A stretch of DNA of 64,000 nt from Chryseolinea sp. H1M3-3 (lineage in GTDB: Bacteria; Bacteroidota; Bacteroidia; Cytophagales; Cyclobacteriaceae). Below, one piece after another: positions 1 to 64,000 of the stretch (its first letter is position 1; the number at the start of each line of letters is the position of its first letter). The notes under the pieces were generated by a model. That model was not told where the DNA came from, searched no databases, and was given only the letters and a program-made list of their open reading frames with translations. Position numbers and translations under genes: made by a program. The DNA is taken from the NCBI RefSeq assembly GCF_029360725.1, contig NZ_JARKMY010000010.1, forward strand, positions 700,431 through 764,430. Reading direction: 5' to 3'.

Positions 1-1809
1 TACGTAGTCAGACTTAAACAGGTATGGAGTTTGATCCTTCTCGTTGTAAGCGATATTTAATTTTAGATCTGCGAGGTTTTTAACCTGGTAACCTTTCGGC
101 AATTCAATTTTGATAATACGATTATACATTCTGTTGAAATCATTTTCAACTTCCGAAACACGTTGTTCGTCTCTATACATTTCAACTTGGGGACCAATCA
201 GTTCGCCAACCTTAAAAAGAATACGAGGCCCGGCCTTTTCCATGAAATGGGAAGATTCGAAATTTACATCTACTATGAAATTATTTGCTTTGGAATTTGG
301 AACTGGATTGGCAGTCCATTTCTTGATCACTGCATCGGGTGCTATTTGCTTTGTGAGTTGATCGATCATTCCTATGCGCTGATCGGCCGACATCATATCA
401 TAATACGGTGAGAAATAAGCTGCGTTATATCCACCAAAGTCCCGTTTTTGACGAATTTGATTGGTAGCCAAATCATCATTAAAGGCAACTTCAATTTCCA
501 AATTATCAGAATTGTAGGAAAAGTCAACGGCAGGAATTTCACCAATGGAAGAGAGCGCAGACTTCACCTCTCCGATTTGGAAGGGTTCAATAAATAATCC
601 TTTTTGTGCGGTGAACTCCGGCTGAATCAGCGGATACCGAAACTCAAAAACATAGGGCGCCAAGAACTGTTTGGTTTCAGGAAAATATAGAACGTAATCA
701 TCAAGGTATGCCCATGAATCAAACTCTCCATCAAATTTTATGTTTTCTCTGCTACAGGTAATGACAGGGTGACATTGAATTTTTAACTTATCAAATACAC
801 CCAGAAACAACCGCGTCATACCTTGATGGGATGCTACTTTAACCTTAAGGATAGACGCAATTTGACTGAGTGACTCGCCAGCACCATCTTTGTTAACCTG
901 TATTGTGGTTTTAATTTTATTCTCGATGGCCCTGATTCTATCCTCGAGGTTTTTAGCTGGATCGTCCGCAAGTGTCTTCACAAATTTATCCAATGCTTTT
1001 TGATCGTCTTTTGAGACCTCTGTTAGCATGGTGTAAAATGTTTTAGCCGCTTCATCCCAAGTGTATAAACGCGCATCTGATCTGGCAGTGTTGTACGCCA
1101 GCTTAAACTCGATACGTTTACGATTCGGGTCGAAATTAGAAAAGGCTTCTGTTTTCAATGCCGGCACATCCGTCATTGAAGTTTCGTATACATTCATTTC
1201 ATCGCTATCCGCTTCTTTTACTTCAGGGAAATTATGGTATGTCTTAAAATCAAACTTCAAATGTTCAGGACATGTTAAGCGAAATGAATTGTGCTTTACA
1301 GGCACGTCAAATTGTACAAAAACTCTATCGAACACACTCGGACGCATCTTGCGTACGAAATAATATTCAATCTCACTTCCCATCTCGATGCCTTCAATAG
1401 CAAAAATTTTGAACGCCTTGCCAGTCTCTTCATCAGCTAGTTCCTTCAGATTACTTTTGTCAAAATAAACTGCTTTACCTTCTTTATTAATGGAACGTGC
1501 CTTCACATCGATCAAATCAAGTGCATTACCCATGGAGATTACAATACGGTTATGCTTCTGTACAGCTTCATTATTATTGACATAAATGATCCTGTGAATT
1601 GTAGAGTACAATACGAATTGATTGTTCTCAAACACATATTCATATTGGGTGTGTTGTTTCAAGATAATTTCCGAAAGGGCTCCGTCTTTTTCAGACAATT
1701 TATAACGCGTCCTTTCTTTCTCCCATTCATAAGGCTTGAAAGCATTTCCAAATAATGTTGTCGCAACAATGCAGCATGCTGCTACGCCTAAAAGTTTCAC
1801 AAACTTCAT
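1..1809 (-). CDS. DUF3857-family exported protein with degenerate transglutaminase-like region (partial)
   Basis: The gene starts with ATG at 1809 and runs off the left edge, so 603 codons are visible and the C-terminus is missing. Residues about 3-21 form a hydrophobic signal-peptide-like segment, suggesting export. The body resembles the neighbouring DUF3857/transglutaminase protein. Where that neighbour has its Cys-His-Asp triad, this protein reads SHQGMTRLF, FDSWAYL and FLAPY, so the triad seems to be lost; this comes from aligning the two by eye. The start lies one base after the stop of the upstream gene, so the two are almost certainly co-translated. Function is unknown; a non-catalytic partner of the active paralog is an inference. 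Confidence 0.75.
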   Translation of the reverse strand, partial: MKFVKLLGVAACCIVATTLFGNAFKPYEWEKERTRYKLSEKDGALSEIILKQHTQYEYVFENNQFVLYSTIHRIIYVNNNEAVQKHNRIVISMGNALDLIDVKARSINKEGKAVYFDKSNLKELADEETGKAFKIFAIEGIEMGSEIEYYFVRKMRPSVFDRVFVQFDVPVKHNSFRLTCPEHLKFDFKTYHNFPEVKEADSDEMNVYETSMTDVPALKTEAFSNFDPNRKRIEFKLAYNTARSDARLYTWDEAAKTFYTMLTEVSKDDQKALDKFVKTLADDPAKNLEDRIRAIENKIKTTIQVNKDGAGESLSQIASILKVKVASHQGMTRLFLGVFDKLKIQCHPVITCSRENIKFDGEFDSWAYLDDYVLYFPETKQFLAPYVFEFRYPLIQPEFTAQKGLFIEPFQIGEVKSALSSIGEIPAVDFSYNSDNLEIEVAFNDDLATNQIRQKRDFGGYNAAYFSPYYDMMSADQRIGMIDQLTKQIAPDAVIKKWTANPVPNSKANNFIVDVNFESSHFMEKAGPRILFKVGELIGPQVEMYRDEQRVSEVENDFNRMYNRIIKIELPKGYQVKNLADLKLNIAYNEKDQTPYLFKSDYV

Positions 1810-1810
1810 T

Positions 1811-3739
1811 TTATTTCTTCTTTAAAATAATAGACTCTTTGTACGCCTCGCTGAGTGGCTTGACCGATGCATTCCAATGTTCGAACTGTTGAGGCTGCAT
1901 CAATAAATAATTCACATAGAATTTTTTCCTGAATACGATTTTACCATTCTCCGATGTATATTCTGTTTCAAATCCCAACAACTCACCATCAGCTTTTGCG
2001 TTTGGAGGCAAGTATTCGACACTGTACCCTTCCGGGATGGTCAACTCACAGTATTCTATCTTCTCGTATTTATAATCACGTTCTTTTGGTGTTTCCCGCA
2101 GTGAGAGATTGATAAAGTCATTGTAATGCTCTTTTGTTAAGTTCATATTCACATACAACTCGTCACCAATCTTTTGAAAATAATCACCTATACGGAACGA
2201 ATAATCGATCACTGTAGGTTTGTCCCTGTCATAAGCATCCGACAAAGCATAATTGTCGAGATAAAACTTGTTGCTGCCTTTTCCGATTAACCGGGTTACA
2301 TACCGCTTTATATCCTCTTTTTCCGAACGATCAAGGGCATAACCGCCAAACACTTTCGGATAGCCGCCTAATGAACTAATACCCGATCCCACGATTTGAT
2401 TCCCATCAAGTCTGATAGAGACAGAATCTGTCATAATGTTTCTTTCCTTCGGTATTTCAGGAATGGCCTTGATCTCATAATGTGTTGGGTCCAGACCAAT
2501 CAAAGCCTCTTTTCCCTGAATCATGGAAGAGGGTAAACCGAAGGGAGTATGATCGCTTGTTGCATCGAGAAAATAATACTGTTTATCCGAGCTGATGTAG
2601 GTTGCAATCATATGATTATCAACCAACGGTGTGGGTACCTGACTATACTTGTATGGAAGATCTCGCGTTCCAATCCAGGTATGATATGATTTCACATCAG
2701 CAAGCCGAAGCATCGTCACTATAAGATTAGCCATATCCTTGCAGTCACCATAACGCTTCTCACATACATAAGAACCATGATGGGGGATGAAACCACGCAT
2801 TCCTTGCTCAAAAGCAACGTACTGAATGTTTTCCTGTACCCAGTAGAAAACATTTCTTACAATATCAATTTCGGTTTTGCTGCTTTGCTTGATCTTATTT
2901 ACAATTCCAATGAGTTCAGCAGATGATTCTTTATTCAAATCTTTAACAAAAGTGTTATACCAGGCATATAAATCATCCAAACTGGAAAGGACATTTACTT
3001 TTCCACTTTTGTTTTCATATGATTTCACATAACAAATAAGATGTGGCGTGAAGTATCTTACAGAAGGGCTCTCATCTTCATTTTTCCGGGCAGGTACATC
3101 CGTTGCCGTCCATTCATAAAAAACATAACCACCCTTCTCATACTTTTTGAAATTGATCGTATGTTTAGGATCATTCACAACCTCATAAACTAATTCGACC
3201 TGTCTAGTAGTCTTGATAGTGTAGGTAGCTTTTCCCTGAGGGATATAGCTTGTGAAAATGTATCCTGGCATAAAACGCGCATCCTTCATCATGGTGCGAT
3301 ACTGAAGATGTGTTCGATTACCCAACGAAACAGAGGGAAACGTAAATGAGTAATTGTAGGAGTCGTCGTAAAAAATACCATCAGCCTGATCATGGTTTTT
3401 CTTGAATTCAGTGACGTGCATCTCCTTGAATTTATTCTTTTCCCAAATGAGCGTTTTTGCTTTCAGATCTTTTACCTCTGTGAAATGCGAACCAAAAACT
3501 CTACCTGTTGAATAAACATCCGTTTGTGATTTCAGGTGAATCATGTCTTCCAATATATCACCAAAAATTTCAAGCGAGTCATTCTTTACCAATATGGCGA
3601 TGGTTTCGGAACGCTCGATAAAAGCTGCTGGAGCATCCGGAAATTTCGCGGAATACTGTTTTAAAATTTCGGATTGCTGAGCGGGACTCGTACTGAAAAA
3701 ACTAACGGCAATAAAGATGCTGGCAAATATTTTATTCAT
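1811..3739 (-). CDS. DUF3857 domain-containing transglutaminase-like protein
   Basis: A 642-residue protein with a signal peptide (about residues 1-20, ending SPAQQ) and the two-part architecture of Bacteroidota DUF3857 proteins: an N-terminal beta-rich DUF3857 domain (about 30-230) followed by a transglutaminase-like domain (about 280-400). The putative triad is visible: Cys333 in YGDCKDM, His376 in VDNHMIATY and Asp392 in FLDATSDHTPFG. A further beta-rich domain fills the C-terminus. It is probably periplasmic or surface exposed and may act on peptide or amide bonds, but the substrate is unknown. It lies between the MORN-repeat gene (105 bp upstream) and the truncated paralog (1 bp downstream), all on the minus strand. 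Confidence 0.85.
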   Translation of the reverse strand: MNKIFASIFIAVSFFSTSPAQQSEILKQYSAKFPDAPAAFIERSETIAILVKNDSLEIFGDILEDMIHLKSQTDVYSTGRVFGSHFTEVKDLKAKTLIWEKNKFKEMHVTEFKKNHDQADGIFYDDSYNYSFTFPSVSLGNRTHLQYRTMMKDARFMPGYIFTSYIPQGKATYTIKTTRQVELVYEVVNDPKHTINFKKYEKGGYVFYEWTATDVPARKNEDESPSVRYFTPHLICYVKSYENKSGKVNVLSSLDDLYAWYNTFVKDLNKESSAELIGIVNKIKQSSKTEIDIVRNVFYWVQENIQYVAFEQGMRGFIPHHGSYVCEKRYGDCKDMANLIVTMLRLADVKSYHTWIGTRDLPYKYSQVPTPLVDNHMIATYISSDKQYYFLDATSDHTPFGLPSSMIQGKEALIGLDPTHYEIKAIPEIPKERNIMTDSVSIRLDGNQIVGSGISSLGGYPKVFGGYALDRSEKEDIKRYVTRLIGKGSNKFYLDNYALSDAYDRDKPTVIDYSFRIGDYFQKIGDELYVNMNLTKEHYNDFINLSLRETPKERDYKYEKIEYCELTIPEGYSVEYLPPNAKADGELLGFETEYTSENGKIVFRKKFYVNYLLMQPQQFEHWNASVKPLSEAYKESIILKKK

Positions 3740-3844
3740 CGATCAGTTGTTGATATATTTAAGTCGGTCTACCATTGGCAACTCGAAGCAGTTGAAACGT
3801 ACTGAATCATCAATGCCCACGGCGTTCATCATTTGCCAGATTAA

Positions 3845-6800
3845 TTATTGCATGCTTGTCTCAAAAGGTAAACCACCAAAAAATTCATACTCCACCTTCT
3901 TCTGACCCTTTTCGAACAACACTGTTTTTCCATTTTTCGAACCCATCGCGTATTCTTCTTTCAAATGCAACGATCCATCGTCATTGTATTTTTCAACAAC
4001 ACCATGCAACTCATCGAACTTGTAGGTACCCTTCTCAATCAATCGACCGTCGGCTTGATGAATACGATATTCGCCGTCATAGTCACCGAGCACATAATTA
4101 TACTCACTAAACAAGTTGCCGCTTTGGTAATAAAGTCGCTTTGGTCCCGTTAAAACTCCATTTTTGTATGTCTCCTCGTATGCTTTTTTTCCATTATCAT
4201 AATTGATAATGATCTGCGCATTACCCGTAAAAGGCCTCCATGCTTTTGCAGCTTGTGTTGGGGTGATTTCACGAAAGCCAACGAGATGTCCTTCGATGTA
4301 CAATTTCTCGAGCAGCGGTGTGCCTTCTGGCCCGAAATATCTGGTTATTCCATTGCGTTCGTCATTTCTAAATTCCGCGATAGAAGAAATTTGCCCATTC
4401 GGAAAATAATATAACCATGTGCTGTCATGCTTTCCAGACAAGTAAGCTCCTTCATAGTCCAGCTTACCATTTTCATAAAATCCTTTCCACCAACCTTCCT
4501 CCTGTCCATTAATAAAGTTTCCTTGAAGGAGTGTCTTACCTGTAACTGCGTTATATTGATACGGGCCGTCCTTTTGACCATTTAAAAAACTGAAGGCGTA
4601 GAAAATTTTTCCATCAGGGAACCACTTCGTAATTTTTGTGTAATTGCCGCATGTGGTTTCGAATACTGTCTGTTGCTTACCGCTGATATATGTGGTCTGA
4701 AATTTCACGTTCCCGGCTTGCTTAGTCTTTTGTGTGATGGCGGTGCCGTTTGAATTATAATTAATGATATCCTCCAGTTGATCAGCTTTATATTCACTTA
4801 AAGACGATAGTGTCCCCGTTGTGTTGTAATCAAGACACAATCCTGACAATTGGCCATTCAGATAATAATAATCCAATTCAAGTACACCATTAGGATAGTA
4901 CGATAACCATTGCTGCTGGCGATCTCCATCGGTAAACCATCCTGCCTGTTTTAGCTGCCCATGCGGATAGAATTCCTGAAACCCGCCATCAAATTTACCA
5001 TCTTTGTAGTTGAATGCGTATTTCTTTCCGCCAGACTTAAAATACTCTACGGCTGCCCCTTGGGCCAGACCATTTTCATATACGTACTCACTATGTTTGG
5101 TGCCTTCGGGGAAGTAATATCGCCAGGGCCCATGTATTTTACCTTCCTTGTAAGCGCCCTCGCCAGATAGCTGACCCGTTGGGTAAAATTGCTTAGCACT
5201 AAAATTACCGCTTGCGTGCCCAAATTTTCCCAGTTGTTTTCCAAGTGTATCCAGATATACAACGCCAATTAGCAAATCATTCTTGTAGTTGTTGATGTAG
5301 TGAACTTTACCATTGTGATAAATTGTATTGTCTCCGTTGAATTTGCCTGTAGCATCAAAATTCCTCTTTTCAATAAGTACGCCGCGTTCGTTATAGAATG
5401 TCCATTCACCAGCAGACTTTCCTTCGTGATATTTACCGGTGCTTTCAAGCCTGCCATTAGGATGATAATATCTCCACAAACCCGTTATCTGATCATTCGA
5501 GTAATTGCCTTCGGATTTCAATTTTCCATTTGCATGATTTTCAGCGTAGCGTCCCTCAAGAATGTCAGCTTTGTAGGTTAACACATTTCTTATTTTGCCG
5601 CTTTCGAAATAATTCGTAAAGACCCCCACGACTTTATTGGAGTCATAGGTATACGTCGATTTTGTGTTTCCATTGGCGAATAACGTTTTACCGGGTCCAT
5701 GCCTCCGACCCCGATCATAATTCAAAATCTCATTTAGCGTACCACATGCGTCAAACAATTGGACCTTACCATGGATCTTTTCATTCTTCAGAAAAAAATG
5801 TTGATTTAAAACTCCATCATGATAAACATTCACTTCTCCTGTTTCTGAATTTTCTATGCTGCTGACAGTTCCATCATCGTTATAGTATTTCCATACACCA
5901 ATTTTTTTACCGTTGTCTGCGTACGTGCCTTCAGCAGAGCGTTCATAATTTTGTCTGAAGTAAATCCATTTGCCTTTGCGCTTTCCTTGGGCATCTTCAT
6001 TACCAATAGCCTCGATGCGATTATTCGCAAAATACCAGGCTTGTGTGGGCTTGTCGAAGTTTAAAAGTGGAGAGACAATAAGCTCACGCTTTTTCTTAAG
6101 CGACAGGTTGGTAACGTTATAAAATCCCTCAAGCTTCTTTTGATTTTTGTGATGCCATTTTTTAACGAGTTCAATGTTGGCTGATTTGAGAATATGAAAG
6201 ATGAATGGCTCTACCATTTCATTTTCTTTTAAGGCTTGGTAAACGGGCAAATAATAACTGGCCCATGGATCGTCGGTATTAGCAGATGCAGTCCCCAACT
6301 GATCGAAGAACATTTGATATTGTTTTACCAGCGCGACGTCAAGATCAATTTTTGATTTATAATTCTTGTCCATCGCAATTTTCGCCCGGATGATCTGATC
6401 TAATTTTTCAAAAGCATTCGGATTAGTAGTGGGTAACGAGCCTTCCTCTGTAAACTGATTAGACACATATTTTTCCATAAACACCAGTCGTTCATTATCG
6501 TCGTTAGCCAACCCGAGGTACATCCCGAACGATAACATAGCGTGTGTTTTTTTACCTTGCCCTGCAGAAATTCTTCCGAGATTCAAATGACTTCCGGGAT
6601 GGAACGGATTCATCTCCAGCACTCGAAAAAAGCAGGATATTGCTTTATCATAATCTTTATGATTGTAGTGTGTAATGCCTAAGTTATAAACGAGAATAGC
6701 ATCGGTAGGATAAGCTTCAATAGCCTCGGTAAATAACGTGACTGCTTTATCATAATCCCCTTTGCGATCTGTGGCGATCGCTTGCGAACGCAGGAGGTGC

Positions 6801-7087
6801 GCGCGATACGGAGACGTCTTTCTTAATCCCTCCTGACAACTTGCAAGCGCCTTATCGAATTCCTCCGCGGCGATATAAGACAATGCAATTTCTGACAGCA
6901 TATTTATGTATGCAGTGTCCCGTTTGGGAATAGTAAGATATTGCTGAATGGACTCCTTGTATTTACCGGAATCGTACAACTCCTTTCCTCGATTAATGAC
7001 TTGAGCTGCATTAATAAAGGTTGGCTCCTGGGGATAACAAGGTAGAGAAATCGCTATAACGATGATTACCAGGCAAAAACGAATCAT
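3845..7087 (-). CDS. Large exported TPR and MORN/YwqK-repeat protein
   Basis: A 1080-residue protein with a signal peptide (about 1-20). Residues about 28-200 carry tetratricopeptide repeats (for example the YNLGITHYNHKDYDKAISCFF stretch). From about residue 365 to the C-terminus it is built of short repeats of the type G-K-x-x-G-x-W-x-x-Y-Y-x-x-G, the MORN_2 / YwqK-antitoxin-like repeat, in more than twenty copies. Such repeats give an elongated beta structure; TPRs usually mediate protein contacts. Location is probably periplasm or outer surface. It is the first gene of a minus-strand run with the two DUF3857 genes, so a shared envelope role is an inference. Many Bacteroidota carry shorter relatives; the molecular function is not known. 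Confidence 0.85.
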   Translation of the reverse strand: MIRFCLVIIVIAISLPCYPQEPTFINAAQVINRGKELYDSGKYKESIQQYLTIPKRDTAYINMLSEIALSYIAAEEFDKALASCQEGLRKTSPYRAHLLRSQAIATDRKGDYDKAVTLFTEAIEAYPTDAILVYNLGITHYNHKDYDKAISCFFRVLEMNPFHPGSHLNLGRISAGQGKKTHAMLSFGMYLGLANDDNERLVFMEKYVSNQFTEEGSLPTTNPNAFEKLDQIIRAKIAMDKNYKSKIDLDVALVKQYQMFFDQLGTASANTDDPWASYYLPVYQALKENEMVEPFIFHILKSANIELVKKWHHKNQKKLEGFYNVTNLSLKKKRELIVSPLLNFDKPTQAWYFANNRIEAIGNEDAQGKRKGKWIYFRQNYERSAEGTYADNGKKIGVWKYYNDDGTVSSIENSETGEVNVYHDGVLNQHFFLKNEKIHGKVQLFDACGTLNEILNYDRGRRHGPGKTLFANGNTKSTYTYDSNKVVGVFTNYFESGKIRNVLTYKADILEGRYAENHANGKLKSEGNYSNDQITGLWRYYHPNGRLESTGKYHEGKSAGEWTFYNERGVLIEKRNFDATGKFNGDNTIYHNGKVHYINNYKNDLLIGVVYLDTLGKQLGKFGHASGNFSAKQFYPTGQLSGEGAYKEGKIHGPWRYYFPEGTKHSEYVYENGLAQGAAVEYFKSGGKKYAFNYKDGKFDGGFQEFYPHGQLKQAGWFTDGDRQQQWLSYYPNGVLELDYYYLNGQLSGLCLDYNTTGTLSSLSEYKADQLEDIINYNSNGTAITQKTKQAGNVKFQTTYISGKQQTVFETTCGNYTKITKWFPDGKIFYAFSFLNGQKDGPYQYNAVTGKTLLQGNFINGQEEGWWKGFYENGKLDYEGAYLSGKHDSTWLYYFPNGQISSIAEFRNDERNGITRYFGPEGTPLLEKLYIEGHLVGFREITPTQAAKAWRPFTGNAQIIINYDNGKKAYEETYKNGVLTGPKRLYYQSGNLFSEYNYVLGDYDGEYRIHQADGRLIEKGTYKFDELHGVVEKYNDDGSLHLKEEYAMGSKNGKTVLFEKGQKKVEYEFFGGLPFETSMQ

Positions 7088-7240
7088 ACGGAAGTCAAAA
7101 AGTTTGCTTGACTAAAGGAAAAAAAATTAGCGTTATGCTTCCGTTTGAAAATGACAGAATAAACCCTTCTGTAAGAAATGGCGGGTTTTAGTCAAAAAAA
7201 TAAAATCCATTTGTGAGCAATTGTAATAGGGTAAAATCGC

Positions 7241-7271
7241 AAAAAGGCCGCAGAAAAAAGATTCTGCGACC
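7241..7271 (-). terminator. Rho-independent terminator of the Phe/Tyr operon
   Basis: Ten-base arms at 7246-7255 and 7262-7271 (GGCCGCAGAA facing TTCTGCGACC, one mismatch) form a hairpin that on the minus strand is followed by a run of five T. It lies 27 bp past the stop of the DAHP synthase gene. Confidence 0.8.
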
Positions 7272-7297
7272 CGTATGTATACTGTTTCGCAACTATG

Positions 7298-8401
7298 TTA
7301 AACGCGCGCTTCTGTTTTGTTCATCACCTTAGTTTGAATCTGGATAGATTCCTGGTGGATAAGTTTTAACAGGTCGCTTGTGAAGTCAGGGCTTAGTCCC
7401 ATCGCTTTACCAAGTTGAACACGTGTTTGAATAATTTCCTCCCAGCGTGATACTTGGAGAATCGTAACACCATTTTCTTTTTTATACTGGCCAATCTTTT
7501 CGGATATTTTCATTCTTGCAGCCAACTTTGACATGATCTCGTCATCGAGGTGGTCAATCTCATCGCGAAGGATGCTGAGTGTATCTTTGAAAATCTTATT
7601 ATCAGAGGACACGGAACGTACGACCAGGCCATCAATGATTTTAGACAAAACAGCTGGTGTTACTTGTTGCTTGGCATCACTCCATGCGGCATCCGGGTTA
7701 ATATGCGTCTCAATCATCAAGCCCACCATGTCCAGGTCAAGCGCTTTTTGAGAAATGAAAGAAATTAATTCACGGTTACCGGCAATGTGACTTGGATCGC
7801 AAATGATGTCCAACTCAGGAATTCTGGTTTTCAATTCGATCGCCATATCCCACATTGGCGCATTTCTGAACGGACCTTTCTCAAACGCAGAGAAACCGCG
7901 GTGAATTGCTGCCATCTTTGTAATACCTGCTTTGTTCAAACGTTCCAAGGCACCAATCCAAAGTTCAAGGTCAGGATTTATAGGATTCTTCACCATCACC
8001 GGGATGTCCACTCCCTTTAAAGCATCAGCAACTTCCTGAACGGAAAAAGGATTTACGGTTGTCCGTGCTCCTACCCACAAAATGTCGACACCTGCCTTTA
8101 AACATGCGTCAACGTGAGCGGCATTCGCAACCTCAGTAGTGACCGGCAAACCGGTTTCCTTCTTAGCTTGAATGAGCCATTTTAAACCTTCGGCACCTGA
8201 CCCTTCGTACTGGCCCGGCCTGGTACGTGGTTTCCAGATACCCGCGCGTAGTGCGTGTACTTTCCCCGTTGCCGCTAACTGTTTTGCAGTCGCGATGGTT
8301 TGTTCTTCTGTTTCTGCGCTGCAAGGACCACTGATGATGATGGGTTTGCTGGCGGTAGGTAACCATTTTGAAATGGATTCAAGCTGCAATGCCTTTTTCA
8401 T
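7298..8401 (-). CDS. Bifunctional DAHP synthase / chorismate mutase
   Basis: A 367-residue fusion. Residues about 15-265 are a type I (beta subclass, KDO8P-synthase-like) 3-deoxy-D-arabino-heptulosonate-7-phosphate synthase, with GPCSAE, RAGIWKPRTRP, NPIN and CDPSHIAG motifs. Residues about 275-365 are an AroQ-type helical chorismate mutase (LRDEIDHLDDEIMSKLAARM and the KISEKIGQYKK helix). The protein would catalyse the first step of the shikimate pathway and the branch step from chorismate to prephenate, in the cytoplasm. It is the last gene of the Phe/Tyr operon, 12 bp after tyrA. In relatives the fused mutase allows feedback control of the synthase; that is family knowledge, not visible here. 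Confidence 0.93.
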   Translation of the reverse strand: MKKALQLESISKWLPTASKPIIISGPCSAETEEQTIATAKQLAATGKVHALRAGIWKPRTRPGQYEGSGAEGLKWLIQAKKETGLPVTTEVANAAHVDACLKAGVDILWVGARTTVNPFSVQEVADALKGVDIPVMVKNPINPDLELWIGALERLNKAGITKMAAIHRGFSAFEKGPFRNAPMWDMAIELKTRIPELDIICDPSHIAGNRELISFISQKALDLDMVGLMIETHINPDAAWSDAKQQVTPAVLSKIIDGLVVRSVSSDNKIFKDTLSILRDEIDHLDDEIMSKLAARMKISEKIGQYKKENGVTILQVSRWEEIIQTRVQLGKAMGLSPDFTSDLLKLIHQESIQIQTKVMNKTEARV

Positions 8402-8413
8402 ATGTATTCAATT

Positions 8414-9295
8414 TTATTTTTCTTGTACTAATTTGGTTTGTTTATATTCTATGCCGTTTAAAATTTCTCTGATACGGTTAGCATCCTTCATGATGCGTTG
8501 AAGCTCTTTTCCATCTCTCTTCATTAAGAAATACTGAAATTTTTGCAGGTGCATGATGTACTCCAGCAATGCCTGACTTAAATATTCGGAATTTTGTTCA
8601 AAGATCGGTGCCCACATATCGGGTGAACTCTTGGCAAGACGAACTGTGGATGCGAAACCACTTCCAGCAAGCGCGAAAATATTCTTTTCGTCACGTTCAA
8701 TATCCAACACCGTTTGACCTAACAAAAAGGAACTGACGTGCGACAAATGTGAGACATAGGCCACATGCTTGTCGTGCTCTTCGGGCTCCATGAAGATGGT
8801 GCTCATTCCTAACACAGTAAAAATTCGTTCTGCCAATTCAAGTGCTTCTTTGGAAGATTTCTCTTTCTCGCAGATGATATTTGTTTTGCCCCGGAACAGT
8901 CCTTCAAATGCCGCTTCCGGTCCGGAATTTTCTGTACCGGCAATTGGATGTGATGCTACAAACTGGCCCCTATTTGGATGGTTAGCAATCGCACGGCAGA
9001 TCATTCGCTTGGTCGAGCCAGTATCAATAACTACTGCTTTCTTTTTGATCGAATCCAAAACTGATGGGAGCAATTGAGCCAATGCATTTACCGGTATAGC
9101 AAGGATAATCAGATCAGAAGTTGTAATGGCTGTTCCTTCGCTTTCAATGGAATCCACCAGCCCCAACGTTACTGCCTTGGCTGCATTTGCACCATTCAGA
9201 TCCACGCCAACCAGTTCGGTGGCGATGCCTGCCTTTCGAAGATCGAGTGCAATTGATCCTCCGATTAATCCTAGTCCGATAACGGTTGTCTTCAT
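8414..9295 (-). CDS. tyrA: Prephenate dehydrogenase
   Basis: A 293-residue NAD(P)-dependent dehydrogenase that makes 4-hydroxyphenylpyruvate from prephenate for tyrosine synthesis. The Rossmann motif VIGLGLIGGSIA is at residues 5-16; the conserved SHPIAGTENSG and SHLSHVSSF motifs of the TyrA family follow, and the C-terminal half is helical. No ACT domain is attached. The gene sits third in the operon, 21 bp after the aminotransferase and 12 bp before the DAHP synthase/chorismate mutase, which supplies its substrate. Confidence 0.92.
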   Translation of the reverse strand: MKTTVIGLGLIGGSIALDLRKAGIATELVGVDLNGANAAKAVTLGLVDSIESEGTAITTSDLIILAIPVNALAQLLPSVLDSIKKKAVVIDTGSTKRMICRAIANHPNRGQFVASHPIAGTENSGPEAAFEGLFRGKTNIICEKEKSSKEALELAERIFTVLGMSTIFMEPEEHDKHVAYVSHLSHVSSFLLGQTVLDIERDEKNIFALAGSGFASTVRLAKSSPDMWAPIFEQNSEYLSQALLEYIMHLQKFQYFLMKRDGKELQRIMKDANRIREILNGIEYKQTKLVQEK

Positions 9296-9316
9296 GCTAA
9301 GCGTTGGTGTTAATAC

Positions 9317-10510
9317 CTACCTCTGATTTTTTTCAGCTTTATCAGACGTTGACTTCAAAAATTTATCAATGCGGATAAGCGCTTCCCGTAACATCTGCTC
9401 AGTGCAGCACAGCGAAACACGAATGTATCGTTTACCTGCATCGCCGAAAATAAACCCAGGTGTAATAAACACCTTGGTGCCGTAAAGAATTTCATCGATC
9501 CACTTTTCAACATCGACAATGTGCTCAGGTGCCTTCGCCCAGACGAATAAACCAGATTGTTTGGAAGAAAAACTACAACCCAAACGCGTCAACAGTTCGC
9601 ACGCAATTTTCTTACGTGCTCCATAAACTTTGTTAAGTGCAACAAACCATTCATTTCCGCTCTTCAGCGCTTCAACAGCGGCATGTTGTAAACCCAAAAA
9701 CATGCCTGAGTCCATGTTGCTTTTGACTTTTAAAACAGCGTCAATATATTCTTTCTTACCAGCAACCCAACCGATCCGCCAACCTGCCATGTTGTGCGAC
9801 TTGCTTAGCGAGTTCAATTCCAATGCTACTTCGTCTGCCCCTTCAATTGCTAAAAGGCTCAACGGCTCGTCATTCAGAATCATGCTGTAAGGATTGTCAT
9901 TCACGATCAAAAATTGATTTTCACGAGCGAGGCCAATCAATGCTTTTAGTTCTTCACGGGTAGCAGTTCGTCCTGTTGGCATGTGTGGAAAATTAATCCA
10001 CATCAGTTTTACTTTTGATAAATCACTTTTCCTGAGCGCCTCGATGTCGATGCCCCAGTTTGAATCCTCGCGCAATGCATATGGCCTCAACGTTGCACCA
10101 ACAAGGTTTGCAACCGAGGAATATGTTGGATATCCTGGATTTGGAATCAACACTTCATCTCCTTCATTGACAAATGCCATCGAGATGTGCATGATTCCCT
10201 CCTTTGAACCCATGAGCGGAAGAATCATACTTTCCGGATCGAGGGTGACGTTGTAAATTCGTTGGTACAAGTCGGCGATACCTTTTCGCAATTGAGGAAT
10301 ACCTTTGTAATTCTGATACCCATGGTTTGAAGGATTTTTTGCAGAATTGATCAATGCGTCGATCGTAGACGGATCCGGTGCCTGATCAGGGCTACCAATT
10401 CCTAGATTAATCACACGCCATTCCGGAGAATCGAGACCCCTTACTTCAGCGAGCTTTCTGCTGAAATAGTACTCTTCAACATTTGCGATCCTTTTTGCAG
10501 TTTGTATCAT
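9317..10510 (-). CDS. Class I/II aminotransferase of the Phe/Tyr operon
   Basis: A 397-residue fold-type I PLP-dependent aminotransferase. The PLP lysine lies in LNSLSKSHNMAGWRIGWVAG, and NDNPYS and the C-terminal RVSLC arginine motif are present. Sequence flavour is that of the aspartate/LL-diaminopimelate aminotransferase group. Its place between pheA and tyrA suggests that it transaminates phenylpyruvate and 4-hydroxyphenylpyruvate, or prephenate itself; which of these cannot be decided from sequence. It starts 29 bp after pheA and is followed by tyrA at 21 bp, so it is part of the attenuated operon. Confidence 0.9.
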   Translation of the reverse strand: MIQTAKRIANVEEYYFSRKLAEVRGLDSPEWRVINLGIGSPDQAPDPSTIDALINSAKNPSNHGYQNYKGIPQLRKGIADLYQRIYNVTLDPESMILPLMGSKEGIMHISMAFVNEGDEVLIPNPGYPTYSSVANLVGATLRPYALREDSNWGIDIEALRKSDLSKVKLMWINFPHMPTGRTATREELKALIGLARENQFLIVNDNPYSMILNDEPLSLLAIEGADEVALELNSLSKSHNMAGWRIGWVAGKKEYIDAVLKVKSNMDSGMFLGLQHAAVEALKSGNEWFVALNKVYGARKKIACELLTRLGCSFSSKQSGLFVWAKAPEHIVDVEKWIDEILYGTKVFITPGFIFGDAGKRYIRVSLCCTEQMLREALIRIDKFLKSTSDKAEKNQR

Positions 10511-10539
10511 ATACTGTACTGTATTCGACTATTGTTTTG

Positions 10540-11382
10540 CTATTTGTATTCAATCTTGGCCTTCTTATACTCCCCTAAAACATTCAGATTTTTAACCTGG
10601 CGAAGAACCTGATGCATGGCATCATCGTAATTTTTTCTTTTGCGCCATTCTACATCAATATGGATGGAGTATTCACTCGGCCTTCCAATAATAGGTATGG
10701 ATTGAATTTTAGTTAAGTTGATGCTGTTATCTTTTAGCGTCATTAAGGCGTCAGCCAGGCTTCCAACTTCATTTGCTACTTCAAAAGAAATCGATGCTTT
10801 GTTTGCATCAGCCTTACCGTTACTCCGTTTGGTCAAAATTAAAAATCTTGTAAAGTTCTTTTTATGAGTTTCAATCCGCTTTTCCAGTATCTGAAGTCCA
10901 TATTTTTTCGCCGCATGTTCGTTCGCAATGGCAGCAGTATCCCTTAACTTAAGTTCTGACACACGTTTCGCAGAAAGTGCTGTATCATCGCTTTCCCGGA
11001 TCTCCACATTTTTTAACCCGTGCAAAAATTCAGCACACTGGCGGATGGCCATGGGGTGAGACTCAATCGTTTTGATATCGCTCAAGTTCACACCTGGCAG
11101 GGCTAGTAAATTCATGTGAATAGGCAAATACAGTTCACCTATAATGCTGAAATGATACTCCTGCAAAAGAAAGTAGTTAGGCAAGATGCTTCCGGCAATG
11201 GAGTTTTCAATAGCCATGACTGCATAATCCGCTTTACCACTCTTAAGACTTTCACACAGCTGATGAAAAGTAAGGCATTCAATCGTTTCAATGGGTTCAT
11301 TGAAATAGGTAAGCGCCGCCACTTCGTGAAAGCTGGTCGCTATACCTTGAATTGCAATCCTTAATTTTTTCTTCTTCGCCAT
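10540..11382 (-). CDS. pheA: Prephenate dehydratase
   Basis: A 280-residue monofunctional prephenate dehydratase (prephenate to phenylpyruvate). The catalytic domain covers about residues 5-185, with the substrate-binding AIENSIAGSI motif and the TRF motif in NFTRFLIL. An ACT domain follows (about 200-278); its usual GALV and ESRP allosteric motifs read GSLADAL and QSIPIIGRPSEY, so the phenylalanine site is only partly conserved. It is the first structural gene of the Phe/Tyr operon, and its ATG at 11382 lies 55 bp after the leader terminator. Control by transcription attenuation is strongly suggested by the leader described separately. Confidence 0.93.
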   Translation of the reverse strand: MAKKKKLRIAIQGIATSFHEVAALTYFNEPIETIECLTFHQLCESLKSGKADYAVMAIENSIAGSILPNYFLLQEYHFSIIGELYLPIHMNLLALPGVNLSDIKTIESHPMAIRQCAEFLHGLKNVEIRESDDTALSAKRVSELKLRDTAAIANEHAAKKYGLQILEKRIETHKKNFTRFLILTKRSNGKADANKASISFEVANEVGSLADALMTLKDNSINLTKIQSIPIIGRPSEYSIHIDVEWRKRKNYDDAMHQVLRQVKNLNVLGEYKKAKIEYK

Positions 11383-11436
11383 ACTGTTTTTCCTTTTCAG
11401 GGCCGAGGTCTTTCAAATTAAAAAGTCTATAAAAGC

Positions 11437-11465
11437 AAAAAGTCCCGTTTTACCGGGACCTTTTT
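11437..11465 (-). terminator. Attenuator terminator in front of pheA
   Basis: On the minus strand, AAAAAGGTCCCG (11465-11454) pairs with CGGGACTTTTT (11447-11437) around a GTAAAA loop, then TTTTT: an intrinsic terminator placed upstream of pheA, not after a gene. Its 5' arm can alternatively pair with an identical CGGGACTTT copy at 11513-11505, so terminator and antiterminator exclude each other. Confidence 0.85.
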
Positions 11466-11502
11466 GAGTTTTAGTTATCGTTAATCAACAACACAGCTAC
11501 TC

Positions 11503-11565
11503 TTAAAGTCCCGCCGGGGCACTAAAAAAGTAATAAAAGTAAAAAAATGTGTTGTGAGCTTTCAT
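11503..11565 (-). CDS. Phe/Tyr-rich attenuator leader peptide of the pheA operon
   Basis: A 20-codon ORF (ATG at 11565, TAA at 11505-11503) whose residues 7-14 are FFYFYYFF: five Phe and three Tyr codons in a row. The codon run is at 11547-11524. The stop codon overlaps the antiterminator arm (11513-11505). A ribosome reaching the stop would cover that arm and let the terminator form; a ribosome stalled for lack of Phe- or Tyr-tRNA would leave it free to form the antiterminator. This is the logic of classical pheL/trpL leaders. The ORF was found by eye and no expression evidence is available. Confidence 0.85.
   Translation of the reverse strand: MKAHNTFFYFYYFFSAPAGL
11505..11513 (-). promoter_or_regulatory. 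Antiterminator arm of the pheA leader
   Basis: On the minus strand this reads CGGGACTTT, identical to the 3' arm of the terminator (11447-11439). It can pair with AAAGGTCCCG at 11463-11454 through nine contiguous pairs including one G-U. A second pairing, ACAACACA (11555-11548) with TGTGTTGT (11495-11488), could form a hairpin around the control codons. Confidence 0.75.
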
Positions 11566-11583
11566 TTCTTGTTCTTGATAGCT

Positions 11584-11615
11584 CAAAGATAAAATTTTTT
11601 TTTCGGCAGTTGCAA
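11584..11615 (-). promoter_or_regulatory. Promoter of the pheA operon
   Basis: On the minus strand, TTGC (11615-11612) precedes TATCTTTG (11591-11584) by 24 bases start to start, matching the Bacteroidota promoter pattern TTTG-N19-21-TAnnTTTG. Transcription would begin near 11578, about a dozen bases before the leader peptide ATG. Confidence 0.65.
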
Positions 11616-11715
11616 GCACCAGGTAATCTTTACTGTAAAATTTCTTTTAAACTAATGATTGTTAGTTCAGCCGTTGACCAATACATCTTAACTTTACGTC
11701 TACCTCACAGATAAA

Positions 11716-12171
11716 ATGCCTTATAATATGAAAATCAGCTTTCAACCAATCCTTTTATGCGCTCTTGTCCTGGCTTGGGGATGTGGACAAAAACAACAAG
11801 ATCATGAAGCGCATAGCCACAGCGACGAGAAAGGCGCCAACCAGCAATTATATGATGAGGTAATGAGCGTCCATGATGAGGTTATGCCGAAGATGGACGA
11901 TCTCTATAAACTTAAGGAACATCTGAAAAAACAAGTAGCTGATTCACCCCAGATGACGGAGGAAAAAAAGAAAAAGATTGAATCCGCCATTCTTCAGCTG
12001 GATTCTGCCAGTGAAGGCATGATGGTATGGATGCGAAATTTTAACCCTTTGCCGGATAGTCTTGGTGAAGAAAAAGCGAGGACGTATTTAGAGGAGCAAA
12101 AAGTAAAAGTCTCCAAAGTTAAAGAAGATATGCTGAAGGCGATTGAAGAAGGGGAAGCTTTGAAAGAATAG
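11716..12171 (+). CDS. Small helical lipoprotein, unknown function
   Basis: A 151-residue protein with an N-terminal hydrophobic segment ending in LAWGC at about residues 19-23, a plausible though not ideal lipoprotein signal. ATG at 11728 (second Met) would give a cleaner signal peptide. The mature part starts with a His/Gln-rich linker (HEAHSHSDEK) and continues as charged helix likely to form coiled coil (about 35-151). Similar small lipoproteins are common in Bacteroidota, without a known role. It is read away from the pheA promoter region and stands alone. Confidence 0.7.
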   Translation: MPYNMKISFQPILLCALVLAWGCGQKQQDHEAHSHSDEKGANQQLYDEVMSVHDEVMPKMDDLYKLKEHLKKQVADSPQMTEEKKKKIESAILQLDSASEGMMVWMRNFNPLPDSLGEEKARTYLEEQKVKVSKVKEDMLKAIEEGEALKE

Positions 12172-12299
12172 CAGTCATGATCGCAACCTGCTTTATTTCA
12201 GGATCGGTAGCACATGGTTATCAAAAACAAATAACTAGATGGCTATAGGACAGTTTAGTACATCGAAATAATATTTGACTTGCCGTTTAATTAAAACTT

Positions 12300-15122
12300 A
12301 TGCTTAAACCGAAATGGCGCGGCAAACTGCTTCTTTTTCTTTGGATGGCATTCTTTTGTTTCAATGCAACGCTCACGTTGGCTTCACATATGATTGCTGT
12401 CGAGATCCGGGCCAAGCCGGTTGACTGCCAGGCGCGTAGATATGAAATTACGCTCATCGCGTACGTTAACACAGCTTCGTCGGTTGCTTTTGGCGGCGGT
12501 GAACAGGATACATTATCTTTTGGAGACGGAACATCGTTACTGGTTCCTGAGCAACCTGCTACAATTATTGACCCGATTCTTAATATTGGCAGAGTTCAGT
12601 ATACAGTCATTCATACTTACGCAGCTTCCGGTTATTACATATTGTCGTATAGTGAATATGCCAGAAACGAGGGCATCATTAATATGGATGAATCTGAATT
12701 TACAACATTCTATACTGAAACGGGGATTACCATCTCTTCTCAACACTGTGATTCATCACCGTACTTAACTGTTCCACCTGTCGATCGTGCCTGCAGTGGC
12801 ATTGCATATTATCATAATCCTGGTGCCACAGATCCTGACGATGATAGCATTTCTTTTTCATTTATTCTTCCTAAAAGCAGTACCGATAAGGATGTAAAAA
12901 ATTATCGGTACCCCAACCATACGCAATTTTATACTTCTGTCGGTATCAATTATAACCAGGCTAACGAAAATAATAATGGGCCTCCAACCTTCGTCATCGA
13001 TGCGGCCGACGGCACCGTTACGTGGGACGCGCCAGGATCCCCCGGTGAATATGCTTTTGCTATTAAAATTACTGCCTGGAAATTTAATGAAACCGATAGT
13101 GCATGGGTTGAGTCAGGCTTTAGCATTCGCGACATGCAAGTTCTTGCGGAAGGTTGCTCAAATAATAAACCAGAACTAATTGTACCTGACGATATTTGTG
13201 TGACAGCAGGTACCGCTGTACAGTTCACGATACCGGCGTCTGATCCCGATGGCGATCTTGTTTCGATTGAAGCTTTCTCGGATGTTTTTTCTTTAGCGAA
13301 TAGTCCGGGAAAAATAACACCTTCGGGTTCTCCCCTACAATCTACCATAGCACCTAACGATACCGCTTCAGTCCAATTTACATGGAATACAACATGCTTG
13401 CACATCAAAGGCCAGCCGTATAAAATCGTATTCAAAGTAACGGATAACCCACCCGGCGGGCCAAGGCTGGTCCAGTTTAAAACCGTTTCCATAAAAGTAA
13501 TTGCACCGGTTCCTGAGATCGAAAGTATAAATGTCAACCCTGTTTCGAAAAGCGTAACGCTGGCGTGGAGTAACTATCCTTGTAAAAACATACAAAGCTT
13601 TCAGGTTTGGAGAAGGGTAGCCGAATATGTTTATGATCAGCCGGAATGTAATAATGGAATGCCTTACTTTTTACGATATACATTGTTAGCGACGCTTCCC
13701 GGCAATGTGATTACTTATACCGATTCTGATCTTTCAATCGGCGCGCAGTATTGTTACCGGATCGTCGCCCTTGTTGGTGAAAATAAAATTCCAAGCAGGA
13801 TATCCCTAGATACTTGTCTTATACCAAAACCCGCAGAAGCACCAGTGATTACCAATGTTTCAATTATTGAAACCCACGAAATGAATGGAAGTATTCAAGT
13901 GCGTTGGACGTCACCGTTTGACATTGAAAAAACTCAATATCCTCCACCATACGCTTATAAAGTTTATCGCTCCAACGGGTGGGAGAATAATACCTTTACT
14001 GAACTTACCCAGGATCCCATCAGTGATACCGTCTTTATTGATACCCCTGTCAATTCTCAAACCTTCCCTTACGAATACAGAATTGAGTTGTTTGTTCCTA
14101 CATTAAGTACGACACCGATCGATACTTCATCCATCGCTTCTTCAGTTTTTCTCACTGCCGAATCGCAACGGGGCCAAATCAAACTTACATGGGACGCCCA
14201 AACACCGTGGTCGAATTACGTCCAAACTTTCCCTTTCCATCTCATCTATCGCAGCGATCAAGGACTTAACGGACCGTTTATTTTGATTGATAGCGTTGAT
14301 GTAATTAAATCCGGGTTTGAATACATCGATGAAGGGAAATTTCAAAACCAGCGCCTGGTGGAGGACAAGTTTTACTATTACAAAATTCTAAGCAGGGGCT
14401 CGTATGGTAACCCATCGATCAGTCAACCTTTGGAGAATTATTCGCAAGTCGTTGCTAGCGCTATCCTGGATTCAAAGCCACCGTGCACGCCAACCGTTGT
14501 AATAGACAAAATGGATTGCAGCAACCTGCCATGTGATACGGACACCTACTACAATTACATTTCTTGGAGTTATTCCGATAATAGCTGTTTGGAAGATGGC
14601 CTGACCTACCAGGTCTTTGAGGCAGACGCTGAAGGTGATGAATTCATTTTATTGACCACGGTATCGGACAATTCCTTTCGACATTCCAACCTCACTTCCC
14701 TGGCCAAATGTTACAAGGTAGTAGCCGTTGATGCTGCAGGAAATATGAGCTCTCAAAGTGAGGCTGTCTGTAACGATAATTGTCCTTACTTTGAATTACC
14801 CAATGTCTTTACACCAGGTTCTGAAGACGGCCGCAACGATCAGTTCATTGGCTTCGGGCCAGAGAATGGAGCCTCACGATGTGCAAGGTTTGTAAAACAA
14901 ATCGATTTGAAAATTTATAACCGTTGGGGCACCGAGATATATTCTACAAATAAAATTGTTCCGAAGGGAGGTACTTTCCTTTGGGATGGAACATCAAATA
15001 CAGGTAGACAGTTGGATTCTGGCGTTTACTATTATTCAGCCAACGTCACCTTCGATGTGAGGAATCCTGCGCAGCAAACTAAAATTATCAAAGGTTGGGT
15101 GCACCTCATTCGAAATAAATAA
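12300..15122 (+). CDS. Secreted multidomain protein with gliding-motility-type C-terminal (CHU_C) domain
   Basis: A 940-residue protein with a signal peptide (about 1-28, ending TLTLASH). The middle contains PKD-like (DATDPDDDSISF, ASDPDGDLV) and fibronectin type III-like segments (about 400-800) with several cysteine pairs. The last 95 or so residues (FELPNVFTPGSEDGRNDQF onward, with LKIYNRWGTEIY, FLWDGT, LDSGVYYY) match the gliding motility-associated C-terminal domain, the type B sorting signal of type IX secretion. The protein is therefore expected to be exported across the outer membrane and may be an adhesin; the ligand is unknown. It is followed by a 110 bp gap before gcvT and appears monocistronic. 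Confidence 0.88.
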   Translation: MLKPKWRGKLLLFLWMAFFCFNATLTLASHMIAVEIRAKPVDCQARRYEITLIAYVNTASSVAFGGGEQDTLSFGDGTSLLVPEQPATIIDPILNIGRVQYTVIHTYAASGYYILSYSEYARNEGIINMDESEFTTFYTETGITISSQHCDSSPYLTVPPVDRACSGIAYYHNPGATDPDDDSISFSFILPKSSTDKDVKNYRYPNHTQFYTSVGINYNQANENNNGPPTFVIDAADGTVTWDAPGSPGEYAFAIKITAWKFNETDSAWVESGFSIRDMQVLAEGCSNNKPELIVPDDICVTAGTAVQFTIPASDPDGDLVSIEAFSDVFSLANSPGKITPSGSPLQSTIAPNDTASVQFTWNTTCLHIKGQPYKIVFKVTDNPPGGPRLVQFKTVSIKVIAPVPEIESINVNPVSKSVTLAWSNYPCKNIQSFQVWRRVAEYVYDQPECNNGMPYFLRYTLLATLPGNVITYTDSDLSIGAQYCYRIVALVGENKIPSRISLDTCLIPKPAEAPVITNVSIIETHEMNGSIQVRWTSPFDIEKTQYPPPYAYKVYRSNGWENNTFTELTQDPISDTVFIDTPVNSQTFPYEYRIELFVPTLSTTPIDTSSIASSVFLTAESQRGQIKLTWDAQTPWSNYVQTFPFHLIYRSDQGLNGPFILIDSVDVIKSGFEYIDEGKFQNQRLVEDKFYYYKILSRGSYGNPSISQPLENYSQVVASAILDSKPPCTPTVVIDKMDCSNLPCDTDTYYNYISWSYSDNSCLEDGLTYQVFEADAEGDEFILLTTVSDNSFRHSNLTSLAKCYKVVAVDAAGNMSSQSEAVCNDNCPYFELPNVFTPGSEDGRNDQFIGFGPENGASRCARFVKQIDLKIYNRWGTEIYSTNKIVPKGGTFLWDGTSNTGRQLDSGVYYYSANVTFDVRNPAQQTKIIKGWVHLIRNK

Positions 15123-15205
15123 AAATGTTTGGATATCACGGAATATGAAAACCATTTCCGCCTCGCTCAACGCAGATTATTTCCCTCATTTTTTCGGAAA
15201 TAGTT

Positions 15206-15213
15206 TACCTTTG
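15206..15213 (+). promoter_or_regulatory. Probable -7 promoter element of gcvT
   Basis: TACCTTTG, a full match to the Bacteroidota -7 consensus TAnnTTTG, 19 bp before the gcvT start. No clear TTTG -33 box is seen. The same ten bases, TACCTTTGTG, stand before gcvP. Confidence 0.5.
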
Positions 15214-15232
15214 TGCTCTTCAAAAGAACGCC

Positions 15233-16315
15233 ATGGATTTAAAGCTTGTCCCCCTTAACGATTTACATACAAAACTCGGTGCTAAAATGGTACCCTTCGC
15301 AGGTTATAACATGCCTGTGCGTTATTCTTCAGATATTGAAGAGCACATGACCGTGCGTAAAGGTGTTGGTGTTTTTGATGTATCTCACATGGGAGAATTC
15401 CTCGTTCAGGGGCCGCAAGCATTGGATCTTATTCAACGCGTTACTTCCAACGATGCATCCAAGCTTATCGATGGGCAGGCGCAATATTCATGTCTACCCA
15501 ACGAGACCGGCGGCATTGTCGATGATCTTATTGTATATAAAGTCAAAGACAATGATTACATGCTTGTAGTTAATGCTTCCAATATTGAAAAGGACTGGAA
15601 CTGGATTACAAAATTCAACACAAAGGGAGCGACGATGAAAAACATTTCGGACGACATTTGCCTCTTTGCTGTTCAGGGTCCGAAGGCAGCGGCTACTTTG
15701 CAAAAATTAACCAAGATTGACCTGAATACTATTAAATATTATCATTTCAGCAAAGGAGAATTTGCCGGCGTTCAAGATGTTATTATTTCGAACACCGGTT
15801 ATACGGGTGCAGGTGGATTTGAAATTTACATCGATAAGAAACATGCCGAGAAAACCTGGAATGCAATTTTCGAAGCCGGAAAAGAATTTGATATTAAACC
15901 TATTGGATTAGGTGCGCGCGATACATTACGACTTGAGATGGGCTTTTGTTTGTATGGCAATGACATTGATGATACTACCTCTCCACTGGAAGGAGGTTTG
16001 GGATGGATTACAAAATTTTCAAAACAGTTTACGAATTCTGATGCCCTTAAAAAGCAAAAAGAAACAGGCGTAAAACGTAAACTGGTAGGATTTAAGATGA
16101 TTGATAAAGGTATTCCGCGCCATGACTACATTATCAAAACGGCCGATGGTTCATCCATAGGAAAAGTAACGTCGGGTACAATGTCGCCCGTCTTAGGAGT
16201 CGGCGTGGGGCTCGGATACGTAACAACAGAACATGCCAACCCTGACCATGAAATTTTTATCGACGTTCGCGGGCGGCTTCTGAAAGCTTCCATTCATAAA
16301 TTACCTTTTATCTAA
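15233..16315 (+). CDS. gcvT: Glycine cleavage system T protein (aminomethyltransferase)
   Basis: A 360-residue tetrahydrofolate-dependent aminomethyltransferase of the glycine cleavage complex, which moves the methylene group from lipoylated H protein to THF and frees ammonia. Family motifs are clear: [10 protein letters not shown] (about 43-52), [26 protein letters not shown], and the C-terminal barrel with [10 protein letters not shown]. Length is normal. The P protein gene is about 40 kb away in this window. gcvT is followed after one base by a TPR gene and then comB, forming a tightly packed operon. Confidence 0.95.
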
Positions 16316-16316
16316 C

Positions 16317-16952
16317 ATGACGTACAGGCTTGCAGTTGCGTTTCTTTTGATCAGCGCTGGACTGTCTGCGCAAACCAAAGAAGAAGTTGCGTTAAATAAT
16401 CTGGCAATATCGTTGATGGATGAAGGCAATTATAAAGAAGCGCTTATACACCTCGATAAACTCACTGCAGCCAGCGGCAATAATTTCGTCTACCGATATA
16501 ATCGTGCCGTCACGCTTTTCAATTTAAAGCAATACCAGGAAGCGATTAAAGAATATAAGTTTTTGCACGAGCTGATTCCTGACCAAAGCGAATATGTATT
16601 TCAAATTGGCAATGCCTACGAACAAATCGACAGTGTAGAACAGGCGACTGATTTTTACACACAAGCAATTAACATGGATGCCGATCACTTTATTTATTTT
16701 TTCAAACGAGGCACTATCTTATTGAAACAAAACAAACTGCAAGAAGCTGTAGCGGATTTCACATCATCCATCGCCCTTAATCCAAAACATCATAATTCGT
16801 TGCACAATCGCGGCATTACATTTTATAAGCTGGGTCAAGAAAGTAAGGCCTGCGCGGATTGGTGCCAATCTTTTCAACTCGGAAATACTTATTCCAAAAG
16901 TCATATCGACCAAAACTGCAGCAAGATTCAAGCTTGTGTTCCTTCCAAATGA
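16317..16952 (+). CDS. Exported TPR-repeat protein
   Basis: A 211-residue protein with a signal peptide (about 1-18, ending LSAQ) followed by four to five tetratricopeptide repeats over about residues 25-190 (e.g. ALIHLDKLTAASGNNFVYRYN, AIKEYKFLHELIP). It has four cysteines near the C-terminus. TPRs suggest a protein-binding scaffold in the periplasm; the partner is unknown. It begins one base after the gcvT stop and its own stop overlaps the comB start in an ATGA, so it is translationally coupled to both. Confidence 0.85.
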   Translation: MTYRLAVAFLLISAGLSAQTKEEVALNNLAISLMDEGNYKEALIHLDKLTAASGNNFVYRYNRAVTLFNLKQYQEAIKEYKFLHELIPDQSEYVFQIGNAYEQIDSVEQATDFYTQAINMDADHFIYFFKRGTILLKQNKLQEAVADFTSSIALNPKHHNSLHNRGITFYKLGQESKACADWCQSFQLGNTYSKSHIDQNCSKIQACVPSK

Positions 16953-17650
16953 AAAAAGTAGATGTTTGCCTTAGTCCGGATTTAATGCATTTGTACAAAA
17001 CAGATGACCGCACTGTGGTTGTTGTTGATATTCTCCGCGCAACTTCGTGTATGACTACCGCCTTCGCTTACGGAATACAAAGTATTACACCTTTTGCTTC
17101 GTTGGAGGATTGTCGGGCTATGAAGAGCAAAGGATATTTTACTTCAGGTGAGCGGGATGGCAAAAAAGTGGAAGGATTTGACTTGGGCAATTCTCCTTTT
17201 GAATACATGGCCGAAAAATTACAGGGCCAAAAAATTGCGTTCACTACCACCAACGGCACGCAAGCGATTGCCAAATCGATGGATGCAAAAGAAATTGTAA
17301 TAGGGTCTTTTCTCAATTTATCAGCTGTTGCAAAACATATTCGACAATGTCAAAATGATGTACTCATTGTGTGTGCTGGATGGAAGGGTAGATTTAACTT
17401 GGAAGATACACTTTTTGCCGGCGCATTGATCGAGAGCCTTCGCAATGAAATTGAACTGGAATGCGACGCGCCGCAGGCATGCGTTCATCTTTACAAACTC
17501 GCCAAATCTAACATGATTGAATTCTTGAAAGAAGCAAGTCATGTGAAACGCTTGGCTAACCTCAATATTTTTGAAGACATTAAATTCTGTTTGACCATCG
17601 ACAAATATGATGTTCTCCCAGTATTGAAAGGTTCGAAGTTTGAAGTTTGA
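16949..17650 (+). CDS. comB: 2-phosphosulfolactate phosphatase family protein (ComB-like)
   Basis: A 233-residue protein starting at ATG 16949, which overlaps the preceding stop. It carries the ComB family motifs VVVDILRATSCMTTAFAYG, GERDGKKVEGFDLGNSP, TTTNGTQAI and CAGWKGRFNLEDTLFAGALI. In methanogens ComB dephosphorylates 2-phosphosulfolactate on the way to coenzyme M; many bacteria without coenzyme M have homologs whose true substrate is uncertain. No other sulfolactate genes are seen nearby, so the phosphatase class is fairly safe but the substrate is not. Start choice rests on the ATGA overlap and on the family's usual MKKV-type N-terminus. Confidence 0.85.
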   Translation: MKKVDVCLSPDLMHLYKTDDRTVVVVDILRATSCMTTAFAYGIQSITPFASLEDCRAMKSKGYFTSGERDGKKVEGFDLGNSPFEYMAEKLQGQKIAFTTTNGTQAIAKSMDAKEIVIGSFLNLSAVAKHIRQCQNDVLIVCAGWKGRFNLEDTLFAGALIESLRNEIELECDAPQACVHLYKLAKSNMIEFLKEASHVKRLANLNIFEDIKFCLTIDKYDVLPVLKGSKFEV

Positions 17651-17740
17651 TATTCAGAAGGGTAATTCCTATCCTCTCATACATTTCATTTCCTGAGCGG
17701 TCACATCACAACATTTAAAATTCGCGGATAACATCCATCA

Positions 17741-18865
17741 TCATACCCTCACATATATCTTCTTCTTGTCTAAGAGGTATCCTACACCCCAACACAATAG
17801 CATGAAGAATACCGCGAACAAGAACGAAGCGAAGATGGGACTTGCAAAGCTTCCAAAAAAATCCTCGTAAAGCCACGTTCTGATACTATGTTCCCGTGAA
17901 GGAACAATCAATAGCAAGATTAAACCTACTTCTGATAACAGATAAATGAAAAGTGGATTGCGTCCAAACACTTCGAAAAAATAAGTCCAGCGCCGGCTTT
18001 TCTTTATATCCACGACATACATTAAAGCAGCCAGAACAACTGTGCCCAGCCCAACCGTGAGCAATACAAATGAACTCGTCCAGAGTTTTTTGTTGATGGG
18101 AAAAAACATGTCCCAGACAAGTGCGGCAAAGATCAGAACGGCGCCTGTCAACAAAAGCTTAGTAATAGACTCGTAAGAACTTTTATTTTTCCGAATATAA
18201 TCGCCAACCAGGTAACCAACGATGACATTTACAATTGCAGGAAGGGTGCTCAGCAGTCCTTCCGGATCAAATGCAACCCCTTCCCCGTGATATAAATGCT
18301 TTTCACCAAATATCAACAAGTCAAGTTTAGATCCATAATTTCCCAACATACTATAGGGGTCATTTGCATCACCGAAAGCATACAATATTATCCAATAACC
18401 GAAGAGTGCAAATACACTGAACCAGATGGCAAAGTTTCTCGAACTATAATACAGTATTATTGACGCAAAGAAATAACACAACGCTATACGTTGTAACACC
18501 CCAAGAATTCGTGTTTCCGCAATAGGCTTTAACTCCAATCCACCTCCTTCGGCTGTTTGAAAAAAAGGAAACCAATACATGAGATAACCCAACAAAAAAA
18601 TGATCACGGTTCGTTTGATGGTCTTCTTCCAAAAAACGTCGGCCCCCAGCGACTGATACTTAGGCATTACAAAAGCCATGGCATTACCGACAGCAAACAG
18701 GAAGGACGGAAAAACGAGATCGGTAGGTGTAAATCCATGCCACGGAGCATGCAGCAATGGTGCGTAAGCAATGTGCCAGCTACCGGGAGAATTTACTACG
18801 ATCATAAAACAAACAGTCATTCCCCGGAATACATCCAGTGCAAGGTAGCGTTGATTGTCGGTCAT
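17741..18865 (-). CDS. Multi-pass membrane acyltransferase-like protein (HGSNAT / DUF5009 family)
   Basis: A 374-residue integral membrane protein with about ten hydrophobic segments. The N-terminus, RYLALDVFRGMTVCFMIVVNSPGSW, followed by the W-H-G-x-T-x-x-D-L-V-F-P-x-F-L-F motif, is typical of the heparan-alpha-glucosaminide N-acetyltransferase-like family (NagX, DUF1624/DUF5009). Such proteins are thought to move acyl groups from cytoplasmic donors to sugars across the inner membrane. It stands alone between convergent comB and the mazG terminator, with no sugar-catabolism genes next to it. The acceptor cannot be inferred. Confidence 0.85.
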   Translation of the reverse strand: MTDNQRYLALDVFRGMTVCFMIVVNSPGSWHIAYAPLLHAPWHGFTPTDLVFPSFLFAVGNAMAFVMPKYQSLGADVFWKKTIKRTVIIFLLGYLMYWFPFFQTAEGGGLELKPIAETRILGVLQRIALCYFFASIILYYSSRNFAIWFSVFALFGYWIILYAFGDANDPYSMLGNYGSKLDLLIFGEKHLYHGEGVAFDPEGLLSTLPAIVNVIVGYLVGDYIRKNKSSYESITKLLLTGAVLIFAALVWDMFFPINKKLWTSSFVLLTVGLGTVVLAALMYVVDIKKSRRWTYFFEVFGRNPLFIYLLSEVGLILLLIVPSREHSIRTWLYEDFFGSFASPIFASFLFAVFFMLLCWGVGYLLDKKKIYVRV

Positions 18866-18989
18866 GGTGGCTCAGGATTTATCTAAAGCTCCTGGATTTT
18901 TCTCAGAGGTGCAAGCCGATTAATGTTATAATCTACTGGCACAACACACACCACGAAAGTGTTAACTGTGCCTACGGAAAAGTAAATTT

Positions 18990-19016
18990 GAGACCTGCCT
19001 ACTGAAAGCAGGTCTC
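18990..19016 (-). terminator. Probable terminator after mazG-like gene
   Basis: A perfect nine-base stem (GAGACCTGC 18990-18998, GCAGGTCTC 19008-19016) with a nine-base loop. On the minus strand it is followed by AAATTTACTTTT, a weak T-rich tail. It lies 17 bp past the mazG stop and would end the blaI-M56-mazG transcript. Confidence 0.65.
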
Positions 19017-19032
19017 TGTATTCTGACAGGGG

Positions 19033-19359
19033 TTATGTGAGCTTGGGATTTTGATGGTGACGATCTTTGTCACGAAGTGTTTTTTTTTCCAGGTTTTTAG
19101 CGAAGACTTCTGTAAGGTTAACACCTGTTTGATTGGCCAGGCAAATTAATACCCAAAGAACATCGGCTAATTCATCCCCCAGATCTTTGTGTTTATCCGA
19201 TTCTTTCTCAGATTGCTCTCCGTATCGACGGGCGATAATACGGGCAACTTCGCCTACCTCCTCCGTTAGCATGGCCATATTAGTAAGTTCATTAAAGTAC
19301 CGTACGCCATTCGTCTTGATCCATTGATCCACCACCTGTTGAGCCTGCTCTAAAGTCAT
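19033..19359 (-). CDS. MazG-like nucleotide pyrophosphohydrolase
   Basis: A 108-residue all-alpha NTP pyrophosphohydrolase of the MazG/dUTPase-like superfamily. The metal-binding signature is visible as EEVGEVARIIARR (E-E-x-x-E) followed by LGDELADVLWVLICLAN (E-x-x-D). Such enzymes hydrolyse (d)NTPs to monophosphates, often to remove non-canonical nucleotides. It starts 7 bp after the end of the M56-amidase gene on the same strand and is followed by a hairpin terminator, so it is likely the last gene of the BlaI-controlled operon. Confidence 0.88.
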   Translation of the reverse strand: MTLEQAQQVVDQWIKTNGVRYFNELTNMAMLTEEVGEVARIIARRYGEQSEKESDKHKDLGDELADVLWVLICLANQTGVNLTEVFAKNLEKKTLRDKDRHHQNPKLT

Positions 19360-19365
19360 ACAAAT

Positions 19366-20805
19366 CTATTTGGTGTATTGAACAACAGCATCGATAATAC
19401 TTTTCGAAACCTGCTGCTGATTGTTTTCATCCGTCATAAAGGAACGGTCTGTGTTATTTGATAAATAACCTAATTCCAAAATAATAGAGGGGACATTATT
19501 TTTACTTAAAATATAAGGATCAGATTTTTTTATACCCGTTACCGAAATTCCTTTCAACGACTGAAGTTGTTGAACAACTTTTTCAGCCAGCATTTTACTT
19601 TCATTGAAACGGCTATTCCTTTCACTTACAAAACATTCAATCCCAGAAGTGGAGGCATTATTGTCGTAGTTCATGTGGAGCGAAATGAATGCATCGGCCG
19701 CATGGCGGGTCGTCAGCATAACTCTGTCTTCCAACGTTAAGCCATTGTCGTTGTTACGCGTGAGAATCACTTTCACATTTTTAGCCTCGCCCATTTGTTG
19801 TATCTGCTTCGCCAAGGTGAGAACGATTGATTTTTCATTTATGCCTTTGGTTTCACTCCCAGCATCATTACCTCCATGACCAGCGTCGACAATAATAACC
19901 ACTTGTCCATCTTTGTTATGGTCGTAGCTACTATCAAAAGACACTGATGACGCCACGGGGGTTGAGAAGGCAAACAACAACATGCAGACGACGGGCATAG
20001 AGATCGCATAAATGAGTAAGAACCGGAGAGAACTTTTGTTTTTGGTCATCATAAGAATTCTTTGTTTAATGGTTTGAGAATAAAATTTACTAATGTGTAT
20101 GGTTGAGCTATTGGCTTGCAAGTGGAGCAGTAAACAGTCAAGATAATGTTCCAGCTGCGCTCCCTTGTTCAATACAAAAGCGTCCGCCTCATATTCATGT
20201 TGCATCTTTATTGACTGACTGTACCATATCATCACGGGATTGAACCAAATGACGATTCTTGCTATTTCAACAATCATCAAATCAAACCAGTGGCGATGCT
20301 TAACGTGAGCAATTTCGTGCTCCAATATCAAACTACTCACATTCCGCTTTGGCAAGAAGATGAGATTAAAAAATGAAAATGGTTCCTCAATATCACTATA
20401 TACAATCACGGCCTGTCTATGTATTGATGTCGTTGACCGTCGCTTTAACTGCAGTAATCCTGTAACCGAGCATACAATCCTTAAGAGAACCGAAATACAT
20501 CCAAGCCAGTAGATGATAGAAATGATCGAATAAACAGACAGCAACGGAGACTCGAGAAGTATCTCGGTATCTTGTTGCAGGGCTTGGAATGAAGTCGAGG
20601 AAATAAAATCTGATGCTGTCAAGTGGTAATCAGGTGCTACGCTGGAAAAATTCAATAATGGAAGTATAAAAGAACCTAACAGACAGACTACGAGGTAAAT
20701 TCGATTCACCAGGAAAAAGGTCAAATTTCTAAAAAATATAACGTAGAGGATATAGAAAATTGTGATACACGCATTAACCTGAATAAGGTACCATAGATTC
20801 TCCAT
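19366..20805 (-). CDS. BlaR1-type M56 membrane protease fused to N-acetylmuramoyl-L-alanine amidase
   Basis: A 479-residue fusion. Residues 1-290 are a BlaR1/MecR1-like M56 metalloprotease with membrane segments at about 7-25, 34-52, 90-115 and 262-284, and the zinc motif HEIAH at 163-167 followed by an E-Y-E-A-D motif near 204-208. Residues about 301-478 form an Amidase_3 domain with its zinc and catalytic residues in place: His310 (DAGHGG), Glu324 (INEKS), His377 (SLHMN) and Glu444 (LELGYLSN). In BlaR1 the C-terminal extracellular domain senses beta-lactam; here a peptidoglycan amidase takes that position and would lie in the periplasm. It follows blaI after 3 bp. The idea that the amidase senses or edits cell wall and signals to BlaI is an inference. 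Confidence 0.88.
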   Translation of the reverse strand: MENLWYLIQVNACITIFYILYVIFFRNLTFFLVNRIYLVVCLLGSFILPLLNFSSVAPDYHLTASDFISSTSFQALQQDTEILLESPLLSVYSIISIIYWLGCISVLLRIVCSVTGLLQLKRRSTTSIHRQAVIVYSDIEEPFSFFNLIFLPKRNVSSLILEHEIAHVKHRHWFDLMIVEIARIVIWFNPVMIWYSQSIKMQHEYEADAFVLNKGAQLEHYLDCLLLHLQANSSTIHISKFYSQTIKQRILMMTKNKSSLRFLLIYAISMPVVCMLLFAFSTPVASSVSFDSSYDHNKDGQVVIIVDAGHGGNDAGSETKGINEKSIVLTLAKQIQQMGEAKNVKVILTRNNDNGLTLEDRVMLTTRHAADAFISLHMNYDNNASTSGIECFVSERNSRFNESKMLAEKVVQQLQSLKGISVTGIKKSDPYILSKNNVPSIILELGYLSNNTDRSFMTDENNQQQVSKSIIDAVVQYTK

Positions 20806-20808
20806 CGC

Positions 20809-21195
20809 CTACTTTTTTTTGGTTTTTAATTTTTTGATGCGGTCATCAATGAGCTTCTTAATTTCTTCGAGTTCATAAAGATTAAGCTTGGCGTTCGAGA
20901 AATAAGAAACCATGGTGGCTGGTGAGCCCTGAAAATAATTCGAAATCATCGGTTTTACCTGATGCTGAAAATATTCGGACTTGGAAATTTTGGGATAGTA
21001 TTCATTTACTTTGCCATAAGTCCTGAAGCTGATGAAACCTTTTTTCACCAGAACTCTAATGACCGTTGACACTGTAGTGTATGCAGGGCGCGGCTCCGGA
21101 AATTTTTCAAGAATATCTTTTAAAAACCCCCGCTCCATCTCCCATAAATATTGCATCACCTGTTCTTCTGCCTTTGTAAGTGTTTTTAATATCAT
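20809..21195 (-). CDS. BlaI/MecI-family transcriptional repressor (first copy)
   Basis: A 128-residue winged-helix repressor: LTKAEEQVMQYLWEMERG, followed by the recognition-helix region AYTTVSTVIRVLVKKGF and a C-terminal dimerisation helix pair. Members bind inverted repeats and are cleaved by the partner M56 protease. The partner gene follows after 3 bp. Two tandem palindromes and a strong promoter lie immediately upstream, so autoregulation is likely. The -7 element ends only five bases before the ATG, which suggests a leaderless transcript. No beta-lactamase is adjacent, so a role in resistance is not implied. Confidence 0.92.
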   Translation of the reverse strand: MILKTLTKAEEQVMQYLWEMERGFLKDILEKFPEPRPAYTTVSTVIRVLVKKGFISFRTYGKVNEYYPKISKSEYFQHQVKPMISNYFQGSPATMVSYFSNAKLNLYELEEIKKLIDDRIKKLKTKKK

Positions 21196-21199
21196 GGCA

Positions 21200-21230
21200 G
21201 AAAGGTATAACTATATTTATAGTAATCAAA
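21200..21230 (-). promoter_or_regulatory. Promoter of the blaI / M56-amidase / mazG operon
   Basis: On the minus strand TTTG (21230-21227), 19 bases, then TACCTTTC (21207-21200): a near-perfect Bacteroidota promoter. The blaI ATG is at 21195, so the transcript probably starts at or within a few bases of the start codon. The spacer contains the first BlaI-type operator. Confidence 0.75.
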
Positions 21231-21243
21231 CTATTTTTATAGT
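21210..21243. promoter_or_regulatory. Tandem BlaI-type operators
   Basis: Two palindromes with five-base arms and four-base spacers: ACTATATTTATAGT at 21210-21223 and ACTATTTTTATAGT at 21230-21243. They lie within two 20 bp direct repeats (21209-21228 and 21229-21248), that is two helical turns apart. The first fills the -33/-7 spacer and the second touches the -33 box, ideal for repression. Confidence 0.75.
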
Positions 21244-21298
21244 AATTATGAACACATAATTATTTTTGAAATCAAAAAGTATAAGTTTTCAAAGATTG

Positions 21299-21727
21299 CT
21301 ATTGAAGTTTTTCCCTGAGTTTTTCCGGAATCCTGGCAACCTTTCGTGTATCGTAATCAAAACAAACAATTCCGGTTTTACCTCTTGCAACTTCTTTCCC
21401 GGTTGCCTTATTATCGATGAGATAGTGCATATCGAATCCGTATTTATTAAAGTCCGAGACACCCACTTTGATTGTCAGCTCATCACCTAAAAATGATTCT
21501 GACTTATATTGAACCGCCGCATCTGCAATGACTTGACCGATGGATCCTTCAAAATTAAGTTCATTTTTAAATCCGAGGGTTTGGTAAAATTTTATACGTG
21601 CCTCTTGCATTATCGTAAGAATGGTATCGTGGCCAACGTGATTCCCGTAGTTGAGATCAGATGCACGAACCGTAAGTTCAGTAGAGAACAAGAATTTCTC
21701 AGGTAAATTAAGTTGGATACGTGCCAT
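21299..21727 (-). CDS. Acyl-CoA thioesterase (4HBT hotdog family)
   Basis: A 142-residue single-hotdog protein of the YbgC/4-hydroxybenzoyl-CoA thioesterase type. The N-terminal segment VRASDLNYGNHVGHDTILTIMQEARIKFYQTLGF holds the family's Asp and the long helix. It would hydrolyse acyl-CoA thioesters in the cytoplasm; chain length is unknown. It starts 21 bp after alkA on the same strand and is probably co-transcribed, although a shared function is not evident. Confidence 0.85.
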   Translation of the reverse strand: MARIQLNLPEKFLFSTELTVRASDLNYGNHVGHDTILTIMQEARIKFYQTLGFKNELNFEGSIGQVIADAAVQYKSESFLGDELTIKVGVSDFNKYGFDMHYLIDNKATGKEVARGKTGIVCFDYDTRKVARIPEKLREKLQ

Positions 21728-21748
21728 GATATTAATCTGATTTCTTAA

Positions 21749-22630
21749 TTACAAACTCTTCCACAAATACAATGTGGCGTAAGCTTCCCAGCCTTTATAT
21801 TTCTTAAATATTTTTTTAACTTCTTCCAACGTCGGCTTTCTTTTCAGTTTTTTCAAATTCTTTATTGCGTTGTGAATACCTGCATCCTCCAGCGGAAATG
21901 CATCCGCATGGCGAAAGGTTTTCATAAGTGCATAGTTTGCCGTCCAGTTACCGATGCCTTTGATTTTCATGAGCAATTCTTTTGCTTCTTTTAATGGAAG
22001 GTTTACAAGCTTCTCCTTGGAGACATGACCTTTTGCAAATGCTTGTGCAATATTAATCGTATATGCTGCCTTCTGTCTAGAGAACTGCAAAGGTAAAAGT
22101 TGTTCAGGTGTAAGTCGAGCAACTGCGTCAGGCGTGGGAAACAAATAGTATGTCTCTTCTTTTAGCGTTACTTCCTCTCCGAACTGCTCAACGAATCTTT
22201 GTTTCAAGGTGTAAGCAAATTGAAGATTGATCTGCTGGCCCAGTACCGCCCAAACGATTGATTCAAACAGGTCGGGCTGCCCAACAATACGGTATCCATA
22301 AAAACTTTCGACCAGACCCTTTAGTAATTTATCTTTTTGACACATAACGTAAAATGGCTTAAGGTCCGTATCAAGATCCAACCATTCCCGAATGTATTTA
22401 ACAACTTCGGTTGCCTGTGCTACAGTGACATTGGTGTTTAGAAAATCTACTATTAAATCCTGCTCATCATAATGAATAGAAAAAATAATAATCGCATCAT
22501 CAATCCTTAATGCCTTCTCGATTCTATCCTCAACAACTTTATGTAACAACTCCCGGGGTGAGCGCTTTAAGAAAGTCAGCGCAAGCTCGTAGCTGAATTC
22601 CTGGGGAGGTGGTATACGCAGAGATTTCAT
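21749..22630 (-). CDS. alkA: DNA-3-methyladenine glycosylase II (AlkA-like)
   Basis: A 293-residue HhH-GPD base-excision glycosylase that removes alkylated purines. The N-terminal AlkA-type beta domain covers about 1-95. The GQQINLQFAYTLKQRF helix is typical, the helix-hairpin-helix is KGIGNWTANYAL (about 224-235) and the likely catalytic Asp is residue 249 in FPLEDAGI. No FeS cluster cysteines are present, as in E. coli AlkA. It is divergent from a 2OG-Fe oxygenase and lies in a 4 kb stretch with Ada-type proteins, which supports a role in the alkylation response. Confidence 0.9.
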   Translation of the reverse strand: MKSLRIPPPQEFSYELALTFLKRSPRELLHKVVEDRIEKALRIDDAIIIFSIHYDEQDLIVDFLNTNVTVAQATEVVKYIREWLDLDTDLKPFYVMCQKDKLLKGLVESFYGYRIVGQPDLFESIVWAVLGQQINLQFAYTLKQRFVEQFGEEVTLKEETYYLFPTPDAVARLTPEQLLPLQFSRQKAAYTINIAQAFAKGHVSKEKLVNLPLKEAKELLMKIKGIGNWTANYALMKTFRHADAFPLEDAGIHNAIKNLKKLKRKPTLEEVKKIFKKYKGWEAYATLYLWKSL

Positions 22631-22805
22631 TAGACGTTTAAAAGAAATTTCAAGATAGTAAATCGCTGGTTCCTTGTGAAAAGAAAATAAGGTAGCAATG
22701 GAGATTCCAAATCGCTAAACAACGGAAATTATGCTATGGTTTCCGCAAGATCCGGGTTGATTGTACTATTTCCATAGAGAACCTTTGTAGACAAAACATT
22801 TATCT

Positions 22806-23540
22806 ATGATTTCTACTTTTCCATCTCACGCTTCAGCATTGGACACCTCCATCAAAAACATGCATTGGAATAATATCGCCGATAATCTTAACACTAGAGG
22901 ATTTAGTATTATTCGTAATGTTTTACCGCCTGAGATTTGCAGCGAGCTGATTGCCTTATATCAACACCCGGAACAATATCGAAGCATTATCAATATGCAG
23001 CGATACCGGTTCGGACAAGGAGAATATAAATATTTCAGTTATCCACTTCCATCCTATGTTCAATCTTTACGTGAATCGTTTTATCCGCCGTTGGCTTCTA
23101 TTGCAAATGAATGGATGGGGAACCTTAATATCGATACGCTATTTCCGGAACAACATCGTAATTTGATAAATCAATGTCGTGAGCACGATCAATTGCGTCC
23201 TACTCCCTTGATTCTACGGTATGAGCGCGGTGGATTTAATACATTGCACCAGGACTTGTATGGCGAGATCTATTTCCCGTTCCAGATTGTTTTCGTACTA
23301 ACCCAACCAGGGCAGGATCATGAAGGAGGAGAATTTGTGTTGACCGAACAGATTCCAAGAGCTCAATCACGGGTTTGCGTACTTCAACCTAACCAGGGAG
23401 ATGCCGTAGTCTTTACCACTAACTTCAGGCCCGTGAAAGGCTCGAAAGGATATTATCGGGCTAAAATGAAACACGGTGTAAGTGAAATCAAGAGCGGCAT
23501 CAGATATTCCTTAGGTATTATTTTTCATGATGCGAAATAA
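22806..23540 (+). CDS. 2-oxoglutarate/Fe(II)-dependent oxygenase
   Basis: A 244-residue double-stranded beta-helix oxygenase related to prolyl 4-hydroxylase catalytic domains. The facial triad and 2OG arginine can be read as His148 and Asp150 (LHQDLYGE), His223 (KHGVSEI) and Arg233 (GIRYSLGIIFH). Relatives are often clustered with ada and alkA genes; here it faces alkA and precedes an Ada metal-binding domain gene, so oxidation of alkylated nucleic acid or of a repair protein is plausible but unproven. It is not a close AlkB match by eye. AACCTTTG at about 22779-22787, with TTGA some 23 bases upstream, may be its promoter. Confidence 0.85.
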   Translation: MISTFPSHASALDTSIKNMHWNNIADNLNTRGFSIIRNVLPPEICSELIALYQHPEQYRSIINMQRYRFGQGEYKYFSYPLPSYVQSLRESFYPPLASIANEWMGNLNIDTLFPEQHRNLINQCREHDQLRPTPLILRYERGGFNTLHQDLYGEIYFPFQIVFVLTQPGQDHEGGEFVLTEQIPRAQSRVCVLQPNQGDAVVFTTNFRPVKGSKGYYRAKMKHGVSEIKSGIRYSLGIIFHDAK

Positions 23541-23608
23541 CGTTGCATCACAAGAACATCTGGTTCAATTCGCTATGTCATGTGATTCTTGTAACCGCAT
23601 CGAATAAA

Positions 23609-23851
23609 ATGATAAACCATACAACCATTGGCCGTGAAAACCTGCTGAAAAAAATTAAAGATCAACGCATACGCTATGCAGGCAATGCACGCTTAAAAAT
23701 CTTTGGCCGATTGAATTGTAAGTCAGGCAAAAGAATGAAAAAGCAACACAGAGTATTTTTTGAAACAGAAACGGAAGCCATCTTCTTTGGATTCCGTCCC
23801 TGCGGTCATTGCATGCCTGGTAAATACAAAAAATGGAAACTCGACAACTAA
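23609..23851 (+). CDS. Stand-alone Ada-type metal-binding domain protein
   Basis: An 80-residue protein starting at ATG 23609; an upstream TTG at 23543 is less likely. Residues 26-75 match the N-terminal zinc domain of Ada, including RVFFETETEAIFFGFRPCGHC. Cys37, Cys65 and Cys68 align with Ada Cys38, Cys69 and Cys72, but the position of Cys42 is a lysine (LNCKSGK), so one ligand is missing or replaced. In Ada this domain takes methyl groups from phosphotriesters and switches on the regulon. The AraC-methyltransferase encoded 1 kb downstream lacks precisely this domain. The convergent MBL gene ends 2 bp away. Confidence 0.8.
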   Translation: MINHTTIGRENLLKKIKDQRIRYAGNARLKIFGRLNCKSGKRMKKQHRVFFETETEAIFFGFRPCGHCMPGKYKKWKLDN

Positions 23852-23853
23852 TA

Positions 23854-24762
23854 TTATTTTTTTGCAACCTGTGTTGCTTTCAGGTTGTCGGCAACCAGCA
23901 ACACAAAATCTTTTCCTTTAACAAATCCTTTCCCCCATTCTGCATCGAATTTGCTAGCGATGGGCAGACCGGATAGTTCTTCTGTTTTTTTTCCTTTCTT
24001 CAACGCGGCGGCTACTTCATCACGAATTTCTGCCAAGTGGTCTCTGAAATTTTTAACATCCCCTTTCCTGCATAATTCCCCATGACCTGGAATCACTTTT
24101 GTATTGTCATCCATCATCGCCAAGATCGCATCCAACGATGAGATGAAGCCATTGATGGAGCCACCATTTCCATAATCAATGTAAGGATACCCATAGGTTA
24201 CAAACATATCGCCCATGTGGAAAACATTTACTTTTTTAAAATGGACAACCACATCGCCGTCGGTATGCGCCGGGTTTACGTGAACCAGTTCAATGTCTTC
24301 CTGATTCAAATAAAAATTAAGTTTTTCCGAAAACGTAATAACCGGCCATGCCTCTTCGGGTCTTGGAGGAGTAACATTTTTATTGGTGGGATTCACCTGC
24401 TCTTTCGACATTCTTTCACGGACTTTATCATGCGCTACAATTGTTGCCCCCATCCGTTTAAAATTTTCATTTCCCCCTGAATGATCTCCATGAAGATGTG
24501 TGTTAATCAAAAAGCGTATATCATTTGGACTTAAGGTCTTAATAGCACCATTGATTTTATTGGACAGGGGTGCAAATTGGTCATCGATCATCAAGGTTCC
24601 TTCTTTTCCTATGAATACGCCTATATTACCCCCGGAGCCTTTCAGAAAATAAAGATTCTCGGCTACCAGGACCGGTTTGATGTTAACGGTATCAAAGTTA
24701 TTCTGAGCCTGTGCCACGAGACAGGAACTACCAATGAGTAGTAATAGAAAAGTCTTTTTCAT
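23854..24762 (-). CDS. Exported MBL-fold metallo-hydrolase
   Basis: A 302-residue protein with a signal peptide (about 1-19, ending VAQAQ) and a metallo-beta-lactamase fold. The zinc ligands are clear: NTHLHGDHSGG (HxHxDH), HTDGDVVVHF, HMGDMF and IPGHGEL. It is probably a periplasmic hydrolase. The family covers many substrates; sequence resembles general exported MBL hydrolases more than a classical beta-lactamase, so no resistance function is claimed. It lies convergent to the Ada-domain gene and divergent from the ada-like gene. Confidence 0.88.
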   Translation of the reverse strand: MKKTFLLLLIGSSCLVAQAQNNFDTVNIKPVLVAENLYFLKGSGGNIGVFIGKEGTLMIDDQFAPLSNKINGAIKTLSPNDIRFLINTHLHGDHSGGNENFKRMGATIVAHDKVRERMSKEQVNPTNKNVTPPRPEEAWPVITFSEKLNFYLNQEDIELVHVNPAHTDGDVVVHFKKVNVFHMGDMFVTYGYPYIDYGNGGSINGFISSLDAILAMMDDNTKVIPGHGELCRKGDVKNFRDHLAEIRDEVAAALKKGKKTEELSGLPIASKFDAEWGKGFVKGKDFVLLVADNLKATQVAKK

Positions 24763-24886
24763 AAGTGACTAGTTGTTCTTAAATATAAGAAAAGGTGATT
24801 TACTTATTGTCACTAGATTTTTAAACGGAACGCTTTTGATTTATGAGGATTATGCGCAAGAACCGGGTTGAAGAGATGCACAGGCA

Positions 24887-25795
24887 ATGGCAATTTTGAA
24901 TCATAAATTCAATAGTTTTATGATACTGACAACGAACGAACACCATATCAATTACCAGCGAATAGAGCAGGCAATTCTATACCTGGAGGAAAATTTTAAA
25001 CGTCAACCAGAACTGGATGAAGTGGCGGAAAAAGTACACCTGTCTCCATTCCATTTTCAACGGATCTTTACGGAATGGGCGGGAATAAGTCCAAAACGGT
25101 TTTTACAATTTCTCACGGTCGATTATCTGAAAGAACAACTTGATCGTACCAAGAATCTAAACGAAGCTGCTGAACAAGCGGGACTTTCAAGCCAGTCGAG
25201 GGTGTACGATCTTTTCACAACACTTGAAGCGGTCACCCCACAAGAGTACAGACAACAAGGCGCAGGCATTCGTATTGAATACGGTATTCATGAAACGCCG
25301 TTCGGGATTTGCCTGTTGGGTGTAACAGAGAGAGGCATTTGCTGGCTGTCCTTTCTACATACTGATGAAGATCCTAAACGAGAAATTGAATTGATGAAAC
25401 AGCATTGGAATAACTCCACCTTTCATCAAAATCAAGAACTCACGGCTGCATTTATAGAGAAGATCTTTGCTGCCAACAAAAGCAAAAATCCGGAGAAACT
25501 CCATGTCTTTGTAAAAGGAACGAACTTTCAGTTAAAAGTATGGGAAGCGCTTCTGAAAGTTCCTATGGGGGAAGTAACTACATATCAAAATATTGCAGTC
25601 TCCATTCAAAGTCCAAAGGCTATGCAAGCGGTGGGATCTGCCGTGGGATCAAATCACATTGCATATCTCATCCCTTGTCACCGTGTTATTCGAAAAGATG
25701 GAATTCTCGGTGAATATCGGTGGAGCTCAGCGCGCAAGAAAAGTATGATTGGCTGGGAAATGGCAAAAAGTCAAAAACAGTTGCCGCTTGATTAA
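24887..25795 (+). CDS. AraC-family regulator fused to O6-methylguanine-DNA methyltransferase (Ada-like, no N-terminal zinc domain)
   Basis: Up to 302 residues. Residues about 25-120 are an AraC helix-turn-helix pair and 130-295 an Ogt-type methyltransferase with the active site PCHRV (Cys264), the RNA/DNA-binding VPMGEVTTYQNIA motif and the GEYRW loop. It would repair O6-alkylguanine irreversibly and may regulate repair genes. Canonical Ada has a further N-terminal metal-binding domain; here that domain is encoded separately at 23609-23851. ATG at 24920 (MILTTNEHH) is an equally good start. The 3' end overlaps the convergent DUF1080 gene by four bases. Confidence 0.9.
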   Translation: MAILNHKFNSFMILTTNEHHINYQRIEQAILYLEENFKRQPELDEVAEKVHLSPFHFQRIFTEWAGISPKRFLQFLTVDYLKEQLDRTKNLNEAAEQAGLSSQSRVYDLFTTLEAVTPQEYRQQGAGIRIEYGIHETPFGICLLGVTERGICWLSFLHTDEDPKREIELMKQHWNNSTFHQNQELTAAFIEKIFAANKSKNPEKLHVFVKGTNFQLKVWEALLKVPMGEVTTYQNIAVSIQSPKAMQAVGSAVGSNHIAYLIPCHRVIRKDGILGEYRWSSARKKSMIGWEMAKSQKQLPLD

Positions 25796-26610
25796 TCCAA
25801 TTTTTTCAATTGGATATTTCTGAAATCAATGGGCTGGCCTTCACTTTGTAATGCGATGTAGCCGGATTTTAACGGTTTGCCTACCTGCCACAGCGTACTG
25901 TCGTATCCTTGCACCACGCCTCCTCCCATCGTTGGCTTGCTGTATTGCAAAACCGTGTCACCGTTAATAATATGCGTGATGAGAGAGTCGCCTAAAACAA
26001 TCAGTTCTGCTTTTACCCACTCATCTTTATCATAAGTTTTGGAAGAAGAATTCAAGCAATGACCATCATATATTTTTCCTTCATAGACTATTTCAGTGCC
26101 CGGTGAACACATGTTACCTGTGGGGCGAGGTTTGCCATCCCCCAGTCCAGCTAAAAATTGCATCTCGATAGAAATTGGCCAGTTTTGTTCTTTTAAAATG
26201 GTATTGGGATCCTGCGAATGATACATAACGCCACTGTTTAAGATTGTATAATCCGGAGCTCCCTTCTGCAATTCTCCTGTAAAGTGATATTCCAATTTTA
26301 AATGGAAGTGCGAGAAAGGTGTTTTATAATATAAGTGTGAAAACTGGTCGTTGAAGTCTTCATATTGATCGTATCTTACTTTAATGATACCATCTTCAAC
26401 ACGAAAGGTATTGCCAAAATTCACACCTGCATCATGATGGTGCACTTTAACAATCCAGTCATTCAAATCCTTGCCATTAAATAGTTGTATCCATTCCTCC
26501 GTTTTCTCTTCAGCGTCCCCTCCCGTTTTAGCATCTTTTGAAGTGCCGCAGGCGCTGAGGAACAAAACCAGCATGACAATTGAAAAGTAGTTTAACATAT
26601 GCATGTTCAT
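25792..26610 (-). CDS. DUF1080 (3-keto-disaccharide hydrolase-like) lipoprotein
   Basis: A 272-residue lipoprotein (signal ending LFLSAC, about residues 12-21) with one DUF1080 concanavalin-like domain: LFNGKDLNDWIVKV at the start, then PISIEMQFLAGLGDGKPR, GNMCSPGTEIVYEG and YIALQSEGQPIDFRNIQLK at the end. DUF1080 proteins include 3-keto-glucoside hydrolases and are common in Bacteroidota sugar metabolism. Three start codons (residues 1, 3, 5) are possible. A piece of a closely similar gene survives at 27520-27606 among the tandem repeats downstream, on the same strand. Confidence 0.88.
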   Translation of the reverse strand: MNMHMLNYFSIVMLVLFLSACGTSKDAKTGGDAEEKTEEWIQLFNGKDLNDWIVKVHHHDAGVNFGNTFRVEDGIIKVRYDQYEDFNDQFSHLYYKTPFSHFHLKLEYHFTGELQKGAPDYTILNSGVMYHSQDPNTILKEQNWPISIEMQFLAGLGDGKPRPTGNMCSPGTEIVYEGKIYDGHCLNSSSKTYDKDEWVKAELIVLGDSLITHIINGDTVLQYSKPTMGGGVVQGYDSTLWQVGKPLKSGYIALQSEGQPIDFRNIQLKKLD

Positions 26611-26745
26611 TCAATAGGTCGCGAAGGTACTATATGTTCACAGACAAGTCTAGCGAAGGCTAAACTTTTCGGAAATTTTGACCTTTACCTTCGATGGTTC
26701 GATGAACGCAATTCGTTATCTTTAATTCACATGTAAATTAGCCTT

Positions 26746-27483
26746 ATGAAACGGATTCTGTTGTTTGCAACACTTTTTCTTATGACCCTGAATTTGCAAC
26801 TGCTTGCTCAAGATGAAGTTGCTCAAGTGGTTGTTTATAGGATACCCGCGCATAGCCCTGTTAACAAAATGCCTTGGTATAATGATGTCTATCGCTTTTC
26901 AGATTTTCACTCTGGTACAGTTCTTTATGCATCACGGCGCAAAAACGCTGAAACCCTAAAATTGAATTACAATCTTTACTATGAAAAGATGGAGTGTATC
27001 AACGGGAAGGGAGACACAGTTTTATTAAAAACAGGTAAACTTAAATTTGTTAACATCGGCGGCAGGGATTTCCTCTTCGATAATGTTAAAGGTTTCATTG
27101 AGATCGTTGCTGATACACCTGTTGCTCTAGGCATAAAAACGTTTATGACTCAAATAACTATGGATTATATTATAGGAAAGGGTTGGGCTGCCGAGAACAA
27201 GACCAGTGGAATACTGGCAGGCCCGACCAGGACTTTTGAAGGAGTCTTTGACCTACGCACAAGTCCATCGATATATAGTCGTTACTACAAGAAAGACCTT
27301 GCCTTTTTCTTCATCGATCGTAAGACCAGTATACACAAAGCTGTCAAACCATCGATCCTGAAAATATTCGCACCATACGCTGAAAAAATCAATGAATACC
27401 TGGAAACAAATCCGGTTGATTTCAATCGTCAGGAGGATCTGATCAGGCTGCTAACGTTCTGTCACAACCTGACAAATTCATAA
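26746..27483 (+). CDS. Exported protein of unknown function, tandem copy 1 (intact)
   Basis: A 245-residue protein with a signal peptide (about 1-21, ending LLAQ) that I do not recognise. Conserved blocks shared with copies 2 and 3 are PAH-x-x-VNKMPWY, ASRRK-x-x-ETLKLNYNLYYEK, GDTVLLKT, KFV-x-IGG, FLFDNVKGFIEIV and the C-terminal PYAEKINEYLETNPVDFNRQEDLIRLL. It is the only undamaged member of the triplet and probably represents the ancestral form. The upstream region has a TTATCTTTAATT promoter-like block kept in all three copies. Confidence 0.8.
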   Translation: MKRILLFATLFLMTLNLQLLAQDEVAQVVVYRIPAHSPVNKMPWYNDVYRFSDFHSGTVLYASRRKNAETLKLNYNLYYEKMECINGKGDTVLLKTGKLKFVNIGGRDFLFDNVKGFIEIVADTPVALGIKTFMTQITMDYIIGKGWAAENKTSGILAGPTRTFEGVFDLRTSPSIYSRYYKKDLAFFFIDRKTSIHKAVKPSILKIFAPYAEKINEYLETNPVDFNRQEDLIRLLTFCHNLTNS

Positions 27484-27519
27484 TTGTTTTTACATTCTTC
27501 ACGATGTTTACTTACCAAA

Positions 27520-27606
27520 CTATACTTTTGTAAACTTTCCGCCGCCTCCTCCCAGCGTTGGCTTGTTGTATTGCAAAATCGTGTCTCCATTTACAATATG
27601 CGTGAT
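27520..27606 (-). pseudogene. Vestige of a DUF1080 gene
   Basis: Read on the minus strand this gives ITHIVNGDTILQYNKPT followed by LGGGG, against ITHIINGDTVLQYSKPT-MGGG in the intact DUF1080 gene at 25792-26610, then a short unrelated tail and a stop. The match stands upstream of copy 2, as the whole DUF1080 gene stands upstream of copy 1. It shows that the duplicated unit once included DUF1080 sequence. Confidence 0.75.
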
Positions 27607-27714
27607 GTTCACAAACAAAGTCCAGTGCTAAGTTTTTGGAAATTTTGATCGCTCTATTCGCTGGTTCAATGAACATTTTTCACTTATCTTTAATTAGCAC
27701 TTAAAGTTGAAGCT

Positions 27715-28454
27715 ATGAAAAGCATCCCGTTGTTTGCATTTCTATTGTTTACGATCCTGAATTTTTCAGCGTTTTCTCAGGATGAGGACGGTCAACAAAT
27801 TGTAGTTTACAAGGTGCCTGCGCATAACGCTGTTAATAAAATGCCCTGGTATAATGAGGTCTACCGATTTGCAGAGTTTCAACCTGGCACCGTTCTTTAT
27901 GCTTCCAGCCGCAAAGACACGGAAACCCTAAAATTGAATTACAATCTTACTATGAAAAGGTTGAATGGATCAACGAGCAGGGAGATACTGTCTTATTAAA
28001 AACCGGTAGACTTAAATTTGTTAACATCGGTGGGACGGCTTTCCTCTTCGATAATGTTAAAGGTTTTATTGAGATTGTCGCCGACGCACCAGTCGCTTTG
28101 GGTGTAAAAACTTTTATGGCTTCAGCAAAAATGGATTATGTTGTTGGAACGGGTTGGGTTGCCGAGTATGAGACCAGCGGAATACAGGCCAGTCCGAGTA
28201 GGACTTTTGAAGAAGGCTTTGACCTGCGCACGAGCCCCTCGGTATATGATCGTTACTATAAAAAAGACGTTTCCTATTTCTTCATCGATCGCAGAACCAG
28301 TGTACACAAAGCCATCAAACCTTCGGTTCTTAAACTATTCTCACCGTATGCTGAAAAAATAAATAAATACCTGGAAACAGATCCTGTTGATTTCAATCGT
28401 CAGGAAGACCTTATCAGACTGCTAAATTTTTGTCATAATCTGCGACATAACTAA
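27715..28454 (+). pseudogene. Exported protein of unknown function, tandem copy 2 (frameshifted)
   Basis: The 5' part (27715-27999) encodes the signal peptide and the first conserved blocks up to KLNYNL, then leaves frame. The rest continues in another frame to 28454 (an internal ATG gives 28098-28454) and keeps all later blocks, including FLFDNVKGFIEIV and the QEDLIRLLNFCHNL end. Copies 1 and 3 read AATCTTTACTATG or AACCTTTACTATG here; this copy reads AATCTTACTATG at about 27943-27954, one T fewer. Everything else is intact, so the change is recent or a sequence error. Confidence 0.85.
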
Positions 28455-28482
28455 ATGATCATGTTCTTTCTGATGTCTTTTT

Positions 28483-28584
28483 TTACTTGGCCTCAATAAT
28501 TTTATAAACTTTTCCAGTACTATATAGTAAAATCTTTTTGCTGTAATAGACCCACGGAGGTTTTGCCATCGTACCCTGCACCAC
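28483..28584 (-). pseudogene. Short minus-strand remnant between copies 2 and 3
   Basis: An open minus-strand stretch of 33 codons ending KVYKIIEAK and a stop at 28483. It starts with VVQG and about 20 bases similar to the GVVQGYD region of the DUF1080 gene. A related KVYKI ending occurs after copy 3 near 29350. Possibly another decayed piece of the duplicated unit; the similarity is short. Confidence 0.4.
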
Positions 28585-28656
28585 GCAAATTATGATCGCT
28601 ACATACTGATTCAATGGCGTTATTCATTATCTTTAATTACAGTTAAAATTAGCATT

Positions 28657-29313
28657 ATGAAAAGCATCCCGTTGTTCGCATTTACATTATATATGATCCT
28701 GAATTTCCCAATGTTTGCTCAGGATGAGGATGGCCAACAAATTGTCATTTATGAGGTACCTGCGAATATCGCGGTTAATAAGATGCCCTGGTATAAGGAC
28801 GTCTACCTATTTTCAGATTTCCAAGCTGGCACCGTTGTTTATGCTTCCAGGCGCAAAGACAATGAAACTCTCAAATTGAATTACAACCTTTACTATGAAA
28901 AGGTGGAGTGTATCAATAAGCAGGGAGATACTGTCTTGTTAAAAACCCAGAAACTTAAATTTGTTACCATCGGTGGCACACCTTTCCTCTTCGATAATGT
29001 TAAAGGCTTTATTGAGATTGTGGGTGACGCACCCGTCGCTTTGGGTGTAAAAACTTTTATGGTGGGAAATTTTGGCAATGACCTGCGCACGAGCCCATCC
29101 GCGTATGATCGTCGCTACATAAAAAATGTTTCCTATTTCTTCATCGATCGTAGAACCAGTGTACACAAAGCCATCAAGCCTTCGATCCTGAAACTATTCG
29201 CACCGTATGCTGAAAAAATCAATGAATACCTGGAAACAAATCCTGTTGATTTCAATCGTCAGGAGGATCTGATCAGGCTTCTAAACTTTTGTCATAGCCT
29301 GCGACATACATGA
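28657..29313 (+). CDS. Exported protein of unknown function, tandem copy 3 (internal deletion)
   Basis: A 218-residue paralog of copies 1 and 2, with signal peptide (about 1-21) and the same conserved blocks. It lacks about 27 residues between KTFM and DLRTSPS (residue about 135), where copy 1 has the MDYIIGKGW to GPTRTFEG region. The frame is kept, so the gene may be expressed, but the protein has lost a conserved loop. Function is unknown. Confidence 0.75.
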   Translation: MKSIPLFAFTLYMILNFPMFAQDEDGQQIVIYEVPANIAVNKMPWYKDVYLFSDFQAGTVVYASRRKDNETLKLNYNLYYEKVECINKQGDTVLLKTQKLKFVTIGGTPFLFDNVKGFIEIVGDAPVALGVKTFMVGNFGNDLRTSPSAYDRRYIKNVSYFFIDRRTSVHKAIKPSILKLFAPYAEKINEYLETNPVDFNRQEDLIRLLNFCHSLRHT

Positions 29314-29531
29314 TTGTATTACGTCATTCCGAATGTGTTACTTGGCAGCCATAAAATTTTATAAACTTTTTCGGAACTGTATGCCAGCACGGATAAAGTC
29401 TTGTTGCTGTCTTCATCAAAAGATGATAGACTCTCTGGAAGATTTGCTGCCGTAATCGGGTGCCAACTACGATATTTGAATGATTTACAATCACTTCTTC
29501 CGCCGAAATAGGGATTTCCTTAAGACTTATC

Positions 29532-29539
29532 TACCTTTG
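29532..29539 (+). promoter_or_regulatory. Probable -7 promoter element of the methyltransferase gene
   Basis: TACCTTTG, a full match to TAnnTTTG, 20 bp before the ATG at 29560. No convincing -33 box is visible. Confidence 0.45.
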
Positions 29540-29559
29540 CCCGCCTAAACCGCCTTGGA

Positions 29560-30369
29560 ATGATTAAGCTTATAATTTATGCACTCAAGCGTTTCGCTTG
29601 GTTTAAACGTCTAAATGCTAAAGTAACGTATGAGCTTTTGGCCAAACGTGTGCCGGCCGCAGAATGGCAGTTCATGAATTATGGTTACGTTCCAAATCCC
29701 AATGAAAAACCGATTGAGGTGCCTGAAGATCCGTCAATTCAAAAATATCCGTTACAAATGTATCATTACCTGGCACTGAAAACGGATCTTGGTGGAAAGA
29801 AAGTGCTTGAAGTGGGAAGCGGTCGTGGCGGTGGAGCAAAACACGTCGCAAGCGCACTTAAACCAGCATCCTATATTGGTATGGACCTCGCTCAAAACGC
29901 TGTCGACCTGGCAAACAAACTTCACCATGTTCCTAATTTAAAATTTATTCAAGGAAGCGCCGAGGAAATTCCTTTGCCCGACAATAGCGTCGACGTTGTT
30001 CTCAATGTGGAATCATGCCATGCTTATGGTTCTGTCGAAAAATTTATCAATGAAGTAAAACGGGTACTTAAGCCGAACGGCACATTTGCTTTGGTTGATT
30101 TTCGCGATGCGGATAAAATGTATGTACTCCGTCAGCAACTAAAAAATTCCGGACTTACCTGGATTGAAGAAGAAGATATTTCAAGCAATGTTGTTCGCGC
30201 AATTGAGGCAGAAGATGAAGTAAAGAAAGCTCGCATTAAAAAGTTGTTCCCACCCAAATGGCAAAAACTATTTGGAGAGTTTGCTGGAGTTGTAGGCTCA
30301 ACATTTCATACTAAAATGAAAAATGGCGTAAAAGTCTACCACAGGTTTGTCTTAAAAAAGCCTGCTTAA
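29560..30369 (+). CDS. SAM-dependent class I methyltransferase
   Basis: A 269-residue methyltransferase. Motif I is VLEVGSGRGGGAKHVA (about 87-102), followed by YIGMDLAQNAVDLA, GSAEEIPLPDNSVDVVLNVESCHAY and RVLKPNGTFALVDFRD. The N-terminal KYPLQMYHYLALKTDLGG and overall pattern resemble the phthiotriol/sterol-type lipid or small-molecule methyltransferases. The acceptor is unknown. It appears to be a single gene, with a possible terminator at 30388-30426. Confidence 0.85.
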   Translation: MIKLIIYALKRFAWFKRLNAKVTYELLAKRVPAAEWQFMNYGYVPNPNEKPIEVPEDPSIQKYPLQMYHYLALKTDLGGKKVLEVGSGRGGGAKHVASALKPASYIGMDLAQNAVDLANKLHHVPNLKFIQGSAEEIPLPDNSVDVVLNVESCHAYGSVEKFINEVKRVLKPNGTFALVDFRDADKMYVLRQQLKNSGLTWIEEEDISSNVVRAIEAEDEVKKARIKKLFPPKWQKLFGEFAGVVGSTFHTKMKNGVKVYHRFVLKKPA

Positions 30370-30387
30370 CGAAGTTAAACTTACCCA

Positions 30388-30426
30388 TAACCTTTAAGTT
30401 CAAGATTTAAGGTTTCACCTTTTTAT
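30388..30426 (+). terminator. Possible terminator after the methyltransferase gene
   Basis: AACCTT (30389-30394) can pair with AAGGTT (30409-30414), followed after five bases by TTTTTATTATTTATTTTTT. The stem is short. Confidence 0.45.
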
Positions 30427-30643
30427 TATTTATTTTTTAAGGGCGGTTTGAATGAAACAAGCTTAATAAAAAGGCCTTTGTTTTTAATTGAATAAAAAAT
30501 TACGCAACCGTTGGTTTCATTACATCTTCATTTCAGATATAAAATCTGAACATGGATACTCCCCCGCCAGAAAGCTCATATAGGTTAAGGTTGCAAGCCG
30601 CACTGGGTCTTGTAAATTCTTCACGTACTTAAATCATTACAAT

Positions 30644-30757
30644 ATGTTCCGAATAGCTTTTCTCATTGCATCCTTATGCATTTTCACGCTGATCGTGAAC
30701 GCGCTGATTATTCAATTAGATAATTACTTCAACAAGAAAAAACAAAGTAAGAAATGA
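30644..30757 (+). CDS. 37-residue single-span membrane peptide coupled to the SPFH gene
   Basis: A short ORF with ATG at 30644 and TGA at 30755-30757 that overlaps the next ATG (30754) in an ATGA. Residues about 3-25 are one hydrophobic membrane segment (FRIAFLIASLCIFTLIVNALII), followed by a basic tail NKKKQSKK that would face the cytoplasm. The overlap implies translational coupling with the SPFH protein, so a small membrane partner is a reasonable guess. No homolog is recognised. Confidence 0.65.
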   Translation: MFRIAFLIASLCIFTLIVNALIIQLDNYFNKKKQSKK

Positions 30758-32006
30758 CAACTATCCAAAACATGTTACCAATCACGAATTTTAAAAGAAC
30801 TATCGTTTTAGGTGTCCTCATCGTCTTCGCGCTCATTATGTTTTTAATGATCAATCCATTCTCATGGAATGACGCTGGAAACCGAACGGTGGTTGAAAGA
30901 ACTACCGGTGAACAGATCGTACAGTTCGCTCCGGGAATATTTTATGCAGGCTTTTTCGCTAAAGAAAAGGAATGGCCAAATCAAATCTCCGTTACATATC
31001 AGGCGGAAACGCCTACCATGGAGCTTGAAGACAATGGTATCGAAGTCGGTAAAATCCAAATACGATTTAGTGATGCGACCACGGCCGACGTAAAAGGAAT
31101 CACCCAGTATATACTTCCGTCAGACGAAAAGGAAATGATATTGATCCATAATACGCACCGTACACCAGTTTCATTGGTGCAAAAACGCTTGGCACCCTAT
31201 ACCAAGGAATGTTTGCAATCTTCTGCACAGTTGATGAGCAGTGAAAAACACTACGGTGGAGGGCGTGCGCAAATGGCTCAGGACTTCTTGGATCAGCTGA
31301 AAGACGGTGTATACTTACTTCGTACGGAGGAAAACCTGGTATACGACTCTCTTGAGAAGGAAAAGAAGCGCGTATATCAAACGGAAGTGCAGGTGGATAA
31401 GAAAACAGGACAGGCAAAGCGAAAAATATCTTCCATAAAAGAATACGGTATCACAGTAGCTGACGCGGCGATAACGGATGTAGACTATGAAGAAAAAGTT
31501 GACACTAAGCTGGTGAAGTCATCGATGCAGCAACAAAGCCGGCCATATCCAAACAAGAACTGATGACTGCGCAACAACAAACTTTAACAGCAAAAGCGAA
31601 AGGTGAACAAGCCCTTGTAGAAATAGAATATCAGCAAAAACAGGAACAAACAAAACAAGTGGTAGAAGCTGAAACTCGGGTGAAGGTCGCTGAACAAGAC
31701 CGTCTGCAACAAAAAATTGCGTATGAAGCAGCCATTTTAGAATCGAAGAAAATTAAAGAGTTGGCAGATGCTGAAGCGTATTCAAAATCAAAAATAATGC
31801 AGGCTGACGGCGCACTGGAAATGAAGCTGAAAGCACAGGTAGAGGTGCAACGGGTATGGGCCGATGCCTTTAGTAAGTATACTGGAGCCGTTGTGCCTCA
31901 ATTCCAAACAGGAGGCGGTGCAACAACCAATGGTGCGTTGAATTTTATGGATATTATGACAGCCAAAACTGCAAAAGATTTCGCGATAGAATTAAAACAA
32001 AAGTAG
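30754..32006 (+). pseudogene. SPFH/prohibitin-type membrane protein, frameshifted
   Basis: Two ORFs make one protein. 30754-31563 (269 residues) has a membrane anchor at about 16-35 and an SPFH-like domain (about 50-255). 31563-32006 (147 residues) is the coiled-coil, Ala/Glu/Lys/Gln-rich tail of such proteins. Around 31518 the first frame gives LVKSSMQQQ, while a -1 shift gives VIDAATKPAISKQELMTAQQQ, which joins the tail smoothly. A single base missing in the AAGTCATCG step (for example TCC to TC) explains the break. No slippery heptamer is seen, so programmed frameshifting is unlikely. The intact protein would be a roughly 417-residue scaffold of membrane microdomains. Confidence 0.8.
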
Positions 32007-32027
32007 ATTTAATCTCAACATGGATTT

Positions 32028-32054
32028 AAAGGGCGGACGAACTCCGCTCTTTTT
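32028..32054 (+). terminator. Terminator after the SPFH gene
   Basis: AGGGCGGA (32030-32037) pairs with TCCGCTCT (32043-32050, one G-U), loop of five, followed by TTTT. It lies 22 bp past the SPFH stop. Confidence 0.75.
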
Positions 32055-32224
32055 ATTTGTGTCTCTGCTAAGGAACAGATCTATAAACTCGTTCCGTGAC
32101 AAATTCGAGATTACCTTCTCCATATTTGGGACTATTTTTCTCCGAAAGCTTTCATTTAGCATGATTTTAAAGGGTTCATGTCCATGGCACGGTATTGACA
32201 ATATACCATGGAAACTGACCTGTT

Positions 32225-32434
32225 ATGAAACCTATATTCTTAATGTATTTTTCGCTCGTTGTTGTTAGCATGCTAATCTTTGCAGTCGTGTACACACTAT
32301 TCAAGGATATCGTTGAAGCGCATCCTGAGACTTTTTCTATCGGACTGGGGACATCACTACTTATTGGAATGTACGGCATGATGGACAACATTATTTCAAA
32401 TACCACACACGACAAATTACCGAAGTACGAATAA
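32225..32434 (+). CDS. Small two-span membrane protein
   Basis: A 69-residue protein with two hydrophobic segments (about 4-25 and 39-54) separated by an acidic loop (KDIVEAHPETFS). ATG at 32225. It is followed by a strong terminator (32468-32499), which supports a real gene. No family is recognised. Confidence 0.6.
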   Translation: MKPIFLMYFSLVVVSMLIFAVVYTLFKDIVEAHPETFSIGLGTSLLIGMYGMMDNIISNTTHDKLPKYE

Positions 32435-32467
32435 TTTTTTAAACCTGGTTTAAAGAGCCCATTTTTT

Positions 32468-32499
32468 AAAAAGGCTGCTGGCAACAGTGGCCTTTTTTT
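32468..32499 (+). terminator. Strong rho-independent terminator
   Basis: A thirteen-pair stem (32468-32480 with 32485-32497, including two G-U pairs) closed by a GCAA tetraloop and followed by T residues. It ends the small membrane protein transcript. Confidence 0.8.
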
Positions 32500-32652
32500 A
32501 TGTTTCTATGCTGAGACTATTAATCATCCATTGTGTGTAAACCAGTATCGTAAGGGTTAGACATCGTTATAAGCCGCTGTAATTTCATACGATGAAAAGA
32601 AATTTTTACGCGTAGTATAACCTTTCATGGCTAGAAAAGTTAGTAAGTCGTA

Positions 32653-32660
32653 TATCTTTG
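32653..32660 (+). promoter_or_regulatory. Probable -7 promoter element of lipoprotein gene
   Basis: TATCTTTG, a full match to TAnnTTTG, 35 bp before the chosen ATG at 32696. Its position after the upstream ATG at 32627 supports the downstream start. Confidence 0.45.
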
Positions 32661-32695
32661 CGTTCCAAAAAAATAAACAACTAAACTTTTTAAAC

Positions 32696-33259
32696 ATGAT
32701 CGGAAAAACAAAATTCTTTGCAGGCCTGGTAGGTCTTGTGTTACTGGTTCTGGTGGCTGGATGTAAGGACGATGATCCGCAACCCGCATTCGAATATCAA
32801 ACCCAAGGGTTTATTAAAGGGAAATTCACAGGTGTATCGAAAGACAATTCGTATACATTCAATGAGGATTTTAACTATTCACAATACAGCATCCTGTTTG
32901 GGGGCTTCGCTGAATACGAAATAAATGATGATGGAAGCTACTCAGTGCAACTATACCGGGCCAACTTTGCTAGCCTTGGTGCTGCTACCATCAGATTTGA
33001 ATTGGATAACGCCACTGACACAACGCCCGACAATGTGATAATCAGTTTCGAATACAATAAAGAGTTGAATGACAAATTCCTTACTTTCACTATGGAGTCG
33101 GATTTTGATAACACAACTACCGTGACGGACCTGACATTCGATTCAGGCACTGGTAGATTTAAAGGAAAATTCTCTTTGACTGGTGCTGATAATTCATCAG
33201 GTAAGAACGCATCGGTGACGGGAGAATTTGATCTCATCGCAAAAAGACCGGTGCAATAA
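32696..33259 (+). CDS. Lipoprotein of unknown function
   Basis: A 187-residue lipoprotein. The start at 32696 gives a canonical signal peptide (IGKTKFFAGLVGLVLLVLVAGC) with Cys at residue 20 and an acidic DDD stretch just after it, the Bacteroidota surface-lipoprotein export-like pattern. The mature part is beta-rich, with alternating Thr/Asp/Asn segments (FKGKFSLTGADNS). An upstream in-frame ATG (32627) adds 23 residues but spans the promoter-like element. Function is unknown; a terminator follows. Confidence 0.75.
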   Translation: MIGKTKFFAGLVGLVLLVLVAGCKDDDPQPAFEYQTQGFIKGKFTGVSKDNSYTFNEDFNYSQYSILFGGFAEYEINDDGSYSVQLYRANFASLGAATIRFELDNATDTTPDNVIISFEYNKELNDKFLTFTMESDFDNTTTVTDLTFDSGTGRFKGKFSLTGADNSSGKNASVTGEFDLIAKRPVQ

Positions 33260-33281
33260 CTTCTTGGATTGAATTGATTTT

Positions 33282-33319
33282 AAAAAAAGGGATGCAAAGT
33301 TTGTGTCCCTTTCTTTTTT
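33282..33319 (+). terminator. Terminator after lipoprotein gene
   Basis: AAAGGGATGCAAA (33286-33298) pairs with TTTGTGTCCCTTT (33300-33312, with G-U pairs) and is followed by CTTTTTTT. Confidence 0.75.
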
Positions 33320-33349
33320 ACCTTCGCTATAGAATATCACCCTGCTGCC

Positions 33350-34039
33350 ATGAAAAAAAAATCATTATTACTCTTAACTCTTGGCTTATGGTTCAATGCT
33401 CATGTCATTGCACAATCCGTTAATCTTTTTAACGGTAAAGATTTAAAGGGATGGCACATCGATGTCCCTGATATGGATAAAGATCCTCAGCTTAAAAGTC
33501 CCTTCATTGTGCGAAACGGTATGCTGGTCAGCTTAGGAACGCCTGGAGGCCATATTATTACTGATACGCAATACAAAGATTACCGGTTAGAGGCAAAATA
33601 TCGATTTGTAGGAAAGCCTGGAAATTGCGGAATATTGGTTCATGCCTCTACACCTCGCGCGTTGTATAGCATGTTTCCAAAGTCAATTGAAGTACAGCTC
33701 ATGCACGAAAATGCCGGCGATTTCTGGTGTATCGTGGAGGACATTCGTGTTCAAGACATGGAAAAAAGGAGAGGACCAAAAGAAGAATGGGGTGTTACAG
33801 AGGGTAAACAAAGACGAATAATTAATTTAACTGACGGCTCAGAAAAACCACTTGGAGAGTGGAATGATATTAAAATAGAGTGTTTGAATAACGCAATTAA
33901 GGTTTGGGTCAATGGCGACCTTGTAAATCACGGTTTTGATTGCACAGCGCAAAAAGGTCAGATCGCATTACAGGCCGAAGGGGCTGAAGTGGAATTTGAA
34001 AAGGTGACGTTAACACCAATTACAAAACTCACCGACTAG
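33350..34039 (+). CDS. Exported DUF1080 protein
   Basis: A 229-residue protein with a signal peptide (about 1-21, ending VIAQS) and one DUF1080 domain: NLFNGKDLKGWHIDVPD, YKDYRLEAKYRF, GNCGILVHAS, PKSIEVQLMHENAGDFWCI and the closing GQIALQAEGAEVEFEKVTLTP. It would act as a periplasmic glycoside-like hydrolase or sugar-binding protein. It is a second DUF1080 member in the window (the other is at 25792-26610), but shares only domain-level similarity with it. Single gene. Confidence 0.87.
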   Translation: MKKKSLLLLTLGLWFNAHVIAQSVNLFNGKDLKGWHIDVPDMDKDPQLKSPFIVRNGMLVSLGTPGGHIITDTQYKDYRLEAKYRFVGKPGNCGILVHASTPRALYSMFPKSIEVQLMHENAGDFWCIVEDIRVQDMEKRRGPKEEWGVTEGKQRRIINLTDGSEKPLGEWNDIKIECLNNAIKVWVNGDLVNHGFDCTAQKGQIALQAEGAEVEFEKVTLTPITKLTD

Positions 34040-34126
34040 GTTAGGGTTTGCCTGCTAAATCAGCAGTGGTTAAAAATTTTTAAAGGGAGTGGATAAAAAA
34101 TCCCTTAAACAATCTTATTTAAAATA

Positions 34127-34627
34127 TTACTTCGCAGCCGCAAGTAACTCGTTTGGATTGGTCGACGCCGGTACCATCGCAGAATTCTCTGTTGCTTCCT
34201 CAACAACAACGATTTGCATTGCTCTTTTCTTACTTACCCTGCTGGAGAGTTTGCTATTCTCAGATTCAGGCAAATAAGCATGGTCCATTTTACTAATCGC
34301 ATTTCCCAGCAATTCCAATTGAACCAAGCACAGCGATATCTTGTCAGCTTCAGCAGATTGTGGTACACCTGTTATGTTGAAACCCATTAATGATCCGTCA
34401 TTATTATATATATGAGTGTAACCAAGTGTTGGATATTTTACATGCGCCTCATGCAATTTCGTAGCAAGATCTTGAATTGATTCAACAGCAGTTGTGTATT
34501 CGGCCTGCGAATTAATTGTATATAAATGGGCAGTAGCTGGTGCTTGAGCGAACAAATTAAAACTTGCTAAAAGGCCTGCTGAGATCCCTAGTGCAATTAA
34601 CAATTTTTGTCTGATGGATGGTTTCAT
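34127..34627 (-). CDS. Exported hypothetical protein
   Basis: A 166-residue protein with a signal peptide (about 1-27, ending LFAQA). The remainder is mostly helical with one internal segment HIYNNDGSLMGFNITGVP that may be a hairpin. There are no recognisable motifs. A weak AAGGGA/TCCCTT hairpin at 34083-34106 lies between it and the convergent DUF1080 gene. Function is unknown. Confidence 0.65.
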   Translation of the reverse strand: MKPSIRQKLLIALGISAGLLASFNLFAQAPATAHLYTINSQAEYTTAVESIQDLATKLHEAHVKYPTLGYTHIYNNDGSLMGFNITGVPQSAEADKISLCLVQLELLGNAISKMDHAYLPESENSKLSSRVSKKRAMQIVVVEEATENSAMVPASTNPNELLAAAK

Positions 34628-35021
34628 GGGGGTTCGGTTGATTTTTCTCTGCTCGTTTTATGTTATGAAAGTATAGGTGTTTTAAGCGCTTAACAATGAC
34701 GAAAACATTCGGTTGAAGATGATCTGTGTCATCGCTTCTATTCCCAAACTTTTGGTGACTAATAGAGAAAATTTATGCCAAGTTGGAGAAACCGGCTTTT
34801 TTCGTTGAAATTCGGCTTTCGGGGGTTTAATACGTGGATTCTTCTCTACAATGCGCTGAGCGATTAAAAAACGCCTCAATTCTGGATGGATTTTTCCCTT
34901 TCTGGTACTAGGGCGCTGGAGTCATTTTTGCAAACGAAATGCGCGACGACCATTGATAAAAAAATCAAAACATCCATGCATAACTTATGTCTATATTTCA
35001 TGCAATAAGACTTAAAAAGAA
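34628..35021. other. Intergenic region, no clear gene
   Basis: About 390 bp between a divergent pair. A 65-codon minus-strand ORF (34682-34879) is present, but it has no start context, domain or typical composition and is probably not coding. No tRNA, palindrome or repeat was seen. Confidence 0.5.
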
Positions 35022-35492
35022 ATGAAAACACTTCGAATTTTTTCTATCCTCATTGCGATAGTATGCTTCCAACAGGCAAACGGTCAGTCCGTGGGGGAGG
35101 CACCAACGCTTTATCTTAACCACATTGCGATGTATGTGAATGATTTGAAAAAAAGCACAACATTTTACGAAAATATTCTTCGGTTAAAACAAATACCCGA
35201 ACCGTTTCATGATGGAAAACATACCTGGTTTACCATTGGCGCCGCGGGCAGTCTTCATTTAATACAAGGTGCGCCAGCAAACATTACCCGCGATAAAAAT
35301 GATCACTTATGCTTTAGTGTAAATTCGATTGATGACTTTATTGCTAACCTTAACAAACATCAGATTGAATATACCAACTGGCCGGGAACAGAAAAAGCTC
35401 CAACGGTACGGGTGGATGGCGTAAAACAAATCTACTTTGTGGATCCGGATGGTCATTGGATTGAAATCAATGACGATGTAAAGAAAAAATAA
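35022..35492 (+). CDS. Exported VOC-family (glyoxalase-like) protein
   Basis: A 156-residue protein with a signal peptide (about 1-21, ending NGQS) and one vicinal-oxygen-chelate domain. Metal-ligand positions can be read as His in LNHIAMYVNDLKKS, His in GSLHLIQG, His in DHLCFSV and Glu in GHWIEIND; DPDGHWIEI is the family hallmark. Members act as lyases, dioxygenases or resistance proteins; an exported member is less usual. Substrate is unknown. Single gene. Confidence 0.85.
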   Translation: MKTLRIFSILIAIVCFQQANGQSVGEAPTLYLNHIAMYVNDLKKSTTFYENILRLKQIPEPFHDGKHTWFTIGAAGSLHLIQGAPANITRDKNDHLCFSVNSIDDFIANLNKHQIEYTNWPGTEKAPTVRVDGVKQIYFVDPDGHWIEINDDVKKK

Positions 35493-35806
35493 GAAGGTAG
35501 GTTCTTCACTCAAGAGAAAGTACAATAAAACCCACGACCGTTATTTATATACGCGCCAACTCAGTGTGGACAAACCCCTATTAAAATAGATAACAGATTG
35601 TGGTGTCTCCGAATCATTAAATGCCAAGGATATTAAATACCCACCACTGACTCCTCAAATCACCAACTCATGAGTTACCCATCGTGTTGCTAAATCTTGC
35701 TGTTTTATTTGAACGTAGAAATTGTTGCGCGAAACTTCTTTATCTTCAATCAATCATAGTTCCGAGACACCGAACTTGTAATTTCTCAATTTAAAACACC
35801 AAAGCT
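35493..35806 (+). other. Intergenic region with possible dinB-family promoter
   Basis: About 314 bp without a gene. TATCTTCA near 35741-35748, with TTG about 20 bases upstream, may drive the following gene. Nothing else was recognised. Confidence 0.35.
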
Positions 35807-36325
35807 ATGAAAAGAATTTTAGCATTCGTCTTTTGCCTATGGGCAACGTTTCAACTGCACGCCCAGACATTAAAATCAGTATTAACGGAGCAACTCAAGA
35901 GCACCCATACCAAACAAGATTGGTTCGTACCCGTTAATGTTGCGCTAGAAGGATTGACTTCGGAACAAGCCATTTGGAAAGATGGGAGCGGTAACCATTC
36001 CATTGGCCAACTTGCTAATCACCTTCTATTCTGGAATGAACATCAGCTTTTGAAATTCCGCGGCGAAAAAGGACATCCATACAATGGTGACAATGAGGAA
36101 ACCTTCAATGCTTTTAATAAAGAACAGTGGGAACAAACCGTCAGAAGGTTGAGTTCTGTATTATCAGAACTGGAAAAACTTATTCAGACTTCCGATGATG
36201 CTTTTATTCGTAAGTGGGCGGAAACTATCGGAAATATTAGTACGCATAACGCATACCACACAGGACAAATTGTTTTTATCAGAAAACAACAAGGATCCTG
36301 GAATCCCGAAAAGGGTGTCAAATAA
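35807..36325 (+). CDS. DinB-family protein with signal peptide
   Basis: A 172-residue protein with a signal peptide (about 1-20, ending LHAQT) followed by a four-helix DinB/YfiT-like domain. Candidate metal histidines are in SIGQLANHLLFWNEH and in STHNAYHTGQIVFIRK. DinB-like proteins are thiol- or metal-dependent enzymes of mostly unknown role. Family assignment is by the LANHLLFWNE and NAYHTGQI motifs. It is followed 78 bp later by the frameshifted hydrolase. Confidence 0.85.
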   Translation: MKRILAFVFCLWATFQLHAQTLKSVLTEQLKSTHTKQDWFVPVNVALEGLTSEQAIWKDGSGNHSIGQLANHLLFWNEHQLLKFRGEKGHPYNGDNEETFNAFNKEQWEQTVRRLSSVLSELEKLIQTSDDAFIRKWAETIGNISTHNAYHTGQIVFIRKQQGSWNPEKGVK

Positions 36326-36403
36326 CATCTATGGTTGTTCAAAAGTGGCGTTCGCACTACTTCACTACTTTCAATCCCCACACAACAAAAGCTCTCTTGA
36401 TGC

Positions 36404-37040
36404 ATGAAAAAAGTATTTTTGCTGAGCGGACTGGGGGCTGACAAAAGGGTTTTCGATTTTCTTGATTTAGAGGACTTTTCCGTGGAGCACGTTGTATGGG
36501 TAAAACCTCTTTCAAAAGAATCAATGGCTGACTATGCCAAACGGCTGCTGCCTCAAATCACGGGCGAAAAACCCATACTCGTGGGCGTTTCATTTGGAGG
36601 AATGATTGCAATTGAAATTGCTAAACTTATTTCGGTCGAGAAAGTCATTCAAATCTCTTCTGCTCAATCATCTGCGGCGATACCCTCTTTTCTTAAAGTG
36701 ATGGCGGAAACTGAGAATCCTCAAGTTAATTCCACCTGGTGCTCTTAAAAAGCCGAATGGAATGCTTTATTGGTTATTTGGCGTGGATTCTAAAGAACAT
36801 AAAGCATTGCTGGCATCCATCATGGCCGATACGGATGAAAGTTTTTTCACTTGGGCAATTGAAACAGTTCCTTTGTGGAACAACACAACGACCCTCAATC
36901 AGGTGATTCGGATACACGGAAACAGAGACAGAGTGCTTAGCTTCCGTGCAGCCGACTTCACGATAAAAGGTGGTGGTCATTTAATGATCGTCACGAGAGC
37001 AAAAGAAATAAGTGACATCATTAAAAAAGTACTTGCCTAG
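36404..37040 (+). pseudogene. Alpha/beta hydrolase, frameshifted
   Basis: 36404-36748 encodes the N-terminal half with LSGLGADKRVF and the nucleophile elbow GVSFGGM. The C-terminal half, with the Asp region and the catalytic His in IKGGGHLMIV, continues in another frame to 37040. At 36701-36715 the text reads ATGGCGGAAACTGAG; dropping one A would give MAELRILKLIPPGALKKPNGMLYW and restore a single protein of about 211 residues. So one extra A in a short A run breaks the gene. Substrate is unknown. Confidence 0.82.
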
Positions 37041-37069
37041 TCGTTTCCAATTAGTACTACTAATACTAC

Positions 37070-37459
37070 CTACTCCGTCCAGTAATCAACTACTGTTACT
37101 TTGTCTAAATGAGGCCCTAAGATTTTCCCGAATGCTTTGTGATCCGGATGAACTAAATAGGCATCCCTGTCTTTGTCGCTTGAAAATGTTAAGAAAAAGC
37201 AGTGCGTTAGTCCCTGATTCAGATTTTCGGGGCTGCTATTTTTTCCCCACTCATAACTCTTGATGAGCGGAAGTTTAGTTGCTAAGTCGGCAAAAGCGTT
37301 CTCAACTTTCTTAATATCTGCAGCAGTGGATCCGTCTTTAAACTTAAAAAGCACAACATGACGGAGTACTTTTTCATTTTTCGATTGAGCATGAATCATA
37401 GGTGTTGATAAAATAATTAAAAAGGCTGCAAGAATGGACGCTGCAAAAATTTTTTTCAT
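37070..37459 (-). CDS. Dabb-family (stress-responsive A/B barrel) exported protein
   Basis: A 129-residue protein starting at ATG 37459 (MKKIFAAS), with a signal peptide (about 1-24, ending IHAQS). A longer reading frame upstream to 37585 would overlap the previous gene and hide the signal peptide. The domain has the Dabb hallmarks LRHVVLFKFKDG, LTHCFFLTFSSDKDRDAYLVHPDHKAF and VTVVDYWTE. These form dimeric ferredoxin-like barrels, sometimes in polyketide or stress proteins; the role here is unknown. An octamer tandem repeat lies 12 bp upstream of the start. Confidence 0.83.
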   Translation of the reverse strand: MKKIFAASILAAFLIILSTPMIHAQSKNEKVLRHVVLFKFKDGSTAADIKKVENAFADLATKLPLIKSYEWGKNSSPENLNQGLTHCFFLTFSSDKDRDAYLVHPDHKAFGKILGPHLDKVTVVDYWTE

Positions 37460-37470
37460 ATGCTTTGAAT

Positions 37471-37508
37471 GAAGTGTTGAAGTGTTGAAGTGTTGAAGTG
37501 TTGAAGTT
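37471..37508. repeat. Octamer tandem repeat upstream of the Dabb gene
   Basis: Four exact copies of GAAGTGTT (37471-37502) plus a partial fifth. It lies in the 5' leader or promoter of the minus-strand Dabb gene, where copy-number changes could alter spacing. Confidence 0.85.
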
Positions 37509-37536
37509 AAACCGAAATATTTATGCGGGTGGGTCT

Positions 37537-38448
37537 TTATTTGTATCCCCACTTTTTCATAGCCTCCAAATTCTCTTTCATGCATGAAATAGGAGTCTTC
37601 CCCTGATAAGATTCCTGCTCAATAATAAAATGCTTGGTGCCTCCGGACTTTCGCCCAAGATCAATCACCTCTTTTACAGGTACGATGCCTTTTCCAAGAA
37701 TGGTACTTTCATATTTCTCATTCCCTTCACTGCTGGCGATTTCATCCTTTACGTGCATAGACTGAAATCTCCCGGGATACTTTGTCATCACATCGAGTGC
37801 TTTAGCACCACCGTTATACAAGTTACCAATATCAATTTGCTGAATCACTAATGCTGGATCAGTCTCGGTAAGAATAATGTCAAACATAGTGGTACCCTCC
37901 AATTTTTGGCTAAACTCGAAGTCATGATTGTGATACCCGAATTTCATCCCTGACTTCTTGCAAAGCTCACCTGATTTGTTAAAAACCTCCATGAATCCCT
38001 TTAGATCATCAGCAGATTTCCAATATTCTTTTTCAAGTGAAGGGCTGATGACAAATTCCTGGCCAACGATAGCCGCATCCTCCACTGTGTATTTCCATAC
38101 ATCGGTGAAATCTTTTTTGGCAGCATCCCAATGTTTGCCCCCCAAAACGGTATGACCGCTAGGCATATCCATGCCCAGATCACTCAATATCTTCTTAAAT
38201 TCTTTAGCGCCGTATCCATAGAATTTTCTATCAACATAATTGGCATGCTCCACATGTTTATATCCCATTGCCGATATTTGCTTTAGTGTCCCCAGAGGGT
38301 CACTCTTCATTTCGGTTCTAACAGAATAGAGTTGTAAACCGACTAACTCGACTCCCGGTTTCGCTGCAAAAAGGGCGCGCGATGCAAAGGTGCTGGCCGC
38401 AATAGCCAAGGCACTTTTTTTGATAAAATTTCTACGTGAAGTATACAT
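37537..38448 (-). CDS. Sugar phosphate isomerase/epimerase-like TIM barrel protein
   Basis: A 303-residue xylose-isomerase-like TIM barrel with an N-terminal twin-arginine-like export signal (SRRNFIKKSALAIAASTFASRALFA). Family motifs include GLQLYSVRTEM, the metal-binding GYHNHDFEF, QQIDIGNLYNGG, MHVKDE and HFIIEQESY. Exported members of this family commonly occur with DUF1080 proteins in Bacteroidota sugar (3-keto-glycoside) metabolism; a DUF1080 gene lies 3.5 kb away but not adjacent. It is upstream of the Dabb gene with 77 bp between stop and start. Confidence 0.87.
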   Translation of the reverse strand: MYTSRRNFIKKSALAIAASTFASRALFAAKPGVELVGLQLYSVRTEMKSDPLGTLKQISAMGYKHVEHANYVDRKFYGYGAKEFKKILSDLGMDMPSGHTVLGGKHWDAAKKDFTDVWKYTVEDAAIVGQEFVISPSLEKEYWKSADDLKGFMEVFNKSGELCKKSGMKFGYHNHDFEFSQKLEGTTMFDIILTETDPALVIQQIDIGNLYNGGAKALDVMTKYPGRFQSMHVKDEIASSEGNEKYESTILGKGIVPVKEVIDLGRKSGGTKHFIIEQESYQGKTPISCMKENLEAMKKWGYK

Positions 38449-38493
38449 GGATGGAATGTTTTAGTTGTTGATCTTTAAAGTTAAACTATTTAT

Positions 38494-40317
38494 TCACTTA
38501 CTTCTAAGCGCCATTTGATAAGCCTGCTCATAATGTTTGATGAGATTAGACCAATCAAAAAGGAATGAGTTATTTTCCACATTTGTTCGCTGCAGGATTC
38601 GTTCCCGCCTGGATTGTTTTAGAAAATTATACATTACTTCTGTAAGTTGGTTGGCCGACCAATCGAAAGTTTTTTTGCCGCGCTCAATAACATGGAGGCC
38701 ATATTCTTCATGTTGCGGTATATGGTGGAGAATGTAATCACCGAAACCGGCAAGGTCGCTGGTAATACTGGGCACGGCACTGGCCATACATTCTAAAGGA
38801 GTATAACCCCACGGTTCGTAGTAACTCGGAAATATTCCGAGGTGACATCCCCGCACAAATTGACCATAATCCATTCCCCACAGCGGATTGCCGGTACTTA
38901 TAAAATCCGGATGGTAAACGATTTTTATGTTGTCGTCAACGTTGTTTAAAAGTTTCTTGGTGTTCAGTGTATTGAGAATGTCATCTTGCTCCTCGTTCAC
39001 CAGGCGATGGGTTACAACGAGGGGGTTCTTCTTTGTTTTCCACGACTGGATAGTTCTGCGGTAGCGTAAATTCCAATACTCATCCACAAAATCATTCAAG
39101 TCTGGCATCTGATTCTCTGTGCGCACGGTGCTCTCATAAAATAACCGCCGCCCTACTTGTTGTTGGATTGCATTGCAGGTTTCTGAAATTTCCTGCATCA
39201 TCGCCTTGGATTGTAGTACCTCGGGCCTAATGCTATAAAAGTCGCGCTTGGTGACAAAAAACATCACTACGGTTACTTCCGACTTCTCTTTTTTTAACCG
39301 CTGATTTAGTCTCGACAGTGCCTCCAATGTAAGATCAAACCCCTTGTTCTTAAATTCATATCTCCCTGAAGTAAAAAAATATAAAGTCTTGTCGAGATCA
39401 AAAGAATATGACTGAAAGAAATGAGCCATTACAAAACGATGGATTTCCTCTTTGAACATCACGTGTTGATTCTGAAATTCATGCAGCACTTCAAAACGTT
39501 CAATATTCAATCCGTTCGGTACAACTACATCTGGTTTCCGTTTCAGCAAATGTTTGCATTCTCTTGCAGTTACTTCACTTACTGTACTCAACACATCTGC
39601 CGCATTTGCCGTCAGATATTCGATACGCGCTTCTGCTTCAATTCCAAATTTTCTGGCTTCATCTTCCCATTTAAAAAATGGCAAGTGGGCATAAAACAAC
39701 GGTGAGTTGATAGCGAGGTGGCGCCCAAGCTGCGTGGCGTGAGTTGTAAAAACAGTCTTCACCGGCATCCCTTCACGTTTCATATCCAGAATTGGCAATG
39801 AAGACATCCACTCATGGAAATGAGCAATAATGGATTGATCTTTTCCTGCAAGCTTAACCAGTTCGTCGAAGAAGAGCTTGGTGAGATACCCGAAAGAAAT
39901 GACTTGATTAAGCAATGGAGTTTCCGTGTGGGTGTCTATGCCATGATTCTTCCACAGTAAATATTTGATAACATTAAGTGATTTATCTTGTACTGCATTT
40001 GGGTTTAACAACACAACGCGAGGCTTACCGGTAATTAACCATTGCGCATAATGGACGTCAAACCCCTTCTTCCTTAAAATCGCGGCTGCCTGTCCAAAAA
40101 TATCCTGGGAATCATCCAGCGGCTCTAGTTCTGCTTGAATGTTCCTGCTCAGGTATGGGCCGACCATACAATATGGCCCATTGGCGTTTTCCACCATGCA
40201 AGGAGCTTTTGATCGAATAACAGTGTAGATTCCGCCTACCTGGTTGCATACTTCCCACGCCACTTCCACAACACAGGAGGAAGGAAATTGCGTTGAACTC
40301 GTTGTACGTTTTGACAT
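38494..40317 (-). CDS. Glycogen synthase, eukaryotic-type GT3 family
   Basis: A 607-residue glycosyltransferase whose motifs match the animal/yeast GT3 glycogen synthases rather than bacterial GT5 GlgA: WEVCNQVGGIYTVIRSKA at the N-terminus, AHFHEWMSSLP, TTHATQLGRHLA, VPNGLN, and the C-terminal IFPSYYEPWGYTPLECMA with the two catalytic glutamates. The ADP-glucose KxGGL motif of GlgA is replaced by NQVGGIY. It would extend alpha-1,4-glucan, probably from a UDP-sugar. No branching enzyme is adjacent. Single gene, 45 bp from the TIM-barrel gene. Confidence 0.85.
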   Translation of the reverse strand: MSKRTTSSTQFPSSCVVEVAWEVCNQVGGIYTVIRSKAPCMVENANGPYCMVGPYLSRNIQAELEPLDDSQDIFGQAAAILRKKGFDVHYAQWLITGKPRVVLLNPNAVQDKSLNVIKYLLWKNHGIDTHTETPLLNQVISFGYLTKLFFDELVKLAGKDQSIIAHFHEWMSSLPILDMKREGMPVKTVFTTHATQLGRHLAINSPLFYAHLPFFKWEDEARKFGIEAEARIEYLTANAADVLSTVSEVTARECKHLLKRKPDVVVPNGLNIERFEVLHEFQNQHVMFKEEIHRFVMAHFFQSYSFDLDKTLYFFTSGRYEFKNKGFDLTLEALSRLNQRLKKEKSEVTVVMFFVTKRDFYSIRPEVLQSKAMMQEISETCNAIQQQVGRRLFYESTVRTENQMPDLNDFVDEYWNLRYRRTIQSWKTKKNPLVVTHRLVNEEQDDILNTLNTKKLLNNVDDNIKIVYHPDFISTGNPLWGMDYGQFVRGCHLGIFPSYYEPWGYTPLECMASAVPSITSDLAGFGDYILHHIPQHEEYGLHVIERGKKTFDWSANQLTEVMYNFLKQSRRERILQRTNVENNSFLFDWSNLIKHYEQAYQMALRSK

Positions 40318-40508
40318 TTGATGACTTTAAAACCAACTAATCACACCGATGTTTTCAATCTTGACAATCTGTTACTACGACATATTACTAGCCATTATGG
40401 CGCAAAACATACTTTTTGGTTATAGCTTTAAATGTCAAAATTTCTTAAAATCATTACAATCATTTTAATGGATTATGTTTTGAGGCACTCAAAAAAAATC
40501 ATTGACCT

Positions 40509-43127
40509 ATGAACTTTGAAAAATTTACCATAAAATCTCAGGAGGCTTTACAAAAGTCTGCCGAGATTGCTATGAGTTTACAAAATCAGGCAATTGAACC
40601 TGGGCATTTACTCAAGGCAATATTGGAAACAGATGAAAATGTTTCCAACTATCTATTTAAAAAACTTAATGTAAATGGTATACACCTTAACAATAAACTG
40701 GAAGAGATTCTGCACGCCTATCCCCGTGTCTCAGGTCAGCAGCCCTACTTATCTTCCACCAGCAATGGTGTACTGCAGCATGCTGAAAAAGAACTTCGCG
40801 AATTCAAAGATGAATACATAGCCGTTGAACATTTGCTACTTGCTTTGTTAGCAAGCAAAGACAAAGTTGGGTCCCTGCTGAAAGATGCAGGACTGGATCG
40901 TGTTCCGTTGATAAAGGCGATAAAAGAGTTGCGTGGTGGTTCAAAAGTGTCGGATCAAAACGCAGAAGCAAAATATAAATCGCTGGAACGCTATTCTAAA
41001 AATCTTAACGATTTGGCGAAGCAGGGAAAGATTGACCCGGTAATTGGCCGGGATGAAGAGATACGACGGGTATTGCAAATCCTTTCACGGAGAACTAAAA
41101 ACAATCCGATTCTTTTAGGTGAGCCCGGCGTTGGTAAAACTGCCATTGTCGAAGGTATGGCGCAACGGATCGTTAATGGGGATGTACCAGAAAATCTGAA
41201 AGATAAGATCCTGGTTTCTCTCGACATGGGCTTATTGGTGGCGGGCGCAAAATATAAGGGAGAATTCGAAGAACGTTTAAAGGCAGTAATCAAAGAGGTG
41301 ACTGATTCTAACGGACAGATCGTTCTCTTCATTGATGAAATCCATACGTTGATTGGTGCTGGCGGCGGAGGTGAAGGCGCAATGGATGCAGCCAACTTAT
41401 TAAAACCTGCACTGGCCCGCGGAGAGCTTCACGCTATCGGCGCTACTACATTAAAAGAATATCAAAAGTATATCGAAAAAGACAAAGCGCTTGAACGCCG
41501 GTTCCAGGCTGTGATGGTAAACGAACCCAGCGTTGAAGATTCTGTGTCTATCCTTCGCGGTATAAAAGACAAATATGAACTACACCATGGGGTGCGTATA
41601 AAAGATGATGCAGTAATTGCTTCAGTCGAACTTTCAAGTCGTTATATCAGTGACCGGTTTTTACCTGATAAAGCAATTGACCTGATGGATGAAGCAGCTG
41701 CAAAGTTACGCCTCGAAATGGACTCTCTTCCCGAAGAACTGGATGAACTGAACCGCAAAATCATGCAGTTGGAAATAGAGCGCGAGGCCATTCGCAGGGA
41801 GAAGGATAAAGACAAAGAAGCCGTCCTCAGTAAAGAAATTGCTGAGCTTTCGGAAGAACGTAATTCGCTCAAAGCTCAATGGGAAAGCGAAAAAGGAGTT
41901 GTTCATGGAATTCAAAAAGAAAAAGAGAATATCGATAAGCTGAAATTTGAAGCTGAGCAAGCTGAAAAATCGGGTGATTACGGTAAAGTGGCGGAAATTC
42001 GTTATGGAAAAATAACCGAAGCCGAAAAAAGGCTGGACGAATTTCAACGCCAAATGAAAGAAATGCAAGGCGAAAAATCCTTGCTAAAAGAAGAAGTTGA
42101 TAGTGAAGATATTGCACAGGTTGTTGCAAAATGGACTGGCATTCCGGTTTCTAAGATGCTTCAAAGCGAGCGCGAAAAGCTTTTACATTTGGAGGAAGAG
42201 CTGGGGAAAAGGGTGGCAGGACAGGAAGAAGCTATTCACGCTTTAAGCGATGCCGTGCGCAGAAGTCGTGCAGGATTGCAAGATCCTAAACGCCCGATTG
42301 GTACTTTCATTTTTATGGGTACAACGGGCGTTGGAAAAACTGAATTATCAAAAGCCTTGGCAGATTATCTCTTCAACGATGATAATGCCATGGTGCGCAT
42401 CGACATGAGTGAATACCAGGAACGACACAGTGTAAGCCGCTTGATAGGCGCGCCTCCGGGATACGTGGGTTACGATGAGGGCGGGCAACTCACAGAGGCC
42501 GTCAGAAGAAAACCATACTCTGTTATCCTGTTGGACGAGATAGAAAAGGCTCATCCGGATGTCTTCAATATTTTGCTACAGGTTTTAGACGAAGGAAGAT
42601 TAACAGATAATAAAGGTCGGGTTGCAAATTTCAAGAATACGATCATTATCATGACCACTAACATGGGATCACACCTGATCCAGGAGAACTTCGAAAAGAT
42701 CACGGATGAAAACTATTTCGATGTGGTCGAAGAAACGAAGGAAGAGGTGCTGACGCTATTGAAAAAGTCTGTTCGTCCCGAATTCATCAACCGCGTTGAC
42801 GAGATAATCATGTTCCGTCCTTTAACCCAGGCCGACATCCGTAAGATAGTAGATATTCAAGTTGATCAGATTGAAAGACGGTTGCAGGACGCTGGCGTAA
42901 GAATAGAAATTTCGGGTCCTGCCCGTGCAAGGCTTGCCAAGCTAGGGTTTGATCCTCAGTTCGGGGCAAGACCTTTGAAACGGGTAATACAGCGAGAGAT
43001 TTTAAATGAGCTCTCAAAACAAATTCTTGCAGGAAAGGTTCAGAAGGATTCTGTAATTTTTATTGATATAATCAATGAAACAGACTTCTCTTTTGAGAAC
43101 CTTGAGGCTGCTGAAGTTGTTAAATAG
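40509..43127 (+). CDS. clpB: ATP-dependent chaperone ClpB
   Basis: An 872-residue disaggregase of normal length. Order: N domain (1-145), first AAA+ with Walker [10 protein letters not shown] (about 204-212) and Walker [11 protein letters not shown], the coiled-coil M domain (about 405-530) unique to ClpB, second AAA+ with GTTGVGKTE and [16 protein letters not shown], and the sensor GARPLKR. The P-loop reads G-T-T-G, not the usual G-P-T-G. It works with DnaK to recover aggregated proteins. No CIRCE operator is seen. A strong terminator follows at 43199. Confidence 0.97.
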
Positions 43128-43198
43128 ACGGTTTAAGGATTGTGATTCCCTCCCAAGCCATTGGGAAATGGATGTGTTGGTTCGAGGGGGTTTGGTTT

Positions 43199-43228
43199 AA
43201 GCCCCGGGGTGGTTCCCGGGGCTTTTTT
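43199..43228 (+). terminator. Strong terminator after clpB
   Basis: A perfect ten-pair stem, AAGCCCCGGG (43199-43208) and CCCGGGGCTT (43215-43224), a six-base loop and a T tail. Confidence 0.92.
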
Positions 43229-43275
43229 ATTGTTCTACCTCGAAATTTATGCCGTCTACTAATCCCTCAAGAGAT

Positions 43276-43293
43276 TTACGAATATTTTCGTAA
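43276..43293. promoter_or_regulatory. Palindromic operator 1 of the second blaI
   Basis: TTACGAA-TATT-TTCGTAA: a perfect seven-base inverted repeat with four-base spacer. It lies just upstream of the probable -33 region of the second blaI. Confidence 0.75.
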
Positions 43294-43298
43294 CAAAT

Positions 43299-43330
43299 AT
43301 TGACAAAGTCCGTTTTGAATGTTATGATTG
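43299..43330 (+). promoter_or_regulatory. Probable promoter of the second blaI
   Basis: ATTG (43299-43302) and TATGATTG (43323-43330), 24 bases start to start, resemble the Bacteroidota -33/-7 pattern. It lies between the two operators. The -7 match is imperfect. Confidence 0.45.
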
Positions 43331-43332
43331 TA

Positions 43333-43350
43333 ATACGAAATCATTCGTAT
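43333..43350. promoter_or_regulatory. Palindromic operator 2 of the second blaI
   Basis: ATACGAA-ATCA-TTCGTAT: a perfect seven-base inverted repeat, ending exactly before the ATG at 43351. Together with operator 1 it defines the consensus TACGAA-N4-TTCGTA. Confidence 0.75.
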
Positions 43351-43734
43351 ATGAACACACCTCCAATTAAGGCCACAGAAAAAGAATTAGAAATCCTCCA
43401 GGTTATATGGAAAAAAGGAGCGACGTCGGTCAAAGACGTTCATGAAACGCTGGGAGGAGATGAGGCCAATGGTTACACGACCATATTAAAATTGATGCAA
43501 ATCATGCATGAAAAAGGATTGCTAACACGCCAAAAGAGCGGCAAACTGCATCTCTATGAAGCCGTATCTACCGCTGAAAAAACCAGGCAACAGATCCTGG
43601 ACAAGATGATACAAACGGTTTTTCAAGGCTCAGCAGCGCAGCTGGTCATGAGTGCTTTGGGCAACAAGAAGTCCTCAAAAGAGGAAATACGCGAAATCAA
43701 GAAATATCTGGAGAAATTAGAAGGTGAACAATGA
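43351..43734 (+). CDS. BlaI/MecI-family transcriptional repressor (second copy)
   Basis: A 127-residue winged-helix repressor starting at ATG 43351 (MNTPPIKATEKELEIL); an upstream TTG at 43300 would run through the promoter and operator and is rejected. The recognition region GYTTILKLMQIMHEKG is typical. Its stop overlaps the start of the M56 gene in an ATGA. Palindromes flank its promoter, so it is very likely autoregulated and inactivated through the partner protease. The operator sequence differs from that of the first BlaI in this window, so the two circuits are probably insulated. Confidence 0.93.
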   Translation: MNTPPIKATEKELEILQVIWKKGATSVKDVHETLGGDEANGYTTILKLMQIMHEKGLLTRQKSGKLHLYEAVSTAEKTRQQILDKMIQTVFQGSAAQLVMSALGNKKSSKEEIREIKKYLEKLEGEQ

Positions 43735-45656
43735 ATGCATTAATGGAACTTTTAAAAGCATCTGAGCTAAACATGTTAGGCTATACGTTGCTTCACTCTA
43801 TATGGCAAGCTTTTATTATCGCCATGGTTGTGATTTTGGTGTTACGGTTTATCCCGGCAAAGCTATCCAATGTCCGGTACACGATCGCATCCATTGGGTT
43901 GTTGATTATCATCTCGTTCTCTGTTATAACATTCCTTTATCTTCTGTCAACACCGACAGATCTAATGGTAGTACATGCCATGTCCGTTCAGCAGGCGTCG
44001 GTTGAATCCTCCAAACACCTTTCTGATCTATCTTTAAACAGCAGCATTGCCATTTTGAATGGTTTTATACAATCAAGTATTCCCGCATTTTTAGCTGCAT
44101 GGATCTTAGGAACCCTTCTTTTCACATTGCGCATAGTGACCGGGTTATGGTATGTTCAAAAGCTAAGAGTTGAATCCGTTTTGCTGGAAAATGAATGGAG
44201 TGATCGCATTCAATTCCTATCGAAGGAGCTTAATATCAATGCACTTGTTGCGCTGGCAGAATCGTCCGCCATTCACGCTCCCGTCATCATCGGCTACATC
44301 AAACCTATCATTCTTATTCCGATAGGAATGACGGCAAGCCTTTCTACGGCACAGCTGGAAACTATTTTCCTGCATGAGCTTATGCACATTCGCAGAAACG
44401 ATTATTTGATCAATCTGCTTCAGGCATTTATCGAGGCAATTTATTTTTTCAATCCTTTCGTCTGGATAATTTCTGGAATTATAAAAAGGGAACGGGAACA
44501 TTGCTGTGATGATGCTGTCGTTAAACATCAAGGAAATGCCAGGGACTATGTAAATGCACTTGCGACCCTAGAAGAAGTACGCCTGACAAAAGCTGGTATG
44601 TCATTATCGCTGGCTGAAAATAAGAATCAACTACTTAACAGAATTAAACGTCTTATGGAAAACACGGTAAAAAATTATTCCAGCAGGGAGAGAATCATTC
44701 CTGCCTTGCTGCTGGTCATTGGGCTTATTTGCGCATCCTGGATCTCATCACAAACAGGAAAACCTATTGATAGCACTACATCAGATACCCATAGCGTTGT
44801 TCAAGACACAACAAAAAAAGAAAAGAAAATCAAAAAAAATCAGAAAGTAACCTCAAGCAACAACGATAATCCATCGATTAAAAAAATCGATAAAGCACCA
44901 ACAGCTAAGGATGATCGCGATTCCGGTCGTGAAGATGACCAACGGTTTTCCCAGGGCCCAGTGCCTCCACCAGACTTCGATTTTGAGCTACCTCCAATGC
45001 CCGAGGTAAATGTTATGATACCGCCACTGCCTGATATTGGTGTAATGCTCCAAGGTTTTGATGGTGCCGCATTCTCCCCGATGCAGGAAAAAGACTGGGA
45101 AGCATTCAGTAAAGAATTTGAAGAGAATTTCAAAAGCAAGTTTGGCGACTTCTACGAGAAACACGAGAAGGAAATTGAACAGATCATGCAGGATGTAGAG
45201 CAAAACGTCAACAACAAATTCGACGATAGGTGGGAAAGCCAGATGCAGGATTACGCAAGAAAACAAGAAGCCTGGGCGAAAGCTTATGCCGAAAGATGGG
45301 AAAAGCAGGCCGAAAAATTTTCTTCCGACTATGCTGCTCAGATGGAGAAATCACACGAGAATTTAAAACGATTCGAGGATCTTCATGACCTGCATCGAAA
45401 AGAGTTTGAGAAAAATCAGCAGGAATTCGAGAAAAGTGCAAAAGCGTTTGAAGAAAAAAATAAACGTTTCGAGGAGGAACTAAAGTCTGAGCTAGTCAAA
45501 GATGGTTATCTCGACGAAAATGAAAAGTTAGAAAATATGCACTGGCACAATGGGAAAATTGAAATTAACGGTAAAAAGATTAAACCTGAGCACGAGCAAA
45601 AGTACAATGAACTCCATGAAAAGTACTTTAACATTCACGGGCGCAAGTTTGATTGA
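43731..45656 (+). CDS. BlaR1-type M56 membrane protease with charged coiled-coil C-terminal domain
   Basis: A 641-residue protein. Membrane segments lie at about 25-43, 52-73, 116-136 and 322-341, with the zinc site HELMH at 215-219 and REREHCCDDAVV following. After the fourth span come a Lys/Asp-rich linker (345-395), a proline-rich PPPDFDFELPPMP segment (about 400-440) and 200 residues of Glu/Lys/Phe-rich probable coiled coil (about 445-620). The last part replaces the beta-lactam sensor of BlaR1. It should cleave the co-encoded BlaI on a signal reaching its periplasmic domain. The signal is unknown. Confidence 0.88.
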   Translation: MNALMELLKASELNMLGYTLLHSIWQAFIIAMVVILVLRFIPAKLSNVRYTIASIGLLIIISFSVITFLYLLSTPTDLMVVHAMSVQQASVESSKHLSDLSLNSSIAILNGFIQSSIPAFLAAWILGTLLFTLRIVTGLWYVQKLRVESVLLENEWSDRIQFLSKELNINALVALAESSAIHAPVIIGYIKPIILIPIGMTASLSTAQLETIFLHELMHIRRNDYLINLLQAFIEAIYFFNPFVWIISGIIKREREHCCDDAVVKHQGNARDYVNALATLEEVRLTKAGMSLSLAENKNQLLNRIKRLMENTVKNYSSRERIIPALLLVIGLICASWISSQTGKPIDSTTSDTHSVVQDTTKKEKKIKKNQKVTSSNNDNPSIKKIDKAPTAKDDRDSGREDDQRFSQGPVPPPDFDFELPPMPEVNVMIPPLPDIGVMLQGFDGAAFSPMQEKDWEAFSKEFEENFKSKFGDFYEKHEKEIEQIMQDVEQNVNNKFDDRWESQMQDYARKQEAWAKAYAERWEKQAEKFSSDYAAQMEKSHENLKRFEDLHDLHRKEFEKNQQEFEKSAKAFEEKNKRFEEELKSELVKDGYLDENEKLENMHWHNGKIEINGKKIKPEHEQKYNELHEKYFNIHGRKFD

Positions 45657-45687
45657 GCATTTGCACCTTGGGCGGAAATAAATTGGG

Positions 45688-46167
45688 CTACTTAGGAATA
45701 GAGTTATTCTCTACGCGTAGCCCCACCGCTAAGATTCCCTGCAATGTATCTACACGCATCAGTTGTTCGAATTTCACTTTATATTTACCGCGGTATTTAA
45801 ACTGATAGTCCTTTAGCAATTCAAATCGGTGATCATAAATATCGCCAAGGCCACTGTTCCCGAAAGGTTCGCCTGTCTTCGAATCGAAAAGGTATTGGGT
45901 CACTAATTTTTTTTCCAGCTCTGCTCCTGTAGAATCTTGAAGAGAGTAGTTGAAAAAAAGCCTTGCATAGGGATAGGAAATTGTATTTCGAACATTTCCA
46001 TACAAGGTGTACCTATCGGCGGGTTTGTCAATGGTAAATTCAAACTCAGGCTTTTCACTGATCAGCCAGTACCTATCCTGAAAATCAGTATTTTGTTCAT
46101 AGACTCGCGATTCGTCACAACCAGAAAAAAGCAAACAAAGGCTGCTTAGGAGAATAACAACTCTCAT
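45688..46167 (-). CDS. gldH: Gliding motility lipoprotein GldH
   Basis: A 159-residue lipoprotein with signal LLSSLCLLFSGC (Cys17). The sequence YEQNTDFQDRYWLISEKPEFEF and the later YSLQDSTGAELEKKLV, LGDIYDHRFELLKDYQF and VGLRVE blocks match GldH, which is needed for gliding in Flavobacterium. It is anchored in the envelope. Its start overlaps the ricT stop by four bases, and purD lies just upstream of ricT, an order conserved in Bacteroidota. Confidence 0.9.
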   Translation of the reverse strand: MRVVILLSSLCLLFSGCDESRVYEQNTDFQDRYWLISEKPEFEFTIDKPADRYTLYGNVRNTISYPYARLFFNYSLQDSTGAELEKKLVTQYLFDSKTGEPFGNSGLGDIYDHRFELLKDYQFKYRGKYKVKFEQLMRVDTLQGILAVGLRVENNSIPK

Positions 46168-47348
46168 CGTTGATCGCCAGGTTTGGGTTTACGATTAGGA
46201 TTAGGTCGATTATGTCGTGCCTGATCTCTTCCTTCACCTCCGCCACCACTTTTCTTCTTCTTTCTCTTTTTTGATTTGCCTTTAAACTTCTGATCCATTC
46301 GCGCCAAATCGCTATTCAGAGTTTCAACCGGAATTTTTTCAGCTTCCACATCAATTTCCAAACTTGCTGGCTTCTTGCCCTCACGATTCATTCGAAGAAT
46401 GTGATTGACCCGTTGGATATTCAAAGGGTACCAAGTATTTTCTTCATTAAACCCAAACCACATGATCTTCCGGAAGATATCAGTTTTTTGAAGCGTAGCA
46501 TCGCCCTTTTCTGTTAATAAAGGACCCTCGATCTTTGGAATGTCTTCTAAAGCCTCCATGTAAGTCTCCAACTCATAATTCAAGCAACATTTTAATCGTC
46601 CGCATTGGCCTGATAATTTGCTGGGATTAAGCGAAAGGTTTTGATAACGCGCGGCACTCGTCGACACATTCTTGAAATCACTTAACCACGTTGCACAGCA
46701 GAGCTCTCTTCCGCAAACCCCAATTCCTCCCAGCCGGCCAGCTTCCTGTCGTAAACTGATTTGCCGCATTTCTACTCGGATCTTGAACTCGCCTGCCAGC
46801 AATTTGATCAATTCACGGAAATCAACTCGGTCATCCGCCGAATAGAAAAAGGTGGCTTTCATATTATCAGCCTGATATTCGACGTCGGAAAGTTTCATCT
46901 CCAACTTGAGATCCCGGATAATTTCCCGTGTACGATAAAGAGTAGGAAGTTCCCGCTTCTTTACATCTTCAAATTTTTCTAAATCCTTTTGATGAGCGAT
47001 GCGATAGACTTTTTTTATTTCATCGTCATTGTTCACCTTTTTCTTTTGCATTTGCAACCGGACAAGTTCGCCTTGCAAAGATACGTGTCCAATATGGTGG
47101 CCGTTAGGTACCTCAACGACAACAGCATCTCCTGTAGTAACCGTTAAGTTATCGGTAAGCCTGAAAAATTCTTTCCGCCCGTTTTTAAATCTGACCTCAA
47201 CAATTTTGAATTTGTCTTCACTCGGCATGTCCATGTTGGAAAGCCAATCAAAGACATTCATCTTATTACAACCGCCTGTGTTACAAGCGCCATTATTATT
47301 GCAGCCAGAGACTACTCCACTTTTAGTTGTTCCACATGAGCATCCCAT
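46164..47348 (-). CDS. ricT: RicT / PSP1-domain protein (YaaT-like)
   Basis: A 394-residue protein with the PSP1 domain (about 110-260: KFEDVKKRELPTLYRTREIIRDLKLEMKLSDVEYQADN, GRLGGIGVCGRELCCATWL, LNPSKLSGQCGRLKCCLNYE). The clustered cysteines fit the iron-sulfur role known for the B. subtilis Ric complex. The N-terminus is a Cys/Gly/Asn-rich tail with six cysteines in the first 28 residues (MGCSCGT, GCNNNGACNTGGCNK), and the C-terminus is very basic. No ricA or ricF is seen. It overlaps gldH and starts 4 bp after purD. Confidence 0.9.
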   Translation of the reverse strand: MGCSCGTTKSGVVSGCNNNGACNTGGCNKMNVFDWLSNMDMPSEDKFKIVEVRFKNGRKEFFRLTDNLTVTTGDAVVVEVPNGHHIGHVSLQGELVRLQMQKKKVNNDDEIKKVYRIAHQKDLEKFEDVKKRELPTLYRTREIIRDLKLEMKLSDVEYQADNMKATFFYSADDRVDFRELIKLLAGEFKIRVEMRQISLRQEAGRLGGIGVCGRELCCATWLSDFKNVSTSAARYQNLSLNPSKLSGQCGRLKCCLNYELETYMEALEDIPKIEGPLLTEKGDATLQKTDIFRKIMWFGFNEENTWYPLNIQRVNHILRMNREGKKPASLEIDVEAEKIPVETLNSDLARMDQKFKGKSKKRKKKKSGGGGEGRDQARHNRPNPNRKPKPGDQR

Positions 47349-47352
47349 CCCG

Positions 47353-48639
47353 CTAACCTTTATAATTCATTAAATCTTGTCCGATATCTTTTCTATAATA
47401 AAGACCATCCCAATAAACCTGGGCAGCCGTTTCATACACTTGAGCACGTGCTTCTTCCAGGGAATTGCCCTTCCCGGTGATGGCCAAAACACGTCCTCCA
47501 TCAGTTAATACATTATTGTTTTGTTTCTTGGTTCCAGCATGAAAAATAAGGGCATCAACATCCTTTTCTAGCCCGACAATCGACTTCCCTGTTTTGTATT
47601 CTCCAGGGTATCCGCCGGAAACCAAAGCTACCGTTACGGCGTGATGCGCATCAATTTCTACCTGTTTTCCTTTAAGATCACCTTTCGCGGCAGCAGCTAA
47701 AAGATCGACAAAATCATTTTTAATCCGCGGCATCACCGCTTGGGTTTCCGGATCGCCCATTCGCGCATTGTATTCGATCACGAAGGGTTCACCTCCAACA
47801 TTCATAATCCCCACGAAAATGAAACCCTTATAATCAATTCCCTCCTGGATCAGGCCCTCAATGGTAGGTTTCACAACCCTTTCTTCAATTTTTTTCATGA
47901 ATGATGGCGTAGCGAATGACACGGGTGAAACAGCCCCCATTCCACCAGTATTGAGACCAAGGTCGCCTTCCCCAATTCGTTTATAATCTTTTGCTTCGGG
48001 AAGGATTACATAATCTTTACCGTCGGTAAGAACGAAGACAGAAACCTCAATACCATTTAAAAACTCCTCGATCAATACCTTGGAACTGGCTTCCCCGAAC
48101 TTCTTATTCACCAACATTTCCTTGATTACTGCCTTTGCTTCCCCCTGACTTAGACTGATGATTACACCCTTTCCTGCCGCCAGTCCATCTGCCTTGAGTA
48201 CGATGGGTGGCTTACAGGTAGAAATGTAGTCGAATGCTTCGGTGAGGTTGGATGCATTAAAGGTCCTCGCTTTGGCAGTGGGAACATGATGCCTGATCAT
48301 AAATTGTTTTGAAAAATCTTTGCTGCCCTCTAATTGAGCTCCAATTTTTCCAGGTCCTACCATCAGGATGTTCTTTAACAGCGCATTCTGCTCGAAAAAA
48401 TCTCTGATTCCATTCACAAGCGGTCCTTCAGGCCCGACTACCACCAAGTCAACATCTTTTTCAAGACAAAATTTACCCAACGCATCGAAATCATTTATGC
48501 CAATGGGCACATTCTCGGCAATCAACGAAGTACCGGCGTTGCCGGGCGCAACAAAAATTTGATCACAAAGCGAACTCTGCCGCATTTTCCAGCAAAGCGC
48601 ATGCTCCCTTCCGCCATTACCAATTACGAGAATGTTCAT
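47353..48639 (-). CDS. purD: Phosphoribosylamine-glycine ligase
   Basis: A 428-residue GAR synthetase, the ATP-dependent second step of purine synthesis. The N-terminal GNGGREHALCWKM, VVVGPEGPLVNGI, the ATP-grasp KADGLAAGKGVIIS, and the metal-binding EYNARMGDPETQ are present. Length is normal. It is the first gene of the purD-ricT-gldH run; spacing to ricT is 4 bp. Confidence 0.96.
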   Translation of the reverse strand: MNILVIGNGGREHALCWKMRQSSLCDQIFVAPGNAGTSLIAENVPIGINDFDALGKFCLEKDVDLVVVGPEGPLVNGIRDFFEQNALLKNILMVGPGKIGAQLEGSKDFSKQFMIRHHVPTAKARTFNASNLTEAFDYISTCKPPIVLKADGLAAGKGVIISLSQGEAKAVIKEMLVNKKFGEASSKVLIEEFLNGIEVSVFVLTDGKDYVILPEAKDYKRIGEGDLGLNTGGMGAVSPVSFATPSFMKKIEERVVKPTIEGLIQEGIDYKGFIFVGIMNVGGEPFVIEYNARMGDPETQAVMPRIKNDFVDLLAAAAKGDLKGKQVEIDAHHAVTVALVSGGYPGEYKTGKSIVGLEKDVDALIFHAGTKKQNNNVLTDGGRVLAITGKGNSLEEARAQVYETAAQVYWDGLYYRKDIGQDLMNYKG

Positions 48640-48765
48640 GGTTGTATTTTCGGTTGAATCCCAAAGATAACCGCGAATTCGGTGAAATAAAATATCGCTA
48701 TCCCTTAATCACGATTTGAAGTAGACATGACATTGACTTCTGAGGGAAGCTCTCCGAAATAGGCT

Positions 48766-48802
48766 ATAAAAAACGGTGACAAGGGATTAACCTAATCACC
48801 GT
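48766..48802 (-). terminator. Terminator after recQ
   Basis: ACGGTGA (48773-48779) pairs with TCACCGT (48796-48802), with further inner pairing possible; on the minus strand it is followed by TTTTTTATA. It lies 27 bp past the recQ stop. Confidence 0.75.
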
Positions 48803-48828
48803 AATGTTATCATTTATTAAAGTCGCCC

Positions 48829-51027
48829 CTAGTTCGCGTATTCGGACATGAACTTGATACGCATCATTCTTACCTCCTCTTCGGAATAAGCCGACATCGA
48901 CTGGTCGCCCAACGCCTCATCCAGACTGTCTGTTTCCGCGTTCATGAAATAGTCATGAATGTCATCCTGTTTATGCGGGTCAATTACCTGGTCGATATAA
49001 TAGTTAAGATTCAGCTTAGTTCCCGAATAACAAATGTTCTCAATTTCAGTGAGCAATTCATCAAACGACAACCGGGCCTTCTCCGCTATCTCTTCTAGAT
49101 CAACCTTGCGATCTATTTGCTGAATAATAAGAATTTTTGTTTTCGACTTGTTGACCGATGATTTTACAACCACCTCATTAGCGGTTTCAATATCATTCTC
49201 GTCGACATAATTCTGAATTACCTCTAAAAACTTGGCCCCAAACTTATTTACCTTGCCCATTCCCACGCCGTTGACCTGTGCAAGATCTTCTTTCGTGGTA
49301 GGATAGGTGGTAGCCATTTCTTCCAATGACGGGTCCTGGAATATCACATAAGGCGGAAGATTTTTTTCCTTGGCAATCTTCTTTCTTAACGTCTTTAGAA
49401 TTTCGAAAAGCTTGGTGTCGTAGGCTCTTGGATTTGCAGGACCTTTGTCGCTTGATTCTTCTTCCTCCTCAATCTCTGTGGTAAAGTCATGATCGCGCGC
49501 CAGAATGATCTCATGCGGCTTCTTTAAAAATTCGTTTCCACGTTGACTTATCTTAAGATTACCAATATTCTCGATATCTTTTTCCAGGTATTGATAGATC
49601 AATGCCTGACGAATAATTGACTTCCAGTAATCGGCATCTTCATTACTGCCTTTGCCATAAACCGCTAAATCGAAATGACCGTAACTCTTTACGTATTCAT
49701 CTTCTACGCCCCGGATAACATTTACGAGGTGATTGAGTCCGAATCGTTCGTTTGTTTGCTTCACTGCCTGCAACGCAATAAGCACTGCATCCGTTCCATC
49801 GAACCGTTCACGCGGATGAACGCAGTTGTCGCACATGCCGCAGTTTTCTTGTAAGTATTCTTCACCGAAATAGTGAAGCAACTGTCTTCTTCGGCATACC
49901 GGTGATTCGGCATAGTACTCCATCTCCTGGAGCAGTGTGCGAGCATTTTCCCGTTCTTGAACCGGCTTATCCTTATTGAATTTTTCTAACTTATTAAGAT
50001 CATTGTGACTGTAGAACATGAGACAGTGGCCTTCAAGTCCGTCGCGTCCACCCCGTCCGGTTTCCTGATAATATCCTTCCAACGACTTGGGTACATCATA
50101 ATGAACCACAAACCGTACATCAGGCTTGTCGATACCCATCCCGAAAGCGATGGTAGCGACGATAATGTCCGTTTCCTCATTCAAGAAATCATCTTGATTT
50201 TTCATCCGTACATCCGGATCAAGACCCGCATGATACGGTGCTGCTTTGAAACCATTTACGTTTAGCAATTGTGCGATTTCTTCTACCTTCTTGCGGCTGA
50301 GGCAATAGATCACACCTGATTTACCCTTGTTATCTTTTAAGAATTTGATGAGTTGTTTCTTCGTCTCTTTCTTAGGTCGAACCTCATAGAAAAGGTTCTT
50401 ACGGTTAAAAGAAGAAATAAAAACATCAGCTTCCTCCATTTGTAAATTCTTCTGAATATCAAGCTGCACTTTTGGTGTAGCCGTCGCAGTTAATGCAATC
50501 ACAGGCATGTCACCAAGACTGTGAATCATTGTTTTGATCTTTCGATATTCAGGGCGGAAATCATGTCCCCACTCTGAAATACAATGGGCCTCATCGATAG
50601 CAACAAATGAAACGTTTACTTTTTTCAGAAACTCAATTGTCTCTTCTTTATTAAGGGACTCCGGAGCGACGTAAAGCAACTTGACATTGCCATTCATGCA
50701 ATCTTTTTTCAGCCTTGTGATTTCACCTTTGCTAAGTGTTGAATTTAGAAACCGTGCATTTACTCCGTAAGCATTCATTTGATCCACCTGATTTTTCATC
50801 AAAGCAATCAAAGGAGAGATGACAATCGCTAAACCTGGCCGAACCATCGCAGGTAGTTGGTAGCATAATGATTTACCAGCACCGGTTGGCATAATAACAA
50901 ACGTATTCTTGCCGTCCAGTAAATTCCGGATGATTTCTTCCTGGTTACCTCTAAATTGGCTGTAACCGAAAATTTCTTTTAATCTTTCTTTGAGGGTATC
51001 TTTCTCTTCGACCAACATCGTTTTCAT
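48829..51027 (-). CDS. recQ: ATP-dependent DNA helicase RecQ
   Basis: A 732-residue helicase starting at ATG 51027 (MKTMLVEEKD); a TTG at 51069 would add 14 residues but overlaps the kdsD promoter. Motifs: MPTGAGKSLCYQLPA (Walker A), AIDEAHCISEWGHDFRPEY (DEAH box), TATATPKVQLDI, GIDKPDVRFVVHYD and QETGRGGRDG. The RecQ-Ct zinc cysteines (SPVCRRRQLLHYFGE, CGMCDNC) and winged helix follow, then an HRDC domain (about 520-610) and a C-terminal acidic extension. It unwinds DNA in recombination repair. Divergent from kdsD. Confidence 0.95.
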   Translation of the reverse strand: MKTMLVEEKDTLKERLKEIFGYSQFRGNQEEIIRNLLDGKNTFVIMPTGAGKSLCYQLPAMVRPGLAIVISPLIALMKNQVDQMNAYGVNARFLNSTLSKGEITRLKKDCMNGNVKLLYVAPESLNKEETIEFLKKVNVSFVAIDEAHCISEWGHDFRPEYRKIKTMIHSLGDMPVIALTATATPKVQLDIQKNLQMEEADVFISSFNRKNLFYEVRPKKETKKQLIKFLKDNKGKSGVIYCLSRKKVEEIAQLLNVNGFKAAPYHAGLDPDVRMKNQDDFLNEETDIIVATIAFGMGIDKPDVRFVVHYDVPKSLEGYYQETGRGGRDGLEGHCLMFYSHNDLNKLEKFNKDKPVQERENARTLLQEMEYYAESPVCRRRQLLHYFGEEYLQENCGMCDNCVHPRERFDGTDAVLIALQAVKQTNERFGLNHLVNVIRGVEDEYVKSYGHFDLAVYGKGSNEDADYWKSIIRQALIYQYLEKDIENIGNLKISQRGNEFLKKPHEIILARDHDFTTEIEEEEESSDKGPANPRAYDTKLFEILKTLRKKIAKEKNLPPYVIFQDPSLEEMATTYPTTKEDLAQVNGVGMGKVNKFGAKFLEVIQNYVDENDIETANEVVVKSSVNKSKTKILIIQQIDRKVDLEEIAEKARLSFDELLTEIENICYSGTKLNLNYYIDQVIDPHKQDDIHDYFMNAETDSLDEALGDQSMSAYSEEEVRMMRIKFMSEYAN

Positions 51028-51046
51028 CTTGATAAAACCTAAATTG

Positions 51047-51054
51047 TATCTTTG
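51047..51054 (+). promoter_or_regulatory. Probable -7 promoter element of kdsD
   Basis: TATCTTTG, a full match to TAnnTTTG, 34 bp before the kdsD TTG start and just upstream of the recQ ATG. Confidence 0.45.
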
Positions 51055-51087
51055 TCTTTCTCGTAACAAAGTAATCTTGAAAAGGAA

Positions 51088-52056
51088 TTGAATTTAGTTA
51101 AAAATATTAAAAAAATTGCTCGCGACGTATTATTAAATGAGTCTGAAGCAATTCATAACATCGCCAATTTTATTGATGACAATTTTGAAGCCTGTGTCAG
51201 AGAGATATATTCTGCAAAGGGCCGCGTTGTCATTACAGGCGTTGGCAAAAGTGCCATTATAGCCAATAAAATTGTTGCTACTCTTAACTCCACTGGTACA
51301 CCTTCCGTCTTCATGCATGCTGCTGACGCCATCCATGGCGACCTTGGCATGATTCAGCCTGAAGACATTGTAATTTGTATTTCTAAAAGTGGAAATACCC
51401 CCGAAATTAAAGTATTAATTCCGTTACTCAAACGAAGAGGATCAAAGCTTGTTGCTTTAGTTAGCAACACAAATTCATATCTTGCAGAGCAAGCCGATTT
51501 TATACTAAATGCAACGATTGCAGAAGAAGCATGCCCTCTTAACCTTGCTCCAACAACAAGTACAACTGTGCATGTTGCTTTGGGCGATGCGCTTGCAGTT
51601 TGCCTTTTGGAGCTACGCGGGTTTACCAGTCGTGACTTCGCAGAGTACCATCCGGGAGGATCACTTGGGAAACAATTATATCTTAAGGTCTCTGATATTT
51701 ATGTTCATAACGAACTCCCTATTGTTAGTCCGGATACACTATTAAAGGATGTAATACTGGAAATATCCAGCAAACGTTTGGGATGCACAGCCGTAGTAGA
51801 TGAGAAAAAAATTCTGCACGGAATTATTACCGATGGGGACTTGAGGCGGATGCTTCAAAAAGTGAGTAATCTTACCGATATAACGGCAAAAGACATTATG
51901 ACACGAACGCCAAAGAAAATTGAAAAAGATGAATTTGCTGTCGCTGCCTTACATTTGATGCAAGAAAATAATATTACACAACTGGTCGTGATGAACGGTG
52001 TTCAGATTGCAGGATTTATTCATCTTCACGATCTTTTAAAAGAAGGAATTGTTTGA
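51088..52056 (+). CDS. kdsD: Arabinose-5-phosphate isomerase (KdsD/KpsF family)
   Basis: A 322-residue protein with an SIS domain (about 35-190; VVITGVGKSAIIANKIVATLNSTGTP, HAADAIHGDLG, SKSGNTPEI) and two CBS domains (about 205-320). It converts ribulose-5-phosphate to arabinose-5-phosphate for Kdo and LPS synthesis. The start must be the TTG at 51088: the frame is closed by a stop at 51064 and the first in-frame ATG lies inside the SIS core. It precedes manC by 63 bp, a sensible cell-surface sugar pair. Confidence 0.92.
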   Translation: MNLVKNIKKIARDVLLNESEAIHNIANFIDDNFEACVREIYSAKGRVVITGVGKSAIIANKIVATLNSTGTPSVFMHAADAIHGDLGMIQPEDIVICISKSGNTPEIKVLIPLLKRRGSKLVALVSNTNSYLAEQADFILNATIAEEACPLNLAPTTSTTVHVALGDALAVCLLELRGFTSRDFAEYHPGGSLGKQLYLKVSDIYVHNELPIVSPDTLLKDVILEISSKRLGCTAVVDEKKILHGIITDGDLRRMLQKVSNLTDITAKDIMTRTPKKIEKDEFAVAALHLMQENNITQLVVMNGVQIAGFIHLHDLLKEGIV

Positions 52057-52119
52057 TACACTTGCAGTCTTAATTTAAATCGATTTCGGGCGTATAAATT
52101 TTACAACCAAAAAATCTCA

Positions 52120-53196
52120 ATGAACAAGAATCTTTATGTGGTGCTCATGGCCGGTGGCGTCGGAGTACGCTTTTGGCCTTATAGTAGAAACTCTAAACCA
52201 AAACAATTTTTAGATGTGTTGGGCACAGGCAAAACACTACTTCAATCAACCTTCGAACGCTTTCTTCCCATTTGTCCCGCCGAAAATATTTATGTTGTAA
52301 CACACGAGGAACACGCTCACCTTGTTAAACAACAACTCCCTCAAATTGCAGATGACCAGATCTTAGCAGAGCCGATGCGCAAAAACACGGCTCCCTGCAT
52401 AGCTTATGCTTATTATAAAATTGGCCAGCTAAATAAAGATGCCATTATAGTTGTTACGCCATCCGATCATTTAATTATGAAGGAAGATGTATTTCTGGAT
52501 GTCATTAAAAAAGCCGCCGATCAAGCGGCCACACAAGACAAACTGATAACCTTAGGAATTTCACCAACCCGTCCGGAGACTGGCTATGGTTACATTCAAT
52601 ATCATACCGACAAAAGTTTTGCCAAACGTGTAAAGACATTCACCGAAAAACCTGAATTGTCGTTAGCAAAAAAATTCCTGGAGAGCGGAGATTTCGTTTG
52701 GAATTCAGGGATTTTTATTTGGGGGGTGGAAGCCATCAACAAAGCGTTCCACCAATACCTTCCTGAGATGACTGAAGTCTTTGACGAGATCAAATCAAAA
52801 CTTGGAACGCCAGAAGAAAAAGCTGTAATACGCGGCGCCTATTCTCAATGCAAGAATATCTCGATCGATTATGGCATCATGGAGAAAGCACAAAATGTAT
52901 ATGTGTGCTTAGGCAATTTCACCTGGTCAGACTTGGGATCATGGGCCTCTATACACGAAATATCAGTGAAGGACGACAACAATAATGTGATCAATGCGAA
53001 CACGCATACTTATGACACGCGCAACTGTATTATAAAAGGCTCTCCCGACAAGCTCATCATTGTCCAAGGTCTCAATGGTTATCTTGTTGGCGAATTTGGT
53101 AATGTGGTCATTGTTTGTGAAAAAGATAAGGAAGAGCAATTCAGAAGATTTGTAAGCGATCTTAAAGCGAAGCCGAACGCCACGGAGTTTATTTAA
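52120..53196 (+). CDS. manC: Mannose-1-phosphate guanylyltransferase
   Basis: A 358-residue nucleotidyltransferase making GDP-mannose. The signature MAGGVGVRFWPYSRNSKPKQF (about 11-31), TPSDHLI, ETGYGYIQ, FTEKPEL and WNSGIFIWG are all present. It is the short form with no C-terminal phosphomannose isomerase domain. It follows kdsD and likely supplies GDP-sugars for surface glycans. A strong hairpin separates it from the convergent M28 peptidase gene. Confidence 0.94.
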   Translation: MNKNLYVVLMAGGVGVRFWPYSRNSKPKQFLDVLGTGKTLLQSTFERFLPICPAENIYVVTHEEHAHLVKQQLPQIADDQILAEPMRKNTAPCIAYAYYKIGQLNKDAIIVVTPSDHLIMKEDVFLDVIKKAADQAATQDKLITLGISPTRPETGYGYIQYHTDKSFAKRVKTFTEKPELSLAKKFLESGDFVWNSGIFIWGVEAINKAFHQYLPEMTEVFDEIKSKLGTPEEKAVIRGAYSQCKNISIDYGIMEKAQNVYVCLGNFTWSDLGSWASIHEISVKDDNNNVINANTHTYDTRNCIIKGSPDKLIIVQGLNGYLVGEFGNVVIVCEKDKEEQFRRFVSDLKAKPNATEFI

Positions 53197-53234
53197 AAAA
53201 AATGCTTTGTGCAGGTTAACTGTACAAAGCATTT
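53197..53234. terminator. Bidirectional terminator between manC and the M28 peptidase gene
   Basis: AAATGCTTTGT (53200-53210) pairs perfectly with ACAAAGCATTT (53224-53234), extended inward by GCAG/CTGT around a five-base loop. On the minus strand a run of eight T follows, so it is strongest for the M28 gene. Confidence 0.85.
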
Positions 53235-53268
53235 AATATCACCAGAGTTCGATTCCCAACGAGTGTTT

Positions 53269-54777
53269 CTATTTTTTATCCGGAACAATTCGCGCTTCGC
53301 GATTGACAATCTCCCATGCCGTATAAAAAATGCATTGCGTACGTTTTACCAATAAATCAAATTCTATTTTATCAACTTCGTCACTTGGTTTGTGATAGTC
53401 TTCATGTATTCCATCAAAATAAAAAATGATGGGAATATTCTTTTTAGCAAAATTCCAATGATCCGATCGATAATACAACCGGTCGGGATGATTCATATCA
53501 TTGTAAGTGTAATCAAAGATGAGGTTTGTATATAGCTTGTTCGTTGCCTCGCTCACTTCATGCAGGGTTGTTGAAAGCTTATCCGCCCCGATGACGTATA
53601 TATAGGGAGCACTGTTTTGGTGCTGCGGGTCTCTTCTTCCAATCATATCAATGTTCAAATTAACGACAGTATTCTCTAGGGGAAACACTGGATTTTGCGT
53701 GTAATAATCGGAACCCAGTAATCCTTTTTCTTCAGCACTTACCAGCATAAATAATATGCTGCGCCTGGGCCCTTTTCCTTCCAATTTTGCTTGCTTAAAA
53801 ACTTTAGCCAATTGCATAACGGCCGAGGTACCCGAAGCATCATCATCTGCACCATTGTGAATAAGATCGCCTTCTCCATTTTTCTTAACACCCACGTGAT
53901 CGTAATGGGCAGTAATCACTACAACTTCTTCCTTCTTGTCAGATCCTTCAATAAAGCCTAATACATTTTCAGATTGAATTGGCTTTATATCGGAGGAAGT
54001 CCGGTAAACAATATCCACCGGTTTAATTTTTTTGAACGCTTTCTTTTTGTACCCATCTTCCATGACCTTAATAAGTTTATCTCGCGATAGTCCAAAGAAT
54101 TTCTCAGTCATGCTTGGCGCCACAATAAATGCACCCGGAACGGAGCTATTACTCAACGGTTTTTTCAAAGTAAGTTCGCGCGATCCGGCAAATGATTTTA
54201 TTTGGTTAGAAATGATATCAAAATCAGACTTGGTTTTCGAGTGACTAATGAAAATCATTTTTGCCCCTTTTCCCCGAAGTGCTTCTAATTTTTCATTCGT
54301 GGGGAAATCTGATGTCACGATCAAGAATACGGCCTTTCCATTAATATCAATTTGACTTAACGCTTCCTCAGATCCATCACCTGCAAACACCATGGGAAGA
54401 GAGACCTCCCCACCGCTATCACTATTTCCATAGTAAGTGATTTCGGTATAGTTGTTAAACTGAGAACCTCCTGCTTTCACATAGTTTTCGCCAGCACGTG
54501 TCGTGTATAAATCGAAAGGCTGGAGGTAGTCTCCATTCACCGGGCCGGTAAGACGTAATTCCTCAAAATGAGCACGAATAAAAGCCGCAGCCATTTTCTG
54601 ACCTCGTTTCCCTGTTTCACGCCCTTCAAGCGCATCGGAAGCAAGAATTGATAAGTAATCTTTTAAATCGGACGCAGTTATCCGATTACCATATTTTTGT
54701 AATTCAGCATCCTGAGCATCAGTATTTACATAGATTATAAATGCACAAGCCGCTATCCAAAACCTCCATTTCCTCAT
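53269..54777 (-). CDS. M28-family zinc aminopeptidase, exported
   Basis: A 502-residue protein starting at ATG 54777 (MRKWRFW); an upstream TTG would blur the signal peptide (about 1-21). A PA-like insert lies at about 110-200. The M28 zinc ligands are visible: His and Asp in TAHYDHVG and NGADDDASG, Glu in SAEEKGLLGS, Asp in LNIDMIGRRD and His in HEDYHKPSDEVDKI. It would trim peptides in the periplasm or outside the cell. Single gene with the terminator at 53197-53234. Confidence 0.92.
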   Translation of the reverse strand: MRKWRFWIAACAFIIYVNTDAQDAELQKYGNRITASDLKDYLSILASDALEGRETGKRGQKMAAAFIRAHFEELRLTGPVNGDYLQPFDLYTTRAGENYVKAGGSQFNNYTEITYYGNSDSGGEVSLPMVFAGDGSEEALSQIDINGKAVFLIVTSDFPTNEKLEALRGKGAKMIFISHSKTKSDFDIISNQIKSFAGSRELTLKKPLSNSSVPGAFIVAPSMTEKFFGLSRDKLIKVMEDGYKKKAFKKIKPVDIVYRTSSDIKPIQSENVLGFIEGSDKKEEVVVITAHYDHVGVKKNGEGDLIHNGADDDASGTSAVMQLAKVFKQAKLEGKGPRRSILFMLVSAEEKGLLGSDYYTQNPVFPLENTVVNLNIDMIGRRDPQHQNSAPYIYVIGADKLSTTLHEVSEATNKLYTNLIFDYTYNDMNHPDRLYYRSDHWNFAKKNIPIIFYFDGIHEDYHKPSDEVDKIEFDLLVKRTQCIFYTAWEIVNREARIVPDKK

Positions 54778-54900
54778 AATCACATTAGTTAATTCAGCCA
54801 AGATCTACACCTTTCATGAATTGCGCAACGTAAATCTATTTTAATAGGAATTATTTGCCTGGAATTGCGCTCGGCACTGTTAATTCTGTTTTGATAGAAT

Positions 54901-54908
54901 TACCTTTG
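54901..54908 (+). promoter_or_regulatory. Probable -7 promoter element of gcvP
   Basis: TACCTTTG, followed by TG as in the gcvT promoter, 57 bp before the gcvP ATG. No clear TTTG -33 box at the right distance. Confidence 0.5.
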
Positions 54909-54965
54909 TGACCTCTTTTTGAGTCATTATTATTTTGAAGTAGTATCTCGCAAAATTCACCCTTA

Positions 54966-57851
54966 ATGAAAATAGATTCACAGTACAAAGAACAGTTTGA
55001 GACCCGCCACATCGGACCCGATGCTCACCAGACGGAAGCAATGTTGAAGGTAATTAAAGCAAAATCTGTAGACGACTTAATTGATCAAACCGTACCATCG
55101 AACATCCGGTTAAAAAAACCGCTTAATCTACCGAGGGCAAAATCTGAGTATGAATTTCTTCACGATTTTTCAAAGATAGCCTCACGGAATAAAGTTTATA
55201 AAACATATATCGGAACAGGCTATTACAATACCATCACACCTGGTGTTATTCTCAGAAATGTTTTAGAAAATCCTGGCTGGTATACGGCCTATACGCCTTA
55301 TCAAGCGGAAATCGCACAGGGCAGACTGGAGGCTTTGATCAATTATCAAACTATGATCATTGATCTCACGGGAATGCAAATCGCGAACGCGTCACTATTA
55401 GACGAAGCTACTGCGGCAGCAGAGGCCATGCATGTTTTTTTAGCTTCCAGAAAAGGCTCTCGAAAAAACGCCGTTAAAATATTTATTGACCAAAATACGT
55501 TTCCCCAAACAATTGATGTTCTGAAGAACCGCGCCACACCGCTTGAGGTAGAAGTGATTGTCGGGGATATTAAAACAGTTGATCTTACTAATACCGATCT
55601 ATTTGCTGTTTACATTCAAAACCCTGACAATAACGGCGCAATTCATGACTACTCCGCGCTGATTCAGGCGGCCCATGACAATGACGTGTTCGTCGCGATG
55701 GGCGCGGATTTGATGAGCCTGGTGCTGATGAAAACGCCGGGCGAAATGGGCGCTGACATTGTTGTTGGGTCAAGCCAACGTTTCGGGGTACCGATGGGTT
55801 TCGGAGGACCTCACGCTGCTTTCTTTGCTACCAAAGATGATTTCAAAAGACAGATGCCCGGAAGAATTATCGGTGCGTCCATAGATGCATCAGGAAATCC
55901 CGCATATCGAATGGCACTTCAAACGCGTGAACAACATATCCGAAGAGAGAAAGCCACTTCGAACATCTGTACCGCCCAGGTTTTACTTTCTGTGATGGCA
56001 GGTATGTATGCTGTTTATCACGGTCCCCAGGGTTTGAAAAAAATTGCAGGGCGAATTCACGCTTTGGCGAAATCCCTAGACCATGCGTTAAAATCATTGG
56101 GTATAAAACAAATTAATGAGTTTTATTTCGACACCCTGAAAATTGAAGTTGATGATATAAGACTGGTTGAGCATGAAGCATTAAAACACGAAATAAACTT
56201 TAGGTATTTTTCCGACAACCATATTGGGATTACGCTGGATGAAACAACTTCGCCCGATGATATTCAAACCATCATCAGTATTTTTTCCACAGTAAACAAT
56301 AAGAAACTGGAAACCTTTTCTGTTAATGGTCAGGAAATAAATTGGCCGGCGAATTGGATTCGAAAGACACCGTTTCTTACGCATCCGGTTTTTAACACCC
56401 ATCATTCCGAGCACGAAATGCTTCGTTACATCAAGCGACTTGAGAATAAAGATTTGTCGATGGTTCATTCCATGATTTCTCTTGGTTCTTGTACGATGAA
56501 ACTCAATGCTACAGCCGAAATGATTCCTGTTACCTGGCCCGAGTTAGGTAACATACATCCCTTCGCTCCATCCAATCAGACGGAAGGATATCAGGAAATC
56601 ATTGCCTCCCTGGAGAACTGGTTAAAAGAAATTACCGGATTCACCGGTGTTTCGCTCCAGCCAAATAGTGGCGCTCAGGGTGAATATGCTGGGCTGCTGG
56701 TTATCCGTGCTTATCATCAGGATCACGGAAACATTCAACGAAACATTGCTTTGATCCCTGCATCGGCTCACGGCACAAATCCAGCCAGCGCGGTAATGGC
56801 AGGTATGCATGTCGTTGTAGTTAAATCAGACGACGAAGGTAAAATTGACGTCTTAGATTTAAAGGCTAAGGCCGAACAATACAAGGATCAACTGTCATGC
56901 CTCATGGTGACTTATCCATCCACGCATGGCGTTTTTGAAGAATCTATCGTTGAGATCTGTGAAGTTATACATGCGCATGGCGGATTAGTGTACATGGATG
57001 GAGCAAATATGAATGCGCAGGTTGGCCTGACTTCACCCGCTACCATCGGCGCGGACGTCTGCCACTTGAATTTACACAAGACCTTTTGTATACCACATGG
57101 AGGCGGAGGCCCAGGCATGGGTCCCATTTGCTGCAATGACAAATTGAAGCCCTATTTGCCGGGACATTCTATCATCAAAACAGGAGGTGACAAAGCTATC
57201 CAGGCTGTTTCAGCAGCGCCCTGGGGAAGTGCCAGTATCTTAACCATTTCCTACGCCTACATTGCTATGATGGGTGGCGCAGGGCTGACTAATGCAACGA
57301 AGATGGCCATTGTAAATGCAAATTATATTAAAGATCGTCTCGAAGGCCATTTTAAAATTCTTTACACAGGAAGCAAAGGCCGGTGTGCCCACGAGATGAT
57401 TGTCGATTGCCGCGATTTTAAGAAAGCAGGTGTGGAAATGGAAGATATTGCCAAACGTTTGATGGACTATGGTTTTCACGCTCCCACGGTTTCCTTCCCA
57501 GTAGCTGGAACGTTGATGATAGAACCCACAGAAAGTGAACCGAAAGAAGAGCTTGACCGCTTCATCGATGCGTTACTCGAAATCCGAAATGAAATTAAGG
57601 AAGTAGAAGAAGGTAAAGTCTCCAGAGATAACAATGTTTTAAAAAATGCGCCGCACACAGCAACCGTTGTGATGGCTGATCATTGGGACAAACCTTATAG
57701 CCGCCAGAAAGCCGCATATCCCCTGCCCTATGTGAAGGATGCCAAATTCTGGCCCGCCGTTAGCCGGGTAGATAACGCCTATGGTGACAGAAATCTCGTG
57801 TGCAGTTGTTTGCCAATTGAAGAATATACAAAGGAGACTACCGCTATATAA
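54966..57851 (+). CDS. gcvP: Glycine dehydrogenase (decarboxylating), P protein
   Basis: A 961-residue single-chain P protein with both halves of the ancient duplication. It decarboxylates glycine and loads the aminomethyl group on lipoyl H protein. Recognisable motifs: FETRHIGPD near the N-terminus, [40 protein letters not shown] and the PLP lysine in [19 protein letters not shown]. The other required components, H and L proteins, are not in this window; gcvT is at 15 kb. A shared terminator follows. Confidence 0.97.
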
Positions 57852-57863
57852 TCATACAAGACT

Positions 57864-57904
57864 AAAAAAGAGAGGCCGTCCTTTTGAGACAGCCTCTCTT
57901 TTTT
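57864..57904. terminator. Bidirectional terminator between gcvP and the GAF sensor gene
   Basis: AAAAAAGAGAGGC (57864-57876) pairs with GCCTCTCTTTTTT (57892-57904), with a GTC/GAC inner stem. A and T tracts on both sides let it work for both genes. Confidence 0.9.
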
Positions 57905-57905
57905 A

Positions 57906-59477
57906 TTACGATGTCATTTCCATTCGTTTCATTCGCTCTTTCTCTTTTCTTACCAGTTCTTCTTGCGTCGCTTGCAACTCTTCCATATTCTGTCGCATCT
58001 CTTCTTCCTGCGCGCGCATTTGCTCTTCATTTAACTTTGCATTTTCAAGCAACGCTTTCATCTTTTGTGTTGTTTGAGAATTCAAAATCGCAGAAGCTAA
58101 AAATTCACCAGCCTTTTTAAGGAACATTGTATGATGCTCTTCAAAATCAATGAACGATGCTAACTCAATGATAGCAACGGTATGCACATCATATTTCAAA
58201 GGTACAATCACTAAATATCTGGGCGTTGCATCGCCTAGGCCTGACGTAATATGAGTATATCCGTTTGGTACATCTTTCAACTGTGTAATCTCTCCTTCCA
58301 GAAACGCCTGTCCGATCAACCCGTTTCCGATTTCAATTTTTTTCTCTATCCATTTCTTTTTATCGAATGCATAACTAGACGCCAGATTCAAATATTCGGC
58401 ACCTTCTTCACCTTCTAATACAAACAAACTTCCCTGTTGCGCTTTAAGATATTTCGTTAGGAACGAAACACACTTGTCTGCCAGTATTTTCGAATCGTGT
58501 TGATGATTCCTGACAATCTCTGAAAACTTGGCTAAGCCCTCATTCATCCAGTTTCGCTTCTCATCTTCCGCTTTTACCGTTTTAAGCTTTTCACGCATGT
58601 TGAGTAAATCTCCGGCAAGCGTTTCTTGATTTAGTTTGAAGTTTGTTTCATTCAGACCTTTCCATTCAACTGTGTAATCACCACTTGCCAGCACCTTGAT
58701 GAACTCAGAAGCTTTACGCGAATTTTGTATCGAAGTCTCTATAATTTCTTCCTCTATTAATCCGTGATCCTTCCCAGAATTAAAGACGTATTTGACATCG
58801 TTCTCATGAATTTTCTGTAAAAGCTTTTCGCGTTGACGTTGCTCCCGGCGTAATCTTAAAACAATGAATGTTAAAATGGGGAGGGTTATTACCACTAAGA
58901 AGATTTGCAGTATTAAATTATATCGTTCTGCAAATGCGGCCCTTTCATAAGCCTCCTGTTGTAAATCACTTTCATATTTTGAAAGCGGTCCATAAAAAGC
59001 ATTGTAAGAAGTCTCCTTCTCAAACCCTTTATCCACATTTAGTAGCTGTTTAAAAGTTGCCATGCTATCGACCTTCGCCATGTTCAATAAGTCGTTGGAG
59101 TATTGAATGTACGCTTTTACGTCAGCCTGAAGTTTCTTGAGATCATTCAACTTAGGATACGCTTGCTCCTTCAAACCTATTTCCAGTTCATGAAATATTC
59201 CGGAATTTGCGTTGATGGATTTCTCATAAAGACTCAGCATTTTTTCGTTTTTAGTAAGTCCAAAACCCCGTACACCCAAATCTACGCCGTGAACCGTACT
59301 GTTAAGAATATTATCAGCCAGATCCATGATTGATTCAGAATTCTGAATCATCTCATGTGTTTCTCGGATGACGTTATTATTGCGTACTGTTAATCCTACA
59401 TTAATAAGGAGCAGCATTACAAATACGGACGCTGCGAAGGCCACTTGTATCCAGCCTTCTTTGAAGATTTTTTTCAT
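57906..59477 (-). CDS. CHASE3-GAF membrane sensor protein without an output domain
   Basis: A 523-residue protein with membrane helices at about 12-30 and 188-209 bounding a periplasmic CHASE3-like helical domain (about 35-185, with LADNILNSTVHGVDLGVRGFGLTKNEK). The cytoplasmic part has a short HAMP-like linker, a GAF domain (about 325-475, FLTKYLKAQQGSLFVLEG to LASAILNSQTTQKM) and ends in a coiled coil (EEEMRQNMEELQATQEE). No histidine kinase, cyclase or other output follows; the coding ends 50 codons after GAF. In relatives this coiled coil leads into PAS or kinase modules. Confidence 0.87.
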   Translation of the reverse strand: MKKIFKEGWIQVAFAASVFVMLLLINVGLTVRNNNVIRETHEMIQNSESIMDLADNILNSTVHGVDLGVRGFGLTKNEKMLSLYEKSINANSGIFHELEIGLKEQAYPKLNDLKKLQADVKAYIQYSNDLLNMAKVDSMATFKQLLNVDKGFEKETSYNAFYGPLSKYESDLQQEAYERAAFAERYNLILQIFLVVITLPILTFIVLRLRREQRQREKLLQKIHENDVKYVFNSGKDHGLIEEEIIETSIQNSRKASEFIKVLASGDYTVEWKGLNETNFKLNQETLAGDLLNMREKLKTVKAEDEKRNWMNEGLAKFSEIVRNHQHDSKILADKCVSFLTKYLKAQQGSLFVLEGEEGAEYLNLASSYAFDKKKWIEKKIEIGNGLIGQAFLEGEITQLKDVPNGYTHITSGLGDATPRYLVIVPLKYDVHTVAIIELASFIDFEEHHTMFLKKAGEFLASAILNSQTTQKMKALLENAKLNEEQMRAQEEEMRQNMEELQATQEELVRKEKERMKRMEMTS

Positions 59478-59617
59478 GCACTCAACTTGATTGTTGGAAT
59501 AATATTTAATTATAAAACGTTTCCCGAAGATAGAGAGAATTTGAATTCACTTAGACATCAGAGGGACCCGTAAAAGAGTACATTTAAAAGCAAAAAGATC
59601 GCACGTTATATTTAAAG

Positions 59618-60082
59618 CTATTTTGCATAATCCGGGAGGTACTTCAAGATCTCGTTACCGAAAAAATACAATGCACTACTAAAAATAACAGACCAGACGG
59701 AAGCACTGATGAACATGTAAAGGATTATTTTCTCTTTCGGACTCCCGGAACTAACCGCTAGTAACGTCCCGCCTATTGGTGTTAGAACAATTGGAGTTAA
59801 TGCAGCAACACCAATAAGCCCATACTTTTTCCAGATGGTAACAAATCGACGGCTATTCACCGTAAATTTTTTTCTTTTTTTATAAAATATACTTACAATT
59901 TTCTCGCGAATCCAGTTACCAAAGAAAGTCAGCAGAAGCACAACGCTCATCATACCGGCCACCGTAATCAGGATGGTAGCCAGTAATGTAAACCCGTAAG
60001 CATAGCCACCCAAAGGCCCAAAAATAAATTTGAGCATGCATGAAAAATAAACCGATGCAGCCTTCCAAATAATTTCCCACAT
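59618..60082 (-). CDS. Small multi-span membrane protein
   Basis: A 154-residue protein starting at ATG 60082 (a GTG two codons upstream is possible). Four to five hydrophobic segments, an internal basic loop (KKRKKF) and the motif GLIGVAALTPIVLTPIGGTLLAVSSG, which resembles the small-multidrug-export / DedA-like families (COG2426-type). Role and substrate are uncertain. It begins 14 bp after upp on the same strand and is probably co-transcribed with it. Confidence 0.7.
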   Translation of the reverse strand: MWEIIWKAASVYFSCMLKFIFGPLGGYAYGFTLLATILITVAGMMSVVLLLTFFGNWIREKIVSIFYKKRKKFTVNSRRFVTIWKKYGLIGVAALTPIVLTPIGGTLLAVSSGSPKEKIILYMFISASVWSVIFSSALYFFGNEILKYLPDYAK

Positions 60083-60096
60083 AGTCACTATCCACG

Positions 60097-60741
60097 TTAC
60101 ATTTTAAGGCCAAAACTCAAATCGCCTGCATCGCCCAGCCCAGGAACAATGTAAAATTGGTCATTAAGATTTTCATCTATAGCACAGGTATAGATTGAAA
60201 AAGGCACATTTAAATTTTCTTTTATATAATGAATCCCTTCAGGCGCAGCCACCAGTGCTGCTATAAAAATATGAGAAGGTTGCCCGCGCTTCAGCAATGT
60301 TTCTACAGACCGTATAATAGATTTGCCTGTCGCCAGCATCGGATCGACTAAAATAACGATCCGTTCGTTGACCACCGGAACAGCAACATAATCCAGGTGG
60401 ATGAGTATCTCGTCAGAACCCTCTTCTCTGTACGCTCCGATAAAACCACAATCCGATCGATCAAAATAATCAAGAAAACCATCCAGGTAAGGAAGTCCTG
60501 CCCGTAGAACGGTAAGTAATACGGGATGTTGTGCGAGTAGTGGAATATTAGATGCTGCAAGTGGACCCTGAACAAGCTGCTCCTTAAAATCGAGTTTCTT
60601 CGAAATTTCGTAGGCCATTAGTTGTCCCAGCCGCTTCATGTTTTTCCTGAATTTTCCACGATCAAGTTGAATATCTTTGTCTCGCAATTCGGATATAAAC
60701 TGATTTGCTATCGTATTTTGCGAACTAAGGTTAAATATCAT
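60097..60741 (-). CDS. upp: Uracil phosphoribosyltransferase
   Basis: A 214-residue type I phosphoribosyltransferase that converts uracil and PRPP to UMP in pyrimidine salvage. The PRPP loop VDPMLATGKSI, TVLRAGLPYLDGF and the C-terminal uracil-binding IVPGLGDAGDLSFG are all typical. Length fits the family. It lies divergent from the M42-like peptidase gene and upstream of a small membrane protein gene. Confidence 0.95.
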   Translation of the reverse strand: MIFNLSSQNTIANQFISELRDKDIQLDRGKFRKNMKRLGQLMAYEISKKLDFKEQLVQGPLAASNIPLLAQHPVLLTVLRAGLPYLDGFLDYFDRSDCGFIGAYREEGSDEILIHLDYVAVPVVNERIVILVDPMLATGKSIIRSVETLLKRGQPSHIFIAALVAAPEGIHYIKENLNVPFSIYTCAIDENLNDQFYIVPGLGDAGDLSFGLKM

Positions 60742-60902
60742 ATCACGTTTTTCTTCATCGAAAATTTAGAATAAAGTTGTGGTAAGAACTAATGTAAGCG
60801 TTAACAAATAAAAGTTGGGCAATGATTGACATTCTTACCTATACGACTCGTTACGATTTTACTAGGTTTGCAGTATGAAGATGATTTTACTTATTCGTAT
60901 TC

Positions 60903-61811
60903 ATGAAACTACTTAAACAACTCTGTGAAATACCTGCTCCGTCTGGCGATGAAGTTGCGATGAAAGAATTTTTATTGAAATACATTCGAAAGGAGAGCAA
61001 GAAATGGAAAGTTGTTCCTGAAATTTTCCAGGAGGGTTTGCAAGACTGTATAATCTTAAAATTCGGAAATCCCCGCACTGCAATTTTTGCACACATGGAC
61101 AGCATAGGATTTACCGTTCGCTATCAAAATCAATTATTGCCGATCGGAAGTCCTGATGCAGATTCAGGTACGAAACTCGTCGGGAAAGACAGTCTCGGGC
61201 CAATTGAATGTGAACTTGAATTCGACAACGACAGGCATGCGTTTTACTCCTTCGGCCGTCAAATTGACCGCGGTGCTACCCTGACATATAAAGTGAATTT
61301 TCGCGAGACCAAACAGTTCATACAATCGGCATATCTCGACAATCGTTTAGGCATTTACAATGTTTTAAAAGTAGCGGAAACATTGAAAGACGGTGTGATC
61401 GTTTTTAGTTGCTGGGAAGAACATGGCGGAGGTTCGGTTCCGTTTCTCGCTAAAATAATCCACGAAAAATGGAACATCAGCCAGGCGCTGATATCTGATA
61501 TTACCTGGGTTTCTGATGGTGTTCATCCCGGAAAAGGTGTAGCCATCTCGATGCGTGATCGAAACCTTCCGAGAAAATCTTACCTTGATAGGATTATCGC
61601 TATTGCAAAAAAAAGAAAAATAGATTTTCAACTGGAGGTAGAAGGAGCCGGCTCCAGTGATGGTCGTGAACTGCAAACTTCACCCTACCCTTTCGATTGG
61701 TGTTTTGTTGGTGCACCGGAACAGGGGGCCCATTCACCTGATGAAAAAGTTCATAAACACGACATCAAAACCATGATAGAACTATACTCATGGCTGATGA
61801 AGGATCTGTGA
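60903..61811 (+). CDS. M42-type zinc aminopeptidase-like protein
   Basis: A 302-residue metallopeptidase of the M42/M20 fold. EIPAPSGDEVAMKEFL at the N-terminus, AHMDSIGFTV (metal His and Asp), SAYLDNRLGIYNVL (bridging Asp), SCWEEHGGGS (general base and metal Glu), DITWVSDG and the closing GAPEQGAHSPDEKVHKHDI with metal His are in the right order. It is shorter than the typical M42 glutamyl aminopeptidase (about 340-360). It is likely a cytoplasmic peptide-trimming enzyme. Single gene. Confidence 0.85.
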   Translation: MKLLKQLCEIPAPSGDEVAMKEFLLKYIRKESKKWKVVPEIFQEGLQDCIILKFGNPRTAIFAHMDSIGFTVRYQNQLLPIGSPDADSGTKLVGKDSLGPIECELEFDNDRHAFYSFGRQIDRGATLTYKVNFRETKQFIQSAYLDNRLGIYNVLKVAETLKDGVIVFSCWEEHGGGSVPFLAKIIHEKWNISQALISDITWVSDGVHPGKGVAISMRDRNLPRKSYLDRIIAIAKKRKIDFQLEVEGAGSSDGRELQTSPYPFDWCFVGAPEQGAHSPDEKVHKHDIKTMIELYSWLMKDL

Positions 61812-62081
61812 TATAAACTTTCGCGTACTTTTATTTTCCGGATCTCGCTGTTAATCGTAACTTTTTATTCAATAACTAATTTAAGTAGGATCAGATAAAC
61901 GAGTGATATGAAATTTCACTCCGATTTCTTTATGCAGCTGCTTAGTACCCTCCGCAGCAAATCCGCACAATCAAATTAAATCGGTTAGGATGACCTATAT
62001 TCCGTCTTATCCTGTGGCCGTTACAAATTATCACAGTATCCATGAATTTCCTTTTATCTTTACAGCCTCAAAAAAATAAGG

Positions 62082-62639
62082 ATGAAGATTAAGGATTTAG
62101 AATTTGAGAAGTTCATACGGGAAGATGAGATCAAAGCTAAAATAAGTGCGTTAGCTGAAATGATAGACCTTGATTACAATTCAAAAACGCCGGTTTTTCT
62201 TCCTATTCTTAATGGATCGTTCATGTTTGGAGCAGATTTGCTTAAACAGGTCTCTATTCCCTGCAAAGTCTCCTTTGTTAAGATATCCTCGTATGTTGGA
62301 ACTGTTAGCTCAGGGCAAATCAAAACACTCATTGGACTTGATGAAAGCCTGTTCAACCAAGACATTATTATCGTAGAGGACATCATTGATACTGGCCAAA
62401 CCTTACAAAAAATTGTAACTGAACTAAAAAGCCTGGGTACTAAATCGGTGGAAGTTATTTCCCTGCTTCGAAAAAAAACTGCGCGTGAAAAGGGAATTGC
62501 TGTTAAATATTTAGGATTTGAAATTGAAACTGAATTTGTTGTAGGATATGGATTAGACTACGACGGGTTGGGAAGAAACCTCAAAGACCTTTATAAGACG
62601 GACTCGGAAAATATCTTCAATCCCGATAGCTCAGTTTAA
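62082..62639 (+). CDS. hpt: Hypoxanthine phosphoribosyltransferase
   Basis: A 185-residue purine salvage enzyme making IMP/GMP from hypoxanthine/guanine and PRPP. The PRPP-binding loop IIIVEDIIDTGQTL, the substrate loop KISSYVGTVSSG and the FVVGYGLDYDG ending are characteristic. It is followed by adk (77 bp) and obg, a nucleotide/GTPase gene order seen in Bacteroidota. Confidence 0.95.
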   Translation: MKIKDLEFEKFIREDEIKAKISALAEMIDLDYNSKTPVFLPILNGSFMFGADLLKQVSIPCKVSFVKISSYVGTVSSGQIKTLIGLDESLFNQDIIIVEDIIDTGQTLQKIVTELKSLGTKSVEVISLLRKKTAREKGIAVKYLGFEIETEFVVGYGLDYDGLGRNLKDLYKTDSENIFNPDSSV

Positions 62640-62716
62640 AATTCATCTTGGATTACTATATTCGTCACCTTGTTTCACAAAAAGGCCCCCAACAGTAACG
62701 TAAACAACACATTTAC

Positions 62717-63298
62717 ATGATCAACATTATACTCTTCGGCCCTCCTGGCGCGGGTAAAGGCACACAAAGTGCAAAAATCATTGAGAAATATTCACTTGTT
62801 CATATCGCTACTGGGGATCTTTTCAGAAAACATCTTAAGGAGGGAACGCCGCTGGGCAATCTTGCAAAGGATTACATGAACAAAGGGAATCTTGTCCCCG
62901 ACCAGGTAGTAATCGACATGGTAGACGACAAGATTAAAAACAGTGGCAATGCATCCGGTATCATCTTTGACGGATTTCCGCGGACGATTCCGCAGGCCGA
63001 GGCTCTCGATAAACTATTGGCATCCAAAAGCACTCCAATAAAAGTATTAATCGAACTTGTTGTTCCGGAAGATGAACTCAGACTGCGACTGGCTGACCGT
63101 GCTGCAAAAGAAAATCGGCCCGATGATGCAAAACCGGAAGTGATTGAAAACAGAATCTCAGTATATAAAGGTGAAACTGCTTCCGTAGCCGAATATTATA
63201 AGAAACTCGGCAAGTATGCGTCTGTTGTAGGTGTAGGCGAAATTGAAAATATTTTTTCCAACATCTGCCGGGAAATAGATAAAAGCCTTTTGTTGTAG
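62717..63298 (+). CDS. adk: Adenylate kinase
   Basis: A 193-residue adenylate kinase (AMP + ATP to 2 ADP). The P-loop GPPGAGKGTQ is at residues 7-16; GDLFRKHL, DGFPRTIPQAE and the short LID (LADRAAKENRPDDAKPEVIENRISVY) follow. The LID lacks the four-cysteine zinc site and is of the short type, as expected for this size. It sits between hpt and obg. Confidence 0.96.
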   Translation: MINIILFGPPGAGKGTQSAKIIEKYSLVHIATGDLFRKHLKEGTPLGNLAKDYMNKGNLVPDQVVIDMVDDKIKNSGNASGIIFDGFPRTIPQAEALDKLLASKSTPIKVLIELVVPEDELRLRLADRAAKENRPDDAKPEVIENRISVYKGETASVAEYYKKLGKYASVVGVGEIENIFSNICREIDKSLLL

Positions 63299-63389
63299 AA
63301 AGTGTATTGGAAGATTGCGAGATCAGACTATTAGCTTTACATCTTTCAATTTTCTGTTCTTTCAATTTTAATCCTATAATCTCAACATT

Positions 63390-64000
63390 TTGGCTTCTCC
63401 TAACTTCATCGACTACGTTAAATTTTGTTCCCGCTCCGGCCACGGTGGGGCCGGTTTTTTGCATTTTCATCGTGAAAAATTCATCGAGAAAGGCGGCCCT
63501 GATGGTGGCAACGGAGGGCGTGGGGGCCACGTAATCCTAAGAGGTAATGCACAACTTTGGACACTCCTACATTTAAAATACAGAAAACATGTGATTGCCA
63601 GCAATGGTAATGGTGGAGAGGAACAAAACCGAACAGGCGCTGATGGCAAAGATGAAATTCTTGAAGTGCCATTGGGCACTGTAGCAAAGCGTGCGGACAC
63701 TGACGAAGTGCTTTTCGAAGTAACTGAGGATGGAAAAGAATATATTTTATCACCAGGTGGAAGAGGTGGAAAAGGAAATGCTTTTTTTGCTACGTCTACC
63801 AATCAGGCGCCGCAGCATGCACAACCTGGCGAAGCTGGTACGGAAGAATGGATTGTCCTTGAACTCAAACTATTAGCCGATGTAGGGTTGGTTGGATTTC
63901 CTAATGCGGGGAAGTCGACGTTGCTTTCAGTTGTATCAGCTGCAAAACCAAAAATTGGTGATTACCCGTTCACGACGCTTACGCCTAACCTGGGCGTGGT
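63390..64000 (+). CDS. obg: GTPase Obg (partial, runs off the right edge)
   Basis: 203 codons are visible. It starts at TTG 63390 (reading [12 protein letters not shown]), since no ATG precedes the conserved NFIDYVK start and the frame fits. The glycine-rich Obg fold ([49 protein letters not shown]) is followed by the G domain P-loop [10 protein letters not shown] and the switch region [14 protein letters not shown]. Obg is an essential ribosome-associated GTPase of growth control. The C-terminus is outside the window. Confidence 0.93.

Follow-up and report, generated by a model that had tools for sequence, protein, structure and literature searches.

The pheA gene of Chryseolinea sp. H1M3-3 is preceded, on the minus strand, by an element that is very probably a classical ribosome-mediated transcription attenuator of the operon pheA-aminotransferase-tyrA-DAHP synthase (DAHPS)/chorismate mutase (CM), answering charged tRNA-Phe and tRNA-Tyr. 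The element lies within the window, that is, the whole 64,000-nucleotide stretch of DNA that was analysed. The marks of a classical attenuator found there are an open reading frame (ORF) with consecutive product codons and predicted to be translated, an intrinsic terminator, and a mutually exclusive antiterminator that shares arm 3 with the terminator. What is observed directly is the set of sequence elements, the way they are conserved and spaced, and the covariation of the terminator. A preliminary description of this DNA had proposed ribosome-mediated attenuation in response to Phe and Tyr, and this proposal draws its support, as a deduction, from the conservation of the leader, of the arms and of their spacing, and from terminator covariation.

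The features are listed below, with evidence beyond the sequence itself in brackets.

11584 to 11615, minus strand: putative promoter of the Bacteroidota type, with TTGC at 11615-11612, a 20-nt spacer and a -7-type box TATCTTTG at 11591-11584
11503 to 11565, minus strand: leader ORF MKAHNTFFYFYYFFSAPAGL, 20 codons and TAA (69 of 70 loci have an aromatic leader, controls seldom do)
11548 to 11555, minus strand: arm 1 ACAACACA, 5′ side of the outer helix (p = 0.19 against shuffles in the window)
11524 to 11547, minus strand: eight consecutive control codons, FFYFYYFF (Phe Phe Tyr Phe Tyr Tyr Phe Phe)
11505 to 11513, minus strand: arm 2 CGGGACTTT, 5′ arm of the antiterminator (spacing, pairing on the alignment)
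11488 to 11495, minus strand: arm 1′ TGTGTTGT, 3′ side of the outer helix (folding)
11454 to 11464, minus strand: arm 3 AAAAGGTCCCG, common to antiterminator and terminator (covariation)
11437 to 11447, minus strand: arm 4 CGGGACTTTTT, 3′ arm of the terminator (paired with arm 3 in 99.8% of alignment cells)
10540 to 11382, minus strand: pheA, prephenate dehydratase, 280 aa (best NCBIfam match 196 bits, under the cut-off of 219)
9317 to 10510, minus strand: class I aminotransferase (the 25 NCBIfam matches listed are all under their cut-offs)
8414 to 9295, minus strand: tyrA, prephenate dehydrogenase (NF006307 above cut-off)
7298 to 8401, minus strand: DAHP synthase fused to chorismate mutase (both domains matched, under cut-offs)

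The promoter, the leader, the overlap of its stop codon with arm 2 and the competing arms had all been placed exactly to the base in the preliminary description. The eight-base pairing said to surround the control codons is likewise present (11555-11548 with 11495-11488), and ACAACACA:TGTGTTGT encloses arm 2 as well as the control codons. Arm 2 and the leader TAA (11505-11503) have one base in common, and arm 2 starts 13 nt past the first base of the last aromatic codon. A T-rich stretch extends 3′ of arm 4 to about 11431, and 54 nt separate arm 4 from pheA. The leader RNA (11578-11432) has a fold that beats 200 of 200 dinucleotide shuffles (z = -3.6). The -7-type box of the window matches the TAnnTTTG box quoted in PMC9723704; a strict TAnnTTTG within 60 nt of the leader start is found at only 16 of 70 loci.

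That ribosomes stall, in what order the RNA folds, which amino acids are sensed and in which direction control runs are all inferred from this arrangement. With an ample supply of aromatic amino acids, the translating ribosome would read the eight aromatic codons through to the stop and cover arm 2, upon which arm 3 would pair with arm 4 and transcription would end ahead of pheA. Under a shortage of Phe or Tyr, translation would halt within the aromatic run, leaving arm 2 just past the assumed reach of the ribosome and able to pair with arm 3; no terminator would form and the operon would be transcribed. Should the leader go untranslated, the outer helix between arm 1 and arm 1′ may sequester arm 2 and so favour termination.

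The leader was found to be conserved among relatives when set against antisense and shuffled controls, and for this reason it is regarded as a real element and not a product of chance. Among named pheA loci (the best 80 of 150 confirmed), the nearest of which by PheA belong to Chryseolinea, Ohtaekwangia and other Cytophagales, 68 carry an aromatic leader upstream of pheA (L032-L099, the frame being disrupted in L082). PheA identity to the window is at least 58% in these 68 loci and at most 55% in the other 12 (L100-L111, 53-55%, from Prolixibacteraceae and others), where no leader was detected at six of nine aromatic codons. With the window and L003 included, a short ORF with at least seven of nine aromatic codons occurs in 69 of 70 upstream regions (L082 is the exception), against 0/70 antisense regions and 1/1400 dinucleotide shuffles; at six of nine the same controls yield 2/70 and 37/1400, respectively. 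When the leader ORF and arms were checked across relatives, as had been suggested at the outset, the aromatic codons, the terminator and the competing antiterminator arm all proved to be conserved. Gaps across the control run are in frame in 52 of 53 aligned rows, that is, in all but L053. In L053, L061 and L082 the control run is one base shorter than in neighbouring loci and the frame is shifted, which may be a real change or an assembly error; the shifted leader still ends at arm 2 in L053 and L061, and not in L082.

Beyond these loci, a phylum-wide pick of 60 upstream regions was taken from 258 matching genomes for family spread, mostly from the better-scoring matches; 198 genomes were left out of the pick, G000, G021 and G048 among them being covered by the own-order set described below. 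At least six of nine aromatic codons are reached in 46 of the 60 regions and at least seven in 39, with antisense controls at 0/60 and shuffles at 34/1200 and 2/1200 for the two thresholds. A terminator and a candidate arm 2 accompany the leader in 43 of 50 scanned regions of this pick (L116-L165), in a scan run without a shuffled control; some candidates are weak (for example, L157 and L158) and others are AT-rich and misplaced (L124, L144 and L151). Within the order of the window itself, 48 of 59 genomes matched and gave 30 loci (L002-L031), ten of which have a leader with at least six of nine aromatic codons no more than 450 nt upstream (L002-L008, L013, L019 and L023). The 20 loci lacking such a leader have PheA proteins 30-51% identical to that of the window, and homologues in this range are mostly leaderless in this order, with a leader in three of the 23 loci L009-L031. 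The leader is lacking at most of the more distant PheA loci seen, and so it tracks certain PheA and operon lineages and not every Bacteroidota genome.

Three loci contain what appear to be two aromatic leaders in series, located at about -325 to -92 from the pheA match in L164, at -348 to -83 in L131 and at -306 to -83 in L019. L131 yielded two terminators in the scan, L164 yielded one and L019 none, although terminator-like sequences are visible by eye. The paired leaders suggest tandem attenuators.

The pairing of the arms was examined on an alignment (A1) of 53 distinct rows, comprising the window and 52 of 65 loci after removal of near-duplicates; L003, L082, L097 and L098 were left out. 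The terminator is paired in 99.8% of cells, with 16 cells and five pairs changed on both sides, and none of 500 shuffles has as many two-sided changes. The antiterminator is paired in 83.8% of cells, versus at most 60.2% when it is slid by 1-3 columns. Its two-sided changes amount to seven cells, a number reached by 15 of 500 shuffles, and two pairs, which is no better than shuffled (393 of 500), and its covariation score is matched by 11 of 500. Covariation is thus strong for the terminator and weak to modest for the antiterminator. Arms 2, 3 and 4 can be seen to vary together in single loci, where the arms carry CGGGGCTT (L046 and L071), AGGGACTT (L084), GGGGACTT (L067) or GGGGGATT (L088). 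Among 42 distinct arm triplets none of 5000 permutations reaches the observed pairing for either helix, in a test that is flattered by the choice of arm 2 as the best complement of arm 3. Counted from where the last aromatic codon begins, arm 2 lies 10-14 nt away in 68 of 71 loci and 13 nt away in 34, a count flattered by the same choice. The control runs hold six to nine aromatic codons (70 loci). A spacing of 10-14 nt roughly equals the assumed extent of a ribosome past its A site.

This spacing bears on a different reading of the region, in which an ordinary intrinsic terminator ends a small upstream transcript, the aromatic ORF is a by-product of T-rich DNA, and pheA is served by a promoter between terminator and gene. 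The aromatic run alone is indeed not rare for the composition of this genome: seven consecutive TWY codons occur at three places (four overlapping matches) in 6.9 Mb, and a reversed control pattern gives 12 matches. The other two places were considered as leaders and rejected on their context, only the one at pheA being leader-like. The 54 nt between arm 4 and pheA in the window would also give room for a promoter. Against this stand the conservation of the aromatic ORF over its antisense and shuffled controls, and the presence of a competing arm 2 at nearly fixed spacing. Moreover, the terminator ends no more than 30 nt before pheA in 54 of 70 loci (with the pheA start codon set by rule), so that little room is left for a separate promoter behind it. 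Such an unlinked terminator is therefore considered most improbable.

The attenuator reading was further explored with a masking model in which the ribosome is assumed to cover -18 to +12 relative to its A site and covered bases are barred from pairing. Its outcome is therefore partly built in, since pairing of covered bases is forbidden and the footprint is assumed. The masking and outer-helix tests covered 69 of 71 loci, with L013 and the frame-disrupted L082 left out. On transcripts cut after arm 3, the antiterminator is favoured in 66 of the 69 loci with a ribosome modelled at the first aromatic codon, in all 69 with one at the middle codon and in 68 with one at the last. A ribosome modelled at the stop codon removes the antiterminator in all 22 loci that stop at arm 2 and in all 14 that stop 4-7 nt beyond it, the window included; in the window, the antiterminator probability under the assumed footprint is 0 with the ribosome at the stop and about 0.94 when it is stalled. 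The full RNA behaves differently at equilibrium: the terminator is favoured in 68 of 69 loci when no ribosome is present, and a stalled ribosome lowers this number only to 67. As the full RNA favours the terminator at equilibrium, the switch must be kinetic, with an outcome that depends on timing.

The preliminary description had also located the stop codon inside arm 2. This is correct for the window, by an overlap of a single base, and it is not universal: 33 of 69 loci have the stop 12-21 nt beyond arm 2, and in 28 of them arm 2 stays unmasked when a ribosome is modelled at the stop. In displaced-stop loci (for example, L047, L049 and L058) the leader runs 12-21 nt past arm 2 and has endings like GLERESVC or GFERVAVCC. 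According to the model, the ribosome in this displaced-stop class must either mask arm 2 while moving or depart and let the outer helix re-form. The class thus offers a natural test of ribosome position, rather than the stop codon alone, as what sets the outcome.

The outer eight-base pairing has a mixed standing. In per-locus tests, 48 of 69 loci have a helix that surpasses its shuffles at p <= 0.05 and 34 of 69 at p <= 0.01, whereas in the window itself it is not significant against shuffles (p = 0.19). On the alignment, in the register of the window, 57.3% of cells are paired and one slid control is higher (60.2% at +3). The sequence of the helix differs by clade, for instance AACCGATT:AATCGGTT in the RFYF group, and the low alignment score is attributed to clades using different registers, which is why the helix was tested per locus instead. 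Without a ribosome, transcripts cut after arm 3 favour the antiterminator in 55 of 69 loci, including the window (0.94), and from this it follows that at equilibrium the outer helix does not block the antiterminator. The helix may best be taken as a conserved anti-antiterminator whose role would lie in the sequence of folding steps and not in the equilibrium state.

A second alternative accepts control by the leader peptide; in place of starvation stalling and a switch between 2:3 and 3:4 pairing, it invokes a different route, be it access of Rho, the translation of pheA or a dedicated arrest peptide. The displaced-stop class, which misfits simple masking at the stop codon, speaks for such a route, as do L135, L154 and L155, in which an aromatic leader precedes pheA and an intrinsic terminator was not found by the scan. 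An arrest peptide is disfavoured because the order of the F, Y and W residues varies among loci, and intrinsic terminators with competing arms are conserved in the Cytophagales set. Control by one of these other routes is accordingly given very little weight, and starvation stalling with alternative pairing is retained as the probable mechanism. Other regulatory types, namely a T-box, a riboswitch and a protein-binding attenuator, were rejected, as there was no Rfam match and the leader ORF and arms explain the sequence.

The control codons of 70 loci comprise TTT (255), TAC (120), TAT (112), TTC (47), TGG (23) and a few others. Trp codons are present in 23 of the 70 leader runs, and the leader of the window is confined to Phe and Tyr. 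If the aromatic pool is sensed, this would suit an operon with DAHP synthase among its genes. With regard to translation, GGAG, GAGG and AGGA are absent from positions -14 to -4 in all 70 leaders, and 55 of 70 have A or G at -3; the start context of the window leader is A-rich, without a Shine-Dalgarno-like motif. Members of the Bacteroidota are described as lacking Shine-Dalgarno sequences (PMC6847099), and leaders without this motif agree with that description.

The genes behind the leader had been described as a pheA-tyrA operon. Both genes are present; that description was incomplete, the real order being pheA-aminotransferase-tyrA-DAHPS/CM. Prephenate dehydrogenase is the only product of the operon that passes a curated NCBIfam cut-off, and the aminotransferase (9317..10510) is probably the aromatic aminotransferase of the operon, its substrate being suggested by context. 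The full order is found in 60 of the 68 leader-bearing loci, and some of the others are on short contigs. The 12 leaderless loci consist of three with pheA-aminotransferase-tyrA and nine with pheA alone. Downstream of the operon in the window is a minus-strand ORF of 1080 aa (3845-7087) with TPR-like and repeated N-G-x motifs, for which all NCBIfam matches are under their cut-offs; a relative of it lies behind the operon in seven of the 68 leader-bearing loci. In Solitalea (L097 and L098) a Trp-containing leader, AYWFFGYFYFF, stands ahead of pheA, and in L097 DAHPS/CM is directly behind pheA, an order differing from that of the window.

Rfam (release 15) has no match at the gathering threshold in positions 5000-16000 of the window. 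At the same threshold the element is unmatched in 12 related loci, where the only match is a Flavo-1 RNA in L136 (495-572, 78.6 bits), on the strand opposite pheA and roughly 390-470 nt upstream of the pheA match. Relaxing the search to E<=10 on 11400-11640 gives 15 matches, all far under their gathering scores. The lowest E-value (0.14) belongs to RF01859, Phe_leader, whose model positions 1-125 of 125 align to 11562-11433 with 21.8 bits against a gathering score of 55; by Rfam's rule the window element is not a member of Phe_leader.

The element is not new in kind, being a switch of the textbook type found conserved in many relatives. In the ilvGMEDA and thrABC attenuators of enterobacteria a single leader senses several end products; the present element is similar in this respect and differs in being aromatic and not branched-chain or Thr/Ile. 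The pheL leader of E. coli is Phe-only. The element shares with the proteobacterial pheA attenuator (pheL, RF01859) a leader peptide rich in the product amino acid, a choice between antiterminator and terminator, and a position before pheA. It is unlike that attenuator in that Tyr codons are also present (and Trp codons in 23/70 loci), there is no Shine-Dalgarno-like motif, and the operon adds tyrA and DAHP synthase.

Closer to the window in taxonomy, the transcriptome study of Flavobacterium psychrophilum reports strong indications of attenuation by leader peptides ahead of amino-acid operons, and lists pheA and hisG among structured 5′ elements kept in other Flavobacteriaceae genera without Rfam hits (PMC9723704). 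The suggestion that such a leader may be undescribed in the Bacteroidota was therefore too generous. The Flavobacteriaceae pheA element belongs to the same gene and phylum, a likeness drawn from the published description and not from sequence; unlike it, the window element has its nearest named relatives in Chryseolinea and other Cytophagales. From a different phylum, uORFC-13-1 upstream of Acholeplasma aroF is proposed as a Phe-sensing leader ORF ahead of an apparent intrinsic terminator (PMC8632094). It resembles the present element in combining a leader ORF and a terminator on a shikimate-pathway gene, and differs in phylum, in gene, and in having at least one Phe codon and no run of eight aromatics. 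The possible serial leaders of L019, L131 and L164 recall the tandem attenuators of Salmonella mgtCBR, in which two attenuator ORFs stand in series (PMC3641672), whereas the window has a single attenuator. Bacteroides small ORFs reminiscent of leader peptides are mentioned in PMC7366714. The open-access literature, to the extent its texts were accessible, yielded no description of a Cytophagales leader or of a Phe/Tyr/Trp leader. A 2010 survey by Lopatovskaya et al. may cover Bacteroidetes. Control of amino-acid synthesis in the Bacteroidota seems to be little described in the accessible open-access literature.

Other amino-acid leaders are encountered in the genome of the window. A five-His leader, MNKVSNIGLHHHHHVNCMCGKTMF, precedes hisG (L179, G000:C12) and a three-Trp leader, MKRLSNIAWWWHRSVLDL, precedes trpE (L201, G000:C19), and similar His and Trp leaders are found in five of the five same-genus genomes searched. 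A terminator lies behind the hisG leader and likewise behind the Trp leader of a relative (L195); in the genome of the window this check covered the hisG leader, the pattern having missed L201. Ile/Leu/Val-rich leaders upstream of ilvD were not detected in the genome of the window (L205 and L221) at the threshold used, and candidates for them are present in two relatives (L211 and L212), with 20 of 25 ilvD-family loci examined. As His and Trp leaders are present in addition to the aromatic one, attenuation looks like a general strategy in this lineage.

In a broader reading, which is plausible and still somewhat short of probable, the element would be an ancient aromatic-pool sensor of the Bacteroidota. 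Here one leader would read Phe, Tyr and, in many lineages, Trp, and would control both the DAHP synthase entry and the Phe and Tyr branches. Initiation would proceed without a Shine-Dalgarno sequence, the arrangement would be tandem in some lineages, and the displaced stop of 33/69 loci would need a moving or released ribosome, not one halted at the stop, for arm 2 to be kept away from arm 3. The finding is of a reproducible element that Rfam release 15 does not recognise. The presence of Phe/Tyr, His and Trp leaders in one genome implies a coupling between transcription and translation that is tight enough for attenuation to work there.
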